Of a stretch of 64,000 bases of DNA, positions 1-64,000 are shown piece after piece. The DNA is taken from NCBI RefSeq assembly GCF_019704555.1, contig NZ_AP024745.1, forward strand, positions 1 to 64,000, written 5' to 3'. Position numbers and translations under genes: made by a program. Each line of letters starts with the position of its first letter. The first letter of the stretch is position 1. This DNA is from Actinoplanes sp. L3-i22 (lineage in GTDB: Bacteria; Actinomycetota; Actinomycetes; Mycobacteriales; Micromonosporaceae). Below the pieces are notes generated by a model. That model had not been told where the DNA came from. It did not search any database and was given only the letters and a program-made list of their open reading frames with translations.

Positions 1-76
1 GCACGGGCGCCGACAGGCAGAGGAAGGCCGGACACAAGGTCCACCGGGGGTCGGTGGCGATGGGGGTGGCGCGGCG

Positions 77-1975
77 GTGGCCGATCAGGTCGACCTTGGC
101 TTGCTGTGGCAGGACACGCTCAGCGAGTTGTCCGAGGAGATCGCTTCCCGGCAGCAGCGTGCCTATCTCCGATTCACCCGTCTGCGGGCGATCGTCGAGG
201 ACACTGCTCTGCTGTCGGTTCCGGACGCCTACACCCGGGACGTGATCGAGCTGCGACTGCGGCCGGCGATCACCGAGGCCCTCACCCGCCGGCTGAACCG
301 GCCGATCCAGGTCGCCGTCACGGTCCGCCCGCCGGAGGACGGCACCGGCATGCCCGGGACCGTGTACGGCACGCCCATCGAGGACACCGCCGAGCAGGCG
401 CCCCGCGATCCGCAGCCGATGCACTACTCCGACGCGCCCCGGCATCCCGACCCGCGGCCGTACCAGCCCGAGTCGTACCAGCCCGAGCTCCCGGCCTACC
501 CGCCCGAGCAGTCGCAGTATCAGCAGCAGGCCTTCGGCCCGCCGGACCGCGCGCCCGAGCCCTACCCGACCGGGTCCGCGCAGCACTCGTCGCCGTCGCC
601 GTACGGCCGCGGTCTGTCCTCGGGCCGAGACAACCGTGACGGCCGAGATGGCCGGGACGGCCAGGAGGCGCTCTTCGCCGACCCGATGCCGCCCGCGACA
701 CAGGCCAACCGGCAGGGGCCGGCCCGCGCCCAGGAGCGGGGTTCCGATCGGGAGATGCCGCCGGCGCCGAACGAGTCCAACGCGCTGCGGCACCCCGCCG
801 ACCAGGCACACCTGCGGGACAACCAGCGCCATCAGGACGACCGCCGCGACGACCAGATGCCGATGCGCGCCGGTGACAGCGGCCCCGGCCGGGCCCCGAT
901 CGACCTGCGCGGCCCGGGTTCCTCCCCGCGCCCCGGCGGCCAGGACGGGAACCGGCTCAACCCGAAGTACATGTTCGAGACGTTCGTCATCGGCTCGTCC
1001 AACCGCTTCGCGCACGCGGCGTCGGTCGCGGTGGCCGAGTCCCCGGCGAAGGCGTACAACCCGCTCTTCATCTACGGCAGCTCCGGGCTGGGCAAGACCC
1101 ACCTCCTGCACGCCATCGGTCACTACGCAACCACCCTCGGACACGCACGCTCCGTGCGCTACGTGTCGACCGAGGAGTTCACCAACGATTTCATCAACAG
1201 CCTGCGGGACGACAAGACGCAGGCGTTCCAGCGCCGCTATCGCGACGTCGACATCCTGTTGATCGACGACATCCAGTTCCTGGAGAACCGCGAGCGGACG
1301 CAGGAGGAGTTCTTCCACACCTTCAACACGCTCCACAACGCGAACAAGCAGATCGTGATCAGCTCGGACCGCTCGCCGCGGCAGCTGGCCACGCTGGAAG
1401 ACCGGATGCGCACCCGCTTCGAGTGGGGCCTGCTCGCCGACATCCAGCCGCCGGACCTCGAGACGCGCATCGCGATCCTGCAGAAGAAGGCCGCGCAGGA
1501 GCGCATGTACGCCCCCGACGACGTGCTGGAGTTCATCGCGTCCCGGGTCTCCAGCTCAATCCGCGAGCTCGAGGGCGCCCTCATCCGGGTGACCGCGTTC
1601 GCCAGCCTGACCCGCTCCCCGGTACAGCTCTCGCTGGCCGAGGAGGTCCTGCGCGACTTCATGCCGGACGGCGCCGGCCCGGAGATCACCGCGGACCAGA
1701 TCATGGTCTCCACCGCCGATTACTTCGGCGTCTCGCTGGAGGATCTGCGCGGACACTCCCGATCGCGGGTGCTGGTCAACGCGCGCCAGGTCGCCATGTA
1801 CCTCTGCCGCGAGCTGACCGATCTCTCCCTGCCGCGGATCGGCCAGGCCTTCGGCGGCCGCGACCACACCACGGTCATGCACGCCGACCGCAAGATCCGC
1901 CAACACATGGCCGAGCGCCGGTCGCTCTACAACCAGATCGCCGAGCTGACAAACCGGATCAAACAAAACACCTGA
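77..1975 (+). CDS. dnaA: Chromosomal replication initiator protein DnaA
   Basis: 632 aa with a GTG start; a GGGGTGG purine run lies about 7 nt upstream. DnaA binds oriC boxes, oligomerises with ATP and opens the duplex. Domain I is about residues 1-80. It is followed by a ~210-residue Pro/Gln/Arg-rich disordered domain II, unusually long as in Streptomyces and Micromonosporaceae. The AAA+ domain III starts near residue 295, with Walker [10 protein letters not shown] near 334 and Walker B LLIDDIQF. Domain IV ends with the box-reading motif [15 protein letters not shown] near 592. A DnaA-box cluster follows directly downstream, as expected for the actinobacterial origin. Long frames in other phases here are shadows. 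Confidence 0.98.
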
Positions 1976-2400
1976 TTCGGTACGCCGAGCAGCGCCCTCA
2001 CCGCAGTGACCCCGCCCCGCCGAGCGACCCATGCCCAGCGGGGCCCGGGCCGCTTCCGGCAACCGGGCTGAATCTCTACTCCAGGTACGCGGTCCCATGG
2101 CCGGCATCGGTCAGCCACGGGCCACGCCACGGCCGGCCCCCGTCGCCTCTCCTCGCCGCGTCGTCCCCGGCCCGTCCACAGCCACGCGCCACCCGCGCCC
2201 GCTGCCCCGCTGCCCACCGCCGTACGCCCGCCCCGCGCCCGCTGCCCCGCCGCCGTGCCCGCGCCCCGCGCCCGCTGCCATGCCCGCGCGTCGGCCCGCG
2301 CGCCGCCGGCCGACGCATCCAGGGCGCCTCTCGCCGTCCACACGGCTGGTCACCTGCCCATGGCCTGGTCAAACGCCGTCCACAGACCCCACGCGCCACG
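1976..2400. other. dnaA-oriC spacer with C-rich repeats
   Basis: Non-coding left shoulder of the dnaA-dnaN intergenic region. It holds no convincing gene, although open frames run through it because of the high GC content. The upper strand is strongly C-rich between about 2150 and 2290. A 15-nt unit CCCGCGCCCGCTGCC recurs three times (about 2192, 2232 and 2265). The first perfect DnaA box begins at 2401. Confidence 0.7.
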
Positions 2401-3245
2401 TTGTCCACAGGATCCACACAGACCTATACACAGGCCCTCGACCCGCTATTCACCCCTAGTCACGAGTCCCAGCAGGCATTTCGCCACTCGACGGCTGGCC
2501 GCCGCCACAGTTATCACCAGGCCCGGCACGGCATCGACCCCGGTTTACCCACAGCCTGGGGCCCCATCGCACAGCTCGCCGCGCCTCCGGCCCGATCCGG
2601 CCCACGCCGCCGGACGGCCCCGGACGCCGGCCGATCTGGGTTTCCCACAGGGACGCCAGTTACCCACAGGCAGGTGACAACGGCATTGAACTGGGACAAC
2701 GCGGAATCCCCACAGTTATCCACCGGTTTTACACGGGGTTGTCCACAGACTCGGCCGCAAATTCGACCCTGAACTGCAGGAATTCACGGTCATCCATGTC
2801 AACTTTTTAGGGCGGCCGGAGCAAAGTTGTCAACGTCGGAACGGGTCTGTTTCGTGCCAACGTTGTCCACAGCTATCCACAGGCGTCCACAGGCTCCCTC
2901 CCCAGACAGTGGATATCTTTTCGCTCGTAACCCACAGATGTGGACAACTTCTGGGGAAATCGATGTGGACAACCACGGAGAGTCATCGGTTAGTCAGGTG
3001 CCTGTGGACGCCTGTGGATTACCTGTTGAAGGATCTGGGGACGACGGGACGGTCACGTGTCTACGTTCATCCACAGGTCGGGGGACAAACCCAGTGGATT
3101 ACCGGTGGATAACCGGTGGACAACGGTGGACAACCCTGTGCGCGGAGCCTGGCTGTGGACACAGACCCCCAGTTTTACCCCGGTTTCCCACATGTGAATC
3201 ACCGGTGGATAACCCTGTGACCTGCAAAAACACGGGTTTTCCACA
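2401..3245. other. oriC: Chromosomal origin of replication oriC (DnaA-box cluster)
   Basis: Dense DnaA-box array. Perfect matches to TTGTCCACA occur on the + strand at 2401, 2739 and 2863, and on the - strand at 2939-2947 and 2964-2972. Single-mismatch boxes occur at 2545, 2660, 2716, 2873 and 3237 (+), and at 3013, 3104, 3115, 3125, 3154 and 3204 (-). That makes at least 16 boxes in about 850 bp. The location between dnaA and dnaN, with no credible coding frame, makes oriC the clear call. Box orientation switches from + to - near 2882-2938. Confidence 0.93.
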
Positions 3246-3875
3246 GTTTGCACAGGACCTATGAAGACGACTAGTTATTTCTCTAATGGAGAACAAAAGA
3301 AATCATCAGCGTGTGGAAAGTTGGTTGGGCCGCTCGCGGAGCGCCTCGGGAGGGCAGAAACCCGCACCGGAAAAGAGGGTCAGGTGCCTAGCCTCGGATC
3401 CCGGAGACTCGCTGCCGATGGGAAGACCGTCGGGAGAGACAGCACCGATGCGCCGCCAACGGAGAACGGTCCAGGACGGCACCGAGCGGATGTGGACGCG
3501 CCCTTCCGGCCCGGTGAAGAGTTAGCCCCGATGAGCGTCGACGCCTCGACCCGCTCCGGACCCCGCCTCAGCGATGGATCGGAAGCAGCCGGGCGTCACC
3601 CGCTCGGTCAGACCATCAGCACCGGAAGAGACCCGACAGCCCGGCGACCCCGGCGCTGTCGTCCGGATCGAAGAGCGTTCAGTCGGAAGAGCGTCAACAT
3701 CGGCCGCCCCCGGCGTTTCGCTTCTCGGGCCGGAGCAAGGCAAGGTAGGGCAGTGCCATAAAGGCTCGGCGGGCCTCGCTCGCCGCACCCGGGGTCGGGC
3801 ACACGTGCACACGGTCAGCGCCATAGAGTTTCAGTGGGCTCCACGCCCCGTAGAGAAAGCATCGCGGAGGACAGC
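3246..3875. other. oriC right flank / dnaN upstream region
   Basis: Non-coding. The segment 3262-3305 is clearly AT-richer than its surroundings (it contains CTAGTTATTTCTCTAATG) and abuts the last DnaA box, so it is a candidate DNA-unwinding element. The rest, to the dnaN ribosome-binding site, is GC-rich and holds only frames without coding character. The dnaN promoter should lie here, but no single convincing -35/-10 pair was identified. Confidence 0.55.
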
Positions 3876-5009
3876 ATGAAGTTCCGGGTGGAGCGAGACT
3901 CGCTCGCCGAGGCCGTGGCCTGGACGGCCAAGAGCCTGCCCAGCCGGCCGTCAGTGCCGGTGCTCGCCGGCGTCCTGCTGCGAGTCACCGACGGCCGCCT
4001 GCAGGTCTCGGGGTTCGACTACGAGGTCTCCAGCCAGGTCTCCGTCGAGGTCCAGGCGGACGCCGACGGCGCCGCGCTGGTCTCCGGCCGCCTGCTCGCC
4101 GAGATCACCAAGGCGCTGCCCGGCAAGCCGGTCGACATCGCCGCGGTCGGCGCCCACCTCGAGCTGGTCTGCGGCAGTGCGCGTTTCACCCTTCCCACGA
4201 TGCCGGTGGAGGACTATCCGACCCTCCCGGACATGCCATCCAGCGCGGGCCTCGTCGACGCCGCTACGTTCGCCTCAGCGGTTTCCCAGGTGGCCATCGC
4301 GGCCGGCCGGGACGAGACGCTGCCGATGATGACCGGGGTCCGGATCGAGCTGAACGGCTCGTCGATGGCGATGCTCGCCACCGACCGCTACCGGCTGGCG
4401 ATGCGCGAGATCGAGTGGACCCCGGACGACCCGGACATCAGCCTGAACGCGCTGGTCCCGGCGAAGACGCTGAACGACACGGCCAAGGCGCTCGGCCCGG
4501 CCGGCGGCTCGGTCACGCTGGCCCTGGCACAGGGCAACGCCGGCGAGGGCATGATCGGCTTCGCGGGCGGCGCCCGGCGGACGACCAGCCGGCTGCTCGA
4601 CGGGGCGAACTACCCGCCGGTCCGCTCGCTCTTCCCGGCCTCGCACAACGCCGAGGCCCGGATCGCCGTCTCGGCCCTGGTCGAGGTCGTCCGACGGGTC
4701 GCCCTGGTCGCCGAGCGCACCACCCCCGTGCTGCTCAGCTTCAGCGAGGACGGTCTGGTCGTCGAGGCCGGCACCACCGAGGAGGCGCGCGCCAGCGAGG
4801 CAATGGAGGCCGCGTTCACCGGTGAGGGGCTGACCATCGGCTTCAATCCGCAGTATCTGATCGACGGTCTGCAGAACCTCGGCGCACCCACCGCGGTCTT
4901 CTCGTTCGTCGACGCGTTCAAGCCGGCTGTGATCTCGCCCGCTGCCGAAAGCGGCGAAATCATCCCGGGATACCGCTATCTGATCATGCCGATCCGGGTA
5001 ACGCGCTGA
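3876..5009 (+). CDS. dnaN: DNA polymerase III sliding clamp (beta subunit)
   Basis: 377 aa. The ATG at 3876 is preceded by GCGGAGG; an upstream in-frame ATG at 3834 would add 14 residues with no homology and is rejected. The product forms the dimeric ring that tethers Pol III to DNA and recruits other clamp-binding proteins. Three repeated clamp folds are recognisable (about 1-120, 130-250, 255-377). The start MKFRVERDSLAEAV and the conserved C-terminal end (YRYLIMPIRV) are typical of the family and of normal length. It follows oriC and precedes gnd and recF. Confidence 0.97.
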   Translation: MKFRVERDSLAEAVAWTAKSLPSRPSVPVLAGVLLRVTDGRLQVSGFDYEVSSQVSVEVQADADGAALVSGRLLAEITKALPGKPVDIAAVGAHLELVCGSARFTLPTMPVEDYPTLPDMPSSAGLVDAATFASAVSQVAIAAGRDETLPMMTGVRIELNGSSMAMLATDRYRLAMREIEWTPDDPDISLNALVPAKTLNDTAKALGPAGGSVTLALAQGNAGEGMIGFAGGARRTTSRLLDGANYPPVRSLFPASHNAEARIAVSALVEVVRRVALVAERTTPVLLSFSEDGLVVEAGTTEEARASEAMEAAFTGEGLTIGFNPQYLIDGLQNLGAPTAVFSFVDAFKPAVISPAAESGEIIPGYRYLIMPIRVTR

Positions 5010-5048
5010 TACTGAGCGAGGATCATTCGCACTTCTAGGGGGAAGACC

Positions 5049-5921
5049 ATGCAACTCGGCCTGATCGGTCTCGGCCGCATGGGTGGCAACATGCGGGAAC
5101 GACTCCGTGCTGCCGGGCACGAAGTCGTCGGATTCGACCAGAACCTGGACATCAGTGACGCCAGCAGCCTGGCCGACCTGGCCGGGAAACTGGCTGCTCC
5201 GCGCGTGGTGTGGACCATGGTTCCGTCCGGCAAGATCACCGAGGACACCATCGACGCCCTCGCCGAGGTGCTGTCGCCCGGCGACGTCATCATCGACGGC
5301 GGGAACTCCAAGTTCACCGACGACGCCCCGCGAGCAGAGCGGCTCGCGAAGAAGGGCATCAAGTACATGGACGTCGGCGTGTCCGGCGGCGTCTGGGGCA
5401 TCACCAACGGCTACGCCCTGATGGTCGGCGGCGACAAGGAGACGGTGGCGCACTGCATGCCGATCTTCGAGGCGCTGAAGCCGGCCGGTGAGTTCGGGTT
5501 CGCGCACGCGGGCGGCCCGGGTGCCGGTCACTACGCCAAGATGGTGCACAACGGCATCGAGTACGGCCTGATGCACGCGTACGCCGAGGGGTACGAGATC
5601 CTCGAGGCGTCCGAGCACGTCGACAACGTGCCCGCGATCATCAAGAGCTGGCGGGAGGGCAGCGTCGTCAAGTCGTGGCTGCTCGACCTGCTGGACCGGG
5701 CCCTCGACGAGGACCCGAAGCTGTCCGCCCTCAAGGGCTACGCGGACGACACCGGCGAGGGTCGCTGGACCGTCGACGAGGCGGTTCGCCTCGCCGTGCC
5801 GGCCCACGTGATCTCGGCGTCGCTGTTCGCCCGGTTCGCGTCCCGCCAGGAGGACTCGCCGGCGATGAAGGCCGTCGCGGCACTCCGTAACCAGTTCGGC
5901 GGCCACGCCGTCAAGCGCTGA
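5049..5921 (+). CDS. gnd: 6-phosphogluconate dehydrogenase, short (decarboxylating) form
   Basis: 290 aa; ATG after an AGGGGGAAG ribosome-binding site. It oxidatively decarboxylates 6-phosphogluconate to ribulose-5-phosphate in the pentose phosphate pathway. The N-terminal dinucleotide fold shows GLGRMGGNM. The substrate region shows GGNSKF and GGPGAGHYAKMVHNG (about residues 155-170, containing the catalytic Lys). The length matches the short, usually NAD-preferring GndA class rather than the ~470-aa class. Its place between dnaN and recF is conserved in actinobacteria; recF starts 3 nt after its stop. Confidence 0.93.
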   Translation: MQLGLIGLGRMGGNMRERLRAAGHEVVGFDQNLDISDASSLADLAGKLAAPRVVWTMVPSGKITEDTIDALAEVLSPGDVIIDGGNSKFTDDAPRAERLAKKGIKYMDVGVSGGVWGITNGYALMVGGDKETVAHCMPIFEALKPAGEFGFAHAGGPGAGHYAKMVHNGIEYGLMHAYAEGYEILEASEHVDNVPAIIKSWREGSVVKSWLLDLLDRALDEDPKLSALKGYADDTGEGRWTVDEAVRLAVPAHVISASLFARFASRQEDSPAMKAVAALRNQFGGHAVKR

Positions 5922-5924
5922 TCG

Positions 5925-7055
5925 ATGCACGTACGCCGGGTCGAGCTCGTCGACTTCCGTTCCTACGAGCGGGTTGCCGTTGATCTCGAACCCGGCGTGT
6001 CCGTGCTGGTCGGCCAGAACGGCATGGGCAAGACGAACCTGATCGAGGCGCTCGGGTACGTGGCCACTCTGGACAGTCACCGGGTGGCCACCGACGCTCC
6101 GCTGGTGCGCTTCGGCGCCACCTCGGCGGTGATCCGCTGCGCGATCGTCCACGATGGCCGCGAGCTGCTGGTCGAGCTGGAGATCGTGCCGGGCCGGGCG
6201 AATCGGGCGCGGCTCAACCGGTCGCCGGTGCGGCGCCCGCGCGAGGTGCTCGGCGCCCTGCGGATGGTGCTCTTCGCGCCGGAGGACCTGGAGCTGGTCC
6301 GCGGCGACCCGTCCGAGCGCCGGCGCTATCTCGACGACCTGCTGGTCGCGCGGCAGCCGCGGTATGCCGGGGTCCGCGCCGACTACGACCGGGTGGTCAA
6401 GCAGCGCAACGCGTTGCTGCGGACGGCGTATCTGACCCGCAAGGTGGGCGGGACCCGTGGGCAGGACCTGTCGACGCTGGCCGTTTGGGATCAGCATCTG
6501 GCCCATCACGGGGCGGAGCTGCTGGCCGGCCGGCTCGAGCTGGCGGCGGCTCTCGCGCCGCATCTGACCAAGGCGTACGACGCGGTGGCGGCCGGCAAGT
6601 CGGCGGCGTCGATCACGTACGCGTCGCGGCTCGGCGACGACGTGACACCGGACCGCGCGGCGCTGCAGACCGCCCTGCTGGACAAGATGCTGGAGCGGCG
6701 GACGGCCGAGATCGAGCGGGGTACGACGCTGGTCGGCCCACATCGCGACGACCTCGCGCTGTCGCTGGGCGAGCTGCCGGCGAAGGGGTACGCGAGCCAC
6801 GGCGAGTCGTGGTCGTTCGCGCTGGCGCTGCGGCTCGCGGCGTACGACCTGTTGCGGTCGGACGGGATCGAGCCGGTGCTGATCCTGGACGACGTCTTCG
6901 CCGAGCTGGACGCCGGCCGGCGTGATCGGCTGGCGGCGCTGGTGTCCGATGCCGCCCAGCTGCTGGTGACGTGCGCGGTGCCGGAGGACGTGCCGGCGGC
7001 GTTGCGCGGCGCCCGCTTCGACGTGACCACCGGAGCCGTGAGCCGTGCGCTCTGA
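5925..7055 (+). CDS. recF: DNA replication/repair ATPase RecF
   Basis: 376 aa, normal for the family. It is an SMC-like ABC ATPase that loads RecA at gaps with RecO/RecR. Walker A is GQNGMGKTN with Lys36; the signature/Walker B region near the C-terminus reads [11 protein letters not shown]. The ATG lies 3 nt after the gnd stop, so the two are probably cotranscribed and translationally coupled. Confidence 0.97.
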
Positions 7056-7078
7056 CGGCGGTGGGACTACCCACAGCC

Positions 7079-7087
7079 TGTGGACAA
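7079..7087 (-). promoter_or_regulatory. Isolated DnaA box downstream of recF
   Basis: TGTGGACAA, a perfect DnaA box on the minus strand, lies 24 bp after the recF stop and outside oriC. The sequence just before it (ACCCACAGCC) is a degenerate second box. Confidence 0.6.
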
Positions 7088-7307
7088 CTGCTGTGGTGCT
7101 TTGTGGAGATTCGCGGACTTCGCCGGGAATGTGGACGACGATGTGCGCGGGGCGGACGGCCGGCCCGGGAACGGGGCGCCGTTCAGCGGCGCTGAACGGG
7201 CCGTGGAGCGCTCCGGGGTGGGCGATGCCGGGGTCGGTGTGGCTGAATAGGTCCGGCGGGGCTGGTGCGCTTGTTGACGGATCGTCGGCCGGTGTCGTGA
7301 GCGCGGG

Positions 7308-7316
7308 TTATCCACA
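7308..7316 (+). promoter_or_regulatory. Isolated DnaA box before dciA
   Basis: TTATCCACA, a perfect DnaA box on the plus strand, ends 12 bp before the dciA start codon and overlaps its likely translation-initiation region. It could let DnaA repress or sense this gene; that is inference. Confidence 0.6.
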
Positions 7317-7328
7317 GGGGGTGGCGGC

Positions 7329-8192
7329 ATGCCGCGAGCGGTGAGTGGGGCCGGCGGCGGACGGCGCAATCAGCGGCCTGCGGCGGAGACCGGATCGGCC
7401 ACGGGCGGCAACGCGGCTCCGGCCGGCGGGGATCCCGCCGCGGCGAGGAGCGGCGCGAGCGGCGGCGACGAGGCATCCGCGGCCAGGGGTGGCACGGCGG
7501 GCCGCGGCGGCGCTTCCGCGGCGAAAGCCGGCGCGACAGGCAAAGGAACCACGGGCGCGACAGGCAACGGAACCGCAGGCGGGACAGGTAAGGGAACCGC
7601 AGGCGGGACCGGTGACGGGACCGTTGGTGCGACGGGTGGCGGGACCGCTGGGGCGGCCGGTGGCGCGGATGTCGCCGCGGCTGCGGCGGAGGCAGGGAAG
7701 GCCGGGCCGGAGCTGGCCCGCGCGGTGCTGGACGCGGCGCTGACGAAGCGGCGGGCGGCGGCTCAGCAGCCCCGCCGGCGCAATGCCGGCCAGGGCGGGA
7801 AGCGGCTGCGCGGATACTCCGGGCCGGGGCCCGATCCGCGGGACCCGCAGCTGTTCGGCGCGGTGCTGGAGCGCCTGATGAAGGCGCGCGGCTGGGAGCG
7901 GCCGAAGGCCGAGGCGACCGTCTTCGGCGCCTGGGAGAAAGTGGTCGGGGCGGACATCGCCGCGCACAGCCGGCCGATCAAGCTCGATGCCGGGGTGCTG
8001 ACCGTCGAGGCGGAGTCGACGGCGTGGGCGACCCAGCTGCGGATGCTGACCGGCCAGCTGCTCAAGCAGATCGCCGGCGAGGTCGGCCACAACGTCGTCA
8101 ACCGGTTGAACATCCACGGGCCGGCCGCGCCGTCCTGGGCCAAGGGGCCGCGCCGGGTGCAGGGCCGCGGGCCGCGGGACACCTACGGCTGA
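7329..8192 (+). CDS. dciA: DUF721 / DciA-type replication protein
   Basis: 287 aa; ATG with a GGGGGTGG run just upstream. The C-terminal ~120 residues (from about 165) carry the DUF721 fold, including the segments FGAWEKVVGADIAAHSRP and ESTAWATQLRML. DciA proteins help load the replicative helicase in bacteria lacking DnaC. The N-terminal ~140 residues are an Ala/Gly/Thr low-complexity tail with degenerate TGxGTAGG repeats (about 7540-7660). This is longer than in most homologues and presumably disordered. The location downstream of recF is the standard actinobacterial context. Confidence 0.85.
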   Translation: MPRAVSGAGGGRRNQRPAAETGSATGGNAAPAGGDPAAARSGASGGDEASAARGGTAGRGGASAAKAGATGKGTTGATGNGTAGGTGKGTAGGTGDGTVGATGGGTAGAAGGADVAAAAAEAGKAGPELARAVLDAALTKRRAAAQQPRRRNAGQGGKRLRGYSGPGPDPRDPQLFGAVLERLMKARGWERPKAEATVFGAWEKVVGADIAAHSRPIKLDAGVLTVEAESTAWATQLRMLTGQLLKQIAGEVGHNVVNRLNIHGPAAPSWAKGPRRVQGRGPRDTYG

Positions 8193-8269
8193 GGTTTGCC
8201 GTCGGGTGAACTTCCCGGATTTTCTGCTGTTCGTGCAACCAGAACGGCTTTTCCAGCGTCTTAGCCCAC

Positions 8270-8497
8270 ATGGTCCTTCGGCGATTACTGGCCCTGCTCC
8301 TGCCCGTGGCGGGTGTTCTCGCGGCCGCGACGACCCCGGCCTGGGCGGCGGCGTCCGGCGGCTCGGTGCGGGACGGCATGCGCTGGTCGTTGTTCCTGGG
8401 CACCGGGATCGGGGTGCTGCTGCTCGTGATCGTGGGCGAGATGTGGTGGCTGGGCCGTCAGGACGCGCGTGCGTCGGTGGACTCCGACCGCACGTGA
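8270..8497 (+). CDS. Small membrane protein with signal peptide
   Basis: 75 aa. Residues 1-26 look like a Sec signal (RRLLALLLPVAGVLAAA, with a cleavage-type AWA-A). A second hydrophobic stretch at about 43-58 (LFLGTGIGVLLLVIVG) is a transmembrane segment. The short tail is charged. No family is recognised and no clear Shine-Dalgarno is visible. It is followed by a repeated 123-bp element. Confidence 0.55.
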   Translation: MVLRRLLALLLPVAGVLAAATTPAWAAASGGSVRDGMRWSLFLGTGIGVLLLVIVGEMWWLGRQDARASVDSDRT

Positions 8498-8505
8498 CGG
8501 ACGGT

Positions 8506-8628
8506 TGAAGCGCAACCACCCACGCAGAATGAAGGGTGCGGCGATCGTTTTGGACGCGCCAGCGGCCAGATCGCCGTGCCCGGCCCCCGCGGGAGCGGCG
8601 GTCTGTACCCGTCGCCCACATGGGACAT
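8506..8628. repeat. 123-bp dispersed inverted repeat, copy A
   Basis: The reverse complement of 41629-41751 matches this segment over 123 positions with only three mismatches (my manual alignment). It lies in the convergent gap between the small membrane-protein gene and the minus-strand gene ending at 8675. It contains a perfect 8-bp stem, CGGCGATC/GATCGCCG (about 8539-8576), enclosing a GC-rich loop. It has no coding character. Confidence 0.85.
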
Positions 8629-8674
8629 CAATAATTTGATCTTTAATCGGCGGACGGTGACCGAAAACGATCCG

Positions 8675-9241
8675 TCAGTAATCGGCGAAGACCGCGAACC
8701 CGCGCTCCGCGCAGCGGCGGTAGAAACCGGCCAGGACCGCGAGCTCGGTGCGGGCGAAGCTCCAGTGCGGGGCGTTGCCGGCGTCGTCGCGCAGCGCGGC
8801 GAGCCGATGATCGAGCCAGCGCAGCTGCTGCTCGGCGAGCCGGCCCCCGGCGATCGCGGTCCGCATCACCTCGGCGACGGTGTCGAAGGTGACCAGGTCA
8901 CCGAACTTCTCGTGGCCCTCGACGAAGCGCTCCAGGCCGCCGGCGATCCAGGCGCAGCCGTCCGGGTCGATCACCGGGTCCTCGTCCTCGGCGGCCGCGT
9001 CGGTCGCGTAGAGCACGCCGTCCAGGCCCAGGAGCAGGTCGACGAGCTCGGTGTACGCGGTCGCGCGCACCGTGCCGGTCTTCGCGATGTGCAGCGCGAG
9101 GGCGCCGGTGGGCGCGGCGATCTCCGGCGCGTCGGCGATCCCGCCGAAGTCGACGAACTCGGCGGGGGCCACCGGGTCGTAGTACTGGTTCGTCCGCGGC
9201 CAGTGCACCGCGACGTTGTCCAGGCCCTTGTCGTGCGCCAT
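8675..9241 (-). CDS. Conserved protein of unknown function
   Basis: 188 aa on the minus strand; ATG preceded by GAGGAAGG at good spacing. Not recognised. It is acidic (many Asp/Glu), with no signal peptide or membrane segment, so probably cytosolic. The C-terminal third is helical, with aromatic/Arg-rich stretches (HWSFARTELAVLAGFYRRC). It lies between the origin core and gyrB and reads away from gyrB. Confidence 0.75.
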   Translation of the reverse strand: MAHDKGLDNVAVHWPRTNQYYDPVAPAEFVDFGGIADAPEIAAPTGALALHIAKTGTVRATAYTELVDLLLGLDGVLYATDAAAEDEDPVIDPDGCAWIAGGLERFVEGHEKFGDLVTFDTVAEVMRTAIAGGRLAEQQLRWLDHRLAALRDDAGNAPHWSFARTELAVLAGFYRRCAERGFAVFADY

Positions 9242-11719
<2,478 letters not shown>

Positions 11720-11745
11720 TCCTCCGGACTGACACTGCTGGTCAT

Positions 11746-11786
11746 GTGTCCACAGCGATGGGCACATTTCCACAGTGTTATCCACA
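11746..11786 (+). promoter_or_regulatory. DnaA-box group between gyrB and gyrA
   Basis: Three box-like sites lie in 41 bp: GTGTCCACA (11746), ATTTCCACA (about 11766) and perfect TTATCCACA (11778). All are on the plus strand, about 60-100 bp before the gyrA start. Confidence 0.55.
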
Positions 11787-11843
11787 GCAATTCGCGGGTC
11801 TTTGACCGAATTTGTCTGGCTTCACCTTGAGTAAGGGTTAACA

Positions 11844-14357
11844 GTGACTGACATTCCCGAACCCCCTGACGGCGACGCGATCCCGGAGGCGCCCGGCGGC
11901 GGCGTGAGCCAGCGCGTCGAGCCGGTGGGTCTCGAGGTCGAGATGCAGCGGTCGTACCTCGACTACGCGATGAGCGTCATCGTCGGGCGAGCCCTGCCCG
12001 ACGTCCGTGACGGCCTGAAGCCGGTACACCGCAAGATCCTTTATGCGATGTACGACGCCGGCTTCCGGCCCGATCGTGGGTACGTCAAGTGCGCGCGCGT
12101 CGTCGGTGACGTGATGGGCAACTACCACCCGCACGGCGACTCGTCGATCTACGACGCCCTGGTCCGGATGGGCCAGCCGTGGTCGCTGCGGTACCCGCTG
12201 ATCGACGGCAACGGCAACTTCGGCTCGCCGGGTAACGACCCGCCGGCGGCCATGCGGTACACCGAGTCGAAGCTGTCCGCGCTGGCGATGGAGATGCTGC
12301 GGGACATCGACGAGGACACCGTCGACATGCAGGACAACTACGACGGGCGGACCCGGGAGCCCACGATCCTGCCGGCTCGGTTCCCGAACCTGCTGGTCAA
12401 CGGTTCCGAGGGCATCGCGGTCGGCATGGCGACCAAGATCCCGCCGCACAACCTGCGGGAGATCGCGGCCGCCGTCCAGTGGGCCTTGGACAACATCGAC
12501 GCCGACGAGGCGACCACGCTCGAGGCGCTGCTCGAGATCGTCAAGGGGCCGGACTTCCCGACCTACGGCCTGATCGTGGGGCAGCAGGCGATCCAGGACG
12601 CGTACCGGACCGGGCGCGGCTCGATCCGGATGCGCGCGGTGGTCGAGGTCGAGGAGGACCAGCGCGGCCGCCCCTGTCTCGTGGTGACCGAGCTGCCCTA
12701 CCAGGTGAACCCGGACAACCTGGCCGAGCGGGTCGCGGAGCTGGTCAAGGAGGGCAAGCTCACCGGGATCGCCGACATCCGGGACGAGTCCTCCGGCCGT
12801 ACCGGCATGCGGTTGATCCTGGTCCTGAAGCGCGACGCGGTCGCCAAGGTGGTGCTGAACAACCTCTACAAGCACACCCAGCTGCAGGAGACCTTCGGCG
12901 CCAACATGCTGGCGCTGGTCGACGGGGTGCCGCGGACGCTGAACCTGGCGCAGTTCATCCGGTACTACGTCGAGCACCAGATCGAGGTCATCCGCCGGCG
13001 GACCGCGTACCGCCTGCGCAAGGCCGAGGAGCGCGCGCACATCCTGCGCGGTCTGGGCAAGGCGCTGGACATGCTCGACGAGGTTATCGCCCTGATCCGG
13101 CGGTCGCCGACGGTGGAGGACTCCCGCCAGGGCCTGATGACGTTGCTCGACGTCGACGAGATCCAGGCCACCGCGATCCTCGACATGCAGCTGCGCCGCC
13201 TGGCCGCCCTGGAGCGGCAGCGGATCATCGACGAGCTGGCGAAGATCGAGCTCGAGATCGCCGACTTCAAGGACATTCTCGCGAAGCCGGAACGGCAGCG
13301 GGCGATCATCTCCGAGGAACTCGGCGAGATCGTGCAGAAGTTCGGGAACGACCGGCGTACCCAGATCATCCCGTTCGACGGCGAGGTCTCCATGGAGGAC
13401 CTCATCGCGCGCGAGGACGTTGTGGTGACCATCACACGAACTGGTTACGCCAAGCGCACCAAGGTCGACATGTATCGATCGCAGAAGCGCGGTGGCAAGG
13501 GCGTGAGCGGCGCAACCCTGCGCCAGGACGACATCGTCTCGCACTTCTACGTGATCTCCACGCACGACTGGATGCTGTTCTTCACGAACAAGGGCCGGGT
13601 CTATCGGGCGAAGGCGTACGAGCTGCCCGAGGCGAACCGCACGGCCAAGGGGCAGCACGTCGCGAACCTGCTGGCGTTCCAGCCGGACGAGCAGATCGCC
13701 CAGGTCATCCAGATCCCGAATTACCAGGTCGCGCCCTACCTTGTGCTCGCCACTAAGAATGGTCTGGTGAAGAAGACCCGCCTCGACGAATTTGACTCCA
13801 ACCGCAGCGGTGGCATCATCGCCATCAACCTGCGGGAGGATGACGAATTGGTGGGCGCGGCGCTGGTGGCACCGGAGGACGATCTCCTCCTCGTGTCCAA
13901 GCACGCCCAGGCCATCCGGTTCAACGCGACCGACGACGCGCTGCGGCCGATGGGCCGGGCGACGTCCGGCGTGATCGGCATGCGCTTCGGCGACAACGAC
14001 GAGCTGCTTGCCATGGAAGTGGTGGTCCCCGACATGGATGTGTTGGTCGCCACCAATGGTGGGTATGCGAAGCGGACACCGATCGAGGAATATCCGGTGC
14101 AGGGTCGTGGCGGCAAGGGGGTGCTCACCGCGAAGATCACCGAACGTCGTGGTGGACTTGTCGGCGCTCTGGTGATCAGCCCGGAGGATGAACTGTTTGC
14201 CATCACCAGCAATGGTGGTGTCATCCGGACTCCCGTGAAGCCTGTACGGCGCACACGGGATCGGAACACAATGGGGGTCAAGCTGATGGACCTCCCTGAA
14301 GGTGTAACCATCGTGGCGCTTGCTCGCAATGCCGACGAGCCTGACGAACAGGACTAG
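11844..14357 (+). CDS. gyrA: DNA gyrase subunit A
   Basis: 837 aa; GTG start with GTAAGGG about 6 nt upstream. GyrA is the DNA cleavage-rejoining subunit. The catalytic tyrosine is Tyr139 in AAMRYTES. The quinolone-resistance region reads [15 protein letters not shown] with Ser100 and Asp104, the susceptible-type residues at the E. coli 83/87 positions. The coiled-coil/tower is followed by a beta-pinwheel C-terminal domain with GyrA-box-like QKRGGKG (near residue 548) and further degenerate repeats. No intein is present. The DUF3566 gene follows almost at once. Confidence 0.97.
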
Positions 14358-14360
14358 TTG

Positions 14361-15260
14361 ATGCCGGAGACACAGGCGAAGTCGGGGGGCCCCGGGAGCT
14401 CAGCGGCACCGGGCGATGCGGCGAAGAACGACGGCGCCGCAACGCCCGGACGCGAGTCCGCTGGGCGCGCCGCTGTCCCCGCCGATGCCCCGTCCCCGCC
14501 GAAGTTCACCAGGGCGCCGGGCATGGCACCGCCGCCCGGTGAGCCATCCGCTCCCGGGCCGGAGGCCGAGGCCAAGCGCCCCGGCGCGCCGGCCGTGGCC
14601 AAGGCCTCGGCCGCGGTTCCGGTCGTGACCAAGGGCAAGGGCGCCGCGCCCGGAGCCGTCCAGGCGCGTCCTGGGCAGACCTCCGGCACCGTCTCAGGCG
14701 CCGCTGCGCGCCCGGCGGGCAGCGTTCCCTCGGTGACCCCGCCCGGCGCCGCGAAACAGCGCAGCGCGCCTGTCAGCGGGTCGGCCACGCCGGCCGGCCC
14801 GGGTGGCACGTCGGCGGTCGGGGCGGCCCGGGTCTCCGAGGCCGTTCGCTCGGCCCGTTCCACGGTCTCGTCGGCCGCGGCGCGTGGCCCGCGCCGGGCC
14901 CGGCTGAACCTCAAGCGGATCGACCCCTGGTCGGTGATGAAGTTCGCGTTCGCGGTCTCGATCGTGCTCTTCATCGTGGTGGTCGTCGCGACCTCGGTGC
15001 TCTACCTGGCGCTGGACACGATGGGCGTGTGGACCTCGGTCAACGACAGCCTCAAGGAACTGGTCAGCGCCAGCGGCGGGCCGGGCTCGACCGGTGGTGG
15101 CTTCCGGATCACCGCGTGGGGTGTCATCGGCACGTCGATGCTGATCGGCGCCGTCAACGTCGTGCTGTTCACGGCGCTGGCGACGCTCGGCGCGTTCATC
15201 TACAACGTCTGCGCCGACCTGGTGGGTGGCATCGAGCTCACGCTCGCGGAGCGCGACTGA
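14361..15260 (+). CDS. DUF3566 membrane protein
   Basis: 299 aa from the ATG at 14361; an adjacent in-frame TTG at 14358 is possible. The gene begins 3 nt after the gyrA stop, so translation is probably coupled. Residues 1-185 are a Pro/Ala/Gly-rich cytosolic tail. The C-terminal ~110 residues are the DUF3566 domain, with two hydrophobic spans (about 197-218 and 258-280) around an extracellular loop. Family members sit next to gyrA in most actinobacteria; their role is unknown. Confidence 0.88.
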   Translation: MPETQAKSGGPGSSAAPGDAAKNDGAATPGRESAGRAAVPADAPSPPKFTRAPGMAPPPGEPSAPGPEAEAKRPGAPAVAKASAAVPVVTKGKGAAPGAVQARPGQTSGTVSGAAARPAGSVPSVTPPGAAKQRSAPVSGSATPAGPGGTSAVGAARVSEAVRSARSTVSSAAARGPRRARLNLKRIDPWSVMKFAFAVSIVLFIVVVVATSVLYLALDTMGVWTSVNDSLKELVSASGGPGSTGGGFRITAWGVIGTSMLIGAVNVVLFTALATLGAFIYNVCADLVGGIELTLAERD

Positions 15261-15270
15261 CGTCCTGATC

Positions 15271-15308
15271 GGGTTGTGAGCCACCCCCGTTTTGGTGGCT
15301 CGCAACCC
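15271..15308 (+). terminator. Hairpin after the gyrBA-DUF3566 operon
   Basis: A long inverted repeat pairs GGGTTGTGAGCCACC with GGTGGCTCGCAACCC around a short CCGTTTT loop, with one mismatch. It lies 10 bp after the DUF3566 stop and before tRNA-Ile. No strong U-tract is present, as is usual for high-GC actinobacteria. Confidence 0.7.
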
Positions 15309-15336
15309 GATGCGGTAAAGTTCTGTCCGCAGGTGA

Positions 15337-15410
15337 GGGGCTATAGCTCAGTCGGTTAGAGCGCAGAGCTGATAACTCTGAGGTCGATGGTTCGATTCCA
15401 TCTAGCCCCA
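15337..15410 (+). tRNA. tRNA-Ile (GAT anticodon)
   Basis: 74 nt. The acceptor stem GGGGCTA/TAGCCCC is perfect with discriminator A. The anticodon stem CAGAG/CTCTG holds loop CTGATAA, giving anticodon GAT. The TpsiC arm is TTCGATTC. CCA is not encoded. Position downstream of gyrA is conserved. Confidence 0.97.
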
Positions 15411-15510
15411 CGAGCGATCGGGCGATCCCGTCCGCAGAAACGCGGACACGGGTCGCCCATTGTTTTTCTGGTGTTCCGTTACGTCTCCCGTTTCAGAGTG
15501 GGGGTAGCTG

Positions 15511-15639
15511 ATGCTCAAGAAGCTTCTGATCGTGGCGGCCGTGGTCGGTGCTGCTGCGCTGGTGGTCAAGAAGGTCAAGGCCTCCAGTGACGAGCGCGCC
15601 CTGTGGCACGAGGCGACCACCGCTCCCGATCTGCGCTGA
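15511..15639 (+). CDS. DLW-39 family small protein
   Basis: 42 aa. It starts with MLKKLLIVAAVVGAAALVV, an N-terminal membrane-type helix, followed by KKVKAS and an acidic/aromatic tail (DERALWHEAT...). The DLW-39 family consists of ~40-residue proteins encoded between the gyrA-associated tRNAs in actinobacteria. The function is unknown. The ribosome-binding site GTGGGGGTAG is upstream of the ATG. Confidence 0.85.
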   Translation: MLKKLLIVAAVVGAAALVVKKVKASSDERALWHEATTAPDLR

Positions 15640-15649
15640 GGCGTCGTCC

Positions 15650-15725
15650 GGGGCCCTAGCTCAACTGGCAGAGCACCGCCTTTGCAAGGCGGGGGTTAGG
15701 GGTTCAAGTCCCCTGGGCTCCACCA
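15650..15725 (+). tRNA. tRNA-Ala (TGC anticodon)
   Basis: 76 nt including an encoded CCA. The acceptor stem GGGGCCC pairs with GGGCTCC through one G-U pair. The anticodon stem CCGCC/GGCGG holds loop TTTGCAA, giving anticodon TGC. The TpsiC loop is TTCAAGT. Confidence 0.97.
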
Positions 15726-15732
15726 ATCCTCC

Positions 15733-15760
15733 AGCCCTCACCCTTCGGTGAGGGCTTTCG
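15733..15760 (+). terminator. Rho-independent terminator after tRNA-Ala
   Basis: AGCCCTCACC and GGTGAGGGCT form a strong stem around a CTTC loop, followed by TTTCGCGTTTTC. It lies immediately downstream of the tRNA CCA end. Confidence 0.75.
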
Positions 15761-15863
15761 CGTTTTCCGGACTGTTTACGCGTTGCGCTCCAATCAGGAC
15801 AATGCGTCAGCGCATCCTATTCTTTGCGTTACCTTTCGATGAAATTTTTGATCTACTGACGCG

Positions 15864-16436
15864 GTGCGACGGCGGGCTCTCCTGGCGGCGGTGACGTTGG
15901 CGTCATTGGCCGGATGCGGCAGGTCACGGGCGGTTCTGGAGCTCGCGGACAGTGACGAAGGACACCTATGGGCGAAAGCGGACGGGCCGCTCGGGCGGGG
16001 GTTCTGCCTCACGCTCGTGCGCGGGCTGCGCCCGGTCAAGGTGGCGCGGGCGATCGGCGGTAAGAGCCACGAGACGGTCTACTGGGCGCAGCTTGTCGGG
16101 CCCGGGGACGGTGAAGAGGGTGGCGGGCGGTATTTCCTCGGGCTGGCCGGCTTCGACGACTGGACGCTGATCCTGGAGGACGGCGGCGACGGCGGGCTCG
16201 GAATGGACACCGCGATCGTGGGACCGTTGTCCGAAGGGCGTTCCGTGCTGGCGTACCGGGGCGATGCGATGGGACGCGGGAATCGGCGGACCTATCGTGA
16301 CGGGCGACTCGAAACGGACGTGATGGATCACACCTCGACGGCCATTTCGTACCTCGAAGGGCAGATCGGGTTCAAGCTGACCGGGGCGTTGCTCGAGTCG
16401 AAGACATATCTGCTGGTCACCGTTCCGAAGGTGTAG
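15864..16436 (+). CDS. Putative lipoprotein (DUF6461-like)
   Basis: 190 aa, GTG start. The N-terminus MRRRALLAAVTLASLAGC is a lipoprotein signal with lipobox LAGC, so the protein is probably anchored outside the membrane. The segment GFCLTLVRGLRPVKVARAIG and the later FLGLAGFDDWTLILED resemble the DUF6461 family of actinobacteria, whose function is unknown. An AT-rich stretch just upstream (15810-15850) probably holds its promoter. Assignment to DUF6461 is from motif memory and needs a profile search. Confidence 0.7.
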   Translation: MRRRALLAAVTLASLAGCGRSRAVLELADSDEGHLWAKADGPLGRGFCLTLVRGLRPVKVARAIGGKSHETVYWAQLVGPGDGEEGGGRYFLGLAGFDDWTLILEDGGDGGLGMDTAIVGPLSEGRSVLAYRGDAMGRGNRRTYRDGRLETDVMDHTSTAISYLEGQIGFKLTGALLESKTYLLVTVPKV

Positions 16437-16466
16437 CTACGCATTTGCCCGTTCTGCGTCTGCCAG

Positions 16467-16475
16467 TTATCCACA
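16467..16475 (+). promoter_or_regulatory. Isolated DnaA box upstream of the NUDIX gene
   Basis: TTATCCACA, a perfect DnaA box, lies 53 bp before the NUDIX start codon and close to its promoter. Confidence 0.5.
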
Positions 16476-16527
16476 GGGGAATGAAGGAATCCTGCACGCG
16501 GCCATCGCGCCGGTTAGCCTGCGATTC

Positions 16528-16962
16528 GTGAGTGAGCGAAGACGGGCCGCCGCCGTGATCGTGCGGGACGGGCGGGTGCTGATGGTGCATGAGCGCAGCC
16601 GCCGATCCGGTGGCGGCGAATGGTGGACTCTGCCCGGCGGCGGGCTGCAGCCCGGCGAGACGGCTGAGGACGCGGTGCGGCGTGAGGTCTTCGAGGAGAC
16701 CGGGCTGGTGGTCAGCGACCTGCGGTATGTGTTGGAGATGCCGTATCCGTCGGGGATGACCTCGGTGTTCGCGGTCTCCGTCGCCGACGGGGAGCCACGG
16801 GCGGGGCGGGATGACGGGTCCGGGCCGGAGCCGCTCGGGTTGGACTGGTTGCCGGTGCCGGAGCTGCCGATCGAGACCAGTGGGGTGCCGGTGCCGCCGT
16901 TGATGGTGGTGCTGCCGACGATGGGGTCGCCGGTGGAGCGAGCTTCGGCGGTGGATTGGTAG
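16528..16962 (+). CDS. NUDIX hydrolase
   Basis: 144 aa, GTG start. The NUDIX box is intact: GGGLQPGETAEDAVRREV followed by FEETGL, matching GX5EX7REUXEEXGU. It should hydrolyse a nucleoside-diphosphate derivative; the substrate cannot be told. TAGCCT lies 7 nt before the GTG with no Shine-Dalgarno, which suggests a leaderless transcript. A perfect DnaA box lies just upstream. Confidence 0.9.
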   Translation: MSERRRAAAVIVRDGRVLMVHERSRRSGGGEWWTLPGGGLQPGETAEDAVRREVFEETGLVVSDLRYVLEMPYPSGMTSVFAVSVADGEPRAGRDDGSGPEPLGLDWLPVPELPIETSGVPVPPLMVVLPTMGSPVERASAVDW

Positions 16963-16988
16963 AGGCTGCGGCCGGGGTGCGCGGTGGA

Positions 16989-17018
16989 CTTCTCCGGGCT
17001 TCTCCGGGCTTCTCCGGG
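16989..17018. repeat. 10-bp tandem repeat (3 copies)
   Basis: TTCTCCGGGC is repeated three times with one final-base change. It lies in the convergent gap between the NUDIX gene and the membrane-protein gene, just before the 16-bp array. Confidence 0.7.
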
Positions 17019-17041
17019 TCTCGCCAGGGCTGTGAGGCGCC

Positions 17042-17121
17042 GAGGCCGGCTCAGATCGAGGCCGGCTCAGACCGAGGCCGGCTCAGACCGAGGCCGGCTC
17101 AGATCGAGGCCGGCTCAGACC
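17042..17121. repeat. 16-bp tandem repeat (5 copies)
   Basis: GAGGCCGGCTCAGAYC is repeated five times in perfect register; only one position alternates T/C. The TCA inside the last copy is the stop codon of the minus-strand gene ending at 17115. Confidence 0.9.
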
Positions 17122-17561
17122 GAGGTTGACTCGGAGATCGGGGCTGGGGTGGGCAGCGGGGCCGCGATCGTGCGGTGGCGCTCGGCGATGAAGTAGACGA
17201 CCGCCGCGGCGTAGCTGAACGTCAGCAGCAGGCTCAGGACGCGGATCGACGGCGGCGGGAAGGGCAGCGCCGCGATCGAGAGCGAGACGGCCGCCCAGCC
17301 GGCGAGCAGGCCGGTGTTGATCAGGTCGTGGCGTCCCCAGCGGCCGGTGCGGCGGTGGGCCTGGCGCTGGATCTCCACGGTGAAGGCGTGAGACATACCC
17401 AGGGCCAGCAGGGCCAGCAGAATCGTGGCGAAGACGGAGTGCTGGCCGCCGGCGACCGCGGCCATGGCGGTGGCGCCGGTCATCAGGGCCAGGCCACTGA
17501 CGGTTCCGACTCGGGCCTCGCGGCGCTCGGGTGCGTACTCCTCTCCCACAATCTCAGACAT
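17115..17561 (-). CDS. Putative membrane protein
   Basis: 148 aa on the minus strand. About four hydrophobic segments are visible (near 24-40, 43-60, 84-100, 108-126). The N-terminus is acidic/Arg-rich and cytosolic. The product is not recognised. The stop codon lies in the last copy of a 16-bp tandem repeat, so its C-terminus (PTPAPISESTSV) may be set by repeat turnover. Confidence 0.7.
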   Translation of the reverse strand: MSEIVGEEYAPERREARVGTVSGLALMTGATAMAAVAGGQHSVFATILLALLALGMSHAFTVEIQRQAHRRTGRWGRHDLINTGLLAGWAAVSLSIAALPFPPPSIRVLSLLLTFSYAAAVVYFIAERHRTIAAPLPTPAPISESTSV

Positions 17562-17667
17562 TCGGCATGATCCGGCGAAACCTGAGTAGTGGCTGGCGGG
17601 ATGGTGCTTCTGTCCCGCAATGCGTGGCCGGTTGGTGTCCGGTGGTTGCCGGGCGCGGGTTGGGGCG

Positions 17668-18234
17668 ATGATGGCGGGCGTGATGGGAAGCCTGCAGACC
17701 GAATCTGCTCAGTCTCGACCCGATCTGCTCGCGGCGCCGGTGGCCAAGGCGCTCGCGGTGTGGCCGGAGGACGCCCCGGTGGACGTCGATCAGGTGCTGG
17801 TGGCGCCGATCGATGCGAGCCTGGCGGACACCGCGGCGTTCTGCGAGGCGTACGGGGTGACCCTCGCCGAGTCGGCCAACTGCGTGATCGTCGCCGGCCG
17901 GCGGGGTGAGGTCACGAAGTACGCGGCCGTCGTCGTGCTCGCCACGACCCGGGCGGATGTGAACGGCGCGATCCGTCGACACCTCGACGTGCGTAAATGC
18001 AGCTTCGCGCCGATGGATGAGGCGGTGTCCCGGACCGGGATGGAGTACGGCGGGATCACCCCGATCGGGCTGCCCGCCGACTGGCCGATCCTGGTCGACT
18101 CCCGGTTGATCGCCACGCCGCACGTCATCGTGGGATCGGGAGTCCGGCACAGCAAGATCGCGTTGCCCGGCCCGGCGCTCGGAGCGCTCCCGGGTGCCCA
18201 GGTGATCGATGGCCTGGCCAAGGAGATCGGCTGA
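17668..18234 (+). CDS. YbaK/ProX-type aminoacyl-tRNA deacylase
   Basis: About 188 aa from the ATG at 17668; ATGs at 17671 and 17683 are alternatives and no strong ribosome-binding site decides. The domain from about residue 30 onward has the YbaK fold: a conserved Lys in VTKYAAVVVLATTRADVN, then RHLDVRKCSFA and the GGITPIGLP loop. Such free-standing proteins hydrolyse mischarged tRNAs such as Cys- or Ala-tRNA(Pro). prolyl-tRNA synthetase is encoded 2 kb away on the other strand. The gene converges on the FrnE-like gene over a parS-like site. Confidence 0.82.
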   Translation: MMAGVMGSLQTESAQSRPDLLAAPVAKALAVWPEDAPVDVDQVLVAPIDASLADTAAFCEAYGVTLAESANCVIVAGRRGEVTKYAAVVVLATTRADVNGAIRRHLDVRKCSFAPMDEAVSRTGMEYGGITPIGLPADWPILVDSRLIATPHVIVGSGVRHSKIALPGPALGALPGAQVIDGLAKEIG

Positions 18235-18267
18235 CCTGCGGGGCTCCGACCGTAGCCGTCGATCAGT

Positions 18268-18299
18268 GTCTATACCGTTCCACGTGAAACGCTATAGAC
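18268..18299. promoter_or_regulatory. parS: parS-like ParB site within a 32-bp dyad
   Basis: The core GTTCCACGTGAAAC (18277-18290) differs at one base from the actinobacterial parS consensus GTTTCACGTGAAAC. It is embedded in a longer imperfect palindrome running from GTCTATACC to GCTATAGAC. It lies between two convergent genes and overlaps the stop codon of the minus-strand gene. ParB binding is inferred; the dyad may also terminate transcription. Confidence 0.7.
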
Positions 18300-18933
18300 C
18301 GGCGTCGACGGCTTCGCGGCGGGCGATCTCGGTGAACGCGGCCAGCAGCGTCGCGGGTTCCTGGGCGCCCTGGACCATGTACTTTCCGTCGATGAAAAAG
18401 GCCGGGACGCTGGTGATGTTCAGTTCCCGGGCCGCGGCCAGGTCGGTGGTGACCGCGCTGGTGCCGGCGTCCGACTCCAGGTAGGCCCGGGCCGCCGCGG
18501 GGTTCAGCCCGATCGAGCCGGCCACCTCGGCGAGGGCCGGGAGCGAGCCGACGTCGATACCCGCGGCGAAGTGCGCGCGTTGGACGGCGTCCAGCATGTC
18601 GGCCTGACGGTTCTGGGTCGCGGCCCAGGCGATCAGCCGGTGCGCGGCGAACGTGTTGGCCGCGATGGCGCGATCGAAGTCGAGCGTCAGGCCGTCCGCC
18701 GCGGCCAGGGCGGTCACGTGGGCGAGCATCTGGTCGGCCTGCTCCGTGCCGCCGAACTTCTCGGCCATGACCTGCCGGATCGGGAGTGGGCGTGGCACCG
18801 GCGCGGCGTCCAACTGGTACGCGCGGTAGGTGACCGTGACGTCGCCGTCGTACCGGGACAGCGCGATCTCGAGGCGCCGCTTGCCGAGGTAGCACCACGG
18901 GCAGACGACATCGGACCAGACCTGGATGTCCAC
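18292..18933 (-). CDS. DsbA-family oxidoreductase (FrnE-like)
   Basis: 213 aa from the GTG at 18933 (GGAGAAGC ribosome-binding site). The frame upstream of this has no homology. The thioredoxin-fold active site is CPWC at residues 11-14 in SDVVCPWCYLG. The helical insertion and the cis-Pro region SVPAFFIDGKYMVQGAQ complete the FrnE/2-hydroxychromene-isomerase-like fold. No signal peptide is present, so it acts in the cytosol, probably as a dithiol oxidoreductase or isomerase. Confidence 0.9.
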   Translation of the reverse strand: MDIQVWSDVVCPWCYLGKRRLEIALSRYDGDVTVTYRAYQLDAAPVPRPLPIRQVMAEKFGGTEQADQMLAHVTALAAADGLTLDFDRAIAANTFAAHRLIAWAATQNRQADMLDAVQRAHFAAGIDVGSLPALAEVAGSIGLNPAAARAYLESDAGTSAVTTDLAAARELNITSVPAFFIDGKYMVQGAQEPATLLAAFTEIARREAVDAGL

Positions 18934-19061
18934 GCTTCTCCGTTCCGAAGTGAAGGGGTGAAGGGGCGAAGGGAAGGCGGCCGACCTGGGGGCGAGGGGT
19001 GACGGCCCGGGGTGAGCGGGCCGGGCTGGGCGCCGGCTGGCCCGGGTGGTGTGCGGGTGGG

Positions 19062-19490
19062 TCAGCTCAGCTGGTCGGTGATCTGGCGCTTGAGGCGGGC
19101 CAGGATCGCCGTGCCGCCGCGGACCCGGAGCGGGCTGATCGTCTGGCCCAGACCCATCCGGCCGTAGAGATCGTCCGGCACGGCGAGGATCTCGGCCGCG
19201 GTCGAGCCGGCCAGGCCCTCGGCGAGGATGCCGGCGAAGGCGCGGGTGGTCGGCGCTTCCGGCGGGCAGTCGAAGTACGTCACGACGGTGGAGTCCGGCT
19301 GGACCTCGGCCTTGAGGAAGAACGCGGTCTGGCACTCCGGCACCTGCTCCATGCCCTCGTGCCCGGTCAGCTCGGCGGGCAGCGGGGGCACCGCGTCGGA
19401 GAACTCCAGCAGCATCTCCAGGACCACCTCGCGGGGTGCGGAGACGAAGTCCTCAACGATCTCGGCCAGCTTCGGCGGCATATCGGTCAC
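19062..19490 (-). CDS. sufE: SufE-family sulfur acceptor protein
   Basis: 142 aa from the GTG at 19490; an ATG at 19481 is also possible. The conserved N-terminus (PPKLAEIVEDF) begins here. The catalytic Cys53 is in VPECQTAFFLK, the SufE persulfide acceptor site. SufE takes sulfur from a cysteine desulfurase and enhances Fe-S assembly. Actinobacterial copies are often near a rhodanese-type sulfurtransferase; here one is at 22.7 kb on the other strand. Confidence 0.87.
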   Translation of the reverse strand: MTDMPPKLAEIVEDFVSAPREVVLEMLLEFSDAVPPLPAELTGHEGMEQVPECQTAFFLKAEVQPDSTVVTYFDCPPEAPTTRAFAGILAEGLAGSTAAEILAVPDDLYGRMGLGQTISPLRVRGGTAILARLKRQITDQLS

Positions 19491-19578
19491 GAGATCCAAC
19501 CTACGCGTCGATGCCCAGCGCCCGCCCAACAGCCGGGCGTGAGATCAGGCAGCGGCTGTGGTGGGCCGGTGGGATGGG

Positions 19579-19968
19579 TCAGGCGGCGGCTGAGGTGGGG
19601 AGCAGGGCCACGTCGCTCAGGCTCAGTAGGCCGACGACCTGACGGTCGGCGTCGCAGACCAGGAGGCGGCGGACGGCCCGGGACCGCATGGCCTGGACCG
19701 CCTCCTCCACGGTCGCGTTCTGCTCGATCATGATGAGCTCACGGGAGGCGATCGAGCCGAGCGTCGTCGACCCCACCGGCAGACCCTCGGCGATCGCCCG
19801 GACCACGATGTCGCGATCGGTGACGATGCCGGCCATGGTCGGCCCGTGGGTCACCACCACGTCGCCGATCCCCTGGTCGCGCATCGCCTGAGCGGCCTCG
19901 TCGAGCGACGTGTCCGCCGGCAGGTAGACCACCCGCCGGGTCATCGCGTCCGCCACCAGCCTCGCCAT
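19579..19968 (-). CDS. CBS-pair domain protein
   Basis: 129 aa from the ATG at 19968, with AGGAG 8 nt upstream; a GTG at 19977 overlaps that site and is less likely. It consists almost entirely of two CBS motifs (about 5-58 and 70-123), with the typical GIVTDRDI and LSLSDV ends. Such stand-alone pairs sense adenosine nucleotides; the partner is unknown. It lies downstream of proS on the same strand. Confidence 0.88.
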   Translation of the reverse strand: MARLVADAMTRRVVYLPADTSLDEAAQAMRDQGIGDVVVTHGPTMAGIVTDRDIVVRAIAEGLPVGSTTLGSIASRELIMIEQNATVEEAVQAMRSRAVRRLLVCDADRQVVGLLSLSDVALLPTSAAA

Positions 19969-19998
19969 GCCGATCACTCCTGTCCGTCGATACGTCGA

Positions 19999-21732
19999 TT
20001 ACTCCAGTCTGCCCATGACCACCCCGGGGATGTCCACCAGCGACACGTCGTTCCGCTCACCGGTGCGACGATCACGCCATTCGGCGTACCCCTCGGCGAG
20101 GCGGCGGCCGACCACGATCGTCCGGGCGATGCCGATCAGCTCGGCGTCGGTGAACTTGACCCCGGCCGACAGGTTGGGCCGGTCGTCGACCAGGACCCGG
20201 AGCCCGGCCGCGACAAGCGTCCGGCCCAGGGACAGCGCCGCCTCGATCTGGCCGTCCTTCCCGGCCGCGACGATGTGCACGTCGGCCGGCGCGACCTCGG
20301 CCGGCCAGAGCAGCCCGCGCTCGTCGTGGTGCTGCTCGGCGATCGCGGCGACGGCCCGGGACAGGCCGATGCCGTAGCTGCCCATGGTCGGGCGGACCGG
20401 CTTGCCGTCGGCGCCCAGCACGTCCACCTTGAAGGCGTCCGTGTAGCGCCGGCCGAGCTGGAAGATGTGCCCGATCTCGATGCCGCGCCGGATGGTCAGG
20501 ACGCCGTCGCCGCAGGCCGGGCACGGGTCGCCGGCCCGGACCTCGGCCGCCTCGATCGTGCCGTCCGGGGTGAAGTCCCGGCCGGCGACCACGTCGGTGG
20601 CGTGCCGGCCGGGCTCGTTGGCGCCGGTCAGCCACGCGGTGCCGGGCGCGACGCGCGGATCGGCCAGGTAGCGCAGCTTGGTGTCCTGCGGGCCGATGTA
20701 GCCCTTGACCAGGTCCGGGCGGGACGCGAAGTCGTCGAAGAGGGTGGCGGTGGCCGGGGCGAGCGCGGCGTTCAGGCGCTTCAGGTCGACCTCACGGTCG
20801 CCGGGCACGCCGATGGCCAGCACCTCGTCCTCGCGGCCCGGGTGGTGCACGGTGACCACCACGTTCTTCAGGGTGTCGGCGGCGGTCCAGTCCGAGCGGC
20901 CGCCCAGTTGCCGGGCGTTGGCGACGTCGACCAGGGCGGCGATGGTCGGGGTGTCCGGGGTGTCGTGCACGGTCAGGGCCGGCGCGGTGACCGGGGCGGC
21001 GGGCGGCACGGGCGTGGTCACGGCCTCGGTGTTGGCGGCGTAGTCGCACGTGGTGCAGCCGACGAAGGTGTCCTCGCCGACCTCGGCGACGGCCAGGAAC
21101 TCCTCGGAGGCGGACCCGCCCATCGCGCCGGACACCGCCGAGACGATCGTGTGGTCGAGGCCCAGGCGACGGAAGATTCGCTGGTAGGCGGCGCGCATAT
21201 CGCCGTACGCCGCAATTAGTCCGTCGTCTTTGAGGTCGAAAGAGTAAGCGTCCTTCATCAGGAACTCGCGGCCGCGCAGCAGGCCGCCGCGTGGCCGCGC
21301 CTCGTCCCGGAACTTCGTCTGGATCTGGAAGAGGCGGAGCGGAAAGTCCCGGTACGAGGTGGTCATGTCCTGCACGAGCAGGGTGAACATCTCCTCGTGG
21401 GTGGGCGCCAGCAGGTAGTCGGCGCCGCGGCGGTCCTGGAGCGTGAAGATGTCGTCGCCGTATTCGGTCCAGCGCCCGCTGACGTCGTAGGGCTCGCGCG
21501 GCAGCAGCGCCGGGAAGGCGACCTCCTGGCCGTCGACGGCGGTCATCTCCGCGCGGACGATCGTGGTGATCCGGTCCAGCACCAGCTTGCCGAGCGGCAG
21601 CCAGGTGTAGCCGCCCGGCGCGGCGCGACGGATGAAACCGGCGCGAAGCAGGAGCCGATGGCTCGGCACCTCCGCGTCGGCCGGCTCCTCGCGCAGGGTC
21701 CTGAGCAGCAATGTGGACATCCGAAGCAGCAT
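19999..21732 (-). CDS. proS: Prolyl-tRNA synthetase (bacterial type with editing domain)
   Basis: 577 aa from the ATG at 21732 ([13 protein letters not shown]). TAGGCT lies 8 nt upstream with no Shine-Dalgarno, consistent with a leaderless start; a further ATG at 21738 is less likely. It charges tRNA(Pro). Class II motifs are visible: motif 2 [17 protein letters not shown] and motif 3 [14 protein letters not shown]. The INS (YbaK-like) editing insertion lies at about residues 220-370, and the anticodon-binding domain is C-terminal. Length fits the long bacterial ProRS. Confidence 0.96.
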
Positions 21733-21867
21733 GGACATCGAGCCTAGAGATGCGGTACGACTAAATCACGCGCTTATCTAGGTGTCGCCAGCGTCACGTT
21801 CCGCTTCTTACCTGTCCGGTGGAAAACTGATCCGGCAACCAAAGCTGAACAGACGTTAGGGGGAACG

Positions 21868-22641
21868 ATGGCCTGGCGCAGCTTCGTGGCAATCGGGGAC
21901 AGCTTCACCGAGGGCATGTGCGACGAGTATCCGGACGGCACGTACCGAGGGTGGGCGGACCTGGTCGCCACTCGACTAGCGGTCGATTCCGGCCCCGACT
22001 TCGGGTACGCCAACCTGGCGATCCGCGGCCGGCTCCTGGATCAGGTGATCGCCGAGCAACTCGAGCCGGCGCTCGCGATGAAGCCGGATCTGGTGAGTTT
22101 CGCGGCCGGCGGCAACGACATCCTGCGGCCCCGGGTGGACCCACACACCCTGGTCGAGCGGATGGACCCGGTGATCGCCCGGATCCGGGCCACCGGCGCG
22201 GACGTGATCATGTTCCGGTTCGCCGACGTCGCGGTGCACATACCCGGTGGTCAGCGCATGATCGGGACTCGTGCGGGGATCCTCAACGACGGGTTCCGGG
22301 AGATCGCCGAGCGGCACGGGGCGCATCTGATCGACCTGTTCGCGGATCACACGTACCTGAACCGGAGCATGTGGAGCGACGACCGTCTGCACCTCTCCGA
22401 CACCGGGCACCGCCGGGTCGCCGGGCACGTGCTGAACGCGCTCGGCGTCGGCGTCGAGGAGGACTGGATGCTGGTCCCGCCGGCGCCGCAGTCCACGCCG
22501 TGGCGGCTGGCGCTCAGCGCGGACGTGCGCTGGGCCCGGGAGCACCTGGCGCCCTGGGTCGGGCGGCACCTGCTCGGGCGTTCGACCGGTGACCTCATCA
22601 CGGCGAAGCGCCCGGTGCTGGCCCCGATCGACGATGTGTAA
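21868..22641 (+). CDS. SGNH/GDSL hydrolase
   Basis: 257 aa; ATG with AGGGGGAAC upstream. Block I is GDSFTEG with the nucleophile Ser12, block III is GGNDIL, and the catalytic Asp/His pair lies in [11 protein letters not shown] near 170-180. It is an esterase or lipase-like hydrolase of unknown substrate. No signal peptide is seen, so it is probably cytosolic. It is transcribed divergently from proS and its stop lies 18 nt before the sulfurtransferase start. Confidence 0.92.
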
Positions 22642-22658
22642 GCGCTAGCGTGGCAGGC

Positions 22659-23558
22659 ATGTCCGTTCCGAACGATCCGGCGCAGGCGCTGCAGGCCTAC
22701 GCGCACCCCGACAAACTGGTCACCACCGAGTGGCTCGCCGCGAACCTGGATACGCCCGGTCTGGTCGTCGTCGAGTCGGACGAGGACGTGCTGCTCTACG
22801 ACACCGGGCACATCCCGGGGGCGGTCAAGGTCGACTGGCACCTGGAGCTGAACGACCAGGTCACCCGCGACTACCTGGACCCGGCCGCGTTCGCCGCGAT
22901 GTGTGCGGCCAAGGGCATCGGCCGCGACGACACGATCGTGTTCTATGGCGACAACTTCAACTGGTGGGCGTCGTACGCACTCTGGGTCTTCAGTCTTTTC
23001 GGACACCGGGACGTGCGCCTGCTCGACGGCGGCCGGCAGAAGTGGGTGGCCGAGGGGCGCGAGGTGACCCGGGAGAAGACCACCCGCCCCAAGGCGGAGT
23101 ACGCGGTGCCGGTCCGCAACGACGCGGAGATCCGGGCATTCCGTGACCAGGTCATGGGGCACATCGCCAGCGGGCGGCCGCTGGTCGACGTCCGTTCCCC
23201 GCAGGAGTACACCGGCGAGCTGACCCACATGGCGGCGTACCCGCAGGAGGGCGCGCTGCGTGGCGGGCACATCCCGGGCGCGGTGAGCAAGCCGTGGAAG
23301 TCCGCCGCCAACGACGACGGCACGTTCAAGGCGCACGACGACCTGATCAAGATCTACCGCGACGAGCTGGGCCTGGAGACGGGCGACGACATCATCGCCT
23401 ACTGCCGGATCGGCGAGCGGTCCAGTCACACCTGGTTCGTCCTGCGGCACCTGCTGGGGTACCCGCAGGTCCGCAACTACGACGGTTCCTGGACGGAGTG
23501 GGGCAATCTGGTCCGCGCCCCGATCGCCAAGGGCGCCGAGCCCGGCGGACTCAGTTGA
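22659..23558 (+). CDS. sseA: Thiosulfate/3-mercaptopyruvate sulfurtransferase (tandem rhodanese)
   Basis: 299 aa from the ATG at 22659; TAGCGT sits 7 nt upstream without a Shine-Dalgarno, suggesting a leaderless mRNA. Two rhodanese domains: an inactive N-terminal one (about 15-140) and a C-terminal one (about 155-290). The catalytic Cys249 is in [10 protein letters not shown], the thiosulfate-sulfurtransferase-type loop. It transfers sulfane sulfur to cyanide or thiol acceptors. A strong terminator follows. Confidence 0.92.
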
Positions 23559-23598
23559 TCTTCGCCTGACGAAAGTCTGATGAAAGCCTGACCAGAGA

Positions 23599-23627
23599 AG
23601 GGGCCCTCGGAAAAGGGCCCCTTTTTG
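23599..23627 (+). terminator. Rho-independent terminator after the sulfurtransferase
   Basis: AAGGGGCCC and GGGCCCCTT pair around a TCGGAAAA loop and are followed by TTTTTG, a canonical intrinsic terminator. Confidence 0.9.
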
Positions 23628-23655
23628 TCAGACGGACCCGGTACCGTGCGCTGCC

Positions 23656-25395
23656 GTGAGCAACACCTTCCAGGTCGATCTACGGGGCATCGTCGACCTG
23701 CTCAGTCACCACCTCTACGCGAGCCCCCGCGTGTACGTCCGTGAGCTTCTGCAGAACGCCGTCGACGCGATCACCGCGGTCGGCCCGGACCACGCCGGCC
23801 GGGTCGAGATCAGCACCGGCGAGCGCCTGCGGATCACCGACAACGGCATCGGGCTCACCGAGGCGCAGGTCCACGAGCTGCTCGCCACGATCGGTCGCAG
23901 CTCGAAGCGGGACGAGCTGGGCTTCGCCCGGCACGAGTTCCTCGGCCAGTTCGGCATCGGCCTGCTCTCCTGCTTCCTGGTGGCCGACGAGATCCACGTG
24001 CACACGCGGCGCGCGGGCGCTCCCCCGGTGCTCTGGACCGGATATTCCGACGGGCGTTACGACGTGCGGCCCGGCGAGGAGCGCGAGCCGGGGACCACGG
24101 TCACCCTGCTGCCGCGCCGGGGCGCCGAGCACTACCTGACCGGTGCGACCGTGACCGAGCTGGCCGGGCTCTACGGCTCGCTGCTGCCGGTCGAGGTGAC
24201 CGTGGACGGGCGCCGGGTCACCACCGGGACGGTGCCGTGGGCGCTTCCGGCGAGCGAGCGGAACGCGTACGCCGAAGAGGTCTTGGGTTTTCGGCCCTTT
24301 GACGTGATCGAGCTGAACGTGCCCGGCTCCGGCCTGAGCGGTGCGGCGTTCGTGCTGCCCACCCCGGTCAACCCGGCCAGCCGGGGCGGCCACCGGGTCT
24401 ACCTCAAGCGCATGCTGCTCTCCGAGGGCGTCGAGGGCCTGCTGCCGGACTGGGCGTTCTTCGCCCGCTGCGTGGTGGACAGCACCGAGCTGCGGCCGAC
24501 CGCCAGCCGCGAGGCGCTCTACGACGACGGCATGCTGGCCGAGACCCGGGAGGCGATCGCCGACCAGCTGCGCGGCTGGCTGGTGCGGCTCTCCGCGACC
24601 GATCCGCGGCGTCTCGCCCAGTTCCTGCAGATCCATCACCTCGGGGTGAAGGCGCTGGCCCTGCACGACGACGAGATGTTGCGCCTGGTCGAGCAGTGGT
24701 ACCCGATGCAGACCAACATGGGCGAGCTGACGCTCGCCGAGTTCCGCGCGAGGTACGGCGTGCTCCGGTACGCCGCGACCGCCGACGAGTTCCGCCAGCT
24801 GGCCGCGGTCGCGGCCGCGCAGGACATCGGCCTGATCAACGGCGGCTACGTCTACGACGCCGACCTGATCCAGCGGCTCGCCGTGGTCGACGCCGAGGTC
24901 CGCACCGAGCGCCTGGACCCGACCGACCTGACCACCCGGTTCACCGCCGTCGACGCGGAGACCGAGCTGCGCCTGCGCCCGTTCCTGTCGGCCGCCCAGC
25001 GCCGGCTGGACCGGCTCGGCTGCGAGGTCGTGGTCCGCTCCTTCGACCCGGCGAGCCTGCCCGCGCTGTACCTGGTGAGCCGGGCCGCCGCCTTCCACGA
25101 CGAGTTCACCGCGAGCCGGGACCAGGCCGACGACCTGTGGGGCGGGGTGCTCGACGCGCTCTCCTCGACGGTGCCGAACGACCGGCCGCAGCTCGTCCTG
25201 AACCACCGCAACCCGCTGATCCGGCGGGTGGCCGCGCTGGGCGACGCCGGGCTCGCCGCGCTGGCCGTCGAGTCGCTCTACGGCCAGGCGCTGCTGCTCG
25301 GCCACCATCCGATCCGGCCGGCCGACGCGGCCCTGCTGACCACGTCGTTCCTGGGCCTGCTGGACCGGGCCGTTCCCGAGGAGGAGAGCCGATGA
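23656..25395 (+). CDS. HSP90-family chaperone (HtpG-like)
   Basis: 579 aa, GTG start; TACCGT lies 8 nt upstream. The N-terminal GHKL ATPase is intact: RELLQNAVDA with Glu30 and Asn34, ITDNGIGL, and the lid segment GQFGIGLLS near 97. The middle domain follows. It is ~50 residues shorter than canonical HtpG and its C-terminal half is divergent, so it belongs to an actinobacterial HSP90 subfamily rather than classic HtpG. It ends in the acidic EEESR. Its stop codon overlaps the ATG of a large TPR protein (ATGA), so the two are translationally coupled. Confidence 0.9.
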   Translation: MSNTFQVDLRGIVDLLSHHLYASPRVYVRELLQNAVDAITAVGPDHAGRVEISTGERLRITDNGIGLTEAQVHELLATIGRSSKRDELGFARHEFLGQFGIGLLSCFLVADEIHVHTRRAGAPPVLWTGYSDGRYDVRPGEEREPGTTVTLLPRRGAEHYLTGATVTELAGLYGSLLPVEVTVDGRRVTTGTVPWALPASERNAYAEEVLGFRPFDVIELNVPGSGLSGAAFVLPTPVNPASRGGHRVYLKRMLLSEGVEGLLPDWAFFARCVVDSTELRPTASREALYDDGMLAETREAIADQLRGWLVRLSATDPRRLAQFLQIHHLGVKALALHDDEMLRLVEQWYPMQTNMGELTLAEFRARYGVLRYAATADEFRQLAAVAAAQDIGLINGGYVYDADLIQRLAVVDAEVRTERLDPTDLTTRFTAVDAETELRLRPFLSAAQRRLDRLGCEVVVRSFDPASLPALYLVSRAAAFHDEFTASRDQADDLWGGVLDALSSTVPNDRPQLVLNHRNPLIRRVAALGDAGLAALAVESLYGQALLLGHHPIRPADAALLTTSFLGLLDRAVPEEESR

Positions 25396-28163
25396 AGACC
25401 GCGGAAGAGCTCTGGGGCGCTCTCGAGGAGGCGCATCAGCTTCCGTACGGCGCGGCCCAGATCGCCCTCGTCGAGCAGGTGCTGCGGCACGCGGACGGCG
25501 CGGGCGACCCGGCGCTGGCGTTCTACACCCGGCTGTTCGCGACCACGGCGTACATCTACGGCGGCGAGTCGGTGAAGTCGTTCGCCACGTTCTCCTGGTG
25601 CGTCAGCGACTTCGACCGGAACCCGCAGCCGTACCACGAGCGCTGGACGCACAACCTGCTCTGGCTGTTCAAGACGATGACCAGCGCGCTCACCAAGTTC
25701 CCGGAGATCCCGCTGGCGCGGACCCGCGCGGTGCTCGACGACATGGAGCGGCGCTATCGGGAGAGCGGGCACGGCCTGCAGCCGGTGTTCAAGCACCGGT
25801 ACCTGGTCGCCCGGCACATCGGCGCGACCGACGAGGCGAACGACTGGTTCGAGAAGTGGCGGACCGCGCCGCGGACCGAGCTCTCCGACTGCGCCGGCTG
25901 CGACCCGACCACCCTGGTCTGGCATCTGAACAGCCGGGAGCGGTTCGACGAGGCGGTCGAGCTGGCCACGCCGGTGCTGGCCGGCGAGCTGAACTGCAAC
26001 GAGCAGCCGCAGAGCATCCTCAGCGAGCTGATGGTGTCGTACCTGCGGAGCGGTCGGCTGGACGAGGCCGCCGACGCGCACCGCCGCTCCTACCTGGTCG
26101 AGCGCGGCAACCTGGCCGATCTGTCCGGTATCGGGGACCACCTGCTGTTCTGCGCGCGCACCGGCAACGAGGCGCGTGGCCTGGAGATCCTGCAGCGGCA
26201 CATCGACTGGCTGGAGCGGGCGCCGTCCCCGGCCGCGGCGATGGACTTCGCGGCGGCGTCGGTTGCGCTGCTGCGCCGGCTGGTCACGTTGGGGCACGGC
26301 GACTCGCCGATCCGGCGGGCCGGGCAGCCGGAGACGACCGTCGCGGCGCTCGCCGACGAGCTGGCGGCGTTCGCGACCGACCTGGCGGCCCGTTTCGACG
26401 CCCGCAACGGCACCGGTCACCAGGGTGACTTCATCAAAGAGCGAATGGCTTCCGAGCCGTACGACGTGGTGCTGCCACTGTCCCCGACGGCTCGCCGGAC
26501 CGTTGCTCCACAACAGACCGTGCAACGGGAGCAGAAGCCGCAAATCGCCGAAGTTCCCGCGGATCTCACCGAGACCGAGCTGCTGGACCTGGCCCAGAAG
26601 CACGTCGACGAGGACGAGTACGAGCTGCTCGGCGCGGTGCTGGAGGCGTATTCGAGCCGCTTCCCCGAGCCGGCCGACCCGGGGCTCGCCGGTCGCCTCT
26701 GGATGCTGCGCGGCTTCCGGGACAACGGCGACGACCACGAGGCCACGATCGCCGACTACGAGAAGTCCGTCGCGGCGTTCGAGGCGGCCGGTGACCCCGG
26801 CAGGGTGAGCGCCATGCGGGCCCGGGCCGCGCTGGAGCGGGCCCGGGCCGGCCTGCTCGACCCGGCGGAGGCGCTGCCGCTCGTCCAGGCGGACGTCGTC
26901 CACCAGGACGAACGCGGCACCCATCGGGATCGGGCGAGCGCCGGCCTGCGACTGTCCATGGTGTACTTCCTGATGGAGCGGTACGCCGAGGCCAACGAGG
27001 CGGGTGACCGCGCCGACCAGCACGCCGCCGAGCTCGGCGACGTCCGCCGGATGGCGTATCACTCGATGATGCGGGCCCGGAACCGCGGCGCGATGGACCG
27101 CGAGGACGAGGCGCGCGTAGCCGCCCGATCCGCGTGGGACTTCTACCGGGCGAACGGTCCGGCCCGGGCGAGCGCGGAGGCGGCGACCGTTTACGCCCAG
27201 CTCGCCGAGGAGCCGGCGGACGTGGTGGCGGCGATGACCGAGTCGCTGGCCTACGGGGTGTCCGGCGCCGAGTTGATCGCGTACGCGCTGCGGGCCCGGG
27301 CGTCGCTGGCCCTGGAACGGCCGGTCGACGCGATCGAGGACCTGGTGGAGGCTGTCGCGATCTGCGCCGAGCAGGAGAACGACCATTCCGGAACATTCGC
27401 TCGGCAGGACCTGGCTCGGGCGTACCGGATGGCCGACCGTCTCCCCGAGGCCGCCGAGGTGGCCGAGGAGGCGCTGCTCGGGTTCGAGCGGCTGGGGTTC
27501 GTCCCGCCGGCCAACGACATCCGGTACCTGCTGGCCGGCATTTACCGTGATCTTGGCGACACCGGCCGCGCGCTGGAGTTGTACCGCGAGCTGCTCGAGG
27601 CGCTGGCCGACAACCCGGCCGGTCGCGGTCAGATCGGGGAGGACGCCGGCGAGGTGCTCTACAACCTGGACCGGGACGCCGAGGCGGCGCTGACCTTCCA
27701 GGCCTCGGCCGAGGCGCTGCGCGAGGCCGGCGATCCGGCCGGGGAGCTGCGGGTCCGGCGGCGCCAGTTGATGGCGTTGAACTACGCGGACCAGGTTCCG
27801 GAGGCCGAGGAGTTGATCACCCTGGTTACTCGCCGGTACGAGGAACTGCCCGCCGAACTGGCCGAACAGCCGGCCGTCCAATGGGGTCGCGGGGTCTTCG
27901 CATTCGAGGCCGGCAATCTCCTGATGCGCCGCGGCCGGTGGGCCGACGCGCTGCCGCACCTCGACGGAGCACCCGAACGACTTCGCTCGATCGGGGCAGA
28001 CGATGACGCCGATCGGGTGGCGGGTATGCGTTCCGAGGCGCTTCTGCGGTCCGGCCGGCCGGTCGAAGCGTTGGCACTGATGGACTCGTTGCCGGAGGAG
28101 CGACGCTTCCCCGAGCTGTACGCCGAGGCCCGGGAGGCCGTCGATCGGCTGAACGACCGTTAA
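25392..28163 (+). CDS. Large tetratricopeptide-repeat protein coupled to HSP90
   Basis: 923 aa. The ATG at 25392 overlaps the HSP90 stop; the open frame extends much further upstream but only through the antiphase of HSP90. It is almost entirely helical, with many degenerate TPR units, clearest at about 620-880 (for example RALELYRELLEALADN). A linker at about 365-395 divides it in two. No signal or membrane segment, so it is cytosolic. A CAGC motif occurs near residue 167. TPR proteins are classic HSP90 partners in eukaryotes; a co-chaperone or client-adaptor role is inferred from coupling. Confidence 0.85.
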   Translation: MKTAEELWGALEEAHQLPYGAAQIALVEQVLRHADGAGDPALAFYTRLFATTAYIYGGESVKSFATFSWCVSDFDRNPQPYHERWTHNLLWLFKTMTSALTKFPEIPLARTRAVLDDMERRYRESGHGLQPVFKHRYLVARHIGATDEANDWFEKWRTAPRTELSDCAGCDPTTLVWHLNSRERFDEAVELATPVLAGELNCNEQPQSILSELMVSYLRSGRLDEAADAHRRSYLVERGNLADLSGIGDHLLFCARTGNEARGLEILQRHIDWLERAPSPAAAMDFAAASVALLRRLVTLGHGDSPIRRAGQPETTVAALADELAAFATDLAARFDARNGTGHQGDFIKERMASEPYDVVLPLSPTARRTVAPQQTVQREQKPQIAEVPADLTETELLDLAQKHVDEDEYELLGAVLEAYSSRFPEPADPGLAGRLWMLRGFRDNGDDHEATIADYEKSVAAFEAAGDPGRVSAMRARAALERARAGLLDPAEALPLVQADVVHQDERGTHRDRASAGLRLSMVYFLMERYAEANEAGDRADQHAAELGDVRRMAYHSMMRARNRGAMDREDEARVAARSAWDFYRANGPARASAEAATVYAQLAEEPADVVAAMTESLAYGVSGAELIAYALRARASLALERPVDAIEDLVEAVAICAEQENDHSGTFARQDLARAYRMADRLPEAAEVAEEALLGFERLGFVPPANDIRYLLAGIYRDLGDTGRALELYRELLEALADNPAGRGQIGEDAGEVLYNLDRDAEAALTFQASAEALREAGDPAGELRVRRRQLMALNYADQVPEAEELITLVTRRYEELPAELAEQPAVQWGRGVFAFEAGNLLMRRGRWADALPHLDGAPERLRSIGADDDADRVAGMRSEALLRSGRPVEALALMDSLPEERRFPELYAEAREAVDRLNDR

Positions 28164-28195
28164 GTAAGGGCTTGACGACGCGTTAAGGTGGCGAG

Positions 28196-28801
28196 GTGAC
28201 GACGGTAGATCAGCGGCACCGGACCACCCCGCCGGCGCCCCGGCGGCGGTCACGCCGCGACGAAATCCTCGAGATCGCGGTCGGGCTGTTCGCATCCCGC
28301 GGCTATCACGGTGTCTCGATGGACGACATCGGCTCGGCGGCCGGCGTCACCGGCCCGGCGTTGTATCACCACTTCGCCGGCAAGGAGGCGATGCTGGTCG
28401 CCGCGCTGATCCCGGTCAGCGACGGCCTGCTGGAGGGCGGCCGGGAACGGGTCGCCCGCCACCCGGCCGAGGCCGAGGCGGCGCTTGCCGACCTGATCGA
28501 CTTCCACGTCGACTTCGCCCTGGCGAACCCGGCGGTGATCGCCCTGCACCTGCACGAGCTGGACCGTCTGCCGGAGGAGCCGCGCCGGCAGATCCGGAAG
28601 CTGCAGCGCCTCTACGTGGAGGAGTGGGTCGGCGTGCTCACCCTGCTGCGGCCCGAGTTGGACGCGGCCGAGGCGCGGGTGCTGGCGCACGCCGCGTTCG
28701 GCCTGATGAACTCGACGCCGTTCCTGGGCGGCGAGGTGGAGCGGCGCCGGCGCGCGGCCCTGCTGCGCGACGCCACCATGCATGCCCTGACCGGCCGCTG
28801 A
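28196..28801 (+). CDS. TetR/AcrR-family regulator
   Basis: 201 aa, GTG start; TAAGGT lies 6 nt upstream, leaderless-like. The N-terminal helix-turn-helix is at about 20-65 (MDDIGSAAGVTGPALYHHF). The C-terminal ligand domain is unassigned. The gene starts 32 bp after the TPR stop but has its own likely promoter. Targets are unknown. Confidence 0.9.
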   Translation: MTTVDQRHRTTPPAPRRRSRRDEILEIAVGLFASRGYHGVSMDDIGSAAGVTGPALYHHFAGKEAMLVAALIPVSDGLLEGGRERVARHPAEAEAALADLIDFHVDFALANPAVIALHLHELDRLPEEPRRQIRKLQRLYVEEWVGVLTLLRPELDAAEARVLAHAAFGLMNSTPFLGGEVERRRRAALLRDATMHALTGR

Positions 28802-29095
28802 CCCGGCGCTCCTGAGCCGGCCACCACGCCGGAATCGATCCGGACGAGTTGATCGGGGCCGCCGAACTGGCCAAATGGCTGGTCGGCCGTCCCCTTCCAT
28901 CGGGTGTTCTCAGAGCCGGGCCGCAGACCCGTCTCTGATGATTCTTGAGCGCGATTCCTGCGATCATTTTTCTGATTTGCTCGCGTGACTTTCCGCTTGC
29001 TCACCTCGTTACCAATACCGAGTGGCCGATATCGCCTGTTCCTCTATTAAGAGGTACGGACGTTTGCGGAAGGCCGACGACGAGGGGTGGAAACG
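28802..29095. other. Intergenic region before the secreted CxxC protein
   Basis: 294 bp without a convincing gene. The segment 28930-29050 is clearly AT-richer than its surroundings (for example TCTATTAAGAGG) and probably carries the promoter of the gene starting at 29096. No operator was recognised. Confidence 0.4.
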
Positions 29096-30211
29096 ATGCC
29101 GGGCTGGAGGGTCGAGCGCACGCCGCGTACGGCGTCCGGTTCCGTGCGGTCCGCCCCCGGCGGCTCCCCGTTCATGCCGCCCCAGAGCCAGGGGGCGGAG
29201 CGACGGCCGGAGCGCCGCGCCGGACGTACCGGTTCCCGGTGGGTCCTGCGTGCACTCGTCGTCGGTGGCCTGGCCGGAGTGGCCTGGCTGCTCACCGGCG
29301 CTGCCGCGAACGCCGCGGAGCCGGACGCCGAGCCGGTCAACGGCTCGACGTTCGAGGTTGTGCTCGACGACGATGTCGAGCCGGCGACCACCTGGGCCGA
29401 GACGGTCCAGGAACCCGCGGCGGGAGAACTCCTGAAGGCGGCCGTCCAGCCGCTGGAGTCCGAGCCGAAGAGCCACCATCGCGTCCTGACCATGCTGTTC
29501 GGAAAGCCGGCCGAGAAGCCGGTGGAGGACCTGGTCGAGGACGACGACGAGCCCGCGATCGACGCGGATCCGCTCGGCGATGCCCTGCGAACGGCGCTCG
29601 CGCCGCTGCGTGCCAGCAGCGGGACCGTGGCCGCCGACGAGCAGCCCGCAGCCGAGGGTGACGTGGCCGATGCCGAGGCCGTGCCGGCGGCGCAAGCCCC
29701 GGTGACCGACCCCGTCGTGACCTCGCGACCCGCTGCCGAGCTGCCGGAACATCCGGTCGCGACCGGCATGGCCGCGGCGACGGCACCGCTCGCCGAAGTG
29801 TCGCTCGACGTAGCTGAGTCGAGCGGGACAGATCGGGCGAGCACCAGCATCCGGGCCTTCCGCGACCCGGCCGGCGACACCTCTGACGGTGTCGCACCGG
29901 CCCGGCGGATCAGGAAGGCCCCCTCCCGGTCGCACGTCCATCGGCATGCCCCGGCCGCCCGGCCGGCCGCGCCGGAGGCGATCCGGGAGGACGTACCCGG
30001 CGGTGACGGACCCGCGCCCGCGCGGACGAACCTCGGGGCAGTCAGCGGTATCCCGGCCGGTGGGTCGGGGGCGAACACGGAGAGCGGCTCGTCGGCCGTG
30101 CTTCCGAGCGGGATCGCGAACGGCCCGGTGGACTGTCACCGCTGCCCGGTCGCGCCCGATGTCGATGCCCGGCGCAACGACGCCGAGGCGCCGACCGTCT
30201 CACCTGACTAG
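29096..30211 (+). CDS. Secreted or membrane-anchored Pro/Ala-rich protein
   Basis: 371 aa from the ATG at 29096 (GAGGGG, 8 nt spacing). A basic N-terminus of ~45 residues precedes a hydrophobic helix (about 47-68, LRALVVGGLAGVAWLLTG) and an AANA-A cleavage-type site. The rest is acidic, Ala/Pro-rich and probably disordered. Near residue 346 a lone CxxC (DCHRCP) lies close to the C-terminus. No family is recognised. It lies immediately upstream of the chaplin-like gene and reads the same way, so a cell-surface role is plausible but unproven. Confidence 0.72.
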   Translation: MPGWRVERTPRTASGSVRSAPGGSPFMPPQSQGAERRPERRAGRTGSRWVLRALVVGGLAGVAWLLTGAAANAAEPDAEPVNGSTFEVVLDDDVEPATTWAETVQEPAAGELLKAAVQPLESEPKSHHRVLTMLFGKPAEKPVEDLVEDDDEPAIDADPLGDALRTALAPLRASSGTVAADEQPAAEGDVADAEAVPAAQAPVTDPVVTSRPAAELPEHPVATGMAAATAPLAEVSLDVAESSGTDRASTSIRAFRDPAGDTSDGVAPARRIRKAPSRSHVHRHAPAARPAAPEAIREDVPGGDGPAPARTNLGAVSGIPAGGSGANTESGSSAVLPSGIANGPVDCHRCPVAPDVDARRNDAEAPTVSPD

Positions 30212-30453
30212 CAGTTGGCCCGGCGGCGCGCAGAGGCCGCCGTCAGAGCACAGGCCGAACGATTCCCGAACCGTTTGCGTACAAGCGGCGAATCGTGCGC
30301 GGTCTGCGGAGCCAGCACCGTAGCGGCGCATGTCGACGAGCGGGGTCAAGGTCGAATAAATCGAGCCGGGGCACCGCTGCGCCCAAAATCGAAAAAGCCA
30401 ATTGAATACGTGCAAATCCTTGCCGACCATTTTTGAAAGGCATTACTTTCCTC

Positions 30454-31806
30454 ATGAAGAAGACGTGGGTTCGTAAGACGCTGAGCGTCGGAATCATGGC
30501 CGCCGGGGCCCTGCTGCTCGGCCCGGTCGCCGCTGCCCAGGCCGGCGGGCACCACACCGCCCCGCAGGGTGGCCAGAACGGGATCACGCAGGTCTCCTCG
30601 ACCAACCTCGGCGCCCTGAACGGCACCCAGTTCGCGATGCCGGTCACCGCGCCGATGAACATGAACGGCAACGCCCTCGCCCTGGGTGGCATCTCCTCCG
30701 CCACCGGTGGCGGCGTCAACCACATCGCCGAGGGGTCCCAGGCCCGCCGCGGCGGCAACGGGATCGCGCAGCAGTCCGGCGGCAACGTCGGCTTCGGGAA
30801 CGGCACCCAGATCTCCGTGCCGGTCACCGTTCCGACGAACATGAACGGCAACGCCGACAGCCTCTTCGGGGTCAGCTCGGCCCGCGGCACCGGGGTCAAC
30901 CACGTCACCGAGGGCGCGCAGGCCGCCAACGGTGGCTGGGGCAACGGGATCGGGCAGCAGTCCGGCGGCAACGTCGGCATCCTGAACGGCACCCAGATCG
31001 CCGTGCCGATCACCATCCCGATCAACCAGTGCGGCAACGCGGACAGCCTGTTCGGGGTCTCCTCGGCGCGGGCCACCTGCGGCAACTTCATCGGTGGCAG
31101 CGGCTTCGGCCGTAGCGTGCAGCAGGGCGGCAACGGCGGCGCGGTCGGCAACGACGGCTGGGGTCACGGCGGCAACGCGGTCGGCGCCCTGGGCCACGGT
31201 GGCAACCGGGTCGGTGGCTGGGACAACGGGATCAACCAGTCCAGCTTCGGCAACATCGGCTTCCTGAACGGCACCCAGTTCGCGGCGCCGATCGTCGCCC
31301 CGATCAACGCCTGCGGCAACTCGCTCGGCTCGCTGCTGGGCTCTGCCCAGTCCTCGGCGATCTGCGTGAACCGGATCGGCAACGACGGCGACGACGTCAT
31401 GTGGGTCAAGAAGCCGGCCAAGGGACACCAGCACGGCGGCGACGTCCAGGGTGACCAGGGCGACGACTGCTCCTGCAACGACGACGACAACAGCGGCGAC
31501 GTCCGTGGCGACCACGGTGGCTACGACAACGGTGGCTCGGCCCCGGCCGTCAACGACGACCACGGCTACACCAACGACGACGACAACGGCGACGTCAAGG
31601 GTGACAAGGGTGGCAAGGGCTACGGCGACGTCAAGGACGACAACAAGGGCGACGTCAAGGGCGACAAGGGTGGCAAGGGCTACGGCGACGTGAGCCCGGA
31701 CAAGTACGGCGACAAGACCGGTGGCCGCAACTCCATCGAGAGCACCCCGGTCAGTGGCCTGACCGGCAGCCTCGGCGGCCTGGACCTGCTGAACAGCCTG
31801 CGCTGA
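30454..31806 (+). CDS. Chaplin-like multi-repeat secreted protein
   Basis: 450 aa. A signal peptide (about 1-29, ending AAAQA-GG) is followed by four repeats of ~50 residues (starting about 42, 102, 167, 256). Each carries NGI...S..N.G.LNGTQ followed by a V/I/P-rich beta strand, then NGN or CGN and a second strand. This resembles the chaplin core (GN..Q.PV..PVNVCGN...GLLNPAFG). Repeats 3 and 4 have Cys pairs (193/209, 287/304); repeats 1 and 2 have none. A C-terminal Asp/Gly/Lys-rich segment (about 329-423) repeats KGDKGGKGYGDV. No LPXTG-type signal is present. Likely an amyloid-type surface protein of spores or sporangia. Confidence 0.8.
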   Translation: MKKTWVRKTLSVGIMAAGALLLGPVAAAQAGGHHTAPQGGQNGITQVSSTNLGALNGTQFAMPVTAPMNMNGNALALGGISSATGGGVNHIAEGSQARRGGNGIAQQSGGNVGFGNGTQISVPVTVPTNMNGNADSLFGVSSARGTGVNHVTEGAQAANGGWGNGIGQQSGGNVGILNGTQIAVPITIPINQCGNADSLFGVSSARATCGNFIGGSGFGRSVQQGGNGGAVGNDGWGHGGNAVGALGHGGNRVGGWDNGINQSSFGNIGFLNGTQFAAPIVAPINACGNSLGSLLGSAQSSAICVNRIGNDGDDVMWVKKPAKGHQHGGDVQGDQGDDCSCNDDDNSGDVRGDHGGYDNGGSAPAVNDDHGYTNDDDNGDVKGDKGGKGYGDVKDDNKGDVKGDKGGKGYGDVSPDKYGDKTGGRNSIESTPVSGLTGSLGGLDLLNSLR

Positions 31807-31813
31807 CGCGCTC

Positions 31814-31841
31814 GCGGAGACGTCCTTCCGGGCGTCTCCGC
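31814..31841 (+). terminator. Hairpin after the chaplin-like gene
   Basis: GCGGAGACG and CGTCTCCGC form a perfect 9-bp stem beginning 8 bp after the stop. There is no U-tract. A second hairpin lies at 31875-31906. Confidence 0.6.
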
Positions 31842-31874
31842 ACACCGGTGCTCCTCCACGCGCCGGTAATCAGG

Positions 31875-31906
31875 ACGGGAGTCCTCGCTGCGGCGAGGGC
31901 TCCCGT
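31875..31906 (+). terminator. Second hairpin downstream of the chaplin-like gene
   Basis: ACGGGAG.CCTCGC pairs with GCGAGG.CTCCCGT with one bulge on each side; TTCGTCGTTG follows. It separates the chaplin-like gene from the acyl-CoA dehydrogenase remnant. Confidence 0.6.
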
Positions 31907-31912
31907 TCGTCG

Positions 31913-32599
31913 TTGCCGGGCGGCGACTACTTCGCGCTCGGCTTCGGTCTCACCGAGCCGGACTCGGGCTCGGACGCGGCCGGCATCACCACCCGCGCGG
32001 TGCTCGACGAGGCGACCGGCGAGTGGGTGATCAACGGGACGAAGGCGTTCATCACCAACTCGGGCACCGACCTCACCGTCCTGGTCACGGTCATGGCGGT
32101 GACCGGGACGAGGCCGGACGGCAGCCGCGAGCTCTCCACGATCATCGTCCCGTCCGGCACGCCCGGCTTCACCGTCGCCCCGCAGTACTCGAAGGTCGGC
32201 TGGTGCACGTCGGACACTCACGAGCTGTCCTTCGACGACGTGCGCGTCCCCGCGGCGAACCTGCTCGGCGAGCGTGGCCGCGGCCTCGCCCAGTTCCTGA
32301 TCGCGGACATGGAGATGCGTGCCCACCTGGCCCGTCTCGGCTACTACGACGCGGCCGCCCGGCTGGTCGCCGGCGCGGACTTCAAGCGGTACGCGGCGAT
32401 CGCCAAGCTGAACGCCGGCAACGCCGCCATGGAGAACAGCCGCTATGCGACCCAGGTGCACGGCGGCTACGGCTTCATGAACGAGTCGGCGGTCGGCCGC
32501 TTCTACCGCGACGCCAAGATCCTGGAGATCGGTGAGGGCACCTCGGAGGTCCAGCGAATGCTGATCGCCCGCGGGCTCGGACTGGGCGCCGACGCGTGA
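31913..32599 (+). pseudogene. Acyl-CoA dehydrogenase remnant
   Basis: 228 codons against ~385 in intact enzymes. The frame begins directly in the middle beta domain (LTEPDSGSDAAG, about residue 130 of a normal enzyme); the N-terminal helical domain is absent and the upstream DNA is terminator hairpins. A further ~48 residues appear deleted where GRGLAQFL joins IADMEMRAH, removing the first helices of the C-terminal domain. The remaining end, with YRDAKILEIGEGTSEVQR and its catalytic-base Glu, is well preserved. No ribosome-binding site is evident. Without the missing parts it cannot fold as a normal ACAD, so it is called a pseudogene. Confidence 0.75.
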
Positions 32600-32741
32600 G
32601 TCGAGCGGGGGCCGGACTGGGCGTCGCCGCGTGAGTCACACCGGGGTCGGACTTTAAGTTTTAGTAACTCTCCGGAGTCGAATTCCCGACAAAGGGCCTT
32701 CTGGGTTCGCCTCGATCGATTCCGGTGCCTAGGTTCGCAGC

Positions 32742-34103
32742 ATGGCGTCCGATCAGGGCTTCGCGGTCCTGCTGCGCAATTATCGGCGGCGCGCCGGCCT
32801 GACTCAGGAAGAGTTGGCCGTCCGCGCCGCCATTGGTGTGCGTACCGTCCGTGATCTGGAGCGGGGTCGCGCCTCGCGTCCACAACGGACCACCGCCGAG
32901 CTGCTGGTCGGCGCCCTCGACCTGACCGGTTTCGATCGGGCCGCGTTTCTGGCCGCGGCCCGCGGCCGGCCGGCTCACGACTCGTTTCCCCCGGAGATTC
33001 CGCACCCTCCGGACACACCGTTCCTCCGGGCCACGCCGACCGACGACCTGATCGGCCGGGATGCCGACATCGCCCGGCTCGTCGCCGGGGTCCCGGCCAC
33101 CGGCGGGCCGCGCGGGACGACCCTGGTCGGCGTCGCCGGCGTGGGCAAGACCAGCCTCGCCACGGTCGTCGCGCACCGGCTGGCCGACGTCCACCCGGGC
33201 GGTGTGGCCGGGGTGGCGGTGGGCGACGACTCCACCGCCGACGAGCTGCTGGACAGCGTGGCCGCCGGGTTCGGCGCGGCCCGGTCGCGGGATATGTCCG
33301 GGCATCTCGCCGGCGGGCCCGCGCTGCTCTTCGTGGACGGGGTGGACCGCGCCCCGGACGCGGTCCGGGAGGCACTGGCCGGGCTGCTGGACCGGGTGCC
33401 GGGGCTGCGGTTCCTGGCCACCGGGCGGCAGCCGTCCGGGCTGGCCGAGGAGCGGGTGTGGCCGGTGGTGCCGCTGGCGACCCCGCCGGCCGGACTGTCC
33501 GTGCGGACGGTCGCGGAGTTGGTGCCGTACTCCGCAATCGGTCTTTTTCTGGAACGTCTCGGCCGGGTCCGCCGGACCCGTCTGGCCGCGCACGAGATCG
33601 ACCCGCTCGCCGCGCTGGTCCGCCGGCTCGGTGGGCTGCCGCTGGCGATCGAGCTCGCCGCGGCCCGCGGCCGGGTGCGCACCATTCCGGAGATTCTCGC
33701 CGGCTATCCCGGCCCGCCGCCGCATCCGGACCCGGCTCGTCCGCAGGCCGTCGTCCCGCTGCACACCGTGGTGGCGGAGACGTATCGGGTGCTCGCGCCG
33801 GCCGAGCAGCGGGCGTTGCGGCTGCTGGCGATGTTCCGGCACCGCTGGTCGCGGGAGCTGGCCGAGGCCCTGCTGGACACCGTGGACGATGACCGCGCCG
33901 ACGTGGTGCACCTGCTGGATCGCCTGGTCGCGCTCGGGTTGCTCAGCGTGAGTGGCGAGGATGCCGTGCGATTCCGGCTGCCGGCCGCGGTCCGGGATTT
34001 CGCCACCGAGCGGGCGTCCGCCGAGGGTGAGCTGGAGGACGCCCGGAAGCGTCATGCCCGCCTGGGCCCGGACACCGGCTCCGGCTACGGCGTCGTGCCG
34101 TGA
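32742..34103 (+). CDS. XRE-type HTH / NB-ARC ATPase regulator
   Basis: 453 aa; ATG with TAGGTT 6 nt upstream (leaderless-like). An N-terminal XRE helix-turn-helix (about 8-60, GLTQEELAVRAAIGVRTVRDLE) is followed by an NB-ARC STAND ATPase: Walker A GVAGVGKTS near 130, Walker B LLFVDGVD near 193, and GGLPLAIEL near 303, then a winged-helix-like end. Relatives usually carry hundreds of residues of TPR sensor after this; here the protein stops at 453 aa, just after the winged helix. Confidence 0.85.
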   Translation: MASDQGFAVLLRNYRRRAGLTQEELAVRAAIGVRTVRDLERGRASRPQRTTAELLVGALDLTGFDRAAFLAAARGRPAHDSFPPEIPHPPDTPFLRATPTDDLIGRDADIARLVAGVPATGGPRGTTLVGVAGVGKTSLATVVAHRLADVHPGGVAGVAVGDDSTADELLDSVAAGFGAARSRDMSGHLAGGPALLFVDGVDRAPDAVREALAGLLDRVPGLRFLATGRQPSGLAEERVWPVVPLATPPAGLSVRTVAELVPYSAIGLFLERLGRVRRTRLAAHEIDPLAALVRRLGGLPLAIELAAARGRVRTIPEILAGYPGPPPHPDPARPQAVVPLHTVVAETYRVLAPAEQRALRLLAMFRHRWSRELAEALLDTVDDDRADVVHLLDRLVALGLLSVSGEDAVRFRLPAAVRDFATERASAEGELEDARKRHARLGPDTGSGYGVVP

Positions 34104-34123
34104 TCTCCGGTTGAAACCGGAGA
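34104..34123 (+). terminator. Hairpin after the XRE/NB-ARC gene
   Basis: TCTCCGGTT-GA-AACCGGAGA is a perfect 9-bp palindromic stem starting directly after the TGA. It is followed to 34420 by ~300 bp with no convincing gene, only short Arg-rich frames lacking coding character. Confidence 0.55.
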
Positions 34124-34420
34124 GCTGAAGCCGGAAAAGCTGGGCCCGGGCGCGGCGTGCGCAACCGGCGTGACTCGTGCCCCCCACGCGCCGATCGCTG
34201 CTACGCCGCGCCCTCAAGCGGCGAGAACGAAGACTCCCCCGTAAGCCCCGTACGTCGCCTCGAACGCGCCGCATCCCCCAGGGCCGCAACAGTAGCCGGG
34301 CCGTGCACCGGGCCAAGGGAATTCGCCCGTTCTGCCGGTGGTTCTGCCGGTCTGCCCGGCCCGGCTTGCCGCAGCGTGACCGTTTCTGACCGGTCGGCGA
34401 CGACCCTCCACAAGGGCCGG

Positions 34421-34906
34421 TCAGGCGGTGGCGACGGTCTCCGCGCTGCCGGCCGTGGCGCACGGGTTGACCGCGTCCCGGACCGTCCGGAGGGAGTCGA
34501 GCAGGTCGTCCAGCCGGTCCGCCGGGAGCAGCCCGACGAACCACTGCTGGACCAGCTCGAGGTGCCCCGGCAGGACCTGGGCGAGGCGTTCCTGGCCGAC
34601 GTCGGTGATCACCGCGTAGGAGCTGCGCCGGTCGCTCGGGCAGGCCTCGCGGCGGACCAGGCCGCCGCGCTCCATCCGGTCCACGACCCGGGTGACGCCA
34701 CTGGTGGAGAGGGTGGTCTGGCCGGCGAGGTCGGTCATCCGGAGGCGGTGGCCGGGCGAGCGGGCGAGGCGCATCAGCACCTCGAACTCGACCGGGGAGA
34801 GCCGGTGCTGTTCGAACTGTGTGGCCAGGCGGTTCATCAAGCCCGTGTACGCCTCGGCCAGCAGGCCGACCGCGGTGAGGCGAGGGTCGTCCAGATCGGT
34901 GTTCAC
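34421..34906 (-). CDS. MarR-family transcriptional regulator
   Basis: 161 aa from the GTG at 34906. The winged-helix domain is at about 30-105 (SPVEFEVLMRLARSPGHRLR; TLSTSGVTRVVDRMERGGLV). The DR dipeptide of the wing is in CPSDRRSSYAVIT. The gene diverges from the yceI gene; the 99-bp spacer holds a promoter with a small dyad. Autorepression and control of yceI are inferred from this arrangement. A much longer open frame upstream is antisense to yceI and rejected. Confidence 0.9.
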   Translation of the reverse strand: MNTDLDDPRLTAVGLLAEAYTGLMNRLATQFEQHRLSPVEFEVLMRLARSPGHRLRMTDLAGQTTLSTSGVTRVVDRMERGGLVRREACPSDRRSSYAVITDVGQERLAQVLPGHLELVQQWFVGLLPADRLDDLLDSLRTVRDAVNPCATAGSAETVATA

Positions 34907-34927
34907 GCACTCAACACTAGCAGGCAC

Positions 34928-34958
34928 TTGACAAGGGGAATATTGCTGAGCATATAGT
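34928..34958 (+). promoter_or_regulatory. Promoter of yceI with a candidate MarR operator
   Basis: TTGACA (34928-34933), a 19-bp spacer and TATAGT (34953-34958) read toward yceI. The spacer carries a dyad TGCTGAGCA (34944-34952) flanked by ATAT-like ends, the sort of site a MarR dimer could occupy. The spacer is 1-2 bp longer than ideal. Confidence 0.55.
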
Positions 34959-35005
34959 TGCTCCGTCAGACAAGCACCCCGCCAGACTTGAGAGAAGGAC
35001 CAGTC

Positions 35006-35575
35006 ATGACCGTCAGCACGCGCGAGTTCGAGGGCCTGCAGTTCCCCGCGGCCGGCACCTACGACCTGGACGCGGCGCACAAGCGGGTCGGCTTCGTCGT
35101 CAAGCACCTCATGGTCAGCAAGGTTCGTGGGCAGTTCGCCGAGGCGAGCGCGACCATCGTGGTGGCGGAGAACCCGCTGGAGTCCTCGGTGACGGCGTCG
35201 ATCAAGACCGCGAGCGTCCAGACCGGTCAGGTCGACCGGGACAACCACCTGCGCTCCGGTGACTTCTTCGAGCCCGAGAAGTTCCCGACGATGGAGTACC
35301 GGAGCACCGGCGTGAAGTCGCACGCCGGCACCGAGTTCGTCCTCGACGGTGAGCTCACGATCAAGGGCATCACCAAGCCGGTCGAGCTCGTCGTCGAGTT
35401 CGAGGGCGCCACCACCAGTCCGTACGGTCAGCACGTGTTCGGCTTCAGCGCCAGCACCGAGATCGACCGCACCGAGTGGGACCTGAACTGGAACGTCGCG
35501 CTCGAGGGCGGTGGCGTCATGGTCAGCAAGAAGGTCAAGATCGAGATCGAGGGCGAAGCCGTTCTGCAGGCCTGA
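35006..35575 (+). CDS. YceI-family lipid-binding protein
   Basis: 189 aa from the ATG at 35006 (GAGAAGGAC ribosome-binding site). It is a lipocalin-like beta barrel; family motifs include TYDLDAAHKRVGFVVKHLM, FEPEKFPTMEYRST and LTIKGITKPVEL. YceI proteins bind polyisoprenoid or amide lipids. No signal peptide is present, so this copy is cytosolic, as in many actinobacteria. It faces a MarR gene. Confidence 0.93.
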   Translation: MTVSTREFEGLQFPAAGTYDLDAAHKRVGFVVKHLMVSKVRGQFAEASATIVVAENPLESSVTASIKTASVQTGQVDRDNHLRSGDFFEPEKFPTMEYRSTGVKSHAGTEFVLDGELTIKGITKPVELVVEFEGATTSPYGQHVFGFSASTEIDRTEWDLNWNVALEGGGVMVSKKVKIEIEGEAVLQA

Positions 35576-35593
35576 TCCCCGCATCGTCCACAG

Positions 35594-35625
35594 TCGAGGC
35601 GCCACCGGACTCCGGTGGCGCCTCG
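35594..35625 (+). terminator. Terminator after yceI
   Basis: CGAGGCGCCACCGG-ACT-CCGGTGGCGCCTCG is a perfect 14-bp stem with a 3-nt loop followed by TTCTG. A DnaA-box-like TCGTCCACA precedes it at 35584. Confidence 0.9.
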
Positions 35626-35799
35626 TTCTGTCTGCCCACCGAAAACTGCCTTTCTGTCCGCAATGCCGGTGTTGCGCCCGCGGAAAACCGTTGTCTGGCG
35701 GTAGTCGCTCGGGGATGCGAAGGTGGACCGACAGTATTTGCTCGTTCACAGCGCGGTGATCGGCGTCCGTTTCGTCCCCGACCGGAGCGGGAGGGCACC

Positions 35800-37272
35800 A
35801 TGGGCACAGATCTGGCACACGCCGTCTTTTCGCCCGACGATCGGGTTCGTTTCCGGCACAAGGTGCGTCGTGGCCTGGATGTGCTGGGCGGCCTGCTGGA
35901 CGCCGAGGTGTTCGACACCGGCACCGGCATGACCGGGCTGGAGATCGAGATGAACCTGGTCGACGCGGCGGGCGGCCCGGTGATGCGCAACGCCGAGTTG
36001 CTGGCCGACCTGGCCGATCCGCGTTTCCAGGCCGAGCTGGGGCGATTCAACCTCGAGCTCAACGTGCCGCCCCGGCACCTGGCCGCGGACGGTTTCGGAG
36101 CCTTCGAAAAAGAGATAACAGACGCTTTGCGTACGGCGGAGGAACGCGCCGCCAAGGCCGACAGCCGCCTGGCGCTGATCGGCATGCTGCCCACGCTCGC
36201 CCCCGACGACCTGGTGCTGGCGAACCTCTCGGCGGGCAAACGGTTCCGCGCCCTCAACGACGAGATCGTCGCCGCCCGGGGCGAGCAGTTCCCGCTCGAC
36301 ATCCGCGGGGTGGAGCGGCTGCGCAGCGCGAGCGGGACGATCGTGCCCGAGTCGGCCTGCACCAGCACGCAGTTCCACCTGCAGGTCGCGCCGGAGTCGT
36401 TCGCCCGCTACTGGAACGCGTCCCAGGCGGTGGCCGGGGCTCAGGTGGCGCTGGGTGCGAACTCGCCCTTCCTGCACGGGCGACGACTCTGGGCGGAGAC
36501 CCGGATCGTCCTGTTCGAGCAGGCCACCGACACCCGGCCGGACGAGCTCAAGGAGCAGGGCGTCCGACCACGGGTGTGGTTCGGGGAGAGATGGATCACC
36601 TCGGTCTTCGATCTGTACGAGGAGAACGTCCGATTCTTCCCGCCGCTGCTGCCGTACCTCAGCGACGAGGACCCGGACGGCGTCCGGACGGCCGGCGGGA
36701 TCCCGCGGCTGGCCGAGCTGTGCCTGCACAACGGAACCGTCTACCGGTGGAACCGGCCGGTCTACGACGTGATGGACGGCAAGCCCCACCTGCGCGTGGA
36801 GAACCGGGTGCTGCCGTCCGGCCCGACCGTGGTCGACCTGCTGGCGAACGCGGCCTTCTACTTCGGGGTGGTGCGCCGGCTCGCCGAGGCGGAGCGCCCG
36901 GTCTGGTCCCGGCTCGACTTCGGCACCGCCGGTGCGAACTTCCGGGCCGGGGCGCGGGCCGGGCTGGACGCCACGGCGCGCTGGCCGGGGCTGGGCGAGG
37001 TCGGCGTGGTCGAGCTGGTGCTGGAGACGTTGCTGCCGCTGGCGTACGACGGACTTGATCGTTTCGGGGTTCCGCCGGTCGATCGGGATCGGCTGCTCGG
37101 GATCATCGAGGGACGCTGCCGGAGCCGGCAGAACGGGGCATCCTGGCAGACCGCCGCGGTCCGCGCCGCGGAGCGTCGGGGGCTGTCCCGGCCGGATGCC
37201 CTGCGCGAGATGACCCTGCGCTACCTGGACCTGCAGCGCTCGAACGAGCCGGTGCACACCTGGCCGGCCTGA
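35800..37272 (+). CDS. Glutamate-cysteine ligase family protein (GCS2)
   Basis: 490 aa from the ATG at 35800 (CGGGAGGGC ribosome-binding site); the upstream open frame runs through the yceI antiphase and is ignored. Family landmarks: GLEIEMNLVD near 48 (metal/ATP-binding Glu), FNLELNVPPRHL near 86, and ACTSTQFHLQV near 186. GCS2-type enzymes ligate glutamate and cysteine or related amines. The true substrate in mycothiol-type actinobacteria is uncertain; an EgtA-like role in ergothioneine synthesis is possible, but no egt genes are nearby. Confidence 0.85.
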   Translation: MGTDLAHAVFSPDDRVRFRHKVRRGLDVLGGLLDAEVFDTGTGMTGLEIEMNLVDAAGGPVMRNAELLADLADPRFQAELGRFNLELNVPPRHLAADGFGAFEKEITDALRTAEERAAKADSRLALIGMLPTLAPDDLVLANLSAGKRFRALNDEIVAARGEQFPLDIRGVERLRSASGTIVPESACTSTQFHLQVAPESFARYWNASQAVAGAQVALGANSPFLHGRRLWAETRIVLFEQATDTRPDELKEQGVRPRVWFGERWITSVFDLYEENVRFFPPLLPYLSDEDPDGVRTAGGIPRLAELCLHNGTVYRWNRPVYDVMDGKPHLRVENRVLPSGPTVVDLLANAAFYFGVVRRLAEAERPVWSRLDFGTAGANFRAGARAGLDATARWPGLGEVGVVELVLETLLPLAYDGLDRFGVPPVDRDRLLGIIEGRCRSRQNGASWQTAAVRAAERRGLSRPDALREMTLRYLDLQRSNEPVHTWPA

Positions 37273-37281
37273 CCGCCCGGG

Positions 37282-38847
37282 TCAGTCCCTGGGGTTGATG
37301 CGGGCGATCGGCGGGTTCGCCGGCGGCGGCGTGATCGTGGAGCGCGGCGTCGCTTCCTTGCGGGCGGCGGCTCGCTTGGTGGCGCTCTTGGCAGGTCGCG
37401 CGGCGGCGGCGAGCTCCGGGTCGGCGAACCCCGCGGCCGGCGTGTTCCCACTGGTGGAAGCCTTCGGCGGGGTGGGCTTAGCGGCCGGCCCGGGCCGGGG
37501 AGCTTCGGGCTTCGCCGTCGGCGAGGCCGGCTTGGCGGCCGGCGCCGCAGCGGCTGCGACGGGCTCGGGGGTGCGCGACTTGCGACCGCGACCGGTCGGC
37601 TCCGAGTCGGCCGGCTCGGCCGGAGTTTCCGCAACGCTCTCGGCCGGGCGCCGCTTGCCGAAGAGGAGCCAGCGACGACGACCAGCGGCCGGCGGTTCCT
37701 CTTCGGACAAATCGGGCGCGTACGGCTCGGCGTCCGATGTGAACTTCGCCCGCTTCGTGGGCTTTGCTGAAGCCTTGTCCGGTGGGGTGGCCGGAGCGGG
37801 CTGCGGCGCGGGCCGGGGCTGGGCCGGCACCGGACGGGTCGGCGTGGCAGCCTTGGCCACCGCGGCACTGCTCTCCGTGTCGGCGGCGGCGGCCGGAACC
37901 TCGGCACTCTGCCCGGCCGGCAGCGGCAGCGGCGGATTCTCCCGGCGGGCCGCACCACGCGACCCCTTGGCCAGCGCGACCGTCAACGCGGAACCGGCCA
38001 GCCCGGCGAGCACCGCGTACGGCGCGATCAGGTAGGCGGACTGCAGCGGCCCGGCGGCCTCGGTCAACAGCGGGGCCAGCGACAGGAACGAGATCGCGAC
38101 GAGCAGCGGCCCGACCGCACCGGACGTGGCGGTGCCCAGTCCCAGATTCCCCCGCCGGGCGGCCGGCCAGGCCATCAGCAGCCCGATCAGGAACGCGGCG
38201 GTCAGGGTCAGGGCGGCGCTGGGCCAGTAGATCCCCCCGTACCGAATCGGGGTCTGGGTCTCGGCGAACTGCCAGCTGGTGAGGTAGGTCTGCAGGTCAC
38301 GATCGGTGGCCAGCTCGGCGGCGACGCCGGCGACGGCGAGGGCCCACAGCCAGGCCGCGGTGCCGAGGAGGTTGGCGGCGACCGGCGCGGAGGAGACCGC
38401 CCAGAACGCGACCACGATCCCGGCGACCAGGCCGATCAGCGTGTACCCGACGGCGACCAGCTGCGGTGAGTGGGAGAAGAGGCCGTTCGGCCGGACCGCG
38501 GACCGGGCCGGCAGGGCGACCAGCGCCACCGAGATCAGGGCGCCGAGCGCCGCGGCGGCGGAGAGCGCGATACGCCAGAGCGTGCGCCACGGCGCGGGTC
38601 GGTCGGCGCGCAGGCGACCGGCGATCACCGCACCCAGGACGGTGGCGCTCGCGGTGATCCAGGTCGCCCAGCCCAGGCTGTTCAGCCAGGTGCTGTCCGA
38701 TGCGGTCGCGGTGGTCGGCCACTCGATGACGCCGAGGCCGTACCCCAGACCCAGTTGTGCGGCGCCCGCGCCGGCGGCGATTCCGGCCGCGGCGCCGGCC
38801 TGTGCTGTCCAGCCCTTCTCGGCCATGCCGGGCACTGTACTGGCCAT
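37282..38847 (-). CDS. Multi-spanning membrane protein with long basic tail
   Basis: 521 aa from the ATG at 38847 (GCGGAG, 8 nt spacing); the frame further upstream is antisense to the PASTA gene. About eight transmembrane segments fill residues 15-310. The remaining ~210 residues are a cytosolic Pro/Ala/Lys-rich tail with a basic patch (RRRWLLFGKRR). No family is recognised. It converges on the GCS2 gene (9-bp gap) and diverges from the PASTA gene. Confidence 0.78.
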   Translation of the reverse strand: MASTVPGMAEKGWTAQAGAAAGIAAGAGAAQLGLGYGLGVIEWPTTATASDSTWLNSLGWATWITASATVLGAVIAGRLRADRPAPWRTLWRIALSAAAALGALISVALVALPARSAVRPNGLFSHSPQLVAVGYTLIGLVAGIVVAFWAVSSAPVAANLLGTAAWLWALAVAGVAAELATDRDLQTYLTSWQFAETQTPIRYGGIYWPSAALTLTAAFLIGLLMAWPAARRGNLGLGTATSGAVGPLLVAISFLSLAPLLTEAAGPLQSAYLIAPYAVLAGLAGSALTVALAKGSRGAARRENPPLPLPAGQSAEVPAAAADTESSAAVAKAATPTRPVPAQPRPAPQPAPATPPDKASAKPTKRAKFTSDAEPYAPDLSEEEPPAAGRRRWLLFGKRRPAESVAETPAEPADSEPTGRGRKSRTPEPVAAAAAPAAKPASPTAKPEAPRPGPAAKPTPPKASTSGNTPAAGFADPELAAAARPAKSATKRAAARKEATPRSTITPPPANPPIARINPRD

Positions 38848-38979
38848 CGACGAACTCCGCGAAATACCCATCCTGGTCACGCCCCGGATCGCGTTGCTCA
38901 CGGAACTCCCCCGGGTACCCCAAGATTCGATACCTTGACGCTGCGACGAGATCCTGCGTACGGAGCTGAGGGAGCGGCA

Positions 38980-39771
38980 ATGCCGGACGAGCGCCAGCCC
39001 GGTCGGGACGGCGATCCGTCGCGTCCCGACGAGACCCGTCCGATGCGGGCGGTCGACGACGACGCGACCAGGGTGCAGCCGAATCAGCCGTCCGGCGGCC
39101 CCCGATCGGGGGACACCCCGACCGAGCCGCTGTCCCCGGCCGGCGGGTGGGATCCGGATCCGCGCGATGCCGAGGATCTGTGGACCGGTCGCGCCGCGGT
39201 CCGGCCGCCCGGCCCGGCGACGTCGCGGTACAGCGACACCGCGGAGTGGACTCCGGGCCCGCCCGGTGAGGAGCCGCCCGGTCGCTGGTGGATGCCGATC
39301 GTGTTCGGCATCGTGGCGTTGCTGCTGTTCGGCGTGCTGGCCTACGGCATCTACCTGATCGCGCGGAACTCGGGCGCGGGCACCGACGCCCCGGCGCCGA
39401 CCCCGGCACAGACCCACACCACGACTGTCGCGACGACGCCGCCCACCACCGAGCCGACGACGGAGGCGCCGCCCAGCACGGTCGCGACCACCGATCCGAC
39501 GATCACCGAGGCAACCGTCCCGGCGCTGCGCGGGATGCCGCTGGAGGACGCGAAGGCCGCTCTGGAGCGCAGTGGCCTGAGCTACCGGGTGATCCGGCTG
39601 CCCAGTGACGCCGAGCCCGGCACCGTGATCGACTGCGACCCGGCGGAGGGCCAGGTGGTCCCGCCGGACTCGAAGGTCACCCTCGTCGTCGCGGCCGCGC
39701 GGACCGACGGCCCGACCTCGACGACGACGGCGCCGACCGGAGACACCACCGCCGAGCCCGGCGAGAACTGA
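38980..39771 (+). CDS. Single-pass membrane protein with one PASTA domain
   Basis: 263 aa; ATG at 38980 with GAGGGAG upstream. A disordered cytosolic N-terminus (~105 aa) is followed by one transmembrane helix (about 107-128), a Thr/Pro-rich wall-spanning linker, and a single PASTA domain (about 183-243; LRGMPLEDAKAALERSGL). PASTA domains bind muropeptides or lipid II. Unlike PknB, no kinase is attached, so it may be a decoy, ligand sink or accessory wall sensor. The C-terminus is a Thr/Pro tail. Confidence 0.85.
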   Translation: MPDERQPGRDGDPSRPDETRPMRAVDDDATRVQPNQPSGGPRSGDTPTEPLSPAGGWDPDPRDAEDLWTGRAAVRPPGPATSRYSDTAEWTPGPPGEEPPGRWWMPIVFGIVALLLFGVLAYGIYLIARNSGAGTDAPAPTPAQTHTTTVATTPPTTEPTTEAPPSTVATTDPTITEATVPALRGMPLEDAKAALERSGLSYRVIRLPSDAEPGTVIDCDPAEGQVVPPDSKVTLVVAAARTDGPTSTTTAPTGDTTAEPGEN

Positions 39772-39795
39772 GCGCGCCCTCGCCGTCGGGTTGGC

Positions 39796-40098
39796 TCAGC
39801 GTGGCGAACGGACCGGCCGGACGGGCGCCACATTGGGGCGCGTCGCGGGCTGGCGGCCGTTGCGAGCCCGCGGATCGGGAGCCTTGCCAACCGGGCGAAG
39901 GCCGCTGACCTGCACGAAGATTGAGCGGCGTTCCACGGCGTCGCCGGCCGAGTTGAGCTCGTAGCCGTCGAGCCAGACCCAACCCTCGTACGTCGGCCAG
40001 TCGTGCACCCGGATGACCCGGAAGAGCATCGGTGATGCGAATTGGACGCTCGCCGCCTTTGTCACGTGGATGACATCACCGGAACGAGGAAGTAGCAC
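39796..40098 (-). CDS. Conserved actinobacterial protein of unknown function
   Basis: 100 aa from the GTG at 40098, with AGGAG 5 nt upstream; this start matches a domain that opens with LLPRSGDVIHVTKAAS. It has a compact beta-rich core (FRVIRVHDWPTYEGWVWLDGY) and a basic tail. I recall similar short proteins in actinobacteria but no function. It converges on the PASTA gene. Confidence 0.75.
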   Translation of the reverse strand: MLLPRSGDVIHVTKAASVQFASPMLFRVIRVHDWPTYEGWVWLDGYELNSAGDAVERRSIFVQVSGLRPVGKAPDPRARNGRQPATRPNVAPVRPVRSPR

Positions 40099-40742
40099 GT
40101 CATCTCCTGCCCTGAGATTCTTTGCCGGATGGTTTTGCTGGATTGACTTGTGACACAGATGCACCAGTCTGCCCGGCTCATGCACCTTTGCAACCCTGCG
40201 ACGGTGCCAACCATCGAGGGTTGCAGAACGTCACCATCGCCGATCCCGCCACCCAGGTCTCGGGCGGAAGTCCAAGAGGGACCCCCGGTGGCTCGGCACC
40301 CCGTGTCGGACGTCTGTTTGGTGTGGTTGCGTCGGACTTGGCCACATCACCCAAGAACATTGAGTAATGCAAGCCGTACGGAAAGATTGCACCACCAGTG
40401 TCGTCGATGCAAGTTGCATATCCCTCTTCCGTGATTCTGAGTGATCATGGCACATCTCTCAGTGATCTTCGAGGTCTCGCAGGTCGGGCCGATGTGACGG
40501 GGTGTCACCGCATGATCCACAGTGCTCTGAGCTTTTCGGACATATATGTTTAAAAGCTGGCAATCACTGTCTAATCGCGGCTGACCTGCCGGGATCTATG
40601 TCATCCGATGGGACTAACCCGAACGGAGAACCCCATCCGTGACGGCGCGTCCCCACGTACCCACGGTCGTTACTGATTCAGAGCGATCACTGGCGGGTGG
40701 GTCCGTCGGGATCGGTACACCCCTGGGCAGAGGAGGGCCATC
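40099..40742. other. 644-bp intergenic region before the DUF397 gene
   Basis: No intact gene was found, and no helix-turn-helix partner for the DUF397 protein. The base composition is distinctly less GC-rich than its neighbours, with several TGCAA/TTGCA words (e.g. ATGCAAGCC, GATGCAAGTTGCA) between 40170 and 40420 that could be operator elements. The strongest structure is the 29-bp dyad at 40530. Confidence 0.5.
40530..40558. promoter_or_regulatory. 29-bp AT-rich dyad (operator-like)
   Basis: AGCTTTT at 40530 pairs with AAAAGCT at 40552, enclosing a perfect ACATATATGT palindrome (40540-40549). It is the most symmetric AT-rich element in the intergenic DNA and lies about 185 bp upstream of the DUF397 gene, so it is probably a repressor site. 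Confidence 0.6.
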
Positions 40743-40967
40743 GTGGAAATCGAGGTCAAAGGTCTACGGATCGACCTGAGCCGGGCGCAGTGGTTCAAGA
40801 GCGTCCGCAGCGGTGCGGACAGCGACAATTGTGTCGAGGTGGCGTTCGTCGACGACGCGATCGCGGTCCGCGACTCCAAGAACCCGTCCGGCCCCGCGCT
40901 GATCTTCACCGCGGCCGAGTGGGACGCCTTCGTGAACGGCGCCAAGGACGGCGAGTTCGATCTCTGA
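40743..40967 (+). CDS. DUF397 family protein
   Basis: 74 aa; GTG with GGAGGGCC upstream. DUF397 landmarks: the start W-x-KS (AQWFKSVRSG), NCVEVAF near 29, the IAVRDSKNP core, and the FTAAEWDAFVNG end. These proteins are normally encoded beside an XRE regulator and act in development or as small antagonists; here no HTH gene lies within reach (nearest is 32.7 kb). A strong hairpin follows. Confidence 0.92.
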   Translation: MEIEVKGLRIDLSRAQWFKSVRSGADSDNCVEVAFVDDAIAVRDSKNPSGPALIFTAAEWDAFVNGAKDGEFDL

Positions 40968-40996
40968 TCGCGCGCCCACATCTCTCACGGCACCCG

Positions 40997-41044
40997 ACGG
41001 CCGACTCGCTGACCTGCATCAACGAGTCGGCCGTGGCTATTTGC
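40997..41044 (+). terminator. Hairpin after the DUF397 gene
   Basis: ACGGCCGACTCG and CGAGTCGGCCGT form a perfect 12-bp stem with a 24-nt loop, 29 bp after the stop. Confidence 0.65.
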
Positions 41045-41145
41045 CCGATTTTCCCGTCGCTGAGTGCGACGCGCCTCGTTGAATTGTCCAAGCGCGGACC
41101 GGACTGCGCTGACGGGCCGGGACGGATCTTCAACGAGGCAAGGCA

Positions 41146-41604
41146 GTGAGAATGACGATTGGTTCGGAGAACCTCAGCAACGGCTCGTCGACGGCGCAGG
41201 ACCGCTTCAGCGGGGGCGTGAGCGCCTACCGGCACGGCCGCCGCGACGTGCTGAGCGGTGACCTCGACGGCGACCTGCTGTCCCGCGGCACGTCGGGTCT
41301 TCCGACCCGGACGCCCGGGCGCACGCACGGTTCGCACAGCCTCGAGCCGACCAGCGCCCTGGACCGGGCGGCCAAGCTGCCGTCCCTCGATCTCCAGGGC
41401 CTGACCGAGCCGGTCTTCCCGGCGAGCTGGACCGACGGCACGAACATGTCGATGGCCGATCACCCGCTGCTGCGCGGCCTGCTCCTGGAGCTTCCGGCGC
41501 GCGGCACGCTCCCGCAGTCCGACTGGCTCGACCGCTGGTTCGAGGCGGCGCGCTCGATCCTGGAGCTCCTCTACGTCCAGGAAGCGAAGAAGGCCGCGCA
41601 CTAA
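41146..41604 (+). CDS. Hypothetical cytosolic protein
   Basis: 152 aa from GTG 41146, or 150 aa from ATG 41152; the GAGGCAAGG region can serve either. The first ~95 residues look disordered (Ser/Gly/Arg-rich). The C-terminal ~50 residues form a helical domain (HPLLRGLLLELP...WFEAARSILELLYVQEAKK). No family is recognised. A 123-bp repeat follows. Confidence 0.7.
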   Translation: MRMTIGSENLSNGSSTAQDRFSGGVSAYRHGRRDVLSGDLDGDLLSRGTSGLPTRTPGRTHGSHSLEPTSALDRAAKLPSLDLQGLTEPVFPASWTDGTNMSMADHPLLRGLLLELPARGTLPQSDWLDRWFEAARSILELLYVQEAKKAAH

Positions 41605-41628
41605 ACCAAGGTCAACTTCCAGACCTTC

Positions 41629-41751
41629 ATGTCCCATCTGGGCGACGGGTACAGACCGCCGCTCCCGCGGGGGCCGGGCACGGCGATCTGGCCGCTGGCG
41701 CGTCCAAAACAATCGCCGCGCCCTTCATTCTGCGTGGGTGGTTGCGCTTCA
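41629..41751. repeat. 123-bp dispersed inverted repeat, copy B
   Basis: Inverted copy of 8506-8628 with three differences over 123 positions. It begins 24 bp after the hypothetical gene and lies in a convergent gap before a minus-strand membrane-protein gene. The 8-bp stem of copy A becomes CGGCGATC/aATCGCCG here, with one pair weakened. Confidence 0.85.
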
Positions 41752-41829
41752 CCCAAGATCAAAACCGAAGAGCTCCGCGCATCGCGCCCTCCGACGACAA
41801 GTCAGAGGGCGCGCGGCTTTGTCAGCGGC

Positions 41830-41952
41830 CCTGGTCAGGAGCGCGGCTTTCGGTGGCGACCCTGGTCAGGGGCGCGGCTTTCGGTGGCGGCCCCGGTCGG
41901 GGGCGCGGCCTTTGGGTGGCGGCCTTGGTCAGGGGCGCGGCGCTGGTCAGCG
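41830..41952. repeat. ~31-bp imperfect tandem repeat (about 4 copies)
   Basis: Units beginning CCTGGTCAGG.GCGCGGCTTTC at 41830, 41861, 41892 and 41924 (the last shortened). The TCA within the last copy is the stop codon of the minus-strand gene at 41947. Confidence 0.8.
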
Positions 41953-42585
41953 GACGCCGACGCGGGCGCGCTCGCGGGCCCGGCCCAGCGGGGCCAGGAC
42001 CAGCGGCGCCAGCCGGCTGTGCCGCAGCGCCGCCCGGATGCCGATCGTCACCACGGCGACCGCCACCACGGTGATCGAGACCCCGGCGATGCCGGTGAAG
42101 CCGGTGGTCGCCGGGACGCCACTGCCCGGCAGATGCACCAGGCCGGCGGCGAGCGGCAGACCGACCACCGCGGCCAGGCCGGTGATCTGGAGCGGAGCGG
42201 CGATCAGCGGGTGCGCCGCGGCCGCCCGCAGAGCGGGCGGAACCGGCGCCTGCGGGGCGGTCGCGAACGCACCGGTGCCCCGGCGCACCCAGCTCAGCCT
42301 GCGCAGGCCCAGGGTCAGCACGATCAGTGCCGGCACGGCTGGGAGCAGGGCAGCGGTGGGCGCCGCGGAGACGCCCGGAATCAGGGCGGTGACCAACGGC
42401 ACCGCGACGAACAGCGCCGCCCCCGTAGCGACCAGGACGGCGAGCAGCCCGGCCCGGCGGCGCATCAGCCGCGCGGTGCCGGCCGCCGGCAGCCCGTCGG
42501 CCAGCAGCCCGGCGGTGAGCCAGACGACGGCGAGGGCGCCGATCAGAATCACGTCCACAGCGGTGTTCACATCGACAGCGTTCAC
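41947..42585 (-). CDS. Putative membrane protein
   Basis: About 212 aa from GTG 42585; GTG 42570 is an alternative with a better purine-rich spacing. Five to six hydrophobic spans are visible (for example VILIGALAVVWLTAGLLAD, LLAVLVATGAALFVAVPL, VSITVVAVAVVTIGI). The C-terminal tail is Arg-rich. No family is recognised. Its stop lies in a 31-bp tandem repeat. Confidence 0.68.
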   Translation of the reverse strand: MNAVDVNTAVDVILIGALAVVWLTAGLLADGLPAAGTARLMRRRAGLLAVLVATGAALFVAVPLVTALIPGVSAAPTAALLPAVPALIVLTLGLRRLSWVRRGTGAFATAPQAPVPPALRAAAAHPLIAAPLQITGLAAVVGLPLAAGLVHLPGSGVPATTGFTGIAGVSITVVAVAVVTIGIRAALRHSRLAPLVLAPLGRARERARVGVR

Positions 42586-42830
42586 CCGCGTCCGAAGAAT
42601 CGAAACCGGGATATGCCCCCATCGCTGACCCGTAGGGGTTCGTCTCAGCCCGCTCTCAGGTACCTGAGCTGCGCGTTCGCCGGAACCGCGGAACAGGGGT
42701 GTCAACATCGCGACGGACCGCACACTGTGGACCGGGGATCGCGCGGTATGTGACCTCTGCCCCACTGTCGGCCCTGGGACGAAAAAAGATCATCCGCGCC
42801 CGAAGACACGGATGATCCCAAACGAAGATC

Positions 42831-43661
42831 TCAGACCGCGAAGTTGTGGACCTGCTCACCGGTCGGCGTGGCCGGGGTGGCCTTCCACACGCCGGTCTTC
42901 TGCGCCGCGAGCCGGGCCAGGTAGGCCGGGTTCAGCAGCACGTACCGCTTCCACAGCCGCTTCGGCTCCAGGCCGAGCCGCCACAGCCACTCCAGCGCGT
43001 ACTTCTGCATCCACGCGGGCGGGTTCTTCAGCAGGCCGGCGTGGTAGTCGAACGCGGCGCCCACGGCCAGCAGCGGCATGTCCAGCAGCGGCCGCATCGC
43101 GTAGGTGAAGACCTCCTGCCGCGGGCAGCCCAGGCCGACCAGCACGATCCGGGCGCCGGACGCCTTGATCCGCTCGGCGATCTCGGCCTCCTCGCCGGGC
43201 TGCGCGGCCCGGAACTTGGACGCCTCCACGCCGGCGAGCTTCAGCCCCGGGAACATCCCCATCAGCGCCGGGACCAGGCGGTCCAGCGTCGGCTGGGTCG
43301 ACCCGTACAGATAGACCGGCAGGCCCTCGGCGGCGGCCTGCTCGACGACCTTGAGGGTCAGCGTCGGCCCGTAGACCCGATCGGTCAGGCCGGCGCCGTG
43401 CAGCACGTTCAGCGCCCACCGGACCGGCTGCCCGTCCGGCGTCACCAGATCGAAGGAGTTCAGCCGGGCCTCGTGCGCCGGATCCTGCACCCCGGTCATC
43501 ACGCCGTGCACGGCGAGCGCGGTGACCGCGAACGGTCGCCCCTCCCGGGCCGCCGCGATGATCCGCTCGGTGGCGGACGCGTAGTCGGTCGCGTCCACCA
43601 TCACCCCCAGCACGTTGCGCTTCCCCTGGTCCACCCCAGCAGGCACAGCGGCCACGACCAC
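42831..43661 (-). CDS. WecG/TagA/CpsF-family glycosyltransferase
   Basis: 276 aa, GTG start (a second GTG two codons in is possible). Family landmarks: VTPDGQPVRWALN, then LPVYLYGSTQPTLDRL and VGLGCPRQEVF near 175, and VGAAFDYHAG near 200. These enzymes add N-acetylmannosamine-type sugars to undecaprenyl-linked intermediates in wall-polymer or exopolysaccharide synthesis. The orphan location gives no polymer-specific clue. Confidence 0.92.
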   Translation of the reverse strand: MVVAAVPAGVDQGKRNVLGVMVDATDYASATERIIAAAREGRPFAVTALAVHGVMTGVQDPAHEARLNSFDLVTPDGQPVRWALNVLHGAGLTDRVYGPTLTLKVVEQAAAEGLPVYLYGSTQPTLDRLVPALMGMFPGLKLAGVEASKFRAAQPGEEAEIAERIKASGARIVLVGLGCPRQEVFTYAMRPLLDMPLLAVGAAFDYHAGLLKNPPAWMQKYALEWLWRLGLEPKRLWKRYVLLNPAYLARLAAQKTGVWKATPATPTGEQVHNFAV

Positions 43662-43880
43662 ACCCCACGCTCAAACGAGACTCGAAGATCGGACAGCACT
43701 CAACAGGCGGGCGAGCATACCGCCGGACCTGGTTTCACCCAATCGTGGACGCCCGCGGCCGTACGGCGAAGGCAGTCGTCCCCACCGCGAAGCCCGCAGG
43801 GCGAGCCGTCTCTTCCAAAAACAGACAGTGACATGCGGCACCCACCTCGGCTGCCGCGGCGCCGGGCCCGGATATGACGA

Positions 43881-43920
43881 GGGCGACCGCAGTTCGCGTT
43901 TCCGCGGACTAGGGTCGCCC
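43881..43920 (-). terminator. Terminator after tRNA-Leu
   Basis: On the minus strand GGGCGACC pairs with GGTCGCCC, with an inner CGCG/CGCG helix, starting ~12 bp beyond the tRNA 3' end. Confidence 0.65.
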
Positions 43921-43931
43921 ATTCGTGCTCG

Positions 43932-44014
43932 TGGGGATGGGGGGAGTTGAACCCCCACGTCCTTTCGGACACACGGACCTGAACCGTGCGCGTCTGCCAT
44001 TCCGCCACATCCCC
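43932..44014 (-). tRNA. tRNA-Leu (CAG anticodon)
   Basis: 83 nt with a long variable arm. Acceptor stem GGGGATG/CATCCCC is perfect with discriminator A. Anticodon stem CACGG/CCGTG holds loop TTCAGGT, giving CAG. TpsiC stem GGGGG/CCCCC. CCA is not encoded. Confidence 0.96.
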
Positions 44015-44098
44015 ATGTGACTAGGTCGCTGAGATCGTATAACCCGCCTCGTTGACCTTCGAAACCGCCCCCAGTGGGGCTGCTTCGGGTTACTACCT

Positions 44099-44174
44099 GC
44101 GACAGACTACGCTGTCGCGAGTAGTTATCGGAGACAGTACCAAGCTCAGTTGATTACCCAGCTGAGTTGATATC
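44099..44174. promoter_or_regulatory. Repeat-rich region upstream of the fhaA operon
   Basis: GCGACAG (44099) pairs with CTGTCGC (44112), then AGCTCAGTTGAT (about 44144) recurs as AGCTGAGTTGAT (about 44160) with one change. It sits between divergent tRNA-Leu and the kinase operon, 140-210 bp before fhaA; likely promoter/operator DNA, but no -35/-10 pair could be fixed. Confidence 0.4.
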
Positions 44175-44310
44175 GCCCCGCGACGGGGGAAACACTAGCA
44201 CGGCGTCGTGGGGCGTCATACGAGGGTCAGAAGTGCCGGTCGCTCTTGGGCTACAGATGCGCAAGCGGCGGCCGGATACCATCATGTCCTCGGAACCCGA
44301 GGAGGAGCCG

Positions 44311-45084
44311 GTGAGCGTGCTGCAGCGCTTTGAGAAGCGATTGGAAGGCCTTGTCGAGGGGGCCTTCGCGAAGGTGTTCAAGGGTGTCGTGCACCCTGTG
44401 GAGATCCTGAATGCCATGCAGCGGGAGGCCGAGGCACACAAGGCCATTCTCGCCGGTGGCCGCACCCTCGTGCCCAACCGCTACGTGATCGATCTTTCGC
44501 CGTACGACCACAGTCGTCTGGCGCCGTACGCGGCCGCCCTGGCGCAGGAGCTTGCGCAGTCCCAGGCCGAGTTCATCGGTGAGCAGGCCTGGACGGTCTA
44601 CGGCGACGTGATCGTCGAGATCGAGCGCGGCGACGGCCTGGACACCGGAATGTTCCGGGTGACCGCGGAGGTCTACACCGGTGGCGAAGTCGCCCCGGTG
44701 CAGCAGCCGGCCTACGACGCCGGCCCGCAGTACTCGCCGTATGACAACCAGCAGCAGCACGGTGGCGGTTACCCGCCGCAGGGCGGCGGCCACGGTGGTC
44801 CGCGCAGTGTCGGGCTGGTCTCCGGTGACGGGCGGACGTACCCGCTCCAGATGGGCTCGACCGTCATCGGCCGCGGTGACCAGGCGAACCTGCGACTGCC
44901 GGACGTCGGCATCTCGCGTCGCCACGCGCGGCTGGACTACGACGGCAACCAGGTGGTGCTGACCGACCTCGGCTCGACGAACGGGACGATGGTCAACGGT
45001 CAGCGGGTCTCCGCGGTGGCGCTCAACCCGGGCGACATGATTCAGCTGGGGACGACCACGCTGACCTTCCGAGTGGACGGCTAG
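44311..45084 (+). CDS. fhaA: FhaA: DUF3662/FHA signalling protein
   Basis: 257 aa. GTG 44311 is chosen because AGGAGG lies 5 nt upstream and the family N-terminus (SVLQRFEKRLEGLVEGAFAK) starts here; the longer frame is rejected. DUF3662 occupies about 1-110, then a Gln/Gly linker, then an FHA domain (about 174-257) with IGRGDQANLRLPDVGISRRH and DLGSTNGTMVN. FHA binds phosphothreonine, typically on PknB-pathway partners such as MviN. Confidence 0.94.
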   Translation: MSVLQRFEKRLEGLVEGAFAKVFKGVVHPVEILNAMQREAEAHKAILAGGRTLVPNRYVIDLSPYDHSRLAPYAAALAQELAQSQAEFIGEQAWTVYGDVIVEIERGDGLDTGMFRVTAEVYTGGEVAPVQQPAYDAGPQYSPYDNQQQHGGGYPPQGGGHGGPRSVGLVSGDGRTYPLQMGSTVIGRGDQANLRLPDVGISRRHARLDYDGNQVVLTDLGSTNGTMVNGQRVSAVALNPGDMIQLGTTTLTFRVDG

Positions 45085-45089
45085 CGGCG

Positions 45090-45572
45090 TTGCCCGAATT
45101 CGTCCTCACCGTCGCCCGGTTCGGCTTCCTGATCCTGCTGTGGATCTTCGTATTCACAGTGGTCGGGGTGATCCGGCGGGACCTGTTCGCGGGTGCCCGG
45201 TCGAAGAGCATCGTCGCCAGCCCTCGGGGGGTGGGTGGCGCGATCCTCCAAGGCCGGCCGTCGAAGGCCAAGCGCGGTAAGGCGGCGCGGCAGATGGTGG
45301 TGACCGCCGGCCAGCTGGCCGGCACGCGGATCACCCTCGGCGAGGCCCCGATCACTATCGGTCGCGCCGAGGATTCGACCCTGGTCATCACCGACGACTT
45401 CGCATCGGCCCGGCATGCCCGGCTGGTGCCCCGCGACGGGCAGTGGTTCGTAGAGGACCTCGGCTCGACCAACGGCACCTACCTCGATCGCGGTAAGGTC
45501 TCCGGACCCACCCCCGTCCCCCTCGGCGTCCCGATCCGCATCGGACGCACTTCTCTCGAATTACGGCCATGA
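45090..45572 (+). CDS. fhaB: FhaB: membrane-anchored FHA protein
   Basis: 160 aa with a TTG start, 5 nt after fhaA. An N-terminal transmembrane helix (about 4-27) and basic linker lead to a C-terminal FHA domain (about 65-158: ITIGRAEDSTLVITDDFAS, DLGSTNGTYLDR). It is the FipA/FhaB-type adaptor of the kinase cluster. Its stop overlaps the ATG of pstP. Confidence 0.93.
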   Translation: MPEFVLTVARFGFLILLWIFVFTVVGVIRRDLFAGARSKSIVASPRGVGGAILQGRPSKAKRGKAARQMVVTAGQLAGTRITLGEAPITIGRAEDSTLVITDDFASARHARLVPRDGQWFVEDLGSTNGTYLDRGKVSGPTPVPLGVPIRIGRTSLELRP

Positions 45573-46942
45573 CCCTGACTCTGCGCTATGCCGCTCAGTG
45601 CGACCGCGGGCTGATCCGAGACCTGAACCAGGACTCCGTCTACGCCGGGCCGCGGCTGCTTGCTGTCGCGGACGGCATGGGCGGTATGGCCGCCGGTGAC
45701 GTCGCGTCCAACATCGTCATCGCCGCGATGGCGCCACTAGACGACGACGTCCCCGGGGACGCGCTGGTCGACGCGCTACGACATGCCGTCGGCATCGCGA
45801 ACCAGCAGCTGCGGGACACCGTCGACGCCAACCCCCAGCTGGAGGGGATGGGCACCACGCTGACCGCGGTGCTCTTCACCGGCAGCAAGTTCGGCATGGT
45901 GCACATCGGCGACTCCCGGGCGTACCTGCTGCGCAAGGGCGAGTTCTCGCAGATCACCAAGGACGACACGTACGTTCAGATGCTGGTCGACGAGGGCCGG
46001 GTCAGTCCCGAGGAGGCGAGCAGTCACCCACAGCGGTCACTGCTCACCCGGGCGCTGGACGGCCGGGACATCGACCCGGAGTACTCGGTGCGCCAGGTGC
46101 TCAAGGGCGATCGGTACCTGATCTGCAGCGACGGCCTGTCCGGCGTGGTCAGCGGCGAGACGATCGGCCAGACCATGCGGGAGATCGCCGACCCGAAGGC
46201 GTGCACCGAGCGCCTGGTGCAGCTCGCGCTGCGCGGCGGCGGGCCGGACAACATCACCGTGGTGATCGCCGACGCGACCGACGCGGACATCGTCGAGCAG
46301 GCTCCCATCGTCGGTGGCGCGGCCGCGCTCGACCGTGGCAACACCACCGTGGCGGACGCGTCGACCCCGGCGTCCCGCGCGGCGGCGCTCAAGCAGCCCC
46401 CGCCGCGTCCGGCCCAGCCGGAGAACGAGGGTTACGACCGCGAGCCGGAACCGGCCGGTCACCCGGTGCGGACCAGCCTGCTGGTCCTGCTGGTGCTCGG
46501 CGTGCTCGGCGGCGGCCTCTGGGCCGGCTGGAAGTACACCCAGGACCAGTATTACGTCGGCGCGACCGACGCGGGCCAGCTCGCCGTCTTCCGCGGGGTG
46601 CCCGGGCAGATCGCCGGGCTGAACCTGTCCGCGGTGAACGAGACCAGCACGGTCCGCCTGGAGGACCTGACCACGGTCGCCCAGGAACGGGTCAAGCAGG
46701 GCATCCACGCCGACAGCGTGGCCGACGCCCGGAGCATGCTGACCGACCTGACCAGCGACGAGCCGTCGAACCCGAACCTGAAGCCGGTCTGCTCCGTAGT
46801 CAGTGTCGCGCCCGCCGTCTCGGCGTCGGCGCGACCGGCCACCAGCCCCGCGACTTCGGCTCCGGCCACCGTGCCGAGCGTTCAACCGTCCGAGAGTGCG
46901 TCCACCGCCACCGACACGACCGGTTGCCGGACCGCCGACTGA
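45569..46942 (+). CDS. pstP: PP2C-type Ser/Thr phosphatase PstP
   Basis: 457 aa; ATGA overlap with fhaB. A cytosolic PP2C domain (about 1-240) shows the metal-binding DLNQDSVYAG, VADGMGGMAAG, GDSRAYLL and GGPDNITVV motifs. A linker, one transmembrane helix (about 300-323) and an extracellular ~130-residue domain follow. It counteracts PknA and PknB. rodA starts 28 bp downstream. Confidence 0.95.
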   Translation: MTLTLRYAAQCDRGLIRDLNQDSVYAGPRLLAVADGMGGMAAGDVASNIVIAAMAPLDDDVPGDALVDALRHAVGIANQQLRDTVDANPQLEGMGTTLTAVLFTGSKFGMVHIGDSRAYLLRKGEFSQITKDDTYVQMLVDEGRVSPEEASSHPQRSLLTRALDGRDIDPEYSVRQVLKGDRYLICSDGLSGVVSGETIGQTMREIADPKACTERLVQLALRGGGPDNITVVIADATDADIVEQAPIVGGAAALDRGNTTVADASTPASRAAALKQPPPRPAQPENEGYDREPEPAGHPVRTSLLVLLVLGVLGGGLWAGWKYTQDQYYVGATDAGQLAVFRGVPGQIAGLNLSAVNETSTVRLEDLTTVAQERVKQGIHADSVADARSMLTDLTSDEPSNPNLKPVCSVVSVAPAVSASARPATSPATSAPATVPSVQPSESASTATDTTGCRTAD

Positions 46943-46970
46943 GCACGGCCTACAACGTCTGGGGAATTTC

Positions 46971-48470
46971 TTGACCGCGCCCGCCGTACCGGCTCCCTCA
47001 CCCTCCACCACGGGTGAGCTGTCGCGTATCCCGGGATTGAAGACCCGCCGCAACGCCGAGCTGGCCCTGCTGGGGCTGGCGATGGCGTTGGTGGCGGCGT
47101 TCGGCTGGACCGTCGAGGCGAACCAGTACGGCACCGTCTCGGCGACGTTCTGGGTTCCGGCGGTACTCCTGAGCATCCTGTTCCTGGGGCTGCACCTGGT
47201 GGTGCGGCTGACCGCGCCGTACGCGGATCCGGTGTTGATCCCGGCGGTCGCGCTGATCAACGGGATCGGGGTGGCGTTCCTGCGCCGCCTCGACATCGCG
47301 CGCGCGATCGCCCAGAAGGACCCGATGCCGGGCGTCTTCGCCGGCACCGGCGGGCGGCAGCTGGCCTGGACGCTGGCGTCGCTGATCCTGGCCGCGGTGC
47401 TGCTGCTGGTGGTGCGCGATCACAAGGTGGTCTCGCGGTACGCCTACACCCTGGGCCTGGCCGGCATCGTGCTGGTGATGATCCCGGCGGTGCTGCCCGG
47501 CAGCCTCTCCGAGGTGAACGGCGCGAAGCTGTGGATCAAGTTCGGCTCGTTCTCCATCCAGCCGGGTGAGTTCGCCAAGCTGGCCCTGGTCTCCTTCTTC
47601 GCGTACTACCTGGTCCGCAAGCGCGAGGTGCTGTCGCTGGCCAGCCACCGGTTCCTCGGGCTGGACTTCCCGCGCGGCCGCGACCTGGGCCCGGTTCTCA
47701 CGGTCTGGCTGCTCAGCCTCCTGGTCCTGGTCTTCGAGAAGGACCTGGGCACCGCGCTGATGTACTTCGGCCTGTTCGTGGTCACGCTCTACGTGGCCAC
47801 CGAGCGGTCCAGCTGGCTGATCATCGGCCTGCTGCTGTTCTTCGGCGGCGTCTACGTGGCGTACCTGCTGGGTGAGTCGGTGGGCGGCCCGTTCGCGAAC
47901 TTCTACGACCGGGCGTCGATCTGGCTCGACCCGTTCGCCCCGAAGTACATCGACAACGACGGCTACCAGCTGGTCCAGGGCCTGTTCGGCCTGGGTTCGG
48001 GCGGCCTGTTCGGGTCGGGGCCGGGGGCCGGCTCGCCGGGCTTCATCCCCGAGGTGCGTACCGACTTCATCTTCGCCGGCCTGGGTGAGGAGATCGGCCT
48101 GTTCGGCCTCTCCGCGCTGCTGGTGACGTACCTGCTGATCGTCGAGCGGGGCCTGCGCGCGGCGCTGGCGGTCCGGGACTCGTTCGGCAAGCTGGTCGCC
48201 GGCGGCCTGGCGTTCACGCTCGGCTTGCAGATCTTCGTCATCCTGGGTGGCATCACCGGGTTGATCCCGCTGACCGGTCAGACCACGCCGTTCCTGTCCG
48301 CCGGTGGCTCGTCGCTGATGGCCAACTGGCTGCTGGTGGCGATGCTCCTGCGGATCTCCAACGCGGCGCGCGGTCCGGCCGCCGGCGGGACCGGGCCGGA
48401 GCGGCCCGGCGGACCCAAGAAAGCCCCCACTCAGCTGCACGGCGCCATGACGGAGGTGATCAAGCCGTGA
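46971..48470 (+). CDS. rodA: FtsW/RodA/SpoVE SEDS glycosyltransferase
   Basis: 499 aa from TTG 46971 (GGGGAA upstream); no ATG or GTG precedes the first membrane segment in frame. About 12 transmembrane helices are evident. Family landmarks: LWIKFGSFSIQPGEFAKL near 180 and EKDLGTALMYFGLF near 257. It polymerises lipid II together with its paired PbpA, encoded immediately downstream with a 4-bp overlap. It belongs to the growth side of the kinase cluster. Confidence 0.94.
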   Translation: MTAPAVPAPSPSTTGELSRIPGLKTRRNAELALLGLAMALVAAFGWTVEANQYGTVSATFWVPAVLLSILFLGLHLVVRLTAPYADPVLIPAVALINGIGVAFLRRLDIARAIAQKDPMPGVFAGTGGRQLAWTLASLILAAVLLLVVRDHKVVSRYAYTLGLAGIVLVMIPAVLPGSLSEVNGAKLWIKFGSFSIQPGEFAKLALVSFFAYYLVRKREVLSLASHRFLGLDFPRGRDLGPVLTVWLLSLLVLVFEKDLGTALMYFGLFVVTLYVATERSSWLIIGLLLFFGGVYVAYLLGESVGGPFANFYDRASIWLDPFAPKYIDNDGYQLVQGLFGLGSGGLFGSGPGAGSPGFIPEVRTDFIFAGLGEEIGLFGLSALLVTYLLIVERGLRAALAVRDSFGKLVAGGLAFTLGLQIFVILGGITGLIPLTGQTTPFLSAGGSSLMANWLLVAMLLRISNAARGPAAGGTGPERPGGPKKAPTQLHGAMTEVIKP

Positions 48471-49969
48471 ATGCCCCTCTTCGCCGCGCCGGCGTGGTCG
48501 TCCTCGTGCTGTTCGGCCTGATCTTCGCGAACCTGAACTGGATCCAGGCGTACAAGGCCGACGAGTACCGGACGGCGGCCCGCAACCCGCGGGTCACCGT
48601 GGCCGAGTACGAACGCCCCCGGGGTGTGATCGAGGCCGACGGCGGCGTCGCGCTGGCCAAGAACACCGCCACCGACGACACCCTGAAGTACCTGCGGGTG
48701 TACCCGAAGAAGGAGATCTACGCCCCGGTCCTCGGGTACAAGCCGGTCAGCATCGGCGCCACCGGGATCGAGTCGAGCGAGAACGACTTCCTCTCCGGCG
48801 AGAGCGACAAGCTCTTCGCGGACCGGCTCAGCGACATGTTCACCGGTCAGCAGACCGAGGGCGGCAACGTCATCCTGTCGCTGAAGTCGAAGGTCCAAGA
48901 GGTCGCCTGGAAGCAGATGACCGACAACGAGCGCGGGGCGACGAAGGGCGCGGCGGTCGCCATCGACCCGCAGACCGGCGCGATCCAGGCGCTCGTCTCG
49001 ATGCCGAGCTACGACCCGAACCAGCTGGTCACGCACGACAAGACGGCGGCGTCGAAGGCGTACCAGCAGCTCAACGCGGACAAGGACCAGCCGCTGCTGA
49101 ACCGGGCGCTGGCGCAGACCCTGCCACCCGGCTCGACCTTCAAGGTGATCGTATCGGCGGCGGCGCTGCAGAACGGCTACGACGTCAACTCCGAGATCCC
49201 GGCCGGCAGTGAGTACCGGGAGAGCGGCGCGGTCATCCGCAACGCCGAGGACGAGGTCTGCCCCGGTGGCCAGATCTCGCTCAAGGAGGCGCTGACCGAG
49301 AGCTGCAACACCGGGTACGCCAAGCTCGGCGTGAAGCTCGGCGCGGACAAGGTCAAGGCGGCCGCGAAGGCGTTCGGGTTCGAGGACGACACGCTCAAGG
49401 TCGGCGAGCTGGAGAGCGGCGACGGCCTGAAGGTCGCGGCCAGCCACACCGGCAACATCGCGAACCCGGACGGCAGCACCGACAAGGGCGCGCTGGCGCA
49501 GTCCTCGATCGGCCAGCGGGACGTGCGGATGACGCCGCTGCAGGGCGCGCTGATCGCGGCCACGGTGGCGAACGGCGGCGAGCAGATGCGCCCCTACCTG
49601 GTGCAGAAGCTGCTGAGCTCGGAACGCCGGACGATCTACACCGCCTCGCCGAAGAAGCGCAGCAACCCGATCGACGGCAAGGTCGCCTCGCAGCTGAAAG
49701 AGATGATGGTCAGCGTCGTCGAGAACGGCACCGGTAAGAAGGCGCAGATCGACGGGATGACCGTCGGCGGCAAGACCGGTACCGCGCAGAACGCCGAGGG
49801 CGCCGACCCGCACGGGTGGTTCATCGGCTTCGCGTTCGACGACAAGGGTAAGGCCGTCTCGGCGGTCTGCGTCATGCTGGAGAACGTGCAGGGCGGCCAC
49901 GCGAGCGCCGAAGCGGCCCGGATCGCCGGCCTGATCATGAAGGCCGCGGCCGGCGGGGGAGGAAACTGA
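48467..49969 (+). CDS. pbpA: Class B penicillin-binding protein PbpA
   Basis: 500 aa; GTGA overlap with rodA. One N-terminal transmembrane helix (about 8-25), then a pedestal and a transpeptidase domain. The active-site motifs are S223-TFK (PPGSTFKVIV), SCN (ESCNTGYAK) and KTG (K436, GGKTGTAQN). It crosslinks glycan strands made by the partner SEDS protein and is a beta-lactam target. Confidence 0.95.
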   Translation: MNAPLRRAGVVVLVLFGLIFANLNWIQAYKADEYRTAARNPRVTVAEYERPRGVIEADGGVALAKNTATDDTLKYLRVYPKKEIYAPVLGYKPVSIGATGIESSENDFLSGESDKLFADRLSDMFTGQQTEGGNVILSLKSKVQEVAWKQMTDNERGATKGAAVAIDPQTGAIQALVSMPSYDPNQLVTHDKTAASKAYQQLNADKDQPLLNRALAQTLPPGSTFKVIVSAAALQNGYDVNSEIPAGSEYRESGAVIRNAEDEVCPGGQISLKEALTESCNTGYAKLGVKLGADKVKAAAKAFGFEDDTLKVGELESGDGLKVAASHTGNIANPDGSTDKGALAQSSIGQRDVRMTPLQGALIAATVANGGEQMRPYLVQKLLSSERRTIYTASPKKRSNPIDGKVASQLKEMMVSVVENGTGKKAQIDGMTVGGKTGTAQNAEGADPHGWFIGFAFDDKGKAVSAVCVMLENVQGGHASAEAARIAGLIMKAAAGGGGN

Positions 49970-49970
49970 C

Positions 49971-51320
49971 ATGATCCGCCCGGGGGTCACGCTCGGTGGG
50001 CGGTACCGCTTGGAAGAGCGGATCGCCGGCGGCGGTATGGGTGACGTGTGGCGCGGCACGGACGACGTGCTGGGCCGGACGGTCGCCGTCAAGATCTTGT
50101 TGCCCGCACTGCTGGACGAGCCCGGCTTCGCCGAGCGGTTCCGCGGTGAGGCGCGCACCATGGCGACGATCAACCACCCTGGCGTGGTCGACGTCTACGA
50201 CTACGGCAGCGACCAGCAACTCGCCTTCCTGGTGATGGAGTACGTCGAGGGCGACGCCCTGTCCCGCACGCTGAGCCGGGTCGGCCGGCTCACCCCGGCG
50301 CGGACCATGGCGCTGGTGGCCCAGGCCGCCGACGCGCTGCAGGCCGCCCACGCGAACGGGATCGTGCACCGCGACGTGAAGCCCGGCAACCTGCTGGTCC
50401 GGCCGAACGGGACGCTGGTCCTGACCGACTTCGGCATCGCCCGGTCCGCCCTGGTCGGGCAGCTGACCGTGGCCGGCGCGGTGCTCGGCACGGCGTCGTA
50501 CATCTCGCCCGAGCAGGCGGCCGGCGACACCGCCACCGCGGCCTCCGATGTGTACGCGCTCGGCGTCGTCGCCTACCAGTGCCTCTCCGGGCACCGGCCG
50601 TTCGACGGGTCGACCCCGATCGAGATCGCCATGAAGCACGTCCGGGAGACGCCGCGCCCGCTGCCCGGCGACATCCCGCCCGCGGTCCGCGCCATCGTCG
50701 AGCGCGCCCTGGCCAAGGACCCGACCGCCCGCTGGCCCAGTGCCGCGGCGATGGCCGCGGTGGCCCGGCAGGCCGCCGCGTCGCTGACCACCACGGTGCA
50801 GCCGCCGGTGAGTCAGCCGATGCGGGCCACCCCGATCAGCCCGGCCCCGGCTCAGCAGGCCCGGGCCTCGGTGCCGCGCCCGACGTCGGGCGCCCGCGGC
50901 GCCGCGTCGGTGCCGTCGGTCCCGTCCGCACCGCCGGCGTCCGGTCCACCGGCCGCGCCGGTCGCGCCGCCGATGCCACCGCACTACCGCCCGCAGTCCG
51001 GTCCGCCGATGAGTGGCTATCCGCAGCAGCAGATGCCGGGGGCCAAGCCGGAGGGCTCGTTCGGCCGTCAGGTGCTGATCGTGCTCGCGGTGGTGCTGGC
51101 TCTGCTGGTGCTGCTCTGTGCCGGTGTCATCTCATTCCTGTATCGACAAGGCAACACACAAGGCGCCGCCGAAATCGCGCTGGGTGATCGCAGCAGCTCG
51201 ACGGCTATCCTCCGGATGGGCGTGGCCGGCGACCGGGTGTCGACGGCGTCGTACCGTCTTATCAAGGCCGATGCCCAGTTCGGCCGGATCCGACCGAACG
51301 AAGGACGACAGACGCTATGA
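49971..51320 (+). CDS. pknA: Ser/Thr protein kinase PknA
   Basis: 449 aa; the ATG follows the pbpA stop by 1 nt. A Hanks-type kinase domain (about 10-270) has the glycine loop, HRDVKPGNLLV with D135, DFG at D153 and an intact APE-like segment. A Pro/Ser/Ala linker, one transmembrane helix (about 367-388) and a ~60-residue extracellular tail follow. It controls growth and division partners in the cluster. Its stop overlaps pknB. Confidence 0.95.
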   Translation: MIRPGVTLGGRYRLEERIAGGGMGDVWRGTDDVLGRTVAVKILLPALLDEPGFAERFRGEARTMATINHPGVVDVYDYGSDQQLAFLVMEYVEGDALSRTLSRVGRLTPARTMALVAQAADALQAAHANGIVHRDVKPGNLLVRPNGTLVLTDFGIARSALVGQLTVAGAVLGTASYISPEQAAGDTATAASDVYALGVVAYQCLSGHRPFDGSTPIEIAMKHVRETPRPLPGDIPPAVRAIVERALAKDPTARWPSAAAMAAVARQAAASLTTTVQPPVSQPMRATPISPAPAQQARASVPRPTSGARGAASVPSVPSAPPASGPPAAPVAPPMPPHYRPQSGPPMSGYPQQQMPGAKPEGSFGRQVLIVLAVVLALLVLLCAGVISFLYRQGNTQGAAEIALGDRSSSTAILRMGVAGDRVSTASYRLIKADAQFGRIRPNEGRQTL

Positions 51321-53089
51321 CGGCGCAGGCCCGACTGCTAGGTGGCAGGTATCAGGTCGGCGAGCTGCTCGGCTATGGCGGCATGGCGGAGGTGCACCGG
51401 GGCCGCGACCTCCGTCTCGGCCGGGACGTGGCGATCAAGATGCTGCGTACCGACCTGGCCCGGGATCCTACGTTCCAGGAGCGGTTCCGCCGCGAGGCGC
51501 AGAACTCGGCCGCGCTGAACCACCCGGCCATCGTCGCCGTCTACGACACCGGCGAGGAGATCTCCGCCACCGGTGAGAAGCTTCCGTTCATCGTCATGGA
51601 GTTCGTCAACGGCCAGACGCTGAAGGAAGAGCTCGCCCAGGAGCAGCGGCTGCAGCCACGCCGCGCCCTCGAGGTCATCGCCGACATCTGCGCCGCGCTG
51701 GAGTTCAGCCACCGGCACGGGATCATCCACCGGGACATCAAGCCCGGCAACGTGATGATCACGCAGAGCGGCCAGGTCAAGGTCATGGACTTCGGTATCG
51801 CCCGGGCCCTGGCCAGCGGCGCCACCACGATGACGCAGACCAGCGCGGTGATCGGGACCGCGCAGTACCTTTCTCCCGAGCAGGCCCGCGGCGAGGCGGT
51901 CGACGCCCGCTCCGATGTGTACGCGGCCGGCTGTGTCCTCTTCGAACTGGTCGTCGGGCACCCGCCGTTCGTCGGTGACAGCCCGGTCAGCGTGGCCTAC
52001 CAGCACGTCCGGGAGGACCCGAAGTCGCCGAGCTCGATCAACCGCGAGGTCCCGCCGGATCTCGACGCGATCGTGCTGAAGGCCCTGGCGAAGAACCCGC
52101 TGAACCGTTACCAGAGCGCCCAGGAGATGCGCGCCGACGCGCTGCGCGCCGTCTCCGGCCGCCCGGTGATGGCCACCCCGGTGATGAACCAGGCCGAGAC
52201 CGTCGCGATGAACAACGGCCCCCGGCAGTGGCAGCCGCAGGCGGCGACCACCATGCAGCGGCCGGTCCAGGGTGGTTACCCGGCGGGTCGGCAGCCCGAC
52301 AACAAGCAGTCCTGGGTGTGGGCCGCGCTGGCCGGCCTGGGCGTGCTGGTGGTGATCGTGCTCGGCGTCGCGCTGGCGCTGAACAAGAACAACGACAAGA
52401 CCGGCAACACCCCCGCGCCGACGGCCCAGGCGCAGCTGCCCGATCTGAAGGGCCTCACCGAGTCGCAGGCGCAGTCGAAACTGACCCAGCTCGGCTTCAC
52501 CAACGTCTCGGCGACCGACCCGACGACCGACGCGGACTGCAAGGGCGAGGTCAGCGCACAGACCCCGACCAAGGGCACGACCGTCCCGGTCGACACCGCG
52601 GTCACCTACACGATCTGCAACGCGCCGGACAAGGTGACCGTGCCGTCCGGCCTGGTCGGCAGCACCCGGGCCTCCGCCGAGCAGGCGCTGAAGAACGCGA
52701 ACCTGGTGCCGGTCATCAAGAACGTCGACAGTTCCGCGCCGAAGGACCAGGTCGTCGCTGTGGAACAGGAGGGCGATTCGGTCGCCCCGGGCACCAGGAT
52801 CACCGTGAGCGTTTCCAACAACCAGCTCGTGCTGGTGCCGGACGTGATCGGCCGGTCGCAGGACGCCGCCACCGCGCTGCTGCAGGAGGCCGGTCTGAAC
52901 GTGACGGTCAACAAGGTGCAGGACGGCGGCGACCCGGGCACCGTGATCGCCCAGAGCAAGAAGGCGAAGAGCAAGGTCAACACCGGTTCCCCGATCACGA
53001 TCACCGTGGTGAGCGACGAGCCGAACCCGAGCGACTCCGCCTCGCCGGACCCGACGGACGGCGGCACCGGCGGCGGCCTCAACGGGTAA
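51317..53089 (+). CDS. pknB: Ser/Thr protein kinase PknB with three PASTA domains
   Basis: 590 aa; ATGA overlap with pknA. The kinase domain (about 10-280) has HRDIKPGNVMI (D140), DFGIA and SPEQARGE. A transmembrane helix (about 335-356) is followed by three PASTA domains (about 373-435, 440-508, 510-576). PASTA 1 contains two Cys (DADCKG and YTICNA) that could form a disulfide. The extracellular part senses muropeptides/lipid II. A strong terminator hairpin follows. Confidence 0.96.
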   Translation: MTAQARLLGGRYQVGELLGYGGMAEVHRGRDLRLGRDVAIKMLRTDLARDPTFQERFRREAQNSAALNHPAIVAVYDTGEEISATGEKLPFIVMEFVNGQTLKEELAQEQRLQPRRALEVIADICAALEFSHRHGIIHRDIKPGNVMITQSGQVKVMDFGIARALASGATTMTQTSAVIGTAQYLSPEQARGEAVDARSDVYAAGCVLFELVVGHPPFVGDSPVSVAYQHVREDPKSPSSINREVPPDLDAIVLKALAKNPLNRYQSAQEMRADALRAVSGRPVMATPVMNQAETVAMNNGPRQWQPQAATTMQRPVQGGYPAGRQPDNKQSWVWAALAGLGVLVVIVLGVALALNKNNDKTGNTPAPTAQAQLPDLKGLTESQAQSKLTQLGFTNVSATDPTTDADCKGEVSAQTPTKGTTVPVDTAVTYTICNAPDKVTVPSGLVGSTRASAEQALKNANLVPVIKNVDSSAPKDQVVAVEQEGDSVAPGTRITVSVSNNQLVLVPDVIGRSQDAATALLQEAGLNVTVNKVQDGGDPGTVIAQSKKAKSKVNTGSPITITVVSDEPNPSDSASPDPTDGGTGGGLNG

Positions 53090-53102
53090 CCCGCAACGAG
53101 AA

Positions 53103-53138
53103 CGAGAGCCGGTCGCCTGTCAGGGCGGCCGGCTCTCG
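53103..53138. terminator. Bidirectional terminator between pknB and pabA/trpG
   Basis: CGAGAGCCGG and CCGGCTCTCG form a perfect 10-bp stem with a 16-nt loop in the convergent gap. Confidence 0.8.
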
Positions 53139-53170
53139 GCGTCTTCCGAGGTGCGTCGAGGCAGCGTGGT

Positions 53171-53830
53171 TCAGGCGGTGGCGAACGCCGAACGACGCCG
53201 CGTCTCCACCTCGGCGGCCAGCTCCGGGGCCTTGGCCAGGGCGTCCGGCAGACCGCAGGTGGCCAGCCAGTTCGCCAGCATGGTGTGGCCGCCCTCGGTG
53301 AGCACCGACTCCGGGTGGAACTGCACACCCTCGATCGGCAGCGTCCGGTGCCGCATCGCCATCACCACGCCGGACTCGGTGCGCCCGGTCACCTCGATCT
53401 CGTCCGGCAGCGTCTCCTCGAGCACGGCGAGCGAGTGGTACCGGGTCGCGGTGAACGGATCCGGCAGGCCGGTCAGCACCCCCGAGCCCTTGTGGTGCAC
53501 CAGCGACGTCTTGCCGTGCAGCAACTCCGGGGCGCGGGTCACGGTCGCGCCGAAGGCCGCGCCGATCGCCTGATGACCAAGACAAACCCCAAAAAGAGGG
53601 ACCTTCCCGGCGTACGTCTTGATCACGTCCAGCATGATCCCGGCGCGCGTCGGCTCCCCCGGTCCGGGTGACAGCAGGATGCCGGCCGCGCCCATCTCGC
53701 CCACCTCGGCGACGCTGATCTCGTCGTTGCGGCGGACCTCGCACTCCGCGCCGAGCTGGCCCAGGTACTGCACCAGGTTGAAGACGAACGAGTCGTAGTT
53801 GTCGATGACCAGGATGCGGACGTCAGTCAC
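53171..53830 (-). CDS. Glutamine amidotransferase, anthranilate/4-amino-4-deoxychorismate synthase component II
   Basis: 219 aa. Class I amidotransferase with nucleophile Cys83 in GVCLGHQ and the catalytic His172/Glu174 in HPES. The family assignment is firm, but TrpG (tryptophan) versus PabA (folate) cannot be decided by sequence; many actinobacterial copies next to pknB are annotated as either or as bifunctional. Its start overlaps the end of a small membrane-protein gene by 8 bp. Confidence 0.93.
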   Translation of the reverse strand: MTDVRILVIDNYDSFVFNLVQYLGQLGAECEVRRNDEISVAEVGEMGAAGILLSPGPGEPTRAGIMLDVIKTYAGKVPLFGVCLGHQAIGAAFGATVTRAPELLHGKTSLVHHKGSGVLTGLPDPFTATRYHSLAVLEETLPDEIEVTGRTESGVVMAMRHRTLPIEGVQFHPESVLTEGGHTMLANWLATCGLPDALAKAPELAAEVETRRRSAFATA

Positions 53831-54131
53831 CGGCCAGGCCTCCTCCGGAGTCGGGTTGGTTGGAGGTCGTGCTGTAGGGGATCGCGTCCGGCGCCGAGGC
53901 GTCCGGGTCGGGTGACGGGACGGCGCTGGGCACCGCCGCGTTCTGATCCACCGAGTTCGGGTCGATCTGCGAGGTGTCGCCGACCTGCACGTCGTCGAAG
54001 GGCAGCAGCGGCGTGGCCCAGGGGAAGACCACGTACCAGAGCAGGGAGCCGACCGTGGCGAGCAGCACCACGGAGATGCTCAGCTTGCTCCAGACGTTTC
54101 CCGGGAACTTGCGCCAGATCCAGGCGTACAT
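53823..54131 (-). CDS. Small single-pass membrane protein
   Basis: 102 aa. One transmembrane helix (about 16-38, LSISVVLLATVGSLLWYVVF) and an exported Asp/Pro/Ser-rich tail. It is encoded 4 bp after the sortase stop and overlaps pabA/trpG. A sortase-accessory or wall role is possible from the context only. Confidence 0.78.
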   Translation of the reverse strand: MYAWIWRKFPGNVWSKLSISVVLLATVGSLLWYVVFPWATPLLPFDDVQVGDTSQIDPNSVDQNAAVPSAVPSPDPDASAPDAIPYSTTSNQPDSGGGLAGD

Positions 54132-54135
54132 CCGC

Positions 54136-56496
54136 TTATGCCTTCAACTTCATCTCGGCCGGGATCCCGGCGTCCGCCTTGGTCTGGTCCCGGGGCACCG
54201 TCTTCACCAGCTCCGCGTGCACGATCAGCCGCTGGTAGTTGTTGAACTTCGGGTTGCAGGTGGTCAAGGTGAGCAGGGCCTTGGTCGGGGTGGCGTCCGG
54301 CTCGTTCGGGACCGCGGCGACGACCTCGACCTGGTTCGGCTTGACGACCTGCTGGCCGTAGACCTGGTAGACGTACCACGCGTCGCGGGTCTCGACGCCG
54401 ATCACGTCACCGGCCTTCAGCTCGTCGATCCGCCAGAAGATCTTCTTGATCCGGTGGCCGGCGACCGAGAAGTTGCCGATCTGGCCGGGCTTGGCGGTCT
54501 CCGGGTAGTGGCCGGGCGCGTACTTGATGTCCTGCGGGCGGACGCCGTCGACGACCACCCACTCCTTGTCCAGCTTCGGGATGTAGATCCGGCCGACCAG
54601 GTTCTCGCCCGGAGCGGCCGGGCCCTTCGCCGCGTTGGTCGGCGTGACGGTCGGGTCGGCCCACGACTGGTCCAGCTCCTGGGCCAGGTGGTCCTGCTCG
54701 TTCTGCACCGCGGCGGAGTTGCCGAACACCTCGTAGCCGGCGAACAGCAGCACGATCAGACCGAAAGTGATCATCAGCTCGCCGGCTCCGCGGATGCCGC
54801 TGCGGACCTTCGACGGGCGGGTCAGCTCGGAGTAGACGCTCTTGTAGCCCTCGCCGGTCTGCTCCGCGCGGAGCTTGACCACCTTCTCGCCGCGCTTCGG
54901 CTCGCCGGGCTGCTCCGGCTCGAACTCCGGCTCGGCCGGTGCGGCCGGGAGGCCGTCGACCGAGGCGGCGCCGAGGACGACCGCGGGGCCCGCGGCATCC
55001 CGGGCGGCGGCCGCCGCCGCGCCCGGGGGCAGGGCGGTGAGCTTGCCCGGGAGCGAAGCCCCGGCGGACAGGGTGGGCAGGACGCCGGTGGGGGCGTCGA
55101 TGGTCCGGATGATCTGGGTCTCGGACGGGTTCGGGTTCACCGCGGCCGGGGGCTCGGCCGGTTCCGGCGGCTCGTTGCTCATCCAGCGGGTGTTCGCGGT
55201 CCCCATCTGAGGAGCGGGCCGGCTCGGGGTCGCCGCGGGGGCAACCTGGCCGGGGTAGCCGCCGGACGCGGTGTGACCGCCGGAGTGGGCCGCTGCCGCC
55301 GCCGGGCTGCCGGGGGGCGACCAGGGGGCGGGCGCGGCGGTTTGCGGCGTCTGCGGGGCGTTCCAGGGGGTTTGCGGGGTGGTTGCCACCGGGTCCGGCC
55401 GGCTCGCGGGCATCTCGGCGCGGGCCGGTGCGGCGGTCTCGATGCGGCCGGTCGCGTCCGGATCCCAGGACGGGGCGGTCGCGGCCGGGGGGACCGGGTC
55501 CGCGTGGCGGCTGGCGACCGGGGCGGTCTGGCGGGTGGGCTCGGCGTCCCAGCTGGGCGGGCTGCTGGGCTTGACGGTGTCCGCGTTCCAACCCGGCGAG
55601 GCCGGGCTGCTCGGCGCGGCGGACCCGTAGACGGGACTGCCAGGAGCGGCGGAACCGTAGGCCGGGCTGCTCGGAGTCGCGGACCCGTGGACGGGGCTGC
55701 CGGGAGCGGCGGAACCGTAGGCCGGGCTGCTGGGGGCGCTGGTGCCGTAGGCCGGGCTCTGCGGGCGGGTCGGCTCGGCGTTCCAGCTCGGGTCGGTGGA
55801 AGCGGCGGTCGGCACCGAGATGCTGGGCAGGGTCATGCCCGGCATCGGAGCGCCGTGCAGCGTCACGCCGGTCAGCGCGCCACCGGGCACGGCGGGGCCG
55901 GGCGCCGCTGCGGCGATCGGCGGGGACGGCTCGGCCGACCGGGCGAGCGGGACCGCGGAGCCGGGAATCTGCTGCGTATCGGCGATCTGCGGGGCGGCTT
56001 CCGCCCGTACCGTAATCGGGTTTTCGATCTTTTCCGGGTTGCCGGGAGCGGGGAACGGCTGCGGCGCGGCAGGCGGCTGAGCGGCCGACGACATCGCGCG
56101 GCGGCGGGCCGCGGCTGCGGCGGCGCTCACCTCGTCCAGGCTGACGTCGGTGCGCGCGGCCTGGATCCGCTGCTGAGTGGCCTCGTCGGCCTGGAGGATC
56201 GCGGTGTCCGCCGCGGCCTCCGGCGGAGTCCGGGCCGGCTGGGCCGCGGTCGCGCCGGTCGCCGACGGGTCGGCGGCGGCGGGCTCGGCGGCGCGCGCGG
56301 CGTGGGGGGAACCGGCCGGACTCGGGCTCACGTTCGTGCCCAGGCCGACCGGGGGTGTCAAGGGCCCGCCGGGCACACCGTCCGGCGAGGCGTCGCTGAG
56401 ACGCGGAATATACGCGGTCTGGGCCTCGGCATCAGGCGCTCGGTGTCGCCCTCTGCCCGCCGTGCTCCCGGGGAACTCCGCCGGCGTGCTCGTCAC
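54136..56496 (-). CDS. srtE: Class E sortase with long N-terminal extension
   Basis: 786 aa from GTG 56496, whose GTGA overlaps the DUF881 stop. Residues 1-565 are a Pro/Ala/Ser-rich, presumably disordered cytosolic region with tandem [14 protein letters not shown] repeats (55612-55755). A transmembrane helix (about 568-588) leads to the sortase fold: VAGHR with catalytic His, TLTTC with Cys747 and the Arg in YQR near 756. Class E sortases anchor LAXTG proteins, including long chaplins in Streptomyces. No substrate with a sorting signal is seen in this window. Confidence 0.88.
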
Positions 56497-57302
56497 TGGG
56501 CCGCCTGCGCGGATCGGAGGTCGGTCGAGCCGTCGTACGCCCGCACTGTCACGTCCTTTTCCATCTTCTCCGTGTAACCGAGACCGAAGTCGGTGACGGC
56601 CTCTCGGAACTGCTTGACTCCTTCTGCGGACTCCAACGCGCGATGCATCGCTGTGGGTTCGCCGATTGCCGTGATCTTGAAGGGCGGGGAGAAAACCTGG
56701 CCGTGAAGGAGCAGCGTGTTGCCGACACAGCGTACCGCGCTGGTGCTGATCACACGCACATCCATGATCGTCATGGCCTCGGCTCCGCCGGCCCACATCG
56801 CGTTCACCACAGCCTGGACATCGCCCTGGTGAACGACCAGATCGTCGTTGTCCGGAGCGTTGTCGCCGAAGTCCGATCCGCGCCGGGGTGAGTCGTTCAG
56901 GGCGACCGTCAGGCCGGGGCCGTGCAGGGCGGTGAACCCCGCCGGTTCACGAATGGCGTCGGCTTGCTCACGTGCGGTCGCCACCGGGGTGTCGACCTCG
57001 GCGAGCCGGGCCGCCTCCTGGTCGACCTGAGCACGCAGCGCCGATTCGCGCTTTTCGATGTCGGCGAGGCGTTCACGTTTGTCGGCGATCAGTTGCGCCA
57101 GTTGGGGCCTTCGGTCGTCGCGCAGTGCCGTACCGTCGGCGGTTGTCGCGGAGGTGGTGAACAGCAGGCCCGCAGCCAGCGCGATCAGCGGAACTCCGAC
57201 GGACCAGATGGTCCGGCTGCCGTCGTGGCGCGGCCGCAGACCGCCGGCGGCGCGCCGCAGCGCGAGCCGCCAGGAGGCCCCACGTTCGCTCTGAAAAGCC
57301 AC
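56493..57302 (-). CDS. DUF881 membrane protein
   Basis: 269 aa; GTG 57302 with GGGAGG upstream. One N-terminal transmembrane helix (about 33-52), a coiled-coil (about 66-100), then the DUF881 domain (about 118-255; [20 protein letters not shown]). DUF881 proteins sit in division or sortase clusters of actinobacteria and resemble FtsL/DivIC-like anchored helices; the function is undetermined. It starts divergently from crgA. Confidence 0.9.
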
Positions 57303-57475
57303 CCCAGCCTCCCTCGAGAACCGTCGCCGGGTATTTTCTCGCCCCGGCGGGTGCCTGTGTGCGCGTCGACTTGATTACGCTAGCTGGCGAACAGTATTCG
57401 CCACGGGCAGCATTCGGAGTCCCCGGAGCCGCTCACCGGTGGTTGTTCACCACTTGTTGCCCACAGGAGAGCGCC

Positions 57476-57739
57476 GTGCCCAAGTCTCAGGTTCGTAAGA
57501 AGAAGGTCTACACCCCGCCGTCCGACATCCGCCCTGCGGCTGCGGCGGCCGGCAAGAAGCCGAGTCCGACCTGGCTGCCGGCCACCGCGGTGATTCTGAT
57601 CGTGGTGGGTATCGGGTGGCTGGTCACCTACTACCTGTCCTCCCAGCAGTGGCCGGTGGAGAGCTGGCGATACTGGAACCTCGCGGTCGGCTTCGGCTGC
57701 ATGGTGGCGTCGCTGGGCATTTTGTCGCGCTGGCGGTAA
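57476..57739 (+). CDS. crgA: Cell division protein CrgA
   Basis: 87 aa from GTG 57476 (AGGAGAG). CrgA landmarks: MPKSQVRKKKVYTPPSD start, two transmembrane helices (about 35-55 and 66-84). CrgA recruits and regulates septal machinery, interacting with FtsZ, FtsI and PBPs in actinobacteria. It lies head-to-head with DUF881. A terminator hairpin follows. Confidence 0.93.
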   Translation: MPKSQVRKKKVYTPPSDIRPAAAAAGKKPSPTWLPATAVILIVVGIGWLVTYYLSSQQWPVESWRYWNLAVGFGCMVASLGILSRWR

Positions 57740-57773
57740 GCGCGCGGCCGCGTGTGAACTTCGTCTAAACCAG

Positions 57774-57804
57774 GCGCACCCCCGCTCGGCGTGGGGTGCG
57801 CTTT
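57774..57804 (+). terminator. Terminator after crgA
   Basis: GCGCACCCC and GGGGTGCGC form a perfect 9-bp stem with a short loop, followed by TTTCGG. Confidence 0.75.
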
Positions 57805-57904
57805 CGGCTGAGGGGCCGCAAGTCCTTGACCTGCGGCCCACACCGGCCTATTACTCATGGGTAACATAGGCTGGCGCCCAGCCGACCGAGGAGGCACTAC
57901 ACAG

Positions 57905-60052
57905 ATGGGCATCGCGCAGATCATCGCCACCGTTCTGGCGGGGGCGGTCACGGTGGTGGCCGTCGCGCTGGCGGTCCGGGCCGTCCTGACGATCACCAAG
58001 GTGATCCGGTCGGGCCAACCGGCACCGGAGCGGTTCACCGACCGGGGTACCCGTACTAAGACCCTGCTCAAGGAGTCAGTCGGGCACACCCGGATGCTCA
58101 AGTGGTCCGCGATCGGGGCGGCCCACTGGTTCGTGATGTTCTCCTTCATCATCCTGTCGTCGCTGGTCCTCGAGGCCTACTTCGAGGCGGTCACGCCCGA
58201 CGGCGAGCTGCCGATCATCGGCCACTGGGCGATCTTCGGATTCGTCACCGAGTGGTTCGGCATCCTCGGCACCGTCGGCATCGGCTACCTGATCTTCGTC
58301 CGGCAGCGGCAGAAGCCCGGCGCGGTCAAGCGCAGCCGGTTCCTCGGCTCCACGATGTGGCAGGCCTACTTCGTCGAGTCGATCATCGTGGGCGTGCTGG
58401 TCTGCGGGTTCGTCATCCGCGGGCTGAAGGTCGCCAACGGCACGTTCCCGTACCCGGTGTGGGCCGCCCCGCTCTCGCACGCCATCGGCGCCGGCCTGCC
58501 GGCCTGGGCGGACGGGCCGACCTGGGGCGCCCTGATCAAGCTGCTCATCTCGATGGGCTGGCTGATCACCATCTCGCTGAACCCGACGATGGGCGTGGCC
58601 TGGCACCGCTTCCTGGCGTTCTTCAACATCTACTTCAAGCGCAGCCCGGAGAAGCCGGCCGGTTCCGGCCTGGGCGCGCTCAAGCCGATGATGAGCAACG
58701 GCAAGCCGCTCGACTTCGAGGAGGCCGACCCGGAGAAGGACCTCTTCGGCGTCGCCCAGGTCGAGCAGTTCACCTGGAAGGGCCTGCTGGACTTCTCCAC
58801 CTGCACCGAGTGCGGCCGCTGCCAGTCGCAGTGCCCGGCCTGGAACACGGCCAAGCCGCTCTCCCCGAAGCTGATGATCCTGTCGCTGCGGGACCACGCG
58901 TACGCCAAGGCGCCGTACCTGCTCGGTGGCGGCGGCAAGGACCTCACCGGCGAGGAGAAGGCCACCGAGGCCCAGCTCGCGCACATGGACGTGCTGGCGC
59001 TCGCCGAGGGCAACCGCCCGCTGATCGGCACCGCCGAGGACATGGGCGTGATCGACCCGGACGTGCTCTGGTCCTGCACCACCTGCGGCGCCTGCGTCGA
59101 GCAGTGCCCGGTCGACATCGAGCACATCGACCACATCGTCGACATGCGCCGTTACCAGGTGCTGATCGAGTCGTCGTTCCCCAGTGAGGCCGGCGTGATG
59201 CTGCGCAACCTGGAGAACAAGGGCAACCCGTGGGGCGCCCCGCAGAACACCCGCGAGGACTGGACCAAGGGCCTGGACTTCGAGGTGCCCAAGGTCGGCG
59301 AGGTCGAGGACTTCGACTACCTGTTCTGGGTCGGCTGCGCCGGCGCGTTCGAGGACCGGGCCAAGAAGACCACCCGCGCGGTGGCGACGCTGCTGCACGA
59401 GGCCGGGGTCAACTACGCGATCCTGGGCGAGGGTGAGACCTGCACCGGCGACCCGGCGCGGCGGATCGGCAACGAGTTCATCTTCCAGATGCTGGCCCAG
59501 CAGAACGTCGAGACGCTGACCGAGGCGTTCGGCGAGAAGAAGTCCAAGAAGATCGTCGCGACCTGCCCGCACTGCTTCAACACCCTGGGCAACGAGTACG
59601 AGCAGCTCGGCCTCGAGGTCGAGGTGGTGCACCACACCCAGCTGCTCGCCCACCTGGTCAAGGAGGGCAAGCTCACCCCGGTCCAGCCGATCGAGGGCGA
59701 CGTGACCTACCACGACCCCTGCTACCTGGGCCGGCACAACCGGGTGTTCGACGCGCCGCGCGAGGTGCTCGGCGAGGCGGCCAACCTGGTCGAGATGCCG
59801 CGTAACCAGGAACGTTCCTTCTGCTGCGGCGCCGGTGGCGCCCGGATGTGGATGGAGGAGCGGATCGGCAAGCGGATCAACGTGGAGCGCACCGAGGAGG
59901 CCCTGGCCACCGGCGCGAAGACGATCGCGGTCGGCTGCCCGTTCTGCTACACGATGATCGGCGACGGCGTGACCGGCAAGGGCAAGCAGGACGAGGTCGA
60001 GGTGGTCGACGTGGCCACGGTCCTGCTCCGCTCGCTCAAGCAGGACGTCTGA
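57905..60052 (+). CDS. Membrane Fe-S oxidoreductase, EtfD/heterodisulfide-reductase-like
   Basis: 715 aa from ATG 57905 (GAGGAGG). The N-terminal ~260 residues contain about six membrane spans (nitrate reductase gamma-like). Two 4Fe-4S binding motifs follow: CTECGRCQSQCP near 300 and CTTCGACVEQCP near 391. Two CCG-type segments occur near 604 and 639 (DPCYLGRHN, FCCGAGG). This layout matches mycobacterial EtfD (Rv0338c type), which passes electrons from ETF, reduced by acyl-CoA dehydrogenases, into the menaquinone pool. The EtfD identity is inferred from architecture. Confidence 0.85.
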   Translation: MGIAQIIATVLAGAVTVVAVALAVRAVLTITKVIRSGQPAPERFTDRGTRTKTLLKESVGHTRMLKWSAIGAAHWFVMFSFIILSSLVLEAYFEAVTPDGELPIIGHWAIFGFVTEWFGILGTVGIGYLIFVRQRQKPGAVKRSRFLGSTMWQAYFVESIIVGVLVCGFVIRGLKVANGTFPYPVWAAPLSHAIGAGLPAWADGPTWGALIKLLISMGWLITISLNPTMGVAWHRFLAFFNIYFKRSPEKPAGSGLGALKPMMSNGKPLDFEEADPEKDLFGVAQVEQFTWKGLLDFSTCTECGRCQSQCPAWNTAKPLSPKLMILSLRDHAYAKAPYLLGGGGKDLTGEEKATEAQLAHMDVLALAEGNRPLIGTAEDMGVIDPDVLWSCTTCGACVEQCPVDIEHIDHIVDMRRYQVLIESSFPSEAGVMLRNLENKGNPWGAPQNTREDWTKGLDFEVPKVGEVEDFDYLFWVGCAGAFEDRAKKTTRAVATLLHEAGVNYAILGEGETCTGDPARRIGNEFIFQMLAQQNVETLTEAFGEKKSKKIVATCPHCFNTLGNEYEQLGLEVEVVHHTQLLAHLVKEGKLTPVQPIEGDVTYHDPCYLGRHNRVFDAPREVLGEAANLVEMPRNQERSFCCGAGGARMWMEERIGKRINVERTEEALATGAKTIAVGCPFCYTMIGDGVTGKGKQDEVEVVDVATVLLRSLKQDV

Positions 60053-60065
60053 CCTAGCGGTTCAT

Positions 60066-60079
60066 GATTCACGTGAAAC
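60066..60079. promoter_or_regulatory. parS: parS-like ParB site
   Basis: GATTCACGTGAAAC differs at one base from parS consensus GTTTCACGTGAAAC. It lies 14 bp after the EtfD-like stop in a convergent gap and abuts a terminator hairpin. Confidence 0.65.
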
Positions 60080-60105
60080 GGCCGGTCCCGGACGGGGCCG
60101 GCCGT
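60078..60105. terminator. Bidirectional terminator next to parS
   Basis: ACGGCCGG and CCGGCCGT form a perfect 8-bp stem around a TCCCGGACGGGG loop between two convergent genes. Confidence 0.7.
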
Positions 60106-60108
60106 TCC

Positions 60109-60771
60109 TCATGAGCTGATCACGGCCGCCGTGCTCGCGGCGACCGCGCCGGCCATGATCGCGGCCTGGATGTCCTGGATCGCCTTGCGGACCGCGGCGG
60201 CGGCCCAGTCGCCCTGCCCGATCTCCTTCAGCCGGGCCCGGACCACTCTCCGGTCCAGGTCCGCGAGAATCTTGCGGTCCAGCTCGGTTGCGGCCGCCAA
60301 GGCACAGAGCGCGGCCGTACGGGGTGGGACCGGTCCCGCCCCGAGCACCGCCGCCCGGAGCTTCTCCCGTGCCTCGGTCCGCGCCACCGGCTCGGTGCCG
60401 AAGGCGGCCGGGTACCGGGTCCGCGGAAAGACACCGAGCACCCGGCTCCGTTCGATCCGCAGCACGCCGGCCGCGGCCAGACCCTCGACCACCCGGCGCT
60501 GGGTGCCCTTGGCGAACCACTTCACCCAGTCCACCGGCTTGCGGGACCGGCGGTCGGTGGCGATCCGCGCCCAGGCGTCGTCGAGCAGCGGGTCACCCAG
60601 CGAGCCGGTGCCCCGGGTCACCACCCGGCGGTCCACCACGTCGATCCGCTCGGCGAGCGCCAGCTCCAGCAACACGGCTCCGCCCAGGCCGTGATCGACC
60701 CGGGTGCTGTCGATGATCCGGCGGCCGAGTTGATCGTGGGCGAGGAGCGTGAACTCTTCGAGGAGGTTCAT
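60109..60771 (-). CDS. GPP34 (GOLPH3-like) family protein
   Basis: 220 aa from ATG 60771 (a GTG one codon earlier is possible). Landmarks: the start LLEEFTLLAHDQLGR, a first helical core (GAVLLELALAERIDV), then GVLGVFPRTRYP near 112. The family is named for eukaryotic PI4P-binding Golgi proteins; bacterial copies are cytosolic and of unknown role, common and multicopy in actinobacteria. Confidence 0.9.
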   Translation of the reverse strand: MNLLEEFTLLAHDQLGRRIIDSTRVDHGLGGAVLLELALAERIDVVDRRVVTRGTGSLGDPLLDDAWARIATDRRSRKPVDWVKWFAKGTQRRVVEGLAAAGVLRIERSRVLGVFPRTRYPAAFGTEPVARTEAREKLRAAVLGAGPVPPRTAALCALAAATELDRKILADLDRRVVRARLKEIGQGDWAAAAVRKAIQDIQAAIMAGAVAASTAAVISS

Positions 60772-60857
60772 CACCCGACGGTAAAGGTGCTTGTCACCAC
60801 CACGGTTGGTATCGGATGGTCCCGGTCCGGCAGAATGAGGGCCGAGGTGAAGCGATC

Positions 60858-62195
60858 ATGGACGGCCTGCTCCTGACCGCGGTGCTCCCGCTGGCGGCGT
60901 TCGCGCTGCTGACGGTGGGCAACGCGTTTTTCGTGGCCGCCGAGTTCGGCCTGGTCACCGTCGACCGGGCGGAGATCGATCAGCGTGCCAAGGCGGGTGA
61001 CCGCCGGGCCAAGACGGTCCGAACCGCGCTGCACGAGCTGTCCTTTCAGCTCTCCGGCGCCCAGCTCGGCATCACACTTACCGCACTGCTCACCGGCTAT
61101 CTGGCCGAGCCGGCGCTGTCCCGGCTGATCAGCCCGGTGGTCGAGCCGGTGACCGGATCCGCCACCGAGACCGTCACGCACGTGCTCGCGCTGGTCGTCG
61201 CCACCCTGGTGTCGATGCTCTTCGGCGAGCTGGTGCCGAAGAACGCGGCGCTGGCCCGCCCGATGCCGCTGGCCCTGGCCACCGCGGCCCCGCTGCGCGG
61301 CTTCTCCCGGCTGCTCAAGCCGATGATCACCGCGCTGAACGGGACGGCCAACTGGCTGGTCCGCCGGCTCGGCATCGAGCCGCAGGAAGAGCTGGCCAGC
61401 GCCCGCTCGCCGGAGGAGCTGGGCCTGCTCGCCGCGATCAGCGCCCGGGCCGGCGCGCTGCCGGCCGAGACGGCGACGCTGATGCGCCGCACGATCCGGT
61501 TCGGGGAGAAACGCGCCGCCAAGGCGATGACCCCGCGGGTCGACGTGGTCGGGCTGAAGACCACGGCCAGCGTTGCCGACCTGATCACGATCGCCCGGCG
61601 GACCGGGCACACCCGCTTTCCGGTGTACGAGAACACGCTCGACGTCGTCACCGGCGTGGCCGGGGTCAACGACGCGCTCGGCGTCCCGCCCGAACGGCGG
61701 GCTGCGACCAAGGTCTCGGCCGTTGCACGGGAGCCGGTGTACGTACCGGAAAGTCTTGGTCTTGACAAGGTTTTGGCTGCTCTTCGGGCTGCCGACGCCG
61801 ACCTGGCGATCGTCGTCGACGAGTACGGCGGCACCGACGGCGTGGTGAGCGTCGAGGATCTGATCGAGGAGCTCGTCGGGGAGATCGCCGACGAGTACGA
61901 CACCGAGGTCGGCGAGACCGGCACCGCCGAGCTGACCGCCCCGGGCGGCGAGAAGACGTTCCTGGTCGACGGCCTCCTGCGGGAGGACGAGGTGCTGGAG
62001 CAGACCGGCTTCCAGCTGCCGGAGGGGCCCTACGAGACGCTCGCCGGCTTCCTGCTGGCCCGGCTCGGGCACATCCCGGTGGTCGGCGAGTCCCTGGAGG
62101 AGAACGCGTGGGAGTTCACCGTCATGGAGGTGGACCGGCACCGCATCGAGCAGGTCCGGGTCGTCGCCCCGCCCGAGGAGCCGGCCGATGACTAA
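60858..62195 (+). CDS. CNNM/CBS transporter-like protein with CorC domain
   Basis: 445 aa from ATG 60858 (GAGGTGA upstream). Four hydrophobic segments form a CNNM (DUF21) domain (about 1-190). A CBS pair (about 205-330) and a CorC_HlyC C-terminal domain (about 350-430; TFLVDGLLREDEV) follow. Family members mediate Mg/Co efflux or divalent-cation homeostasis. Its end overlaps the next gene by 8 bp. Confidence 0.9.
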   Translation: MDGLLLTAVLPLAAFALLTVGNAFFVAAEFGLVTVDRAEIDQRAKAGDRRAKTVRTALHELSFQLSGAQLGITLTALLTGYLAEPALSRLISPVVEPVTGSATETVTHVLALVVATLVSMLFGELVPKNAALARPMPLALATAAPLRGFSRLLKPMITALNGTANWLVRRLGIEPQEELASARSPEELGLLAAISARAGALPAETATLMRRTIRFGEKRAAKAMTPRVDVVGLKTTASVADLITIARRTGHTRFPVYENTLDVVTGVAGVNDALGVPPERRAATKVSAVAREPVYVPESLGLDKVLAALRAADADLAIVVDEYGGTDGVVSVEDLIEELVGEIADEYDTEVGETGTAELTAPGGEKTFLVDGLLREDEVLEQTGFQLPEGPYETLAGFLLARLGHIPVVGESLEENAWEFTVMEVDRHRIEQVRVVAPPEEPADD

Positions 62196-63219
62196 CGTGA
62201 TCATCACGGTGGTGCTGCTGCTCGGCAACGGCGTCTTCGTCGGCGGCGAGTTCGCGCTGATCGCCTCCCGGCGGACCGCGCTCGAACCGCTCGCCGAGAC
62301 CTCGCAGCCGGCCCGCTGGGCGCTGTCGGCGATGAACCAGATCCCGCTGATGATCGCCGGTGCCCAGCTCGGCATCACGATCTGCTCGCTGGCGCTCGGC
62401 GCGATCGCCGAGCCGGCCCTGGCCCACGTGCTGGAGGGGCCGTTCCACTCGATCGGCCTGCCCGAGCGCGCGGTGCACCCGGTCGCGTTCGTGCTGGCCC
62501 TGATGGTCGTGGTCTTCCTGCACACAGTCATCGGCGAGATGGTGCCGAAGAACATCACGCTGGCCGGGCCAGAGCGGTCCGCGCTCATCCTCGGGCCGTT
62601 CATGCTGGCTTTCTGTACGGCGACGAAGCCGCTCCTGGTCGCGATGCGCTGGGCGTCCCGGACCGTGCTGCGACTGTGGAAGATCGAGGCGACCGACGCG
62701 GTCAAGACGGTGTTCACGGCCGAGGAGCTGGCCGGGATGGTCACCCAGGCGCGGAGCGAGGGGCTGCTCGGCTCGGAGCAGTACGCGCGGATCCACGCCG
62801 CGCTCGGCCTGAACAACCGGACCGCGGCCGACACGCTGCTGCCGTGGTCGCGGGTGACGACGGTGGCGGCGGACGTGTCACCGGCCACGCTGGAGGCGGT
62901 GGCGACCCGGAGCGGGCGCTCGCGGTTCCCGGTGGTGCAGCGGGACACCCGGCGGGTGCTGGGGTTCGTGCACGTCAAGGATGTGCTCGGGATCCCCGGC
63001 TCGCAGCGGCGGCTGCCGATCCCGGCCGAGGTGATCCGGCCGCTGGCCGTGGTGTCGCCGGAGCGGAGCCTGGCCGAGCTGCTGCTGACCATGCGGCGGG
63101 ATCGGCTGCACATCGTGCTGGTCAGCGACGGGCGGCGGCCGCTCGGGGTGATCACGTTGGATGACGTGCTGCACGCGGTGATCGGAGAGCCGGCGCACGC
63201 GGCGGTGTCGGCGCGCTGA
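62188..63219 (+). CDS. CNNM/CBS transporter-like protein without CorC domain
   Basis: 343 aa, paired with and overlapping the previous gene. The CNNM domain (about 1-190) and CBS pair (about 205-325; FPVVQRDTRRVLGFV) are present, but the CorC_HlyC domain is missing. Twin CNNM genes are frequent in actinobacteria, and the two products probably form a heteromeric transporter. Confidence 0.9.
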   Translation: MTNVIITVVLLLGNGVFVGGEFALIASRRTALEPLAETSQPARWALSAMNQIPLMIAGAQLGITICSLALGAIAEPALAHVLEGPFHSIGLPERAVHPVAFVLALMVVVFLHTVIGEMVPKNITLAGPERSALILGPFMLAFCTATKPLLVAMRWASRTVLRLWKIEATDAVKTVFTAEELAGMVTQARSEGLLGSEQYARIHAALGLNNRTAADTLLPWSRVTTVAADVSPATLEAVATRSGRSRFPVVQRDTRRVLGFVHVKDVLGIPGSQRRLPIPAEVIRPLAVVSPERSLAELLLTMRRDRLHIVLVSDGRRPLGVITLDDVLHAVIGEPAHAAVSAR

Positions 63220-63409
63220 TCTGTGCGCTGTTCGCCGGGTGTTCTTCGGCTCCTCTTCGACCCGCTTCGGCGTGCTCTTCGGCGTCGATTCGTGAAAGGT
63301 TACGGTCGGGTCTTTCAGGTTCGGCATTTCGGGCTAACGCGTACGAGTGGTCTTTTCTGTGTCCGGAGTTTCGACACAGGGGCCAACTGACAATGCGGAC
63401 AATAGCCCC

Positions 63410-64000
63410 ATGTTTCGCTCCCGGCGGCGTGCCGTTCCGATCGGTGCCCTGTCCGCAACCCTCGTACTGGGCAGCCTCTTCTTCCTGACCCCCCGCGTGG
63501 TCAGCACACCCGCGGGCGCACACCCCGCGCTCGAGATCCTGCCGTCACCCACGGCCGGCGTGCTGCCCAACGCGGCCCGCTTCCCGGCGCCCGCAGACCT
63601 CAGCCGGGTCCAGACCGCCAGCGCGCCGGTCGCCCTGCGCTACGACTTCGACGACGGCGTGGGCAAGCCGATCGAGGACACCAGCGGGGAACACGAACTG
63701 CGGCCACTCGGCGAGAACGGGGGGACGCTCCGCCTCGTACCGGGCGGAACCGGTCTCGCCGTCGCCTACCCGGACCGGTGCAACCTGCCCAAGGAGCGGG
63801 AGTGCCCCCGGGCGATCCTCGAAGGGCAGCGGGACGACAGCCTCAACCCGGGCCGGCGGCCGCTGCGCTACGGCGCGTCGGTCCTGATGACCCACGGCGA
63901 CCTGGCGGACGGCGCCAACGTGGTGCAGAAGGGCTACTCGGTCGGCGGGGTCAGTCAGTTCAAGCTGCAGGTCGACCACAAGCAGGGGCATCCGAGCTGC
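63410..64000 (+). CDS. Secreted protein, N-terminal part (window edge)
   Basis: Partial: 197 codons open to the window end. A signal peptide (about 1-36, FRSRRRAVPIGALSATLVLG, then a hydrophobic core and AGA-H) starts the protein. After a linker, the mature region begins VALRYDFDDGVGKPIEDTSG, typical of a LamG/concanavalin-like lectin domain; paired Cys occur near 126/132. The probable role is carbohydrate binding or secreted enzyme, but the C-terminal part is unseen. Confidence 0.75.
   Translation, partial: MFRSRRRAVPIGALSATLVLGSLFFLTPRVVSTPAGAHPALEILPSPTAGVLPNAARFPAPADLSRVQTASAPVALRYDFDDGVGKPIEDTSGEHELRPLGENGGTLRLVPGGTGLAVAYPDRCNLPKERECPRAILEGQRDDSLNPGRRPLRYGASVLMTHGDLADGANVVQKGYSVGGVSQFKLQVDHKQGHPSC

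Follow-up and report, generated by a model that had tools for sequence, protein, structure and literature searches.

Two closely similar intergenic stretches, lying in opposite orientation near the start of the Actinoplanes sp. L3-i22 chromosome, raise the question of whether they are a recently duplicated pair or members of something larger, and of what might preserve them. The window (the whole stretch analyzed, 64,000 nt) covers the first 64 kb of a genome assembled as one contig of 12.0 Mb and begins with dnaA-dnaN-gnd-recF-dciA-gyrB-gyrA; among the 80 loci listed, its RecF is closest to that of Actinoplanes philippinensis (89% identity). An earlier note on this DNA had described a 123-bp inverted match with three differences, and direct comparison proved this to be exact, the reverse complement of 41629-41751 being identical to 8506-8628 (+) at 120 of 123 positions. 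The same pair was the strongest non-self blastn match within the window (126 bp, 96.8%, E 8e-55). The note was also right in placing both copies outside genes and between convergent neighbors: with a codon-usage gene caller written for the L3-i22 genome, neither copy overlapped a called gene, and both gaps were flanked by a + gene ending on the left and a - gene ending on the right (8497/8675 for copy 1 and 41604/41947 for copy 2). Longer open reading frames that cross the copies (e.g., 7308-8621 on the - strand and 41629-42753 on the + strand) were passed over by the codon model, and a coding role for the window copies is not supported. The features of the two loci are as follows.

8498..8646, + strand: copy 1 of the element (cmsearch with model R1, 112.8 bits, E 1.2e-27; core 8506-8628)
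8534..8546, + strand: 5' arm of the long stem of copy 1, pairing with 8569-8581 (minimum-energy fold)
8551..8568, + strand: apical stem-loop of copy 1, TGGACGCGCCAGCGGCCA (minimum-energy fold; helix 5 of the model)
8569..8581, + strand: 3' arm of the long stem of copy 1 (minimum-energy fold)
8625..8646, + strand: A+T-rich 3' tail of copy 1, ending in TTTGATCTTTAA (column information from 56 copies)
8270..8497, + strand: gene upstream of copy 1, small protein of 75 aa (codon-model call)
8675..9241, - strand: convergent gene beyond copy 1, 188 aa (codon-model call)
41611..41759, - strand: copy 2 of the element (cmsearch with model R1, 111.4 bits, E 3e-27; core 41629-41751)
41152..41604, + strand: gene left of copy 2 (codon-model call; carried by relatives in a DNA search)
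41947..42570, - strand: convergent gene beyond copy 2 (codon-model call; carried by relatives in a DNA search)

No Pfam or NCBIfam match was found for the 188-aa gene, the DNA of which is conserved in other Micromonosporaceae, or for the longer frame 8206-8505 that covers the 75-aa gene upstream of copy 1. Other internal repeats of the window lie at 30577-31320, 31562-31691, 55599-55758, 17040-17125 and 41806-41941, among them 38 identical bases at 17040 and 17088 and a degenerate repeat that adjoins copy 2. A weak covariance-model match at 46538-46653 (-) is probably due to chance (18.8 bits, E 0.036).

Searches of the complete genome revealed that copies 1 and 2 belong to an Actinoplanes family of imperfect-palindrome repeats of about 150 nt. 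Matches to the element were found by blastn at 36 places among the best 40 of 283 candidates, a lower bound, and covariance model R1 detected at least 150 copies among the best 150 of 22,047 candidates. A systematic sample of 60 evenly spaced 20-kb stretches, 1.2 Mb of the L3-i22 genome, contained 18 copies scoring at least 121 bits, with the next match at 18 bits, which corresponds to about 180 copies per genome (Poisson range roughly 107-285, calculated by hand). The aligned copies yield a modular consensus of about 150 nt that is itself an imperfect palindrome. Because the core motif GGGAGCRRCGRTC, present 18 times inside elements and 4 times in coding sequence of this sample, had no intergenic matches elsewhere, no truncated or decayed copy was recognized in the 1.2 Mb.

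The window copies fall in a minor subfamily distinguished by its long stem, of which two further L3-i22 members were found (L003 and L004) and which resembles element copies from other genomes of the genus. Copies 1 and 2 are 0.98 alike in the core, while copy 1 and its same-place counterpart in the relative G071 are 0.82 alike; it was concluded that copies 1 and 2 were copied or homogenized recently. Of the two possibilities raised by the earlier note, recent duplication or functional constraint, each therefore stands in part, the first as recent copying or homogenization and the second as compensatory change in a hairpin (described below), while the notion of a two-copy pair gives way to a family of about 180.

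The family is confined to the genus in the genomes searched. With model R2, built from 53 copies of 50 loci picked among loci already retrieved, the element was found in 58 of 67 genomes of Actinoplanes (stricter filters, best 46 candidates per genome), congeners having between 0 and at least 150 detected copies. An order-wide search (stricter filters, best 27 candidates per genome) found it in none of 110 other genomes (111 with L3-i22), 12 of them from the same family, and it was likewise found in 0 of 8 genomes of other families. A phage or plasmid origin was rejected, and the attachment element that the earlier note had listed as an option gained no backing, as there was no match in phage or plasmid records (blastn, 'distant' sensitivity).

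Counting copies and recording the orientation of flanking genes, checks of the kind that the earlier note had proposed, revealed many copies in L3-i22 and the genus, mostly in convergent or tandem gaps. The 57 L3-i22 sites remaining after duplicate removal, 54 of which come from outside the window and its subfamily, comprise 30 convergent, 19 tandem and 1 divergent context, plus 7 at locus ends without assigned context; none is spanned by a called gene. Relative to the 65 convergent, 139 tandem and 102 divergent gaps of at least 150 bp in the systematic sample, convergent gaps are in excess (Fisher p 1.2e-7) and divergent gaps are deficient (p 3.4e-7). For copies from relatives, the counts are 15 convergent, 10 tandem and 2 divergent among 27 copies, several of which are orthologues at the dnaJ site and so not independent; 13, 5 and 2 among 20 copies of G032; and 8, 10 and 0, with 2 lacking an assigned context, among 20 copies of G053. 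Within tandem contexts, the element lies on the same strand as the upstream gene in 11 cases and on the opposite strand in 8. On the scale of the chromosome, 19 of the best 150 copies fall within 4-8 Mb, where 50 would be expected (p 1e-8), and 69 of the best 150 are oriented with replication, revealing no bias. Among 159 copies, neighbors less than 5 kb apart are inverted in 15 of 16 cases and those more than 20 kb apart in 49 of 109, and this scarcity of close direct copies would be expected if recombination removes them.

Other repeats accompany the element in places. Locus L161 (L3-i22 700,000-719,999) contains, at 19477-19945, two inverted copies with tandem mini-hairpins of about 66 bp between them, the units of which begin with the element's own ACCGCAACCACCC motif. 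A second, free-standing hairpin repeat, CGGCTGG..CTCA.GG.., was observed in L214 (L3-i22 11,300,000-11,319,999) at 10856-10910 and in L173 at 1154-1208; it has 8 half-site matches in the 1.2-Mb sample, every one of them between genes, and is also part of some of the several kinds of left extension that occur on elements. The left flanks of L026 and L215 have in common an extension of roughly 150-200 bp containing TGTGGATAACTC, which we take to resemble a DnaA box. Finally, outside elements, TGTGGATAAC has 12 intergenic matches in 1.2 Mb, and called coding sequence contains none.

Many element positions are common to species, with orientation kept. The clearest case follows dnaJ: when this region was retrieved from the 67 genomes and elements were called at E <=0.001, at least 32 were occupied (L318 is cut by a contig end and L332 is partly N), the element was antisense to dnaJ in 32 of 32, and it started between -13 and +81 nt of the dnaJ stop in 28 of 32. 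In G031, G034 and G065 the sole detected copy follows dnaJ, and none of the 9 genomes that were negative in the genus search with model R2 carries an element there. Two dnaJ loci carry duplicated parts of the element, by reading, the long hairpin arm being duplicated inside the element in G051 (L280, 2657-2863) and the right part of the element occurring about three times in tandem in G052 (L327, about 200-560). Some dnaJ sites appear to have kept no more than the right end, as judged by eye; a retroelement-like 5' truncation was considered on this account and set aside, none having been recognized in the 1.2 Mb of L3-i22. A sense-strand 3'-UTR role for dnaJ is weakened by the antisense orientation, and such a role is awkward for the family generally because tandem copies lie on both strands.

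Sites elsewhere were also compared. G071 carries a counterpart of copy 1 at the corresponding place; in the A. philippinensis locus this place is taken by different sequence. The copy 2 site carries an element in 4 of 15 relatives (G010, G046, G051 and G069), always oriented as in L3-i22, and is without one in 11; about 10 bp separate the matched blocks of the two flanking genes in G038 and in G047. Between L3-i22 and G069, both stem arms at this site have changed in step, as judged by eye. Of 40 copies from G053 and G032, 11 loci matched compared L3-i22 DNA over at least 220 bp, two of which (L352 and L363) fall short of the site and were dropped; of the 9 placeable copies, 7 (6 sites) have an element in the same orientation and 2 do not, although much of the compared L3-i22 DNA had been chosen for containing elements, and 2 of 4 sites are shared in the systematic sample alone. 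Neither a target-site duplication nor a precise insertion boundary was found at the sites compared, where intergenic DNA aligns poorly.

Shared positions do not entail shared sequences. Identities, calculated after trimming 10 bases from the start and 32 from the end of the element, average 0.825 within L3-i22 (58 copies), 0.919 within G053 (21) and 0.861 within G032 (21), the 20 best-scoring copies taken from each of the latter two leaning to the model and perhaps looking more alike than the genome average. The 18 systematic L3-i22 copies alone gave 0.871 within the genome vs 0.775 and 0.781 between genomes (G032 and G053, respectively). Same-site pairs of L3-i22 with G032 or G053 are 0.69-0.81 identical (n=9) and hence no more alike than random L3-i22-G032 and L3-i22-G053 pairs (0.778 and 0.786); same-site G032-G053 pairs are 0.77-0.80 identical (n=3) vs 0.800 at random, and two same-site L3-i22-G010 pairs gave 0.771 and 0.798 vs an average of 0.785. 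Homogenization is not complete: copy 1 and its G071 counterpart (0.822) exceed the L3-i22-G071 average of 0.693 (sd 0.070) by nearly 2 sd. Single same-site pairs lie above average, within 1 sd, for G043 (0.817 vs 0.731) and G051 (0.752 vs 0.656), each based on few copies, and at one site an identity of 0.927 was seen between G010 and G051. A tree was also built from 103 element copies of four genomes, with few columns and 63 of 100 inner branches unresolved; on it the genome label changes 8 times vs 40.6 when shuffled.

The copies are mosaic as well. Across six module positions, for which states were defined after sequence inspection and copies without a recognized state were left out of each table, all four combinations occur in 14 of 15 module pairs of the L3-i22 copies. 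Significant associations were those between the two ends (p 0.0011), the sequences of which partly pair together, and one left-side pair (p 0.037). Incomplete within-genome homogenization and module shuffling together point to concerted evolution of the family. Frequent short-tract gene conversion would be expected to produce this combination at inherited positions, and we infer that gene conversion is the mechanism of homogenization.

Single copies fold as one long interrupted hairpin. When run unguided on the first 20 copies, RNAalifold yielded no more than a weak, partial structure (-14.8 for the + strand and -10.4 for the other), and the fold was therefore taken from one copy (L018) and then tested. 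Covariation of aligned copies, a check suggested by the earlier note, exceeded shuffles even in an alignment that was not fitted to the fold (0.202 vs 0.103), although pairs changed on both sides were not in excess there (14 vs 13.6 in shuffles); the evidence is stronger in alignments that include relatives, which were fitted to the model (A2-A7). Relatives alone gave a covariation of 0.337 (shuffled 0.137, slid at most 0.085) with changes on both sides in 31 of 45 pairs, and L3-i22 together with relatives gave 0.302 (shuffled 0.130, slid at most 0.092) with 32 of 45. The long stem (helix 4), with both-side changes in 14 of 17 pairs, and the apical stem (helix 5), with 96.6% of cells paired in L3-i22 copies, are well supported, while basal helix 1 is weak (56-57% of cells paired). 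These observations support conservation of the long hairpin via compensatory change. The A+T-rich 3' tail, ending in TTTGATCTTTAA, is conserved throughout the family (56 copies) although it lies outside the paired positions.

One strand, as RNA or single-stranded DNA, may be the folded one, because G·U pairs outnumber A·C and the model strand is lower in energy and z. In well-paired, mostly Watson-Crick columns, G·U vs A·C counts are 23:3, 36:6 and 64:17 in three overlapping alignments, although, since the fold derives from the + strand of a single copy and later alignments were fitted to it, counts of pairs and of G·U lean in that direction. Folding energy favors the model strand in 37 of 58 L3-i22 copies (p 0.063) and 42 of 66 others (p 0.0066), by a small difference, and the mean z of this strand is -1.92 vs -1.34 for the other strand in L3-i22 and -2.69 vs -1.66 elsewhere. 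A known structured RNA was rejected, and the small RNA or structural element suggested earlier found no counterpart among known families, as Rfam 15 had no family at the gathering cut-off on the window elements or the elements of 14 loci; the best sub-threshold match at copy 1 reached 16.1 bits, the cut-off being 270. The sole gathering-level match among those 14 loci lies beside the element, in L243, where the only detected copy of G068 adjoins a SAM riboswitch (Rfam RF00162, 69.5 bits; 1257-1395 and 1501-1648).

How does this family relate to known repeats? In the accessible text of the sources, REP, BIME and REPIN sequences are intergenic imperfect palindromes present in hundreds of copies 3' of genes, with close copies inverted, mosaic structure and single-strand folding (PMC3116915, PMC3733652, PMC8049555). 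The Actinoplanes element resembles those of Pseudomonas and E. coli in being high-copy, extragenic and palindromic, with close copies inverted, and resembles BIMEs in being mosaic (14 of 15 module pairs with all combinations). It differs in its unit of about 150 nt, theirs being about 20-60, in that L3-i22 has no Y1/RAYT match and Y1 is unrelated to copy number in the genus, and in that positions are inherited while sequences are homogenized. REPs tagged with CGTC are described, in the same limited text, as lacking a dedicated transposase, and REPs as lying mostly in convergent and unidirectional gaps; five phyla are listed for the CGTC type, Actinobacteria not among them, and that word is missing from the main text (PMC3733652). 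As for such a tag, CGTCGCCC is present in 44 of 58 L3-i22 copies, by reading in an internal loop, and the window subfamily lacks the CGTC letters there. Higgins and colleagues, in the title of a review of 1988 cited in PMC3116915, asked whether REPs evolve by gene conversion.

MITEs are likewise short, non-coding, repeated and absent from some orthologous sites, but no clear terminal inverted repeat was found for the Actinoplanes element, with its weak basal helix 1, and no target-site duplication was seen at the poorly aligning sites compared. ERIC of enterobacteria, an imperfect palindrome of about 127 bp that is not known to have a transposase, is like the Actinoplanes element in length, imperfect palindromy and intergenic placement. 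Of repeats, the accessible part of the genome paper on Actinoplanes SE50/110 names just short repetitive contigs, and no description of the family was found in open-licence full-text literature, a corpus that leaves most subscription papers outside.

With the family, fold, placement, shared positions, homogenization and shuffling shown by computation, alternative models for its origin and maintenance can be weighed. One of these is mobility: a transposase or reverse transcriptase would insert a non-autonomous MITE- or REPIN-like element at gene 3' ends, and species-specific sequences would reflect recent bursts from few masters. The search for a mobilizer covered Y1 (RAYT/IS200-type, PF01797), which had 0 matches in the 12.0-Mb L3-i22 genome (controls positive in 5 of 14) and was found in 21 of 67 genus genomes. 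Among the seven genomes with at least 46 copies, four have no match (L3-i22, G043, G051 and G069) and three have 2-5, and matches are uncorrelated with copy number over 67 genomes (Spearman 0.03, p 0.83); RAYT as the driver is thus not supported. The model is favored by the copy-number range among congeners, by the empty copy 2 sites, including the closely spaced gene blocks of G038 and G047, by a strand-specific fold that would suit a single-stranded intermediate, and by extra inverted L3-i22 copies at 757822 and 11341275, where the G043 and G010 loci hold one, although another relative's locus (L231) has both copies of the first pair. Because birth-and-death transposition would scramble the positions and orientations that species often have in common, and with neither decayed copies in 1.2 Mb nor target-site duplications recognized, mobility as the main explanation appears rather unlikely.

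The strong preference for convergent gaps, the near absence from divergent ones and a stable hairpin on both strands also fit a second model, in which independent selection at many convergent gene pairs favored a bidirectional terminator or roadblock. However, the same placement would result if elements simply avoided promoters, and shuffling and homogenization within genomes are unexpected of independently selected terminators. A plain terminator, one of the options of the earlier note, is moreover unsupported, since a hairpin-plus-U-tract match is present at neither window copy and 49% of 47 gene ends at least 70 nt from an element (38 of 85 ends, lying closer, were left out) have strong hairpins of their own, vs 36% of 108 controls; the figure for divergent gaps is 17% of 102. 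We consider this model improbable. Still less credence is given to a dispersed structured RNA gene, or a putative site for a chromosome-organizing protein such as gyrase, ancestral beside dnaJ. It would account for the occupied dnaJ site (at least 32 of 67, and the only detected copy in three genomes), the scarcity of copies in 4-8 Mb and the strand specificity of pairing, but a sigma-70 pattern scan found no promoter-like site at the window copies, and 9 of 67 genomes have no copy at stricter filters, which indicates that the element is dispensable.

The account toward which we lean is that of a REP/BIME-like family, homogenized by recombination and kept as 3'-end hairpins with a modest, predicted role. 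New copies would rarely settle, in safe space at gene 3' ends and above all in convergent gaps, and many positions, once settled, would be inherited. Short tracts of existing copies would then be overwritten repeatedly from copies in the same genome by gene conversion through homologous recombination, leaving each species with its own mixture of modules at inherited sites, while selection would maintain the long interrupted hairpin of one strand. The hairpin would most likely act as folded 3'-end RNA, blocking readthrough or 3' decay; this function is weakly supported, and a modest 3'-end role is the likeliest benefit of the element. To our knowledge, bacteria seldom show gene conversion in tracts of tens of bases among dispersed repeats of 150 bp, and the copies compared revealed no donor-recipient event; re-insertion at favored sites by some mobilizer would mimic part of the pattern.

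A more specific and more tentative proposal is that, of nearly 200 dispersed, strand-specifically folded elements maintained without Y1/RAYT, many keep inherited positions while short-tract conversion spreads compensatory changes, each arising once, through the whole set, which was possibly seeded at dnaJ. For four of the seven copy-rich genomes, the lack of a Y1/RAYT match removes the usual explanation. The 67 genomes of the genus allow a joint comparison of position sharing, species-specific sequence and the shuffling of modules. In addition, the family supplies many natural compensatory changes within a single fold, as well as a marker at the level of the genus.
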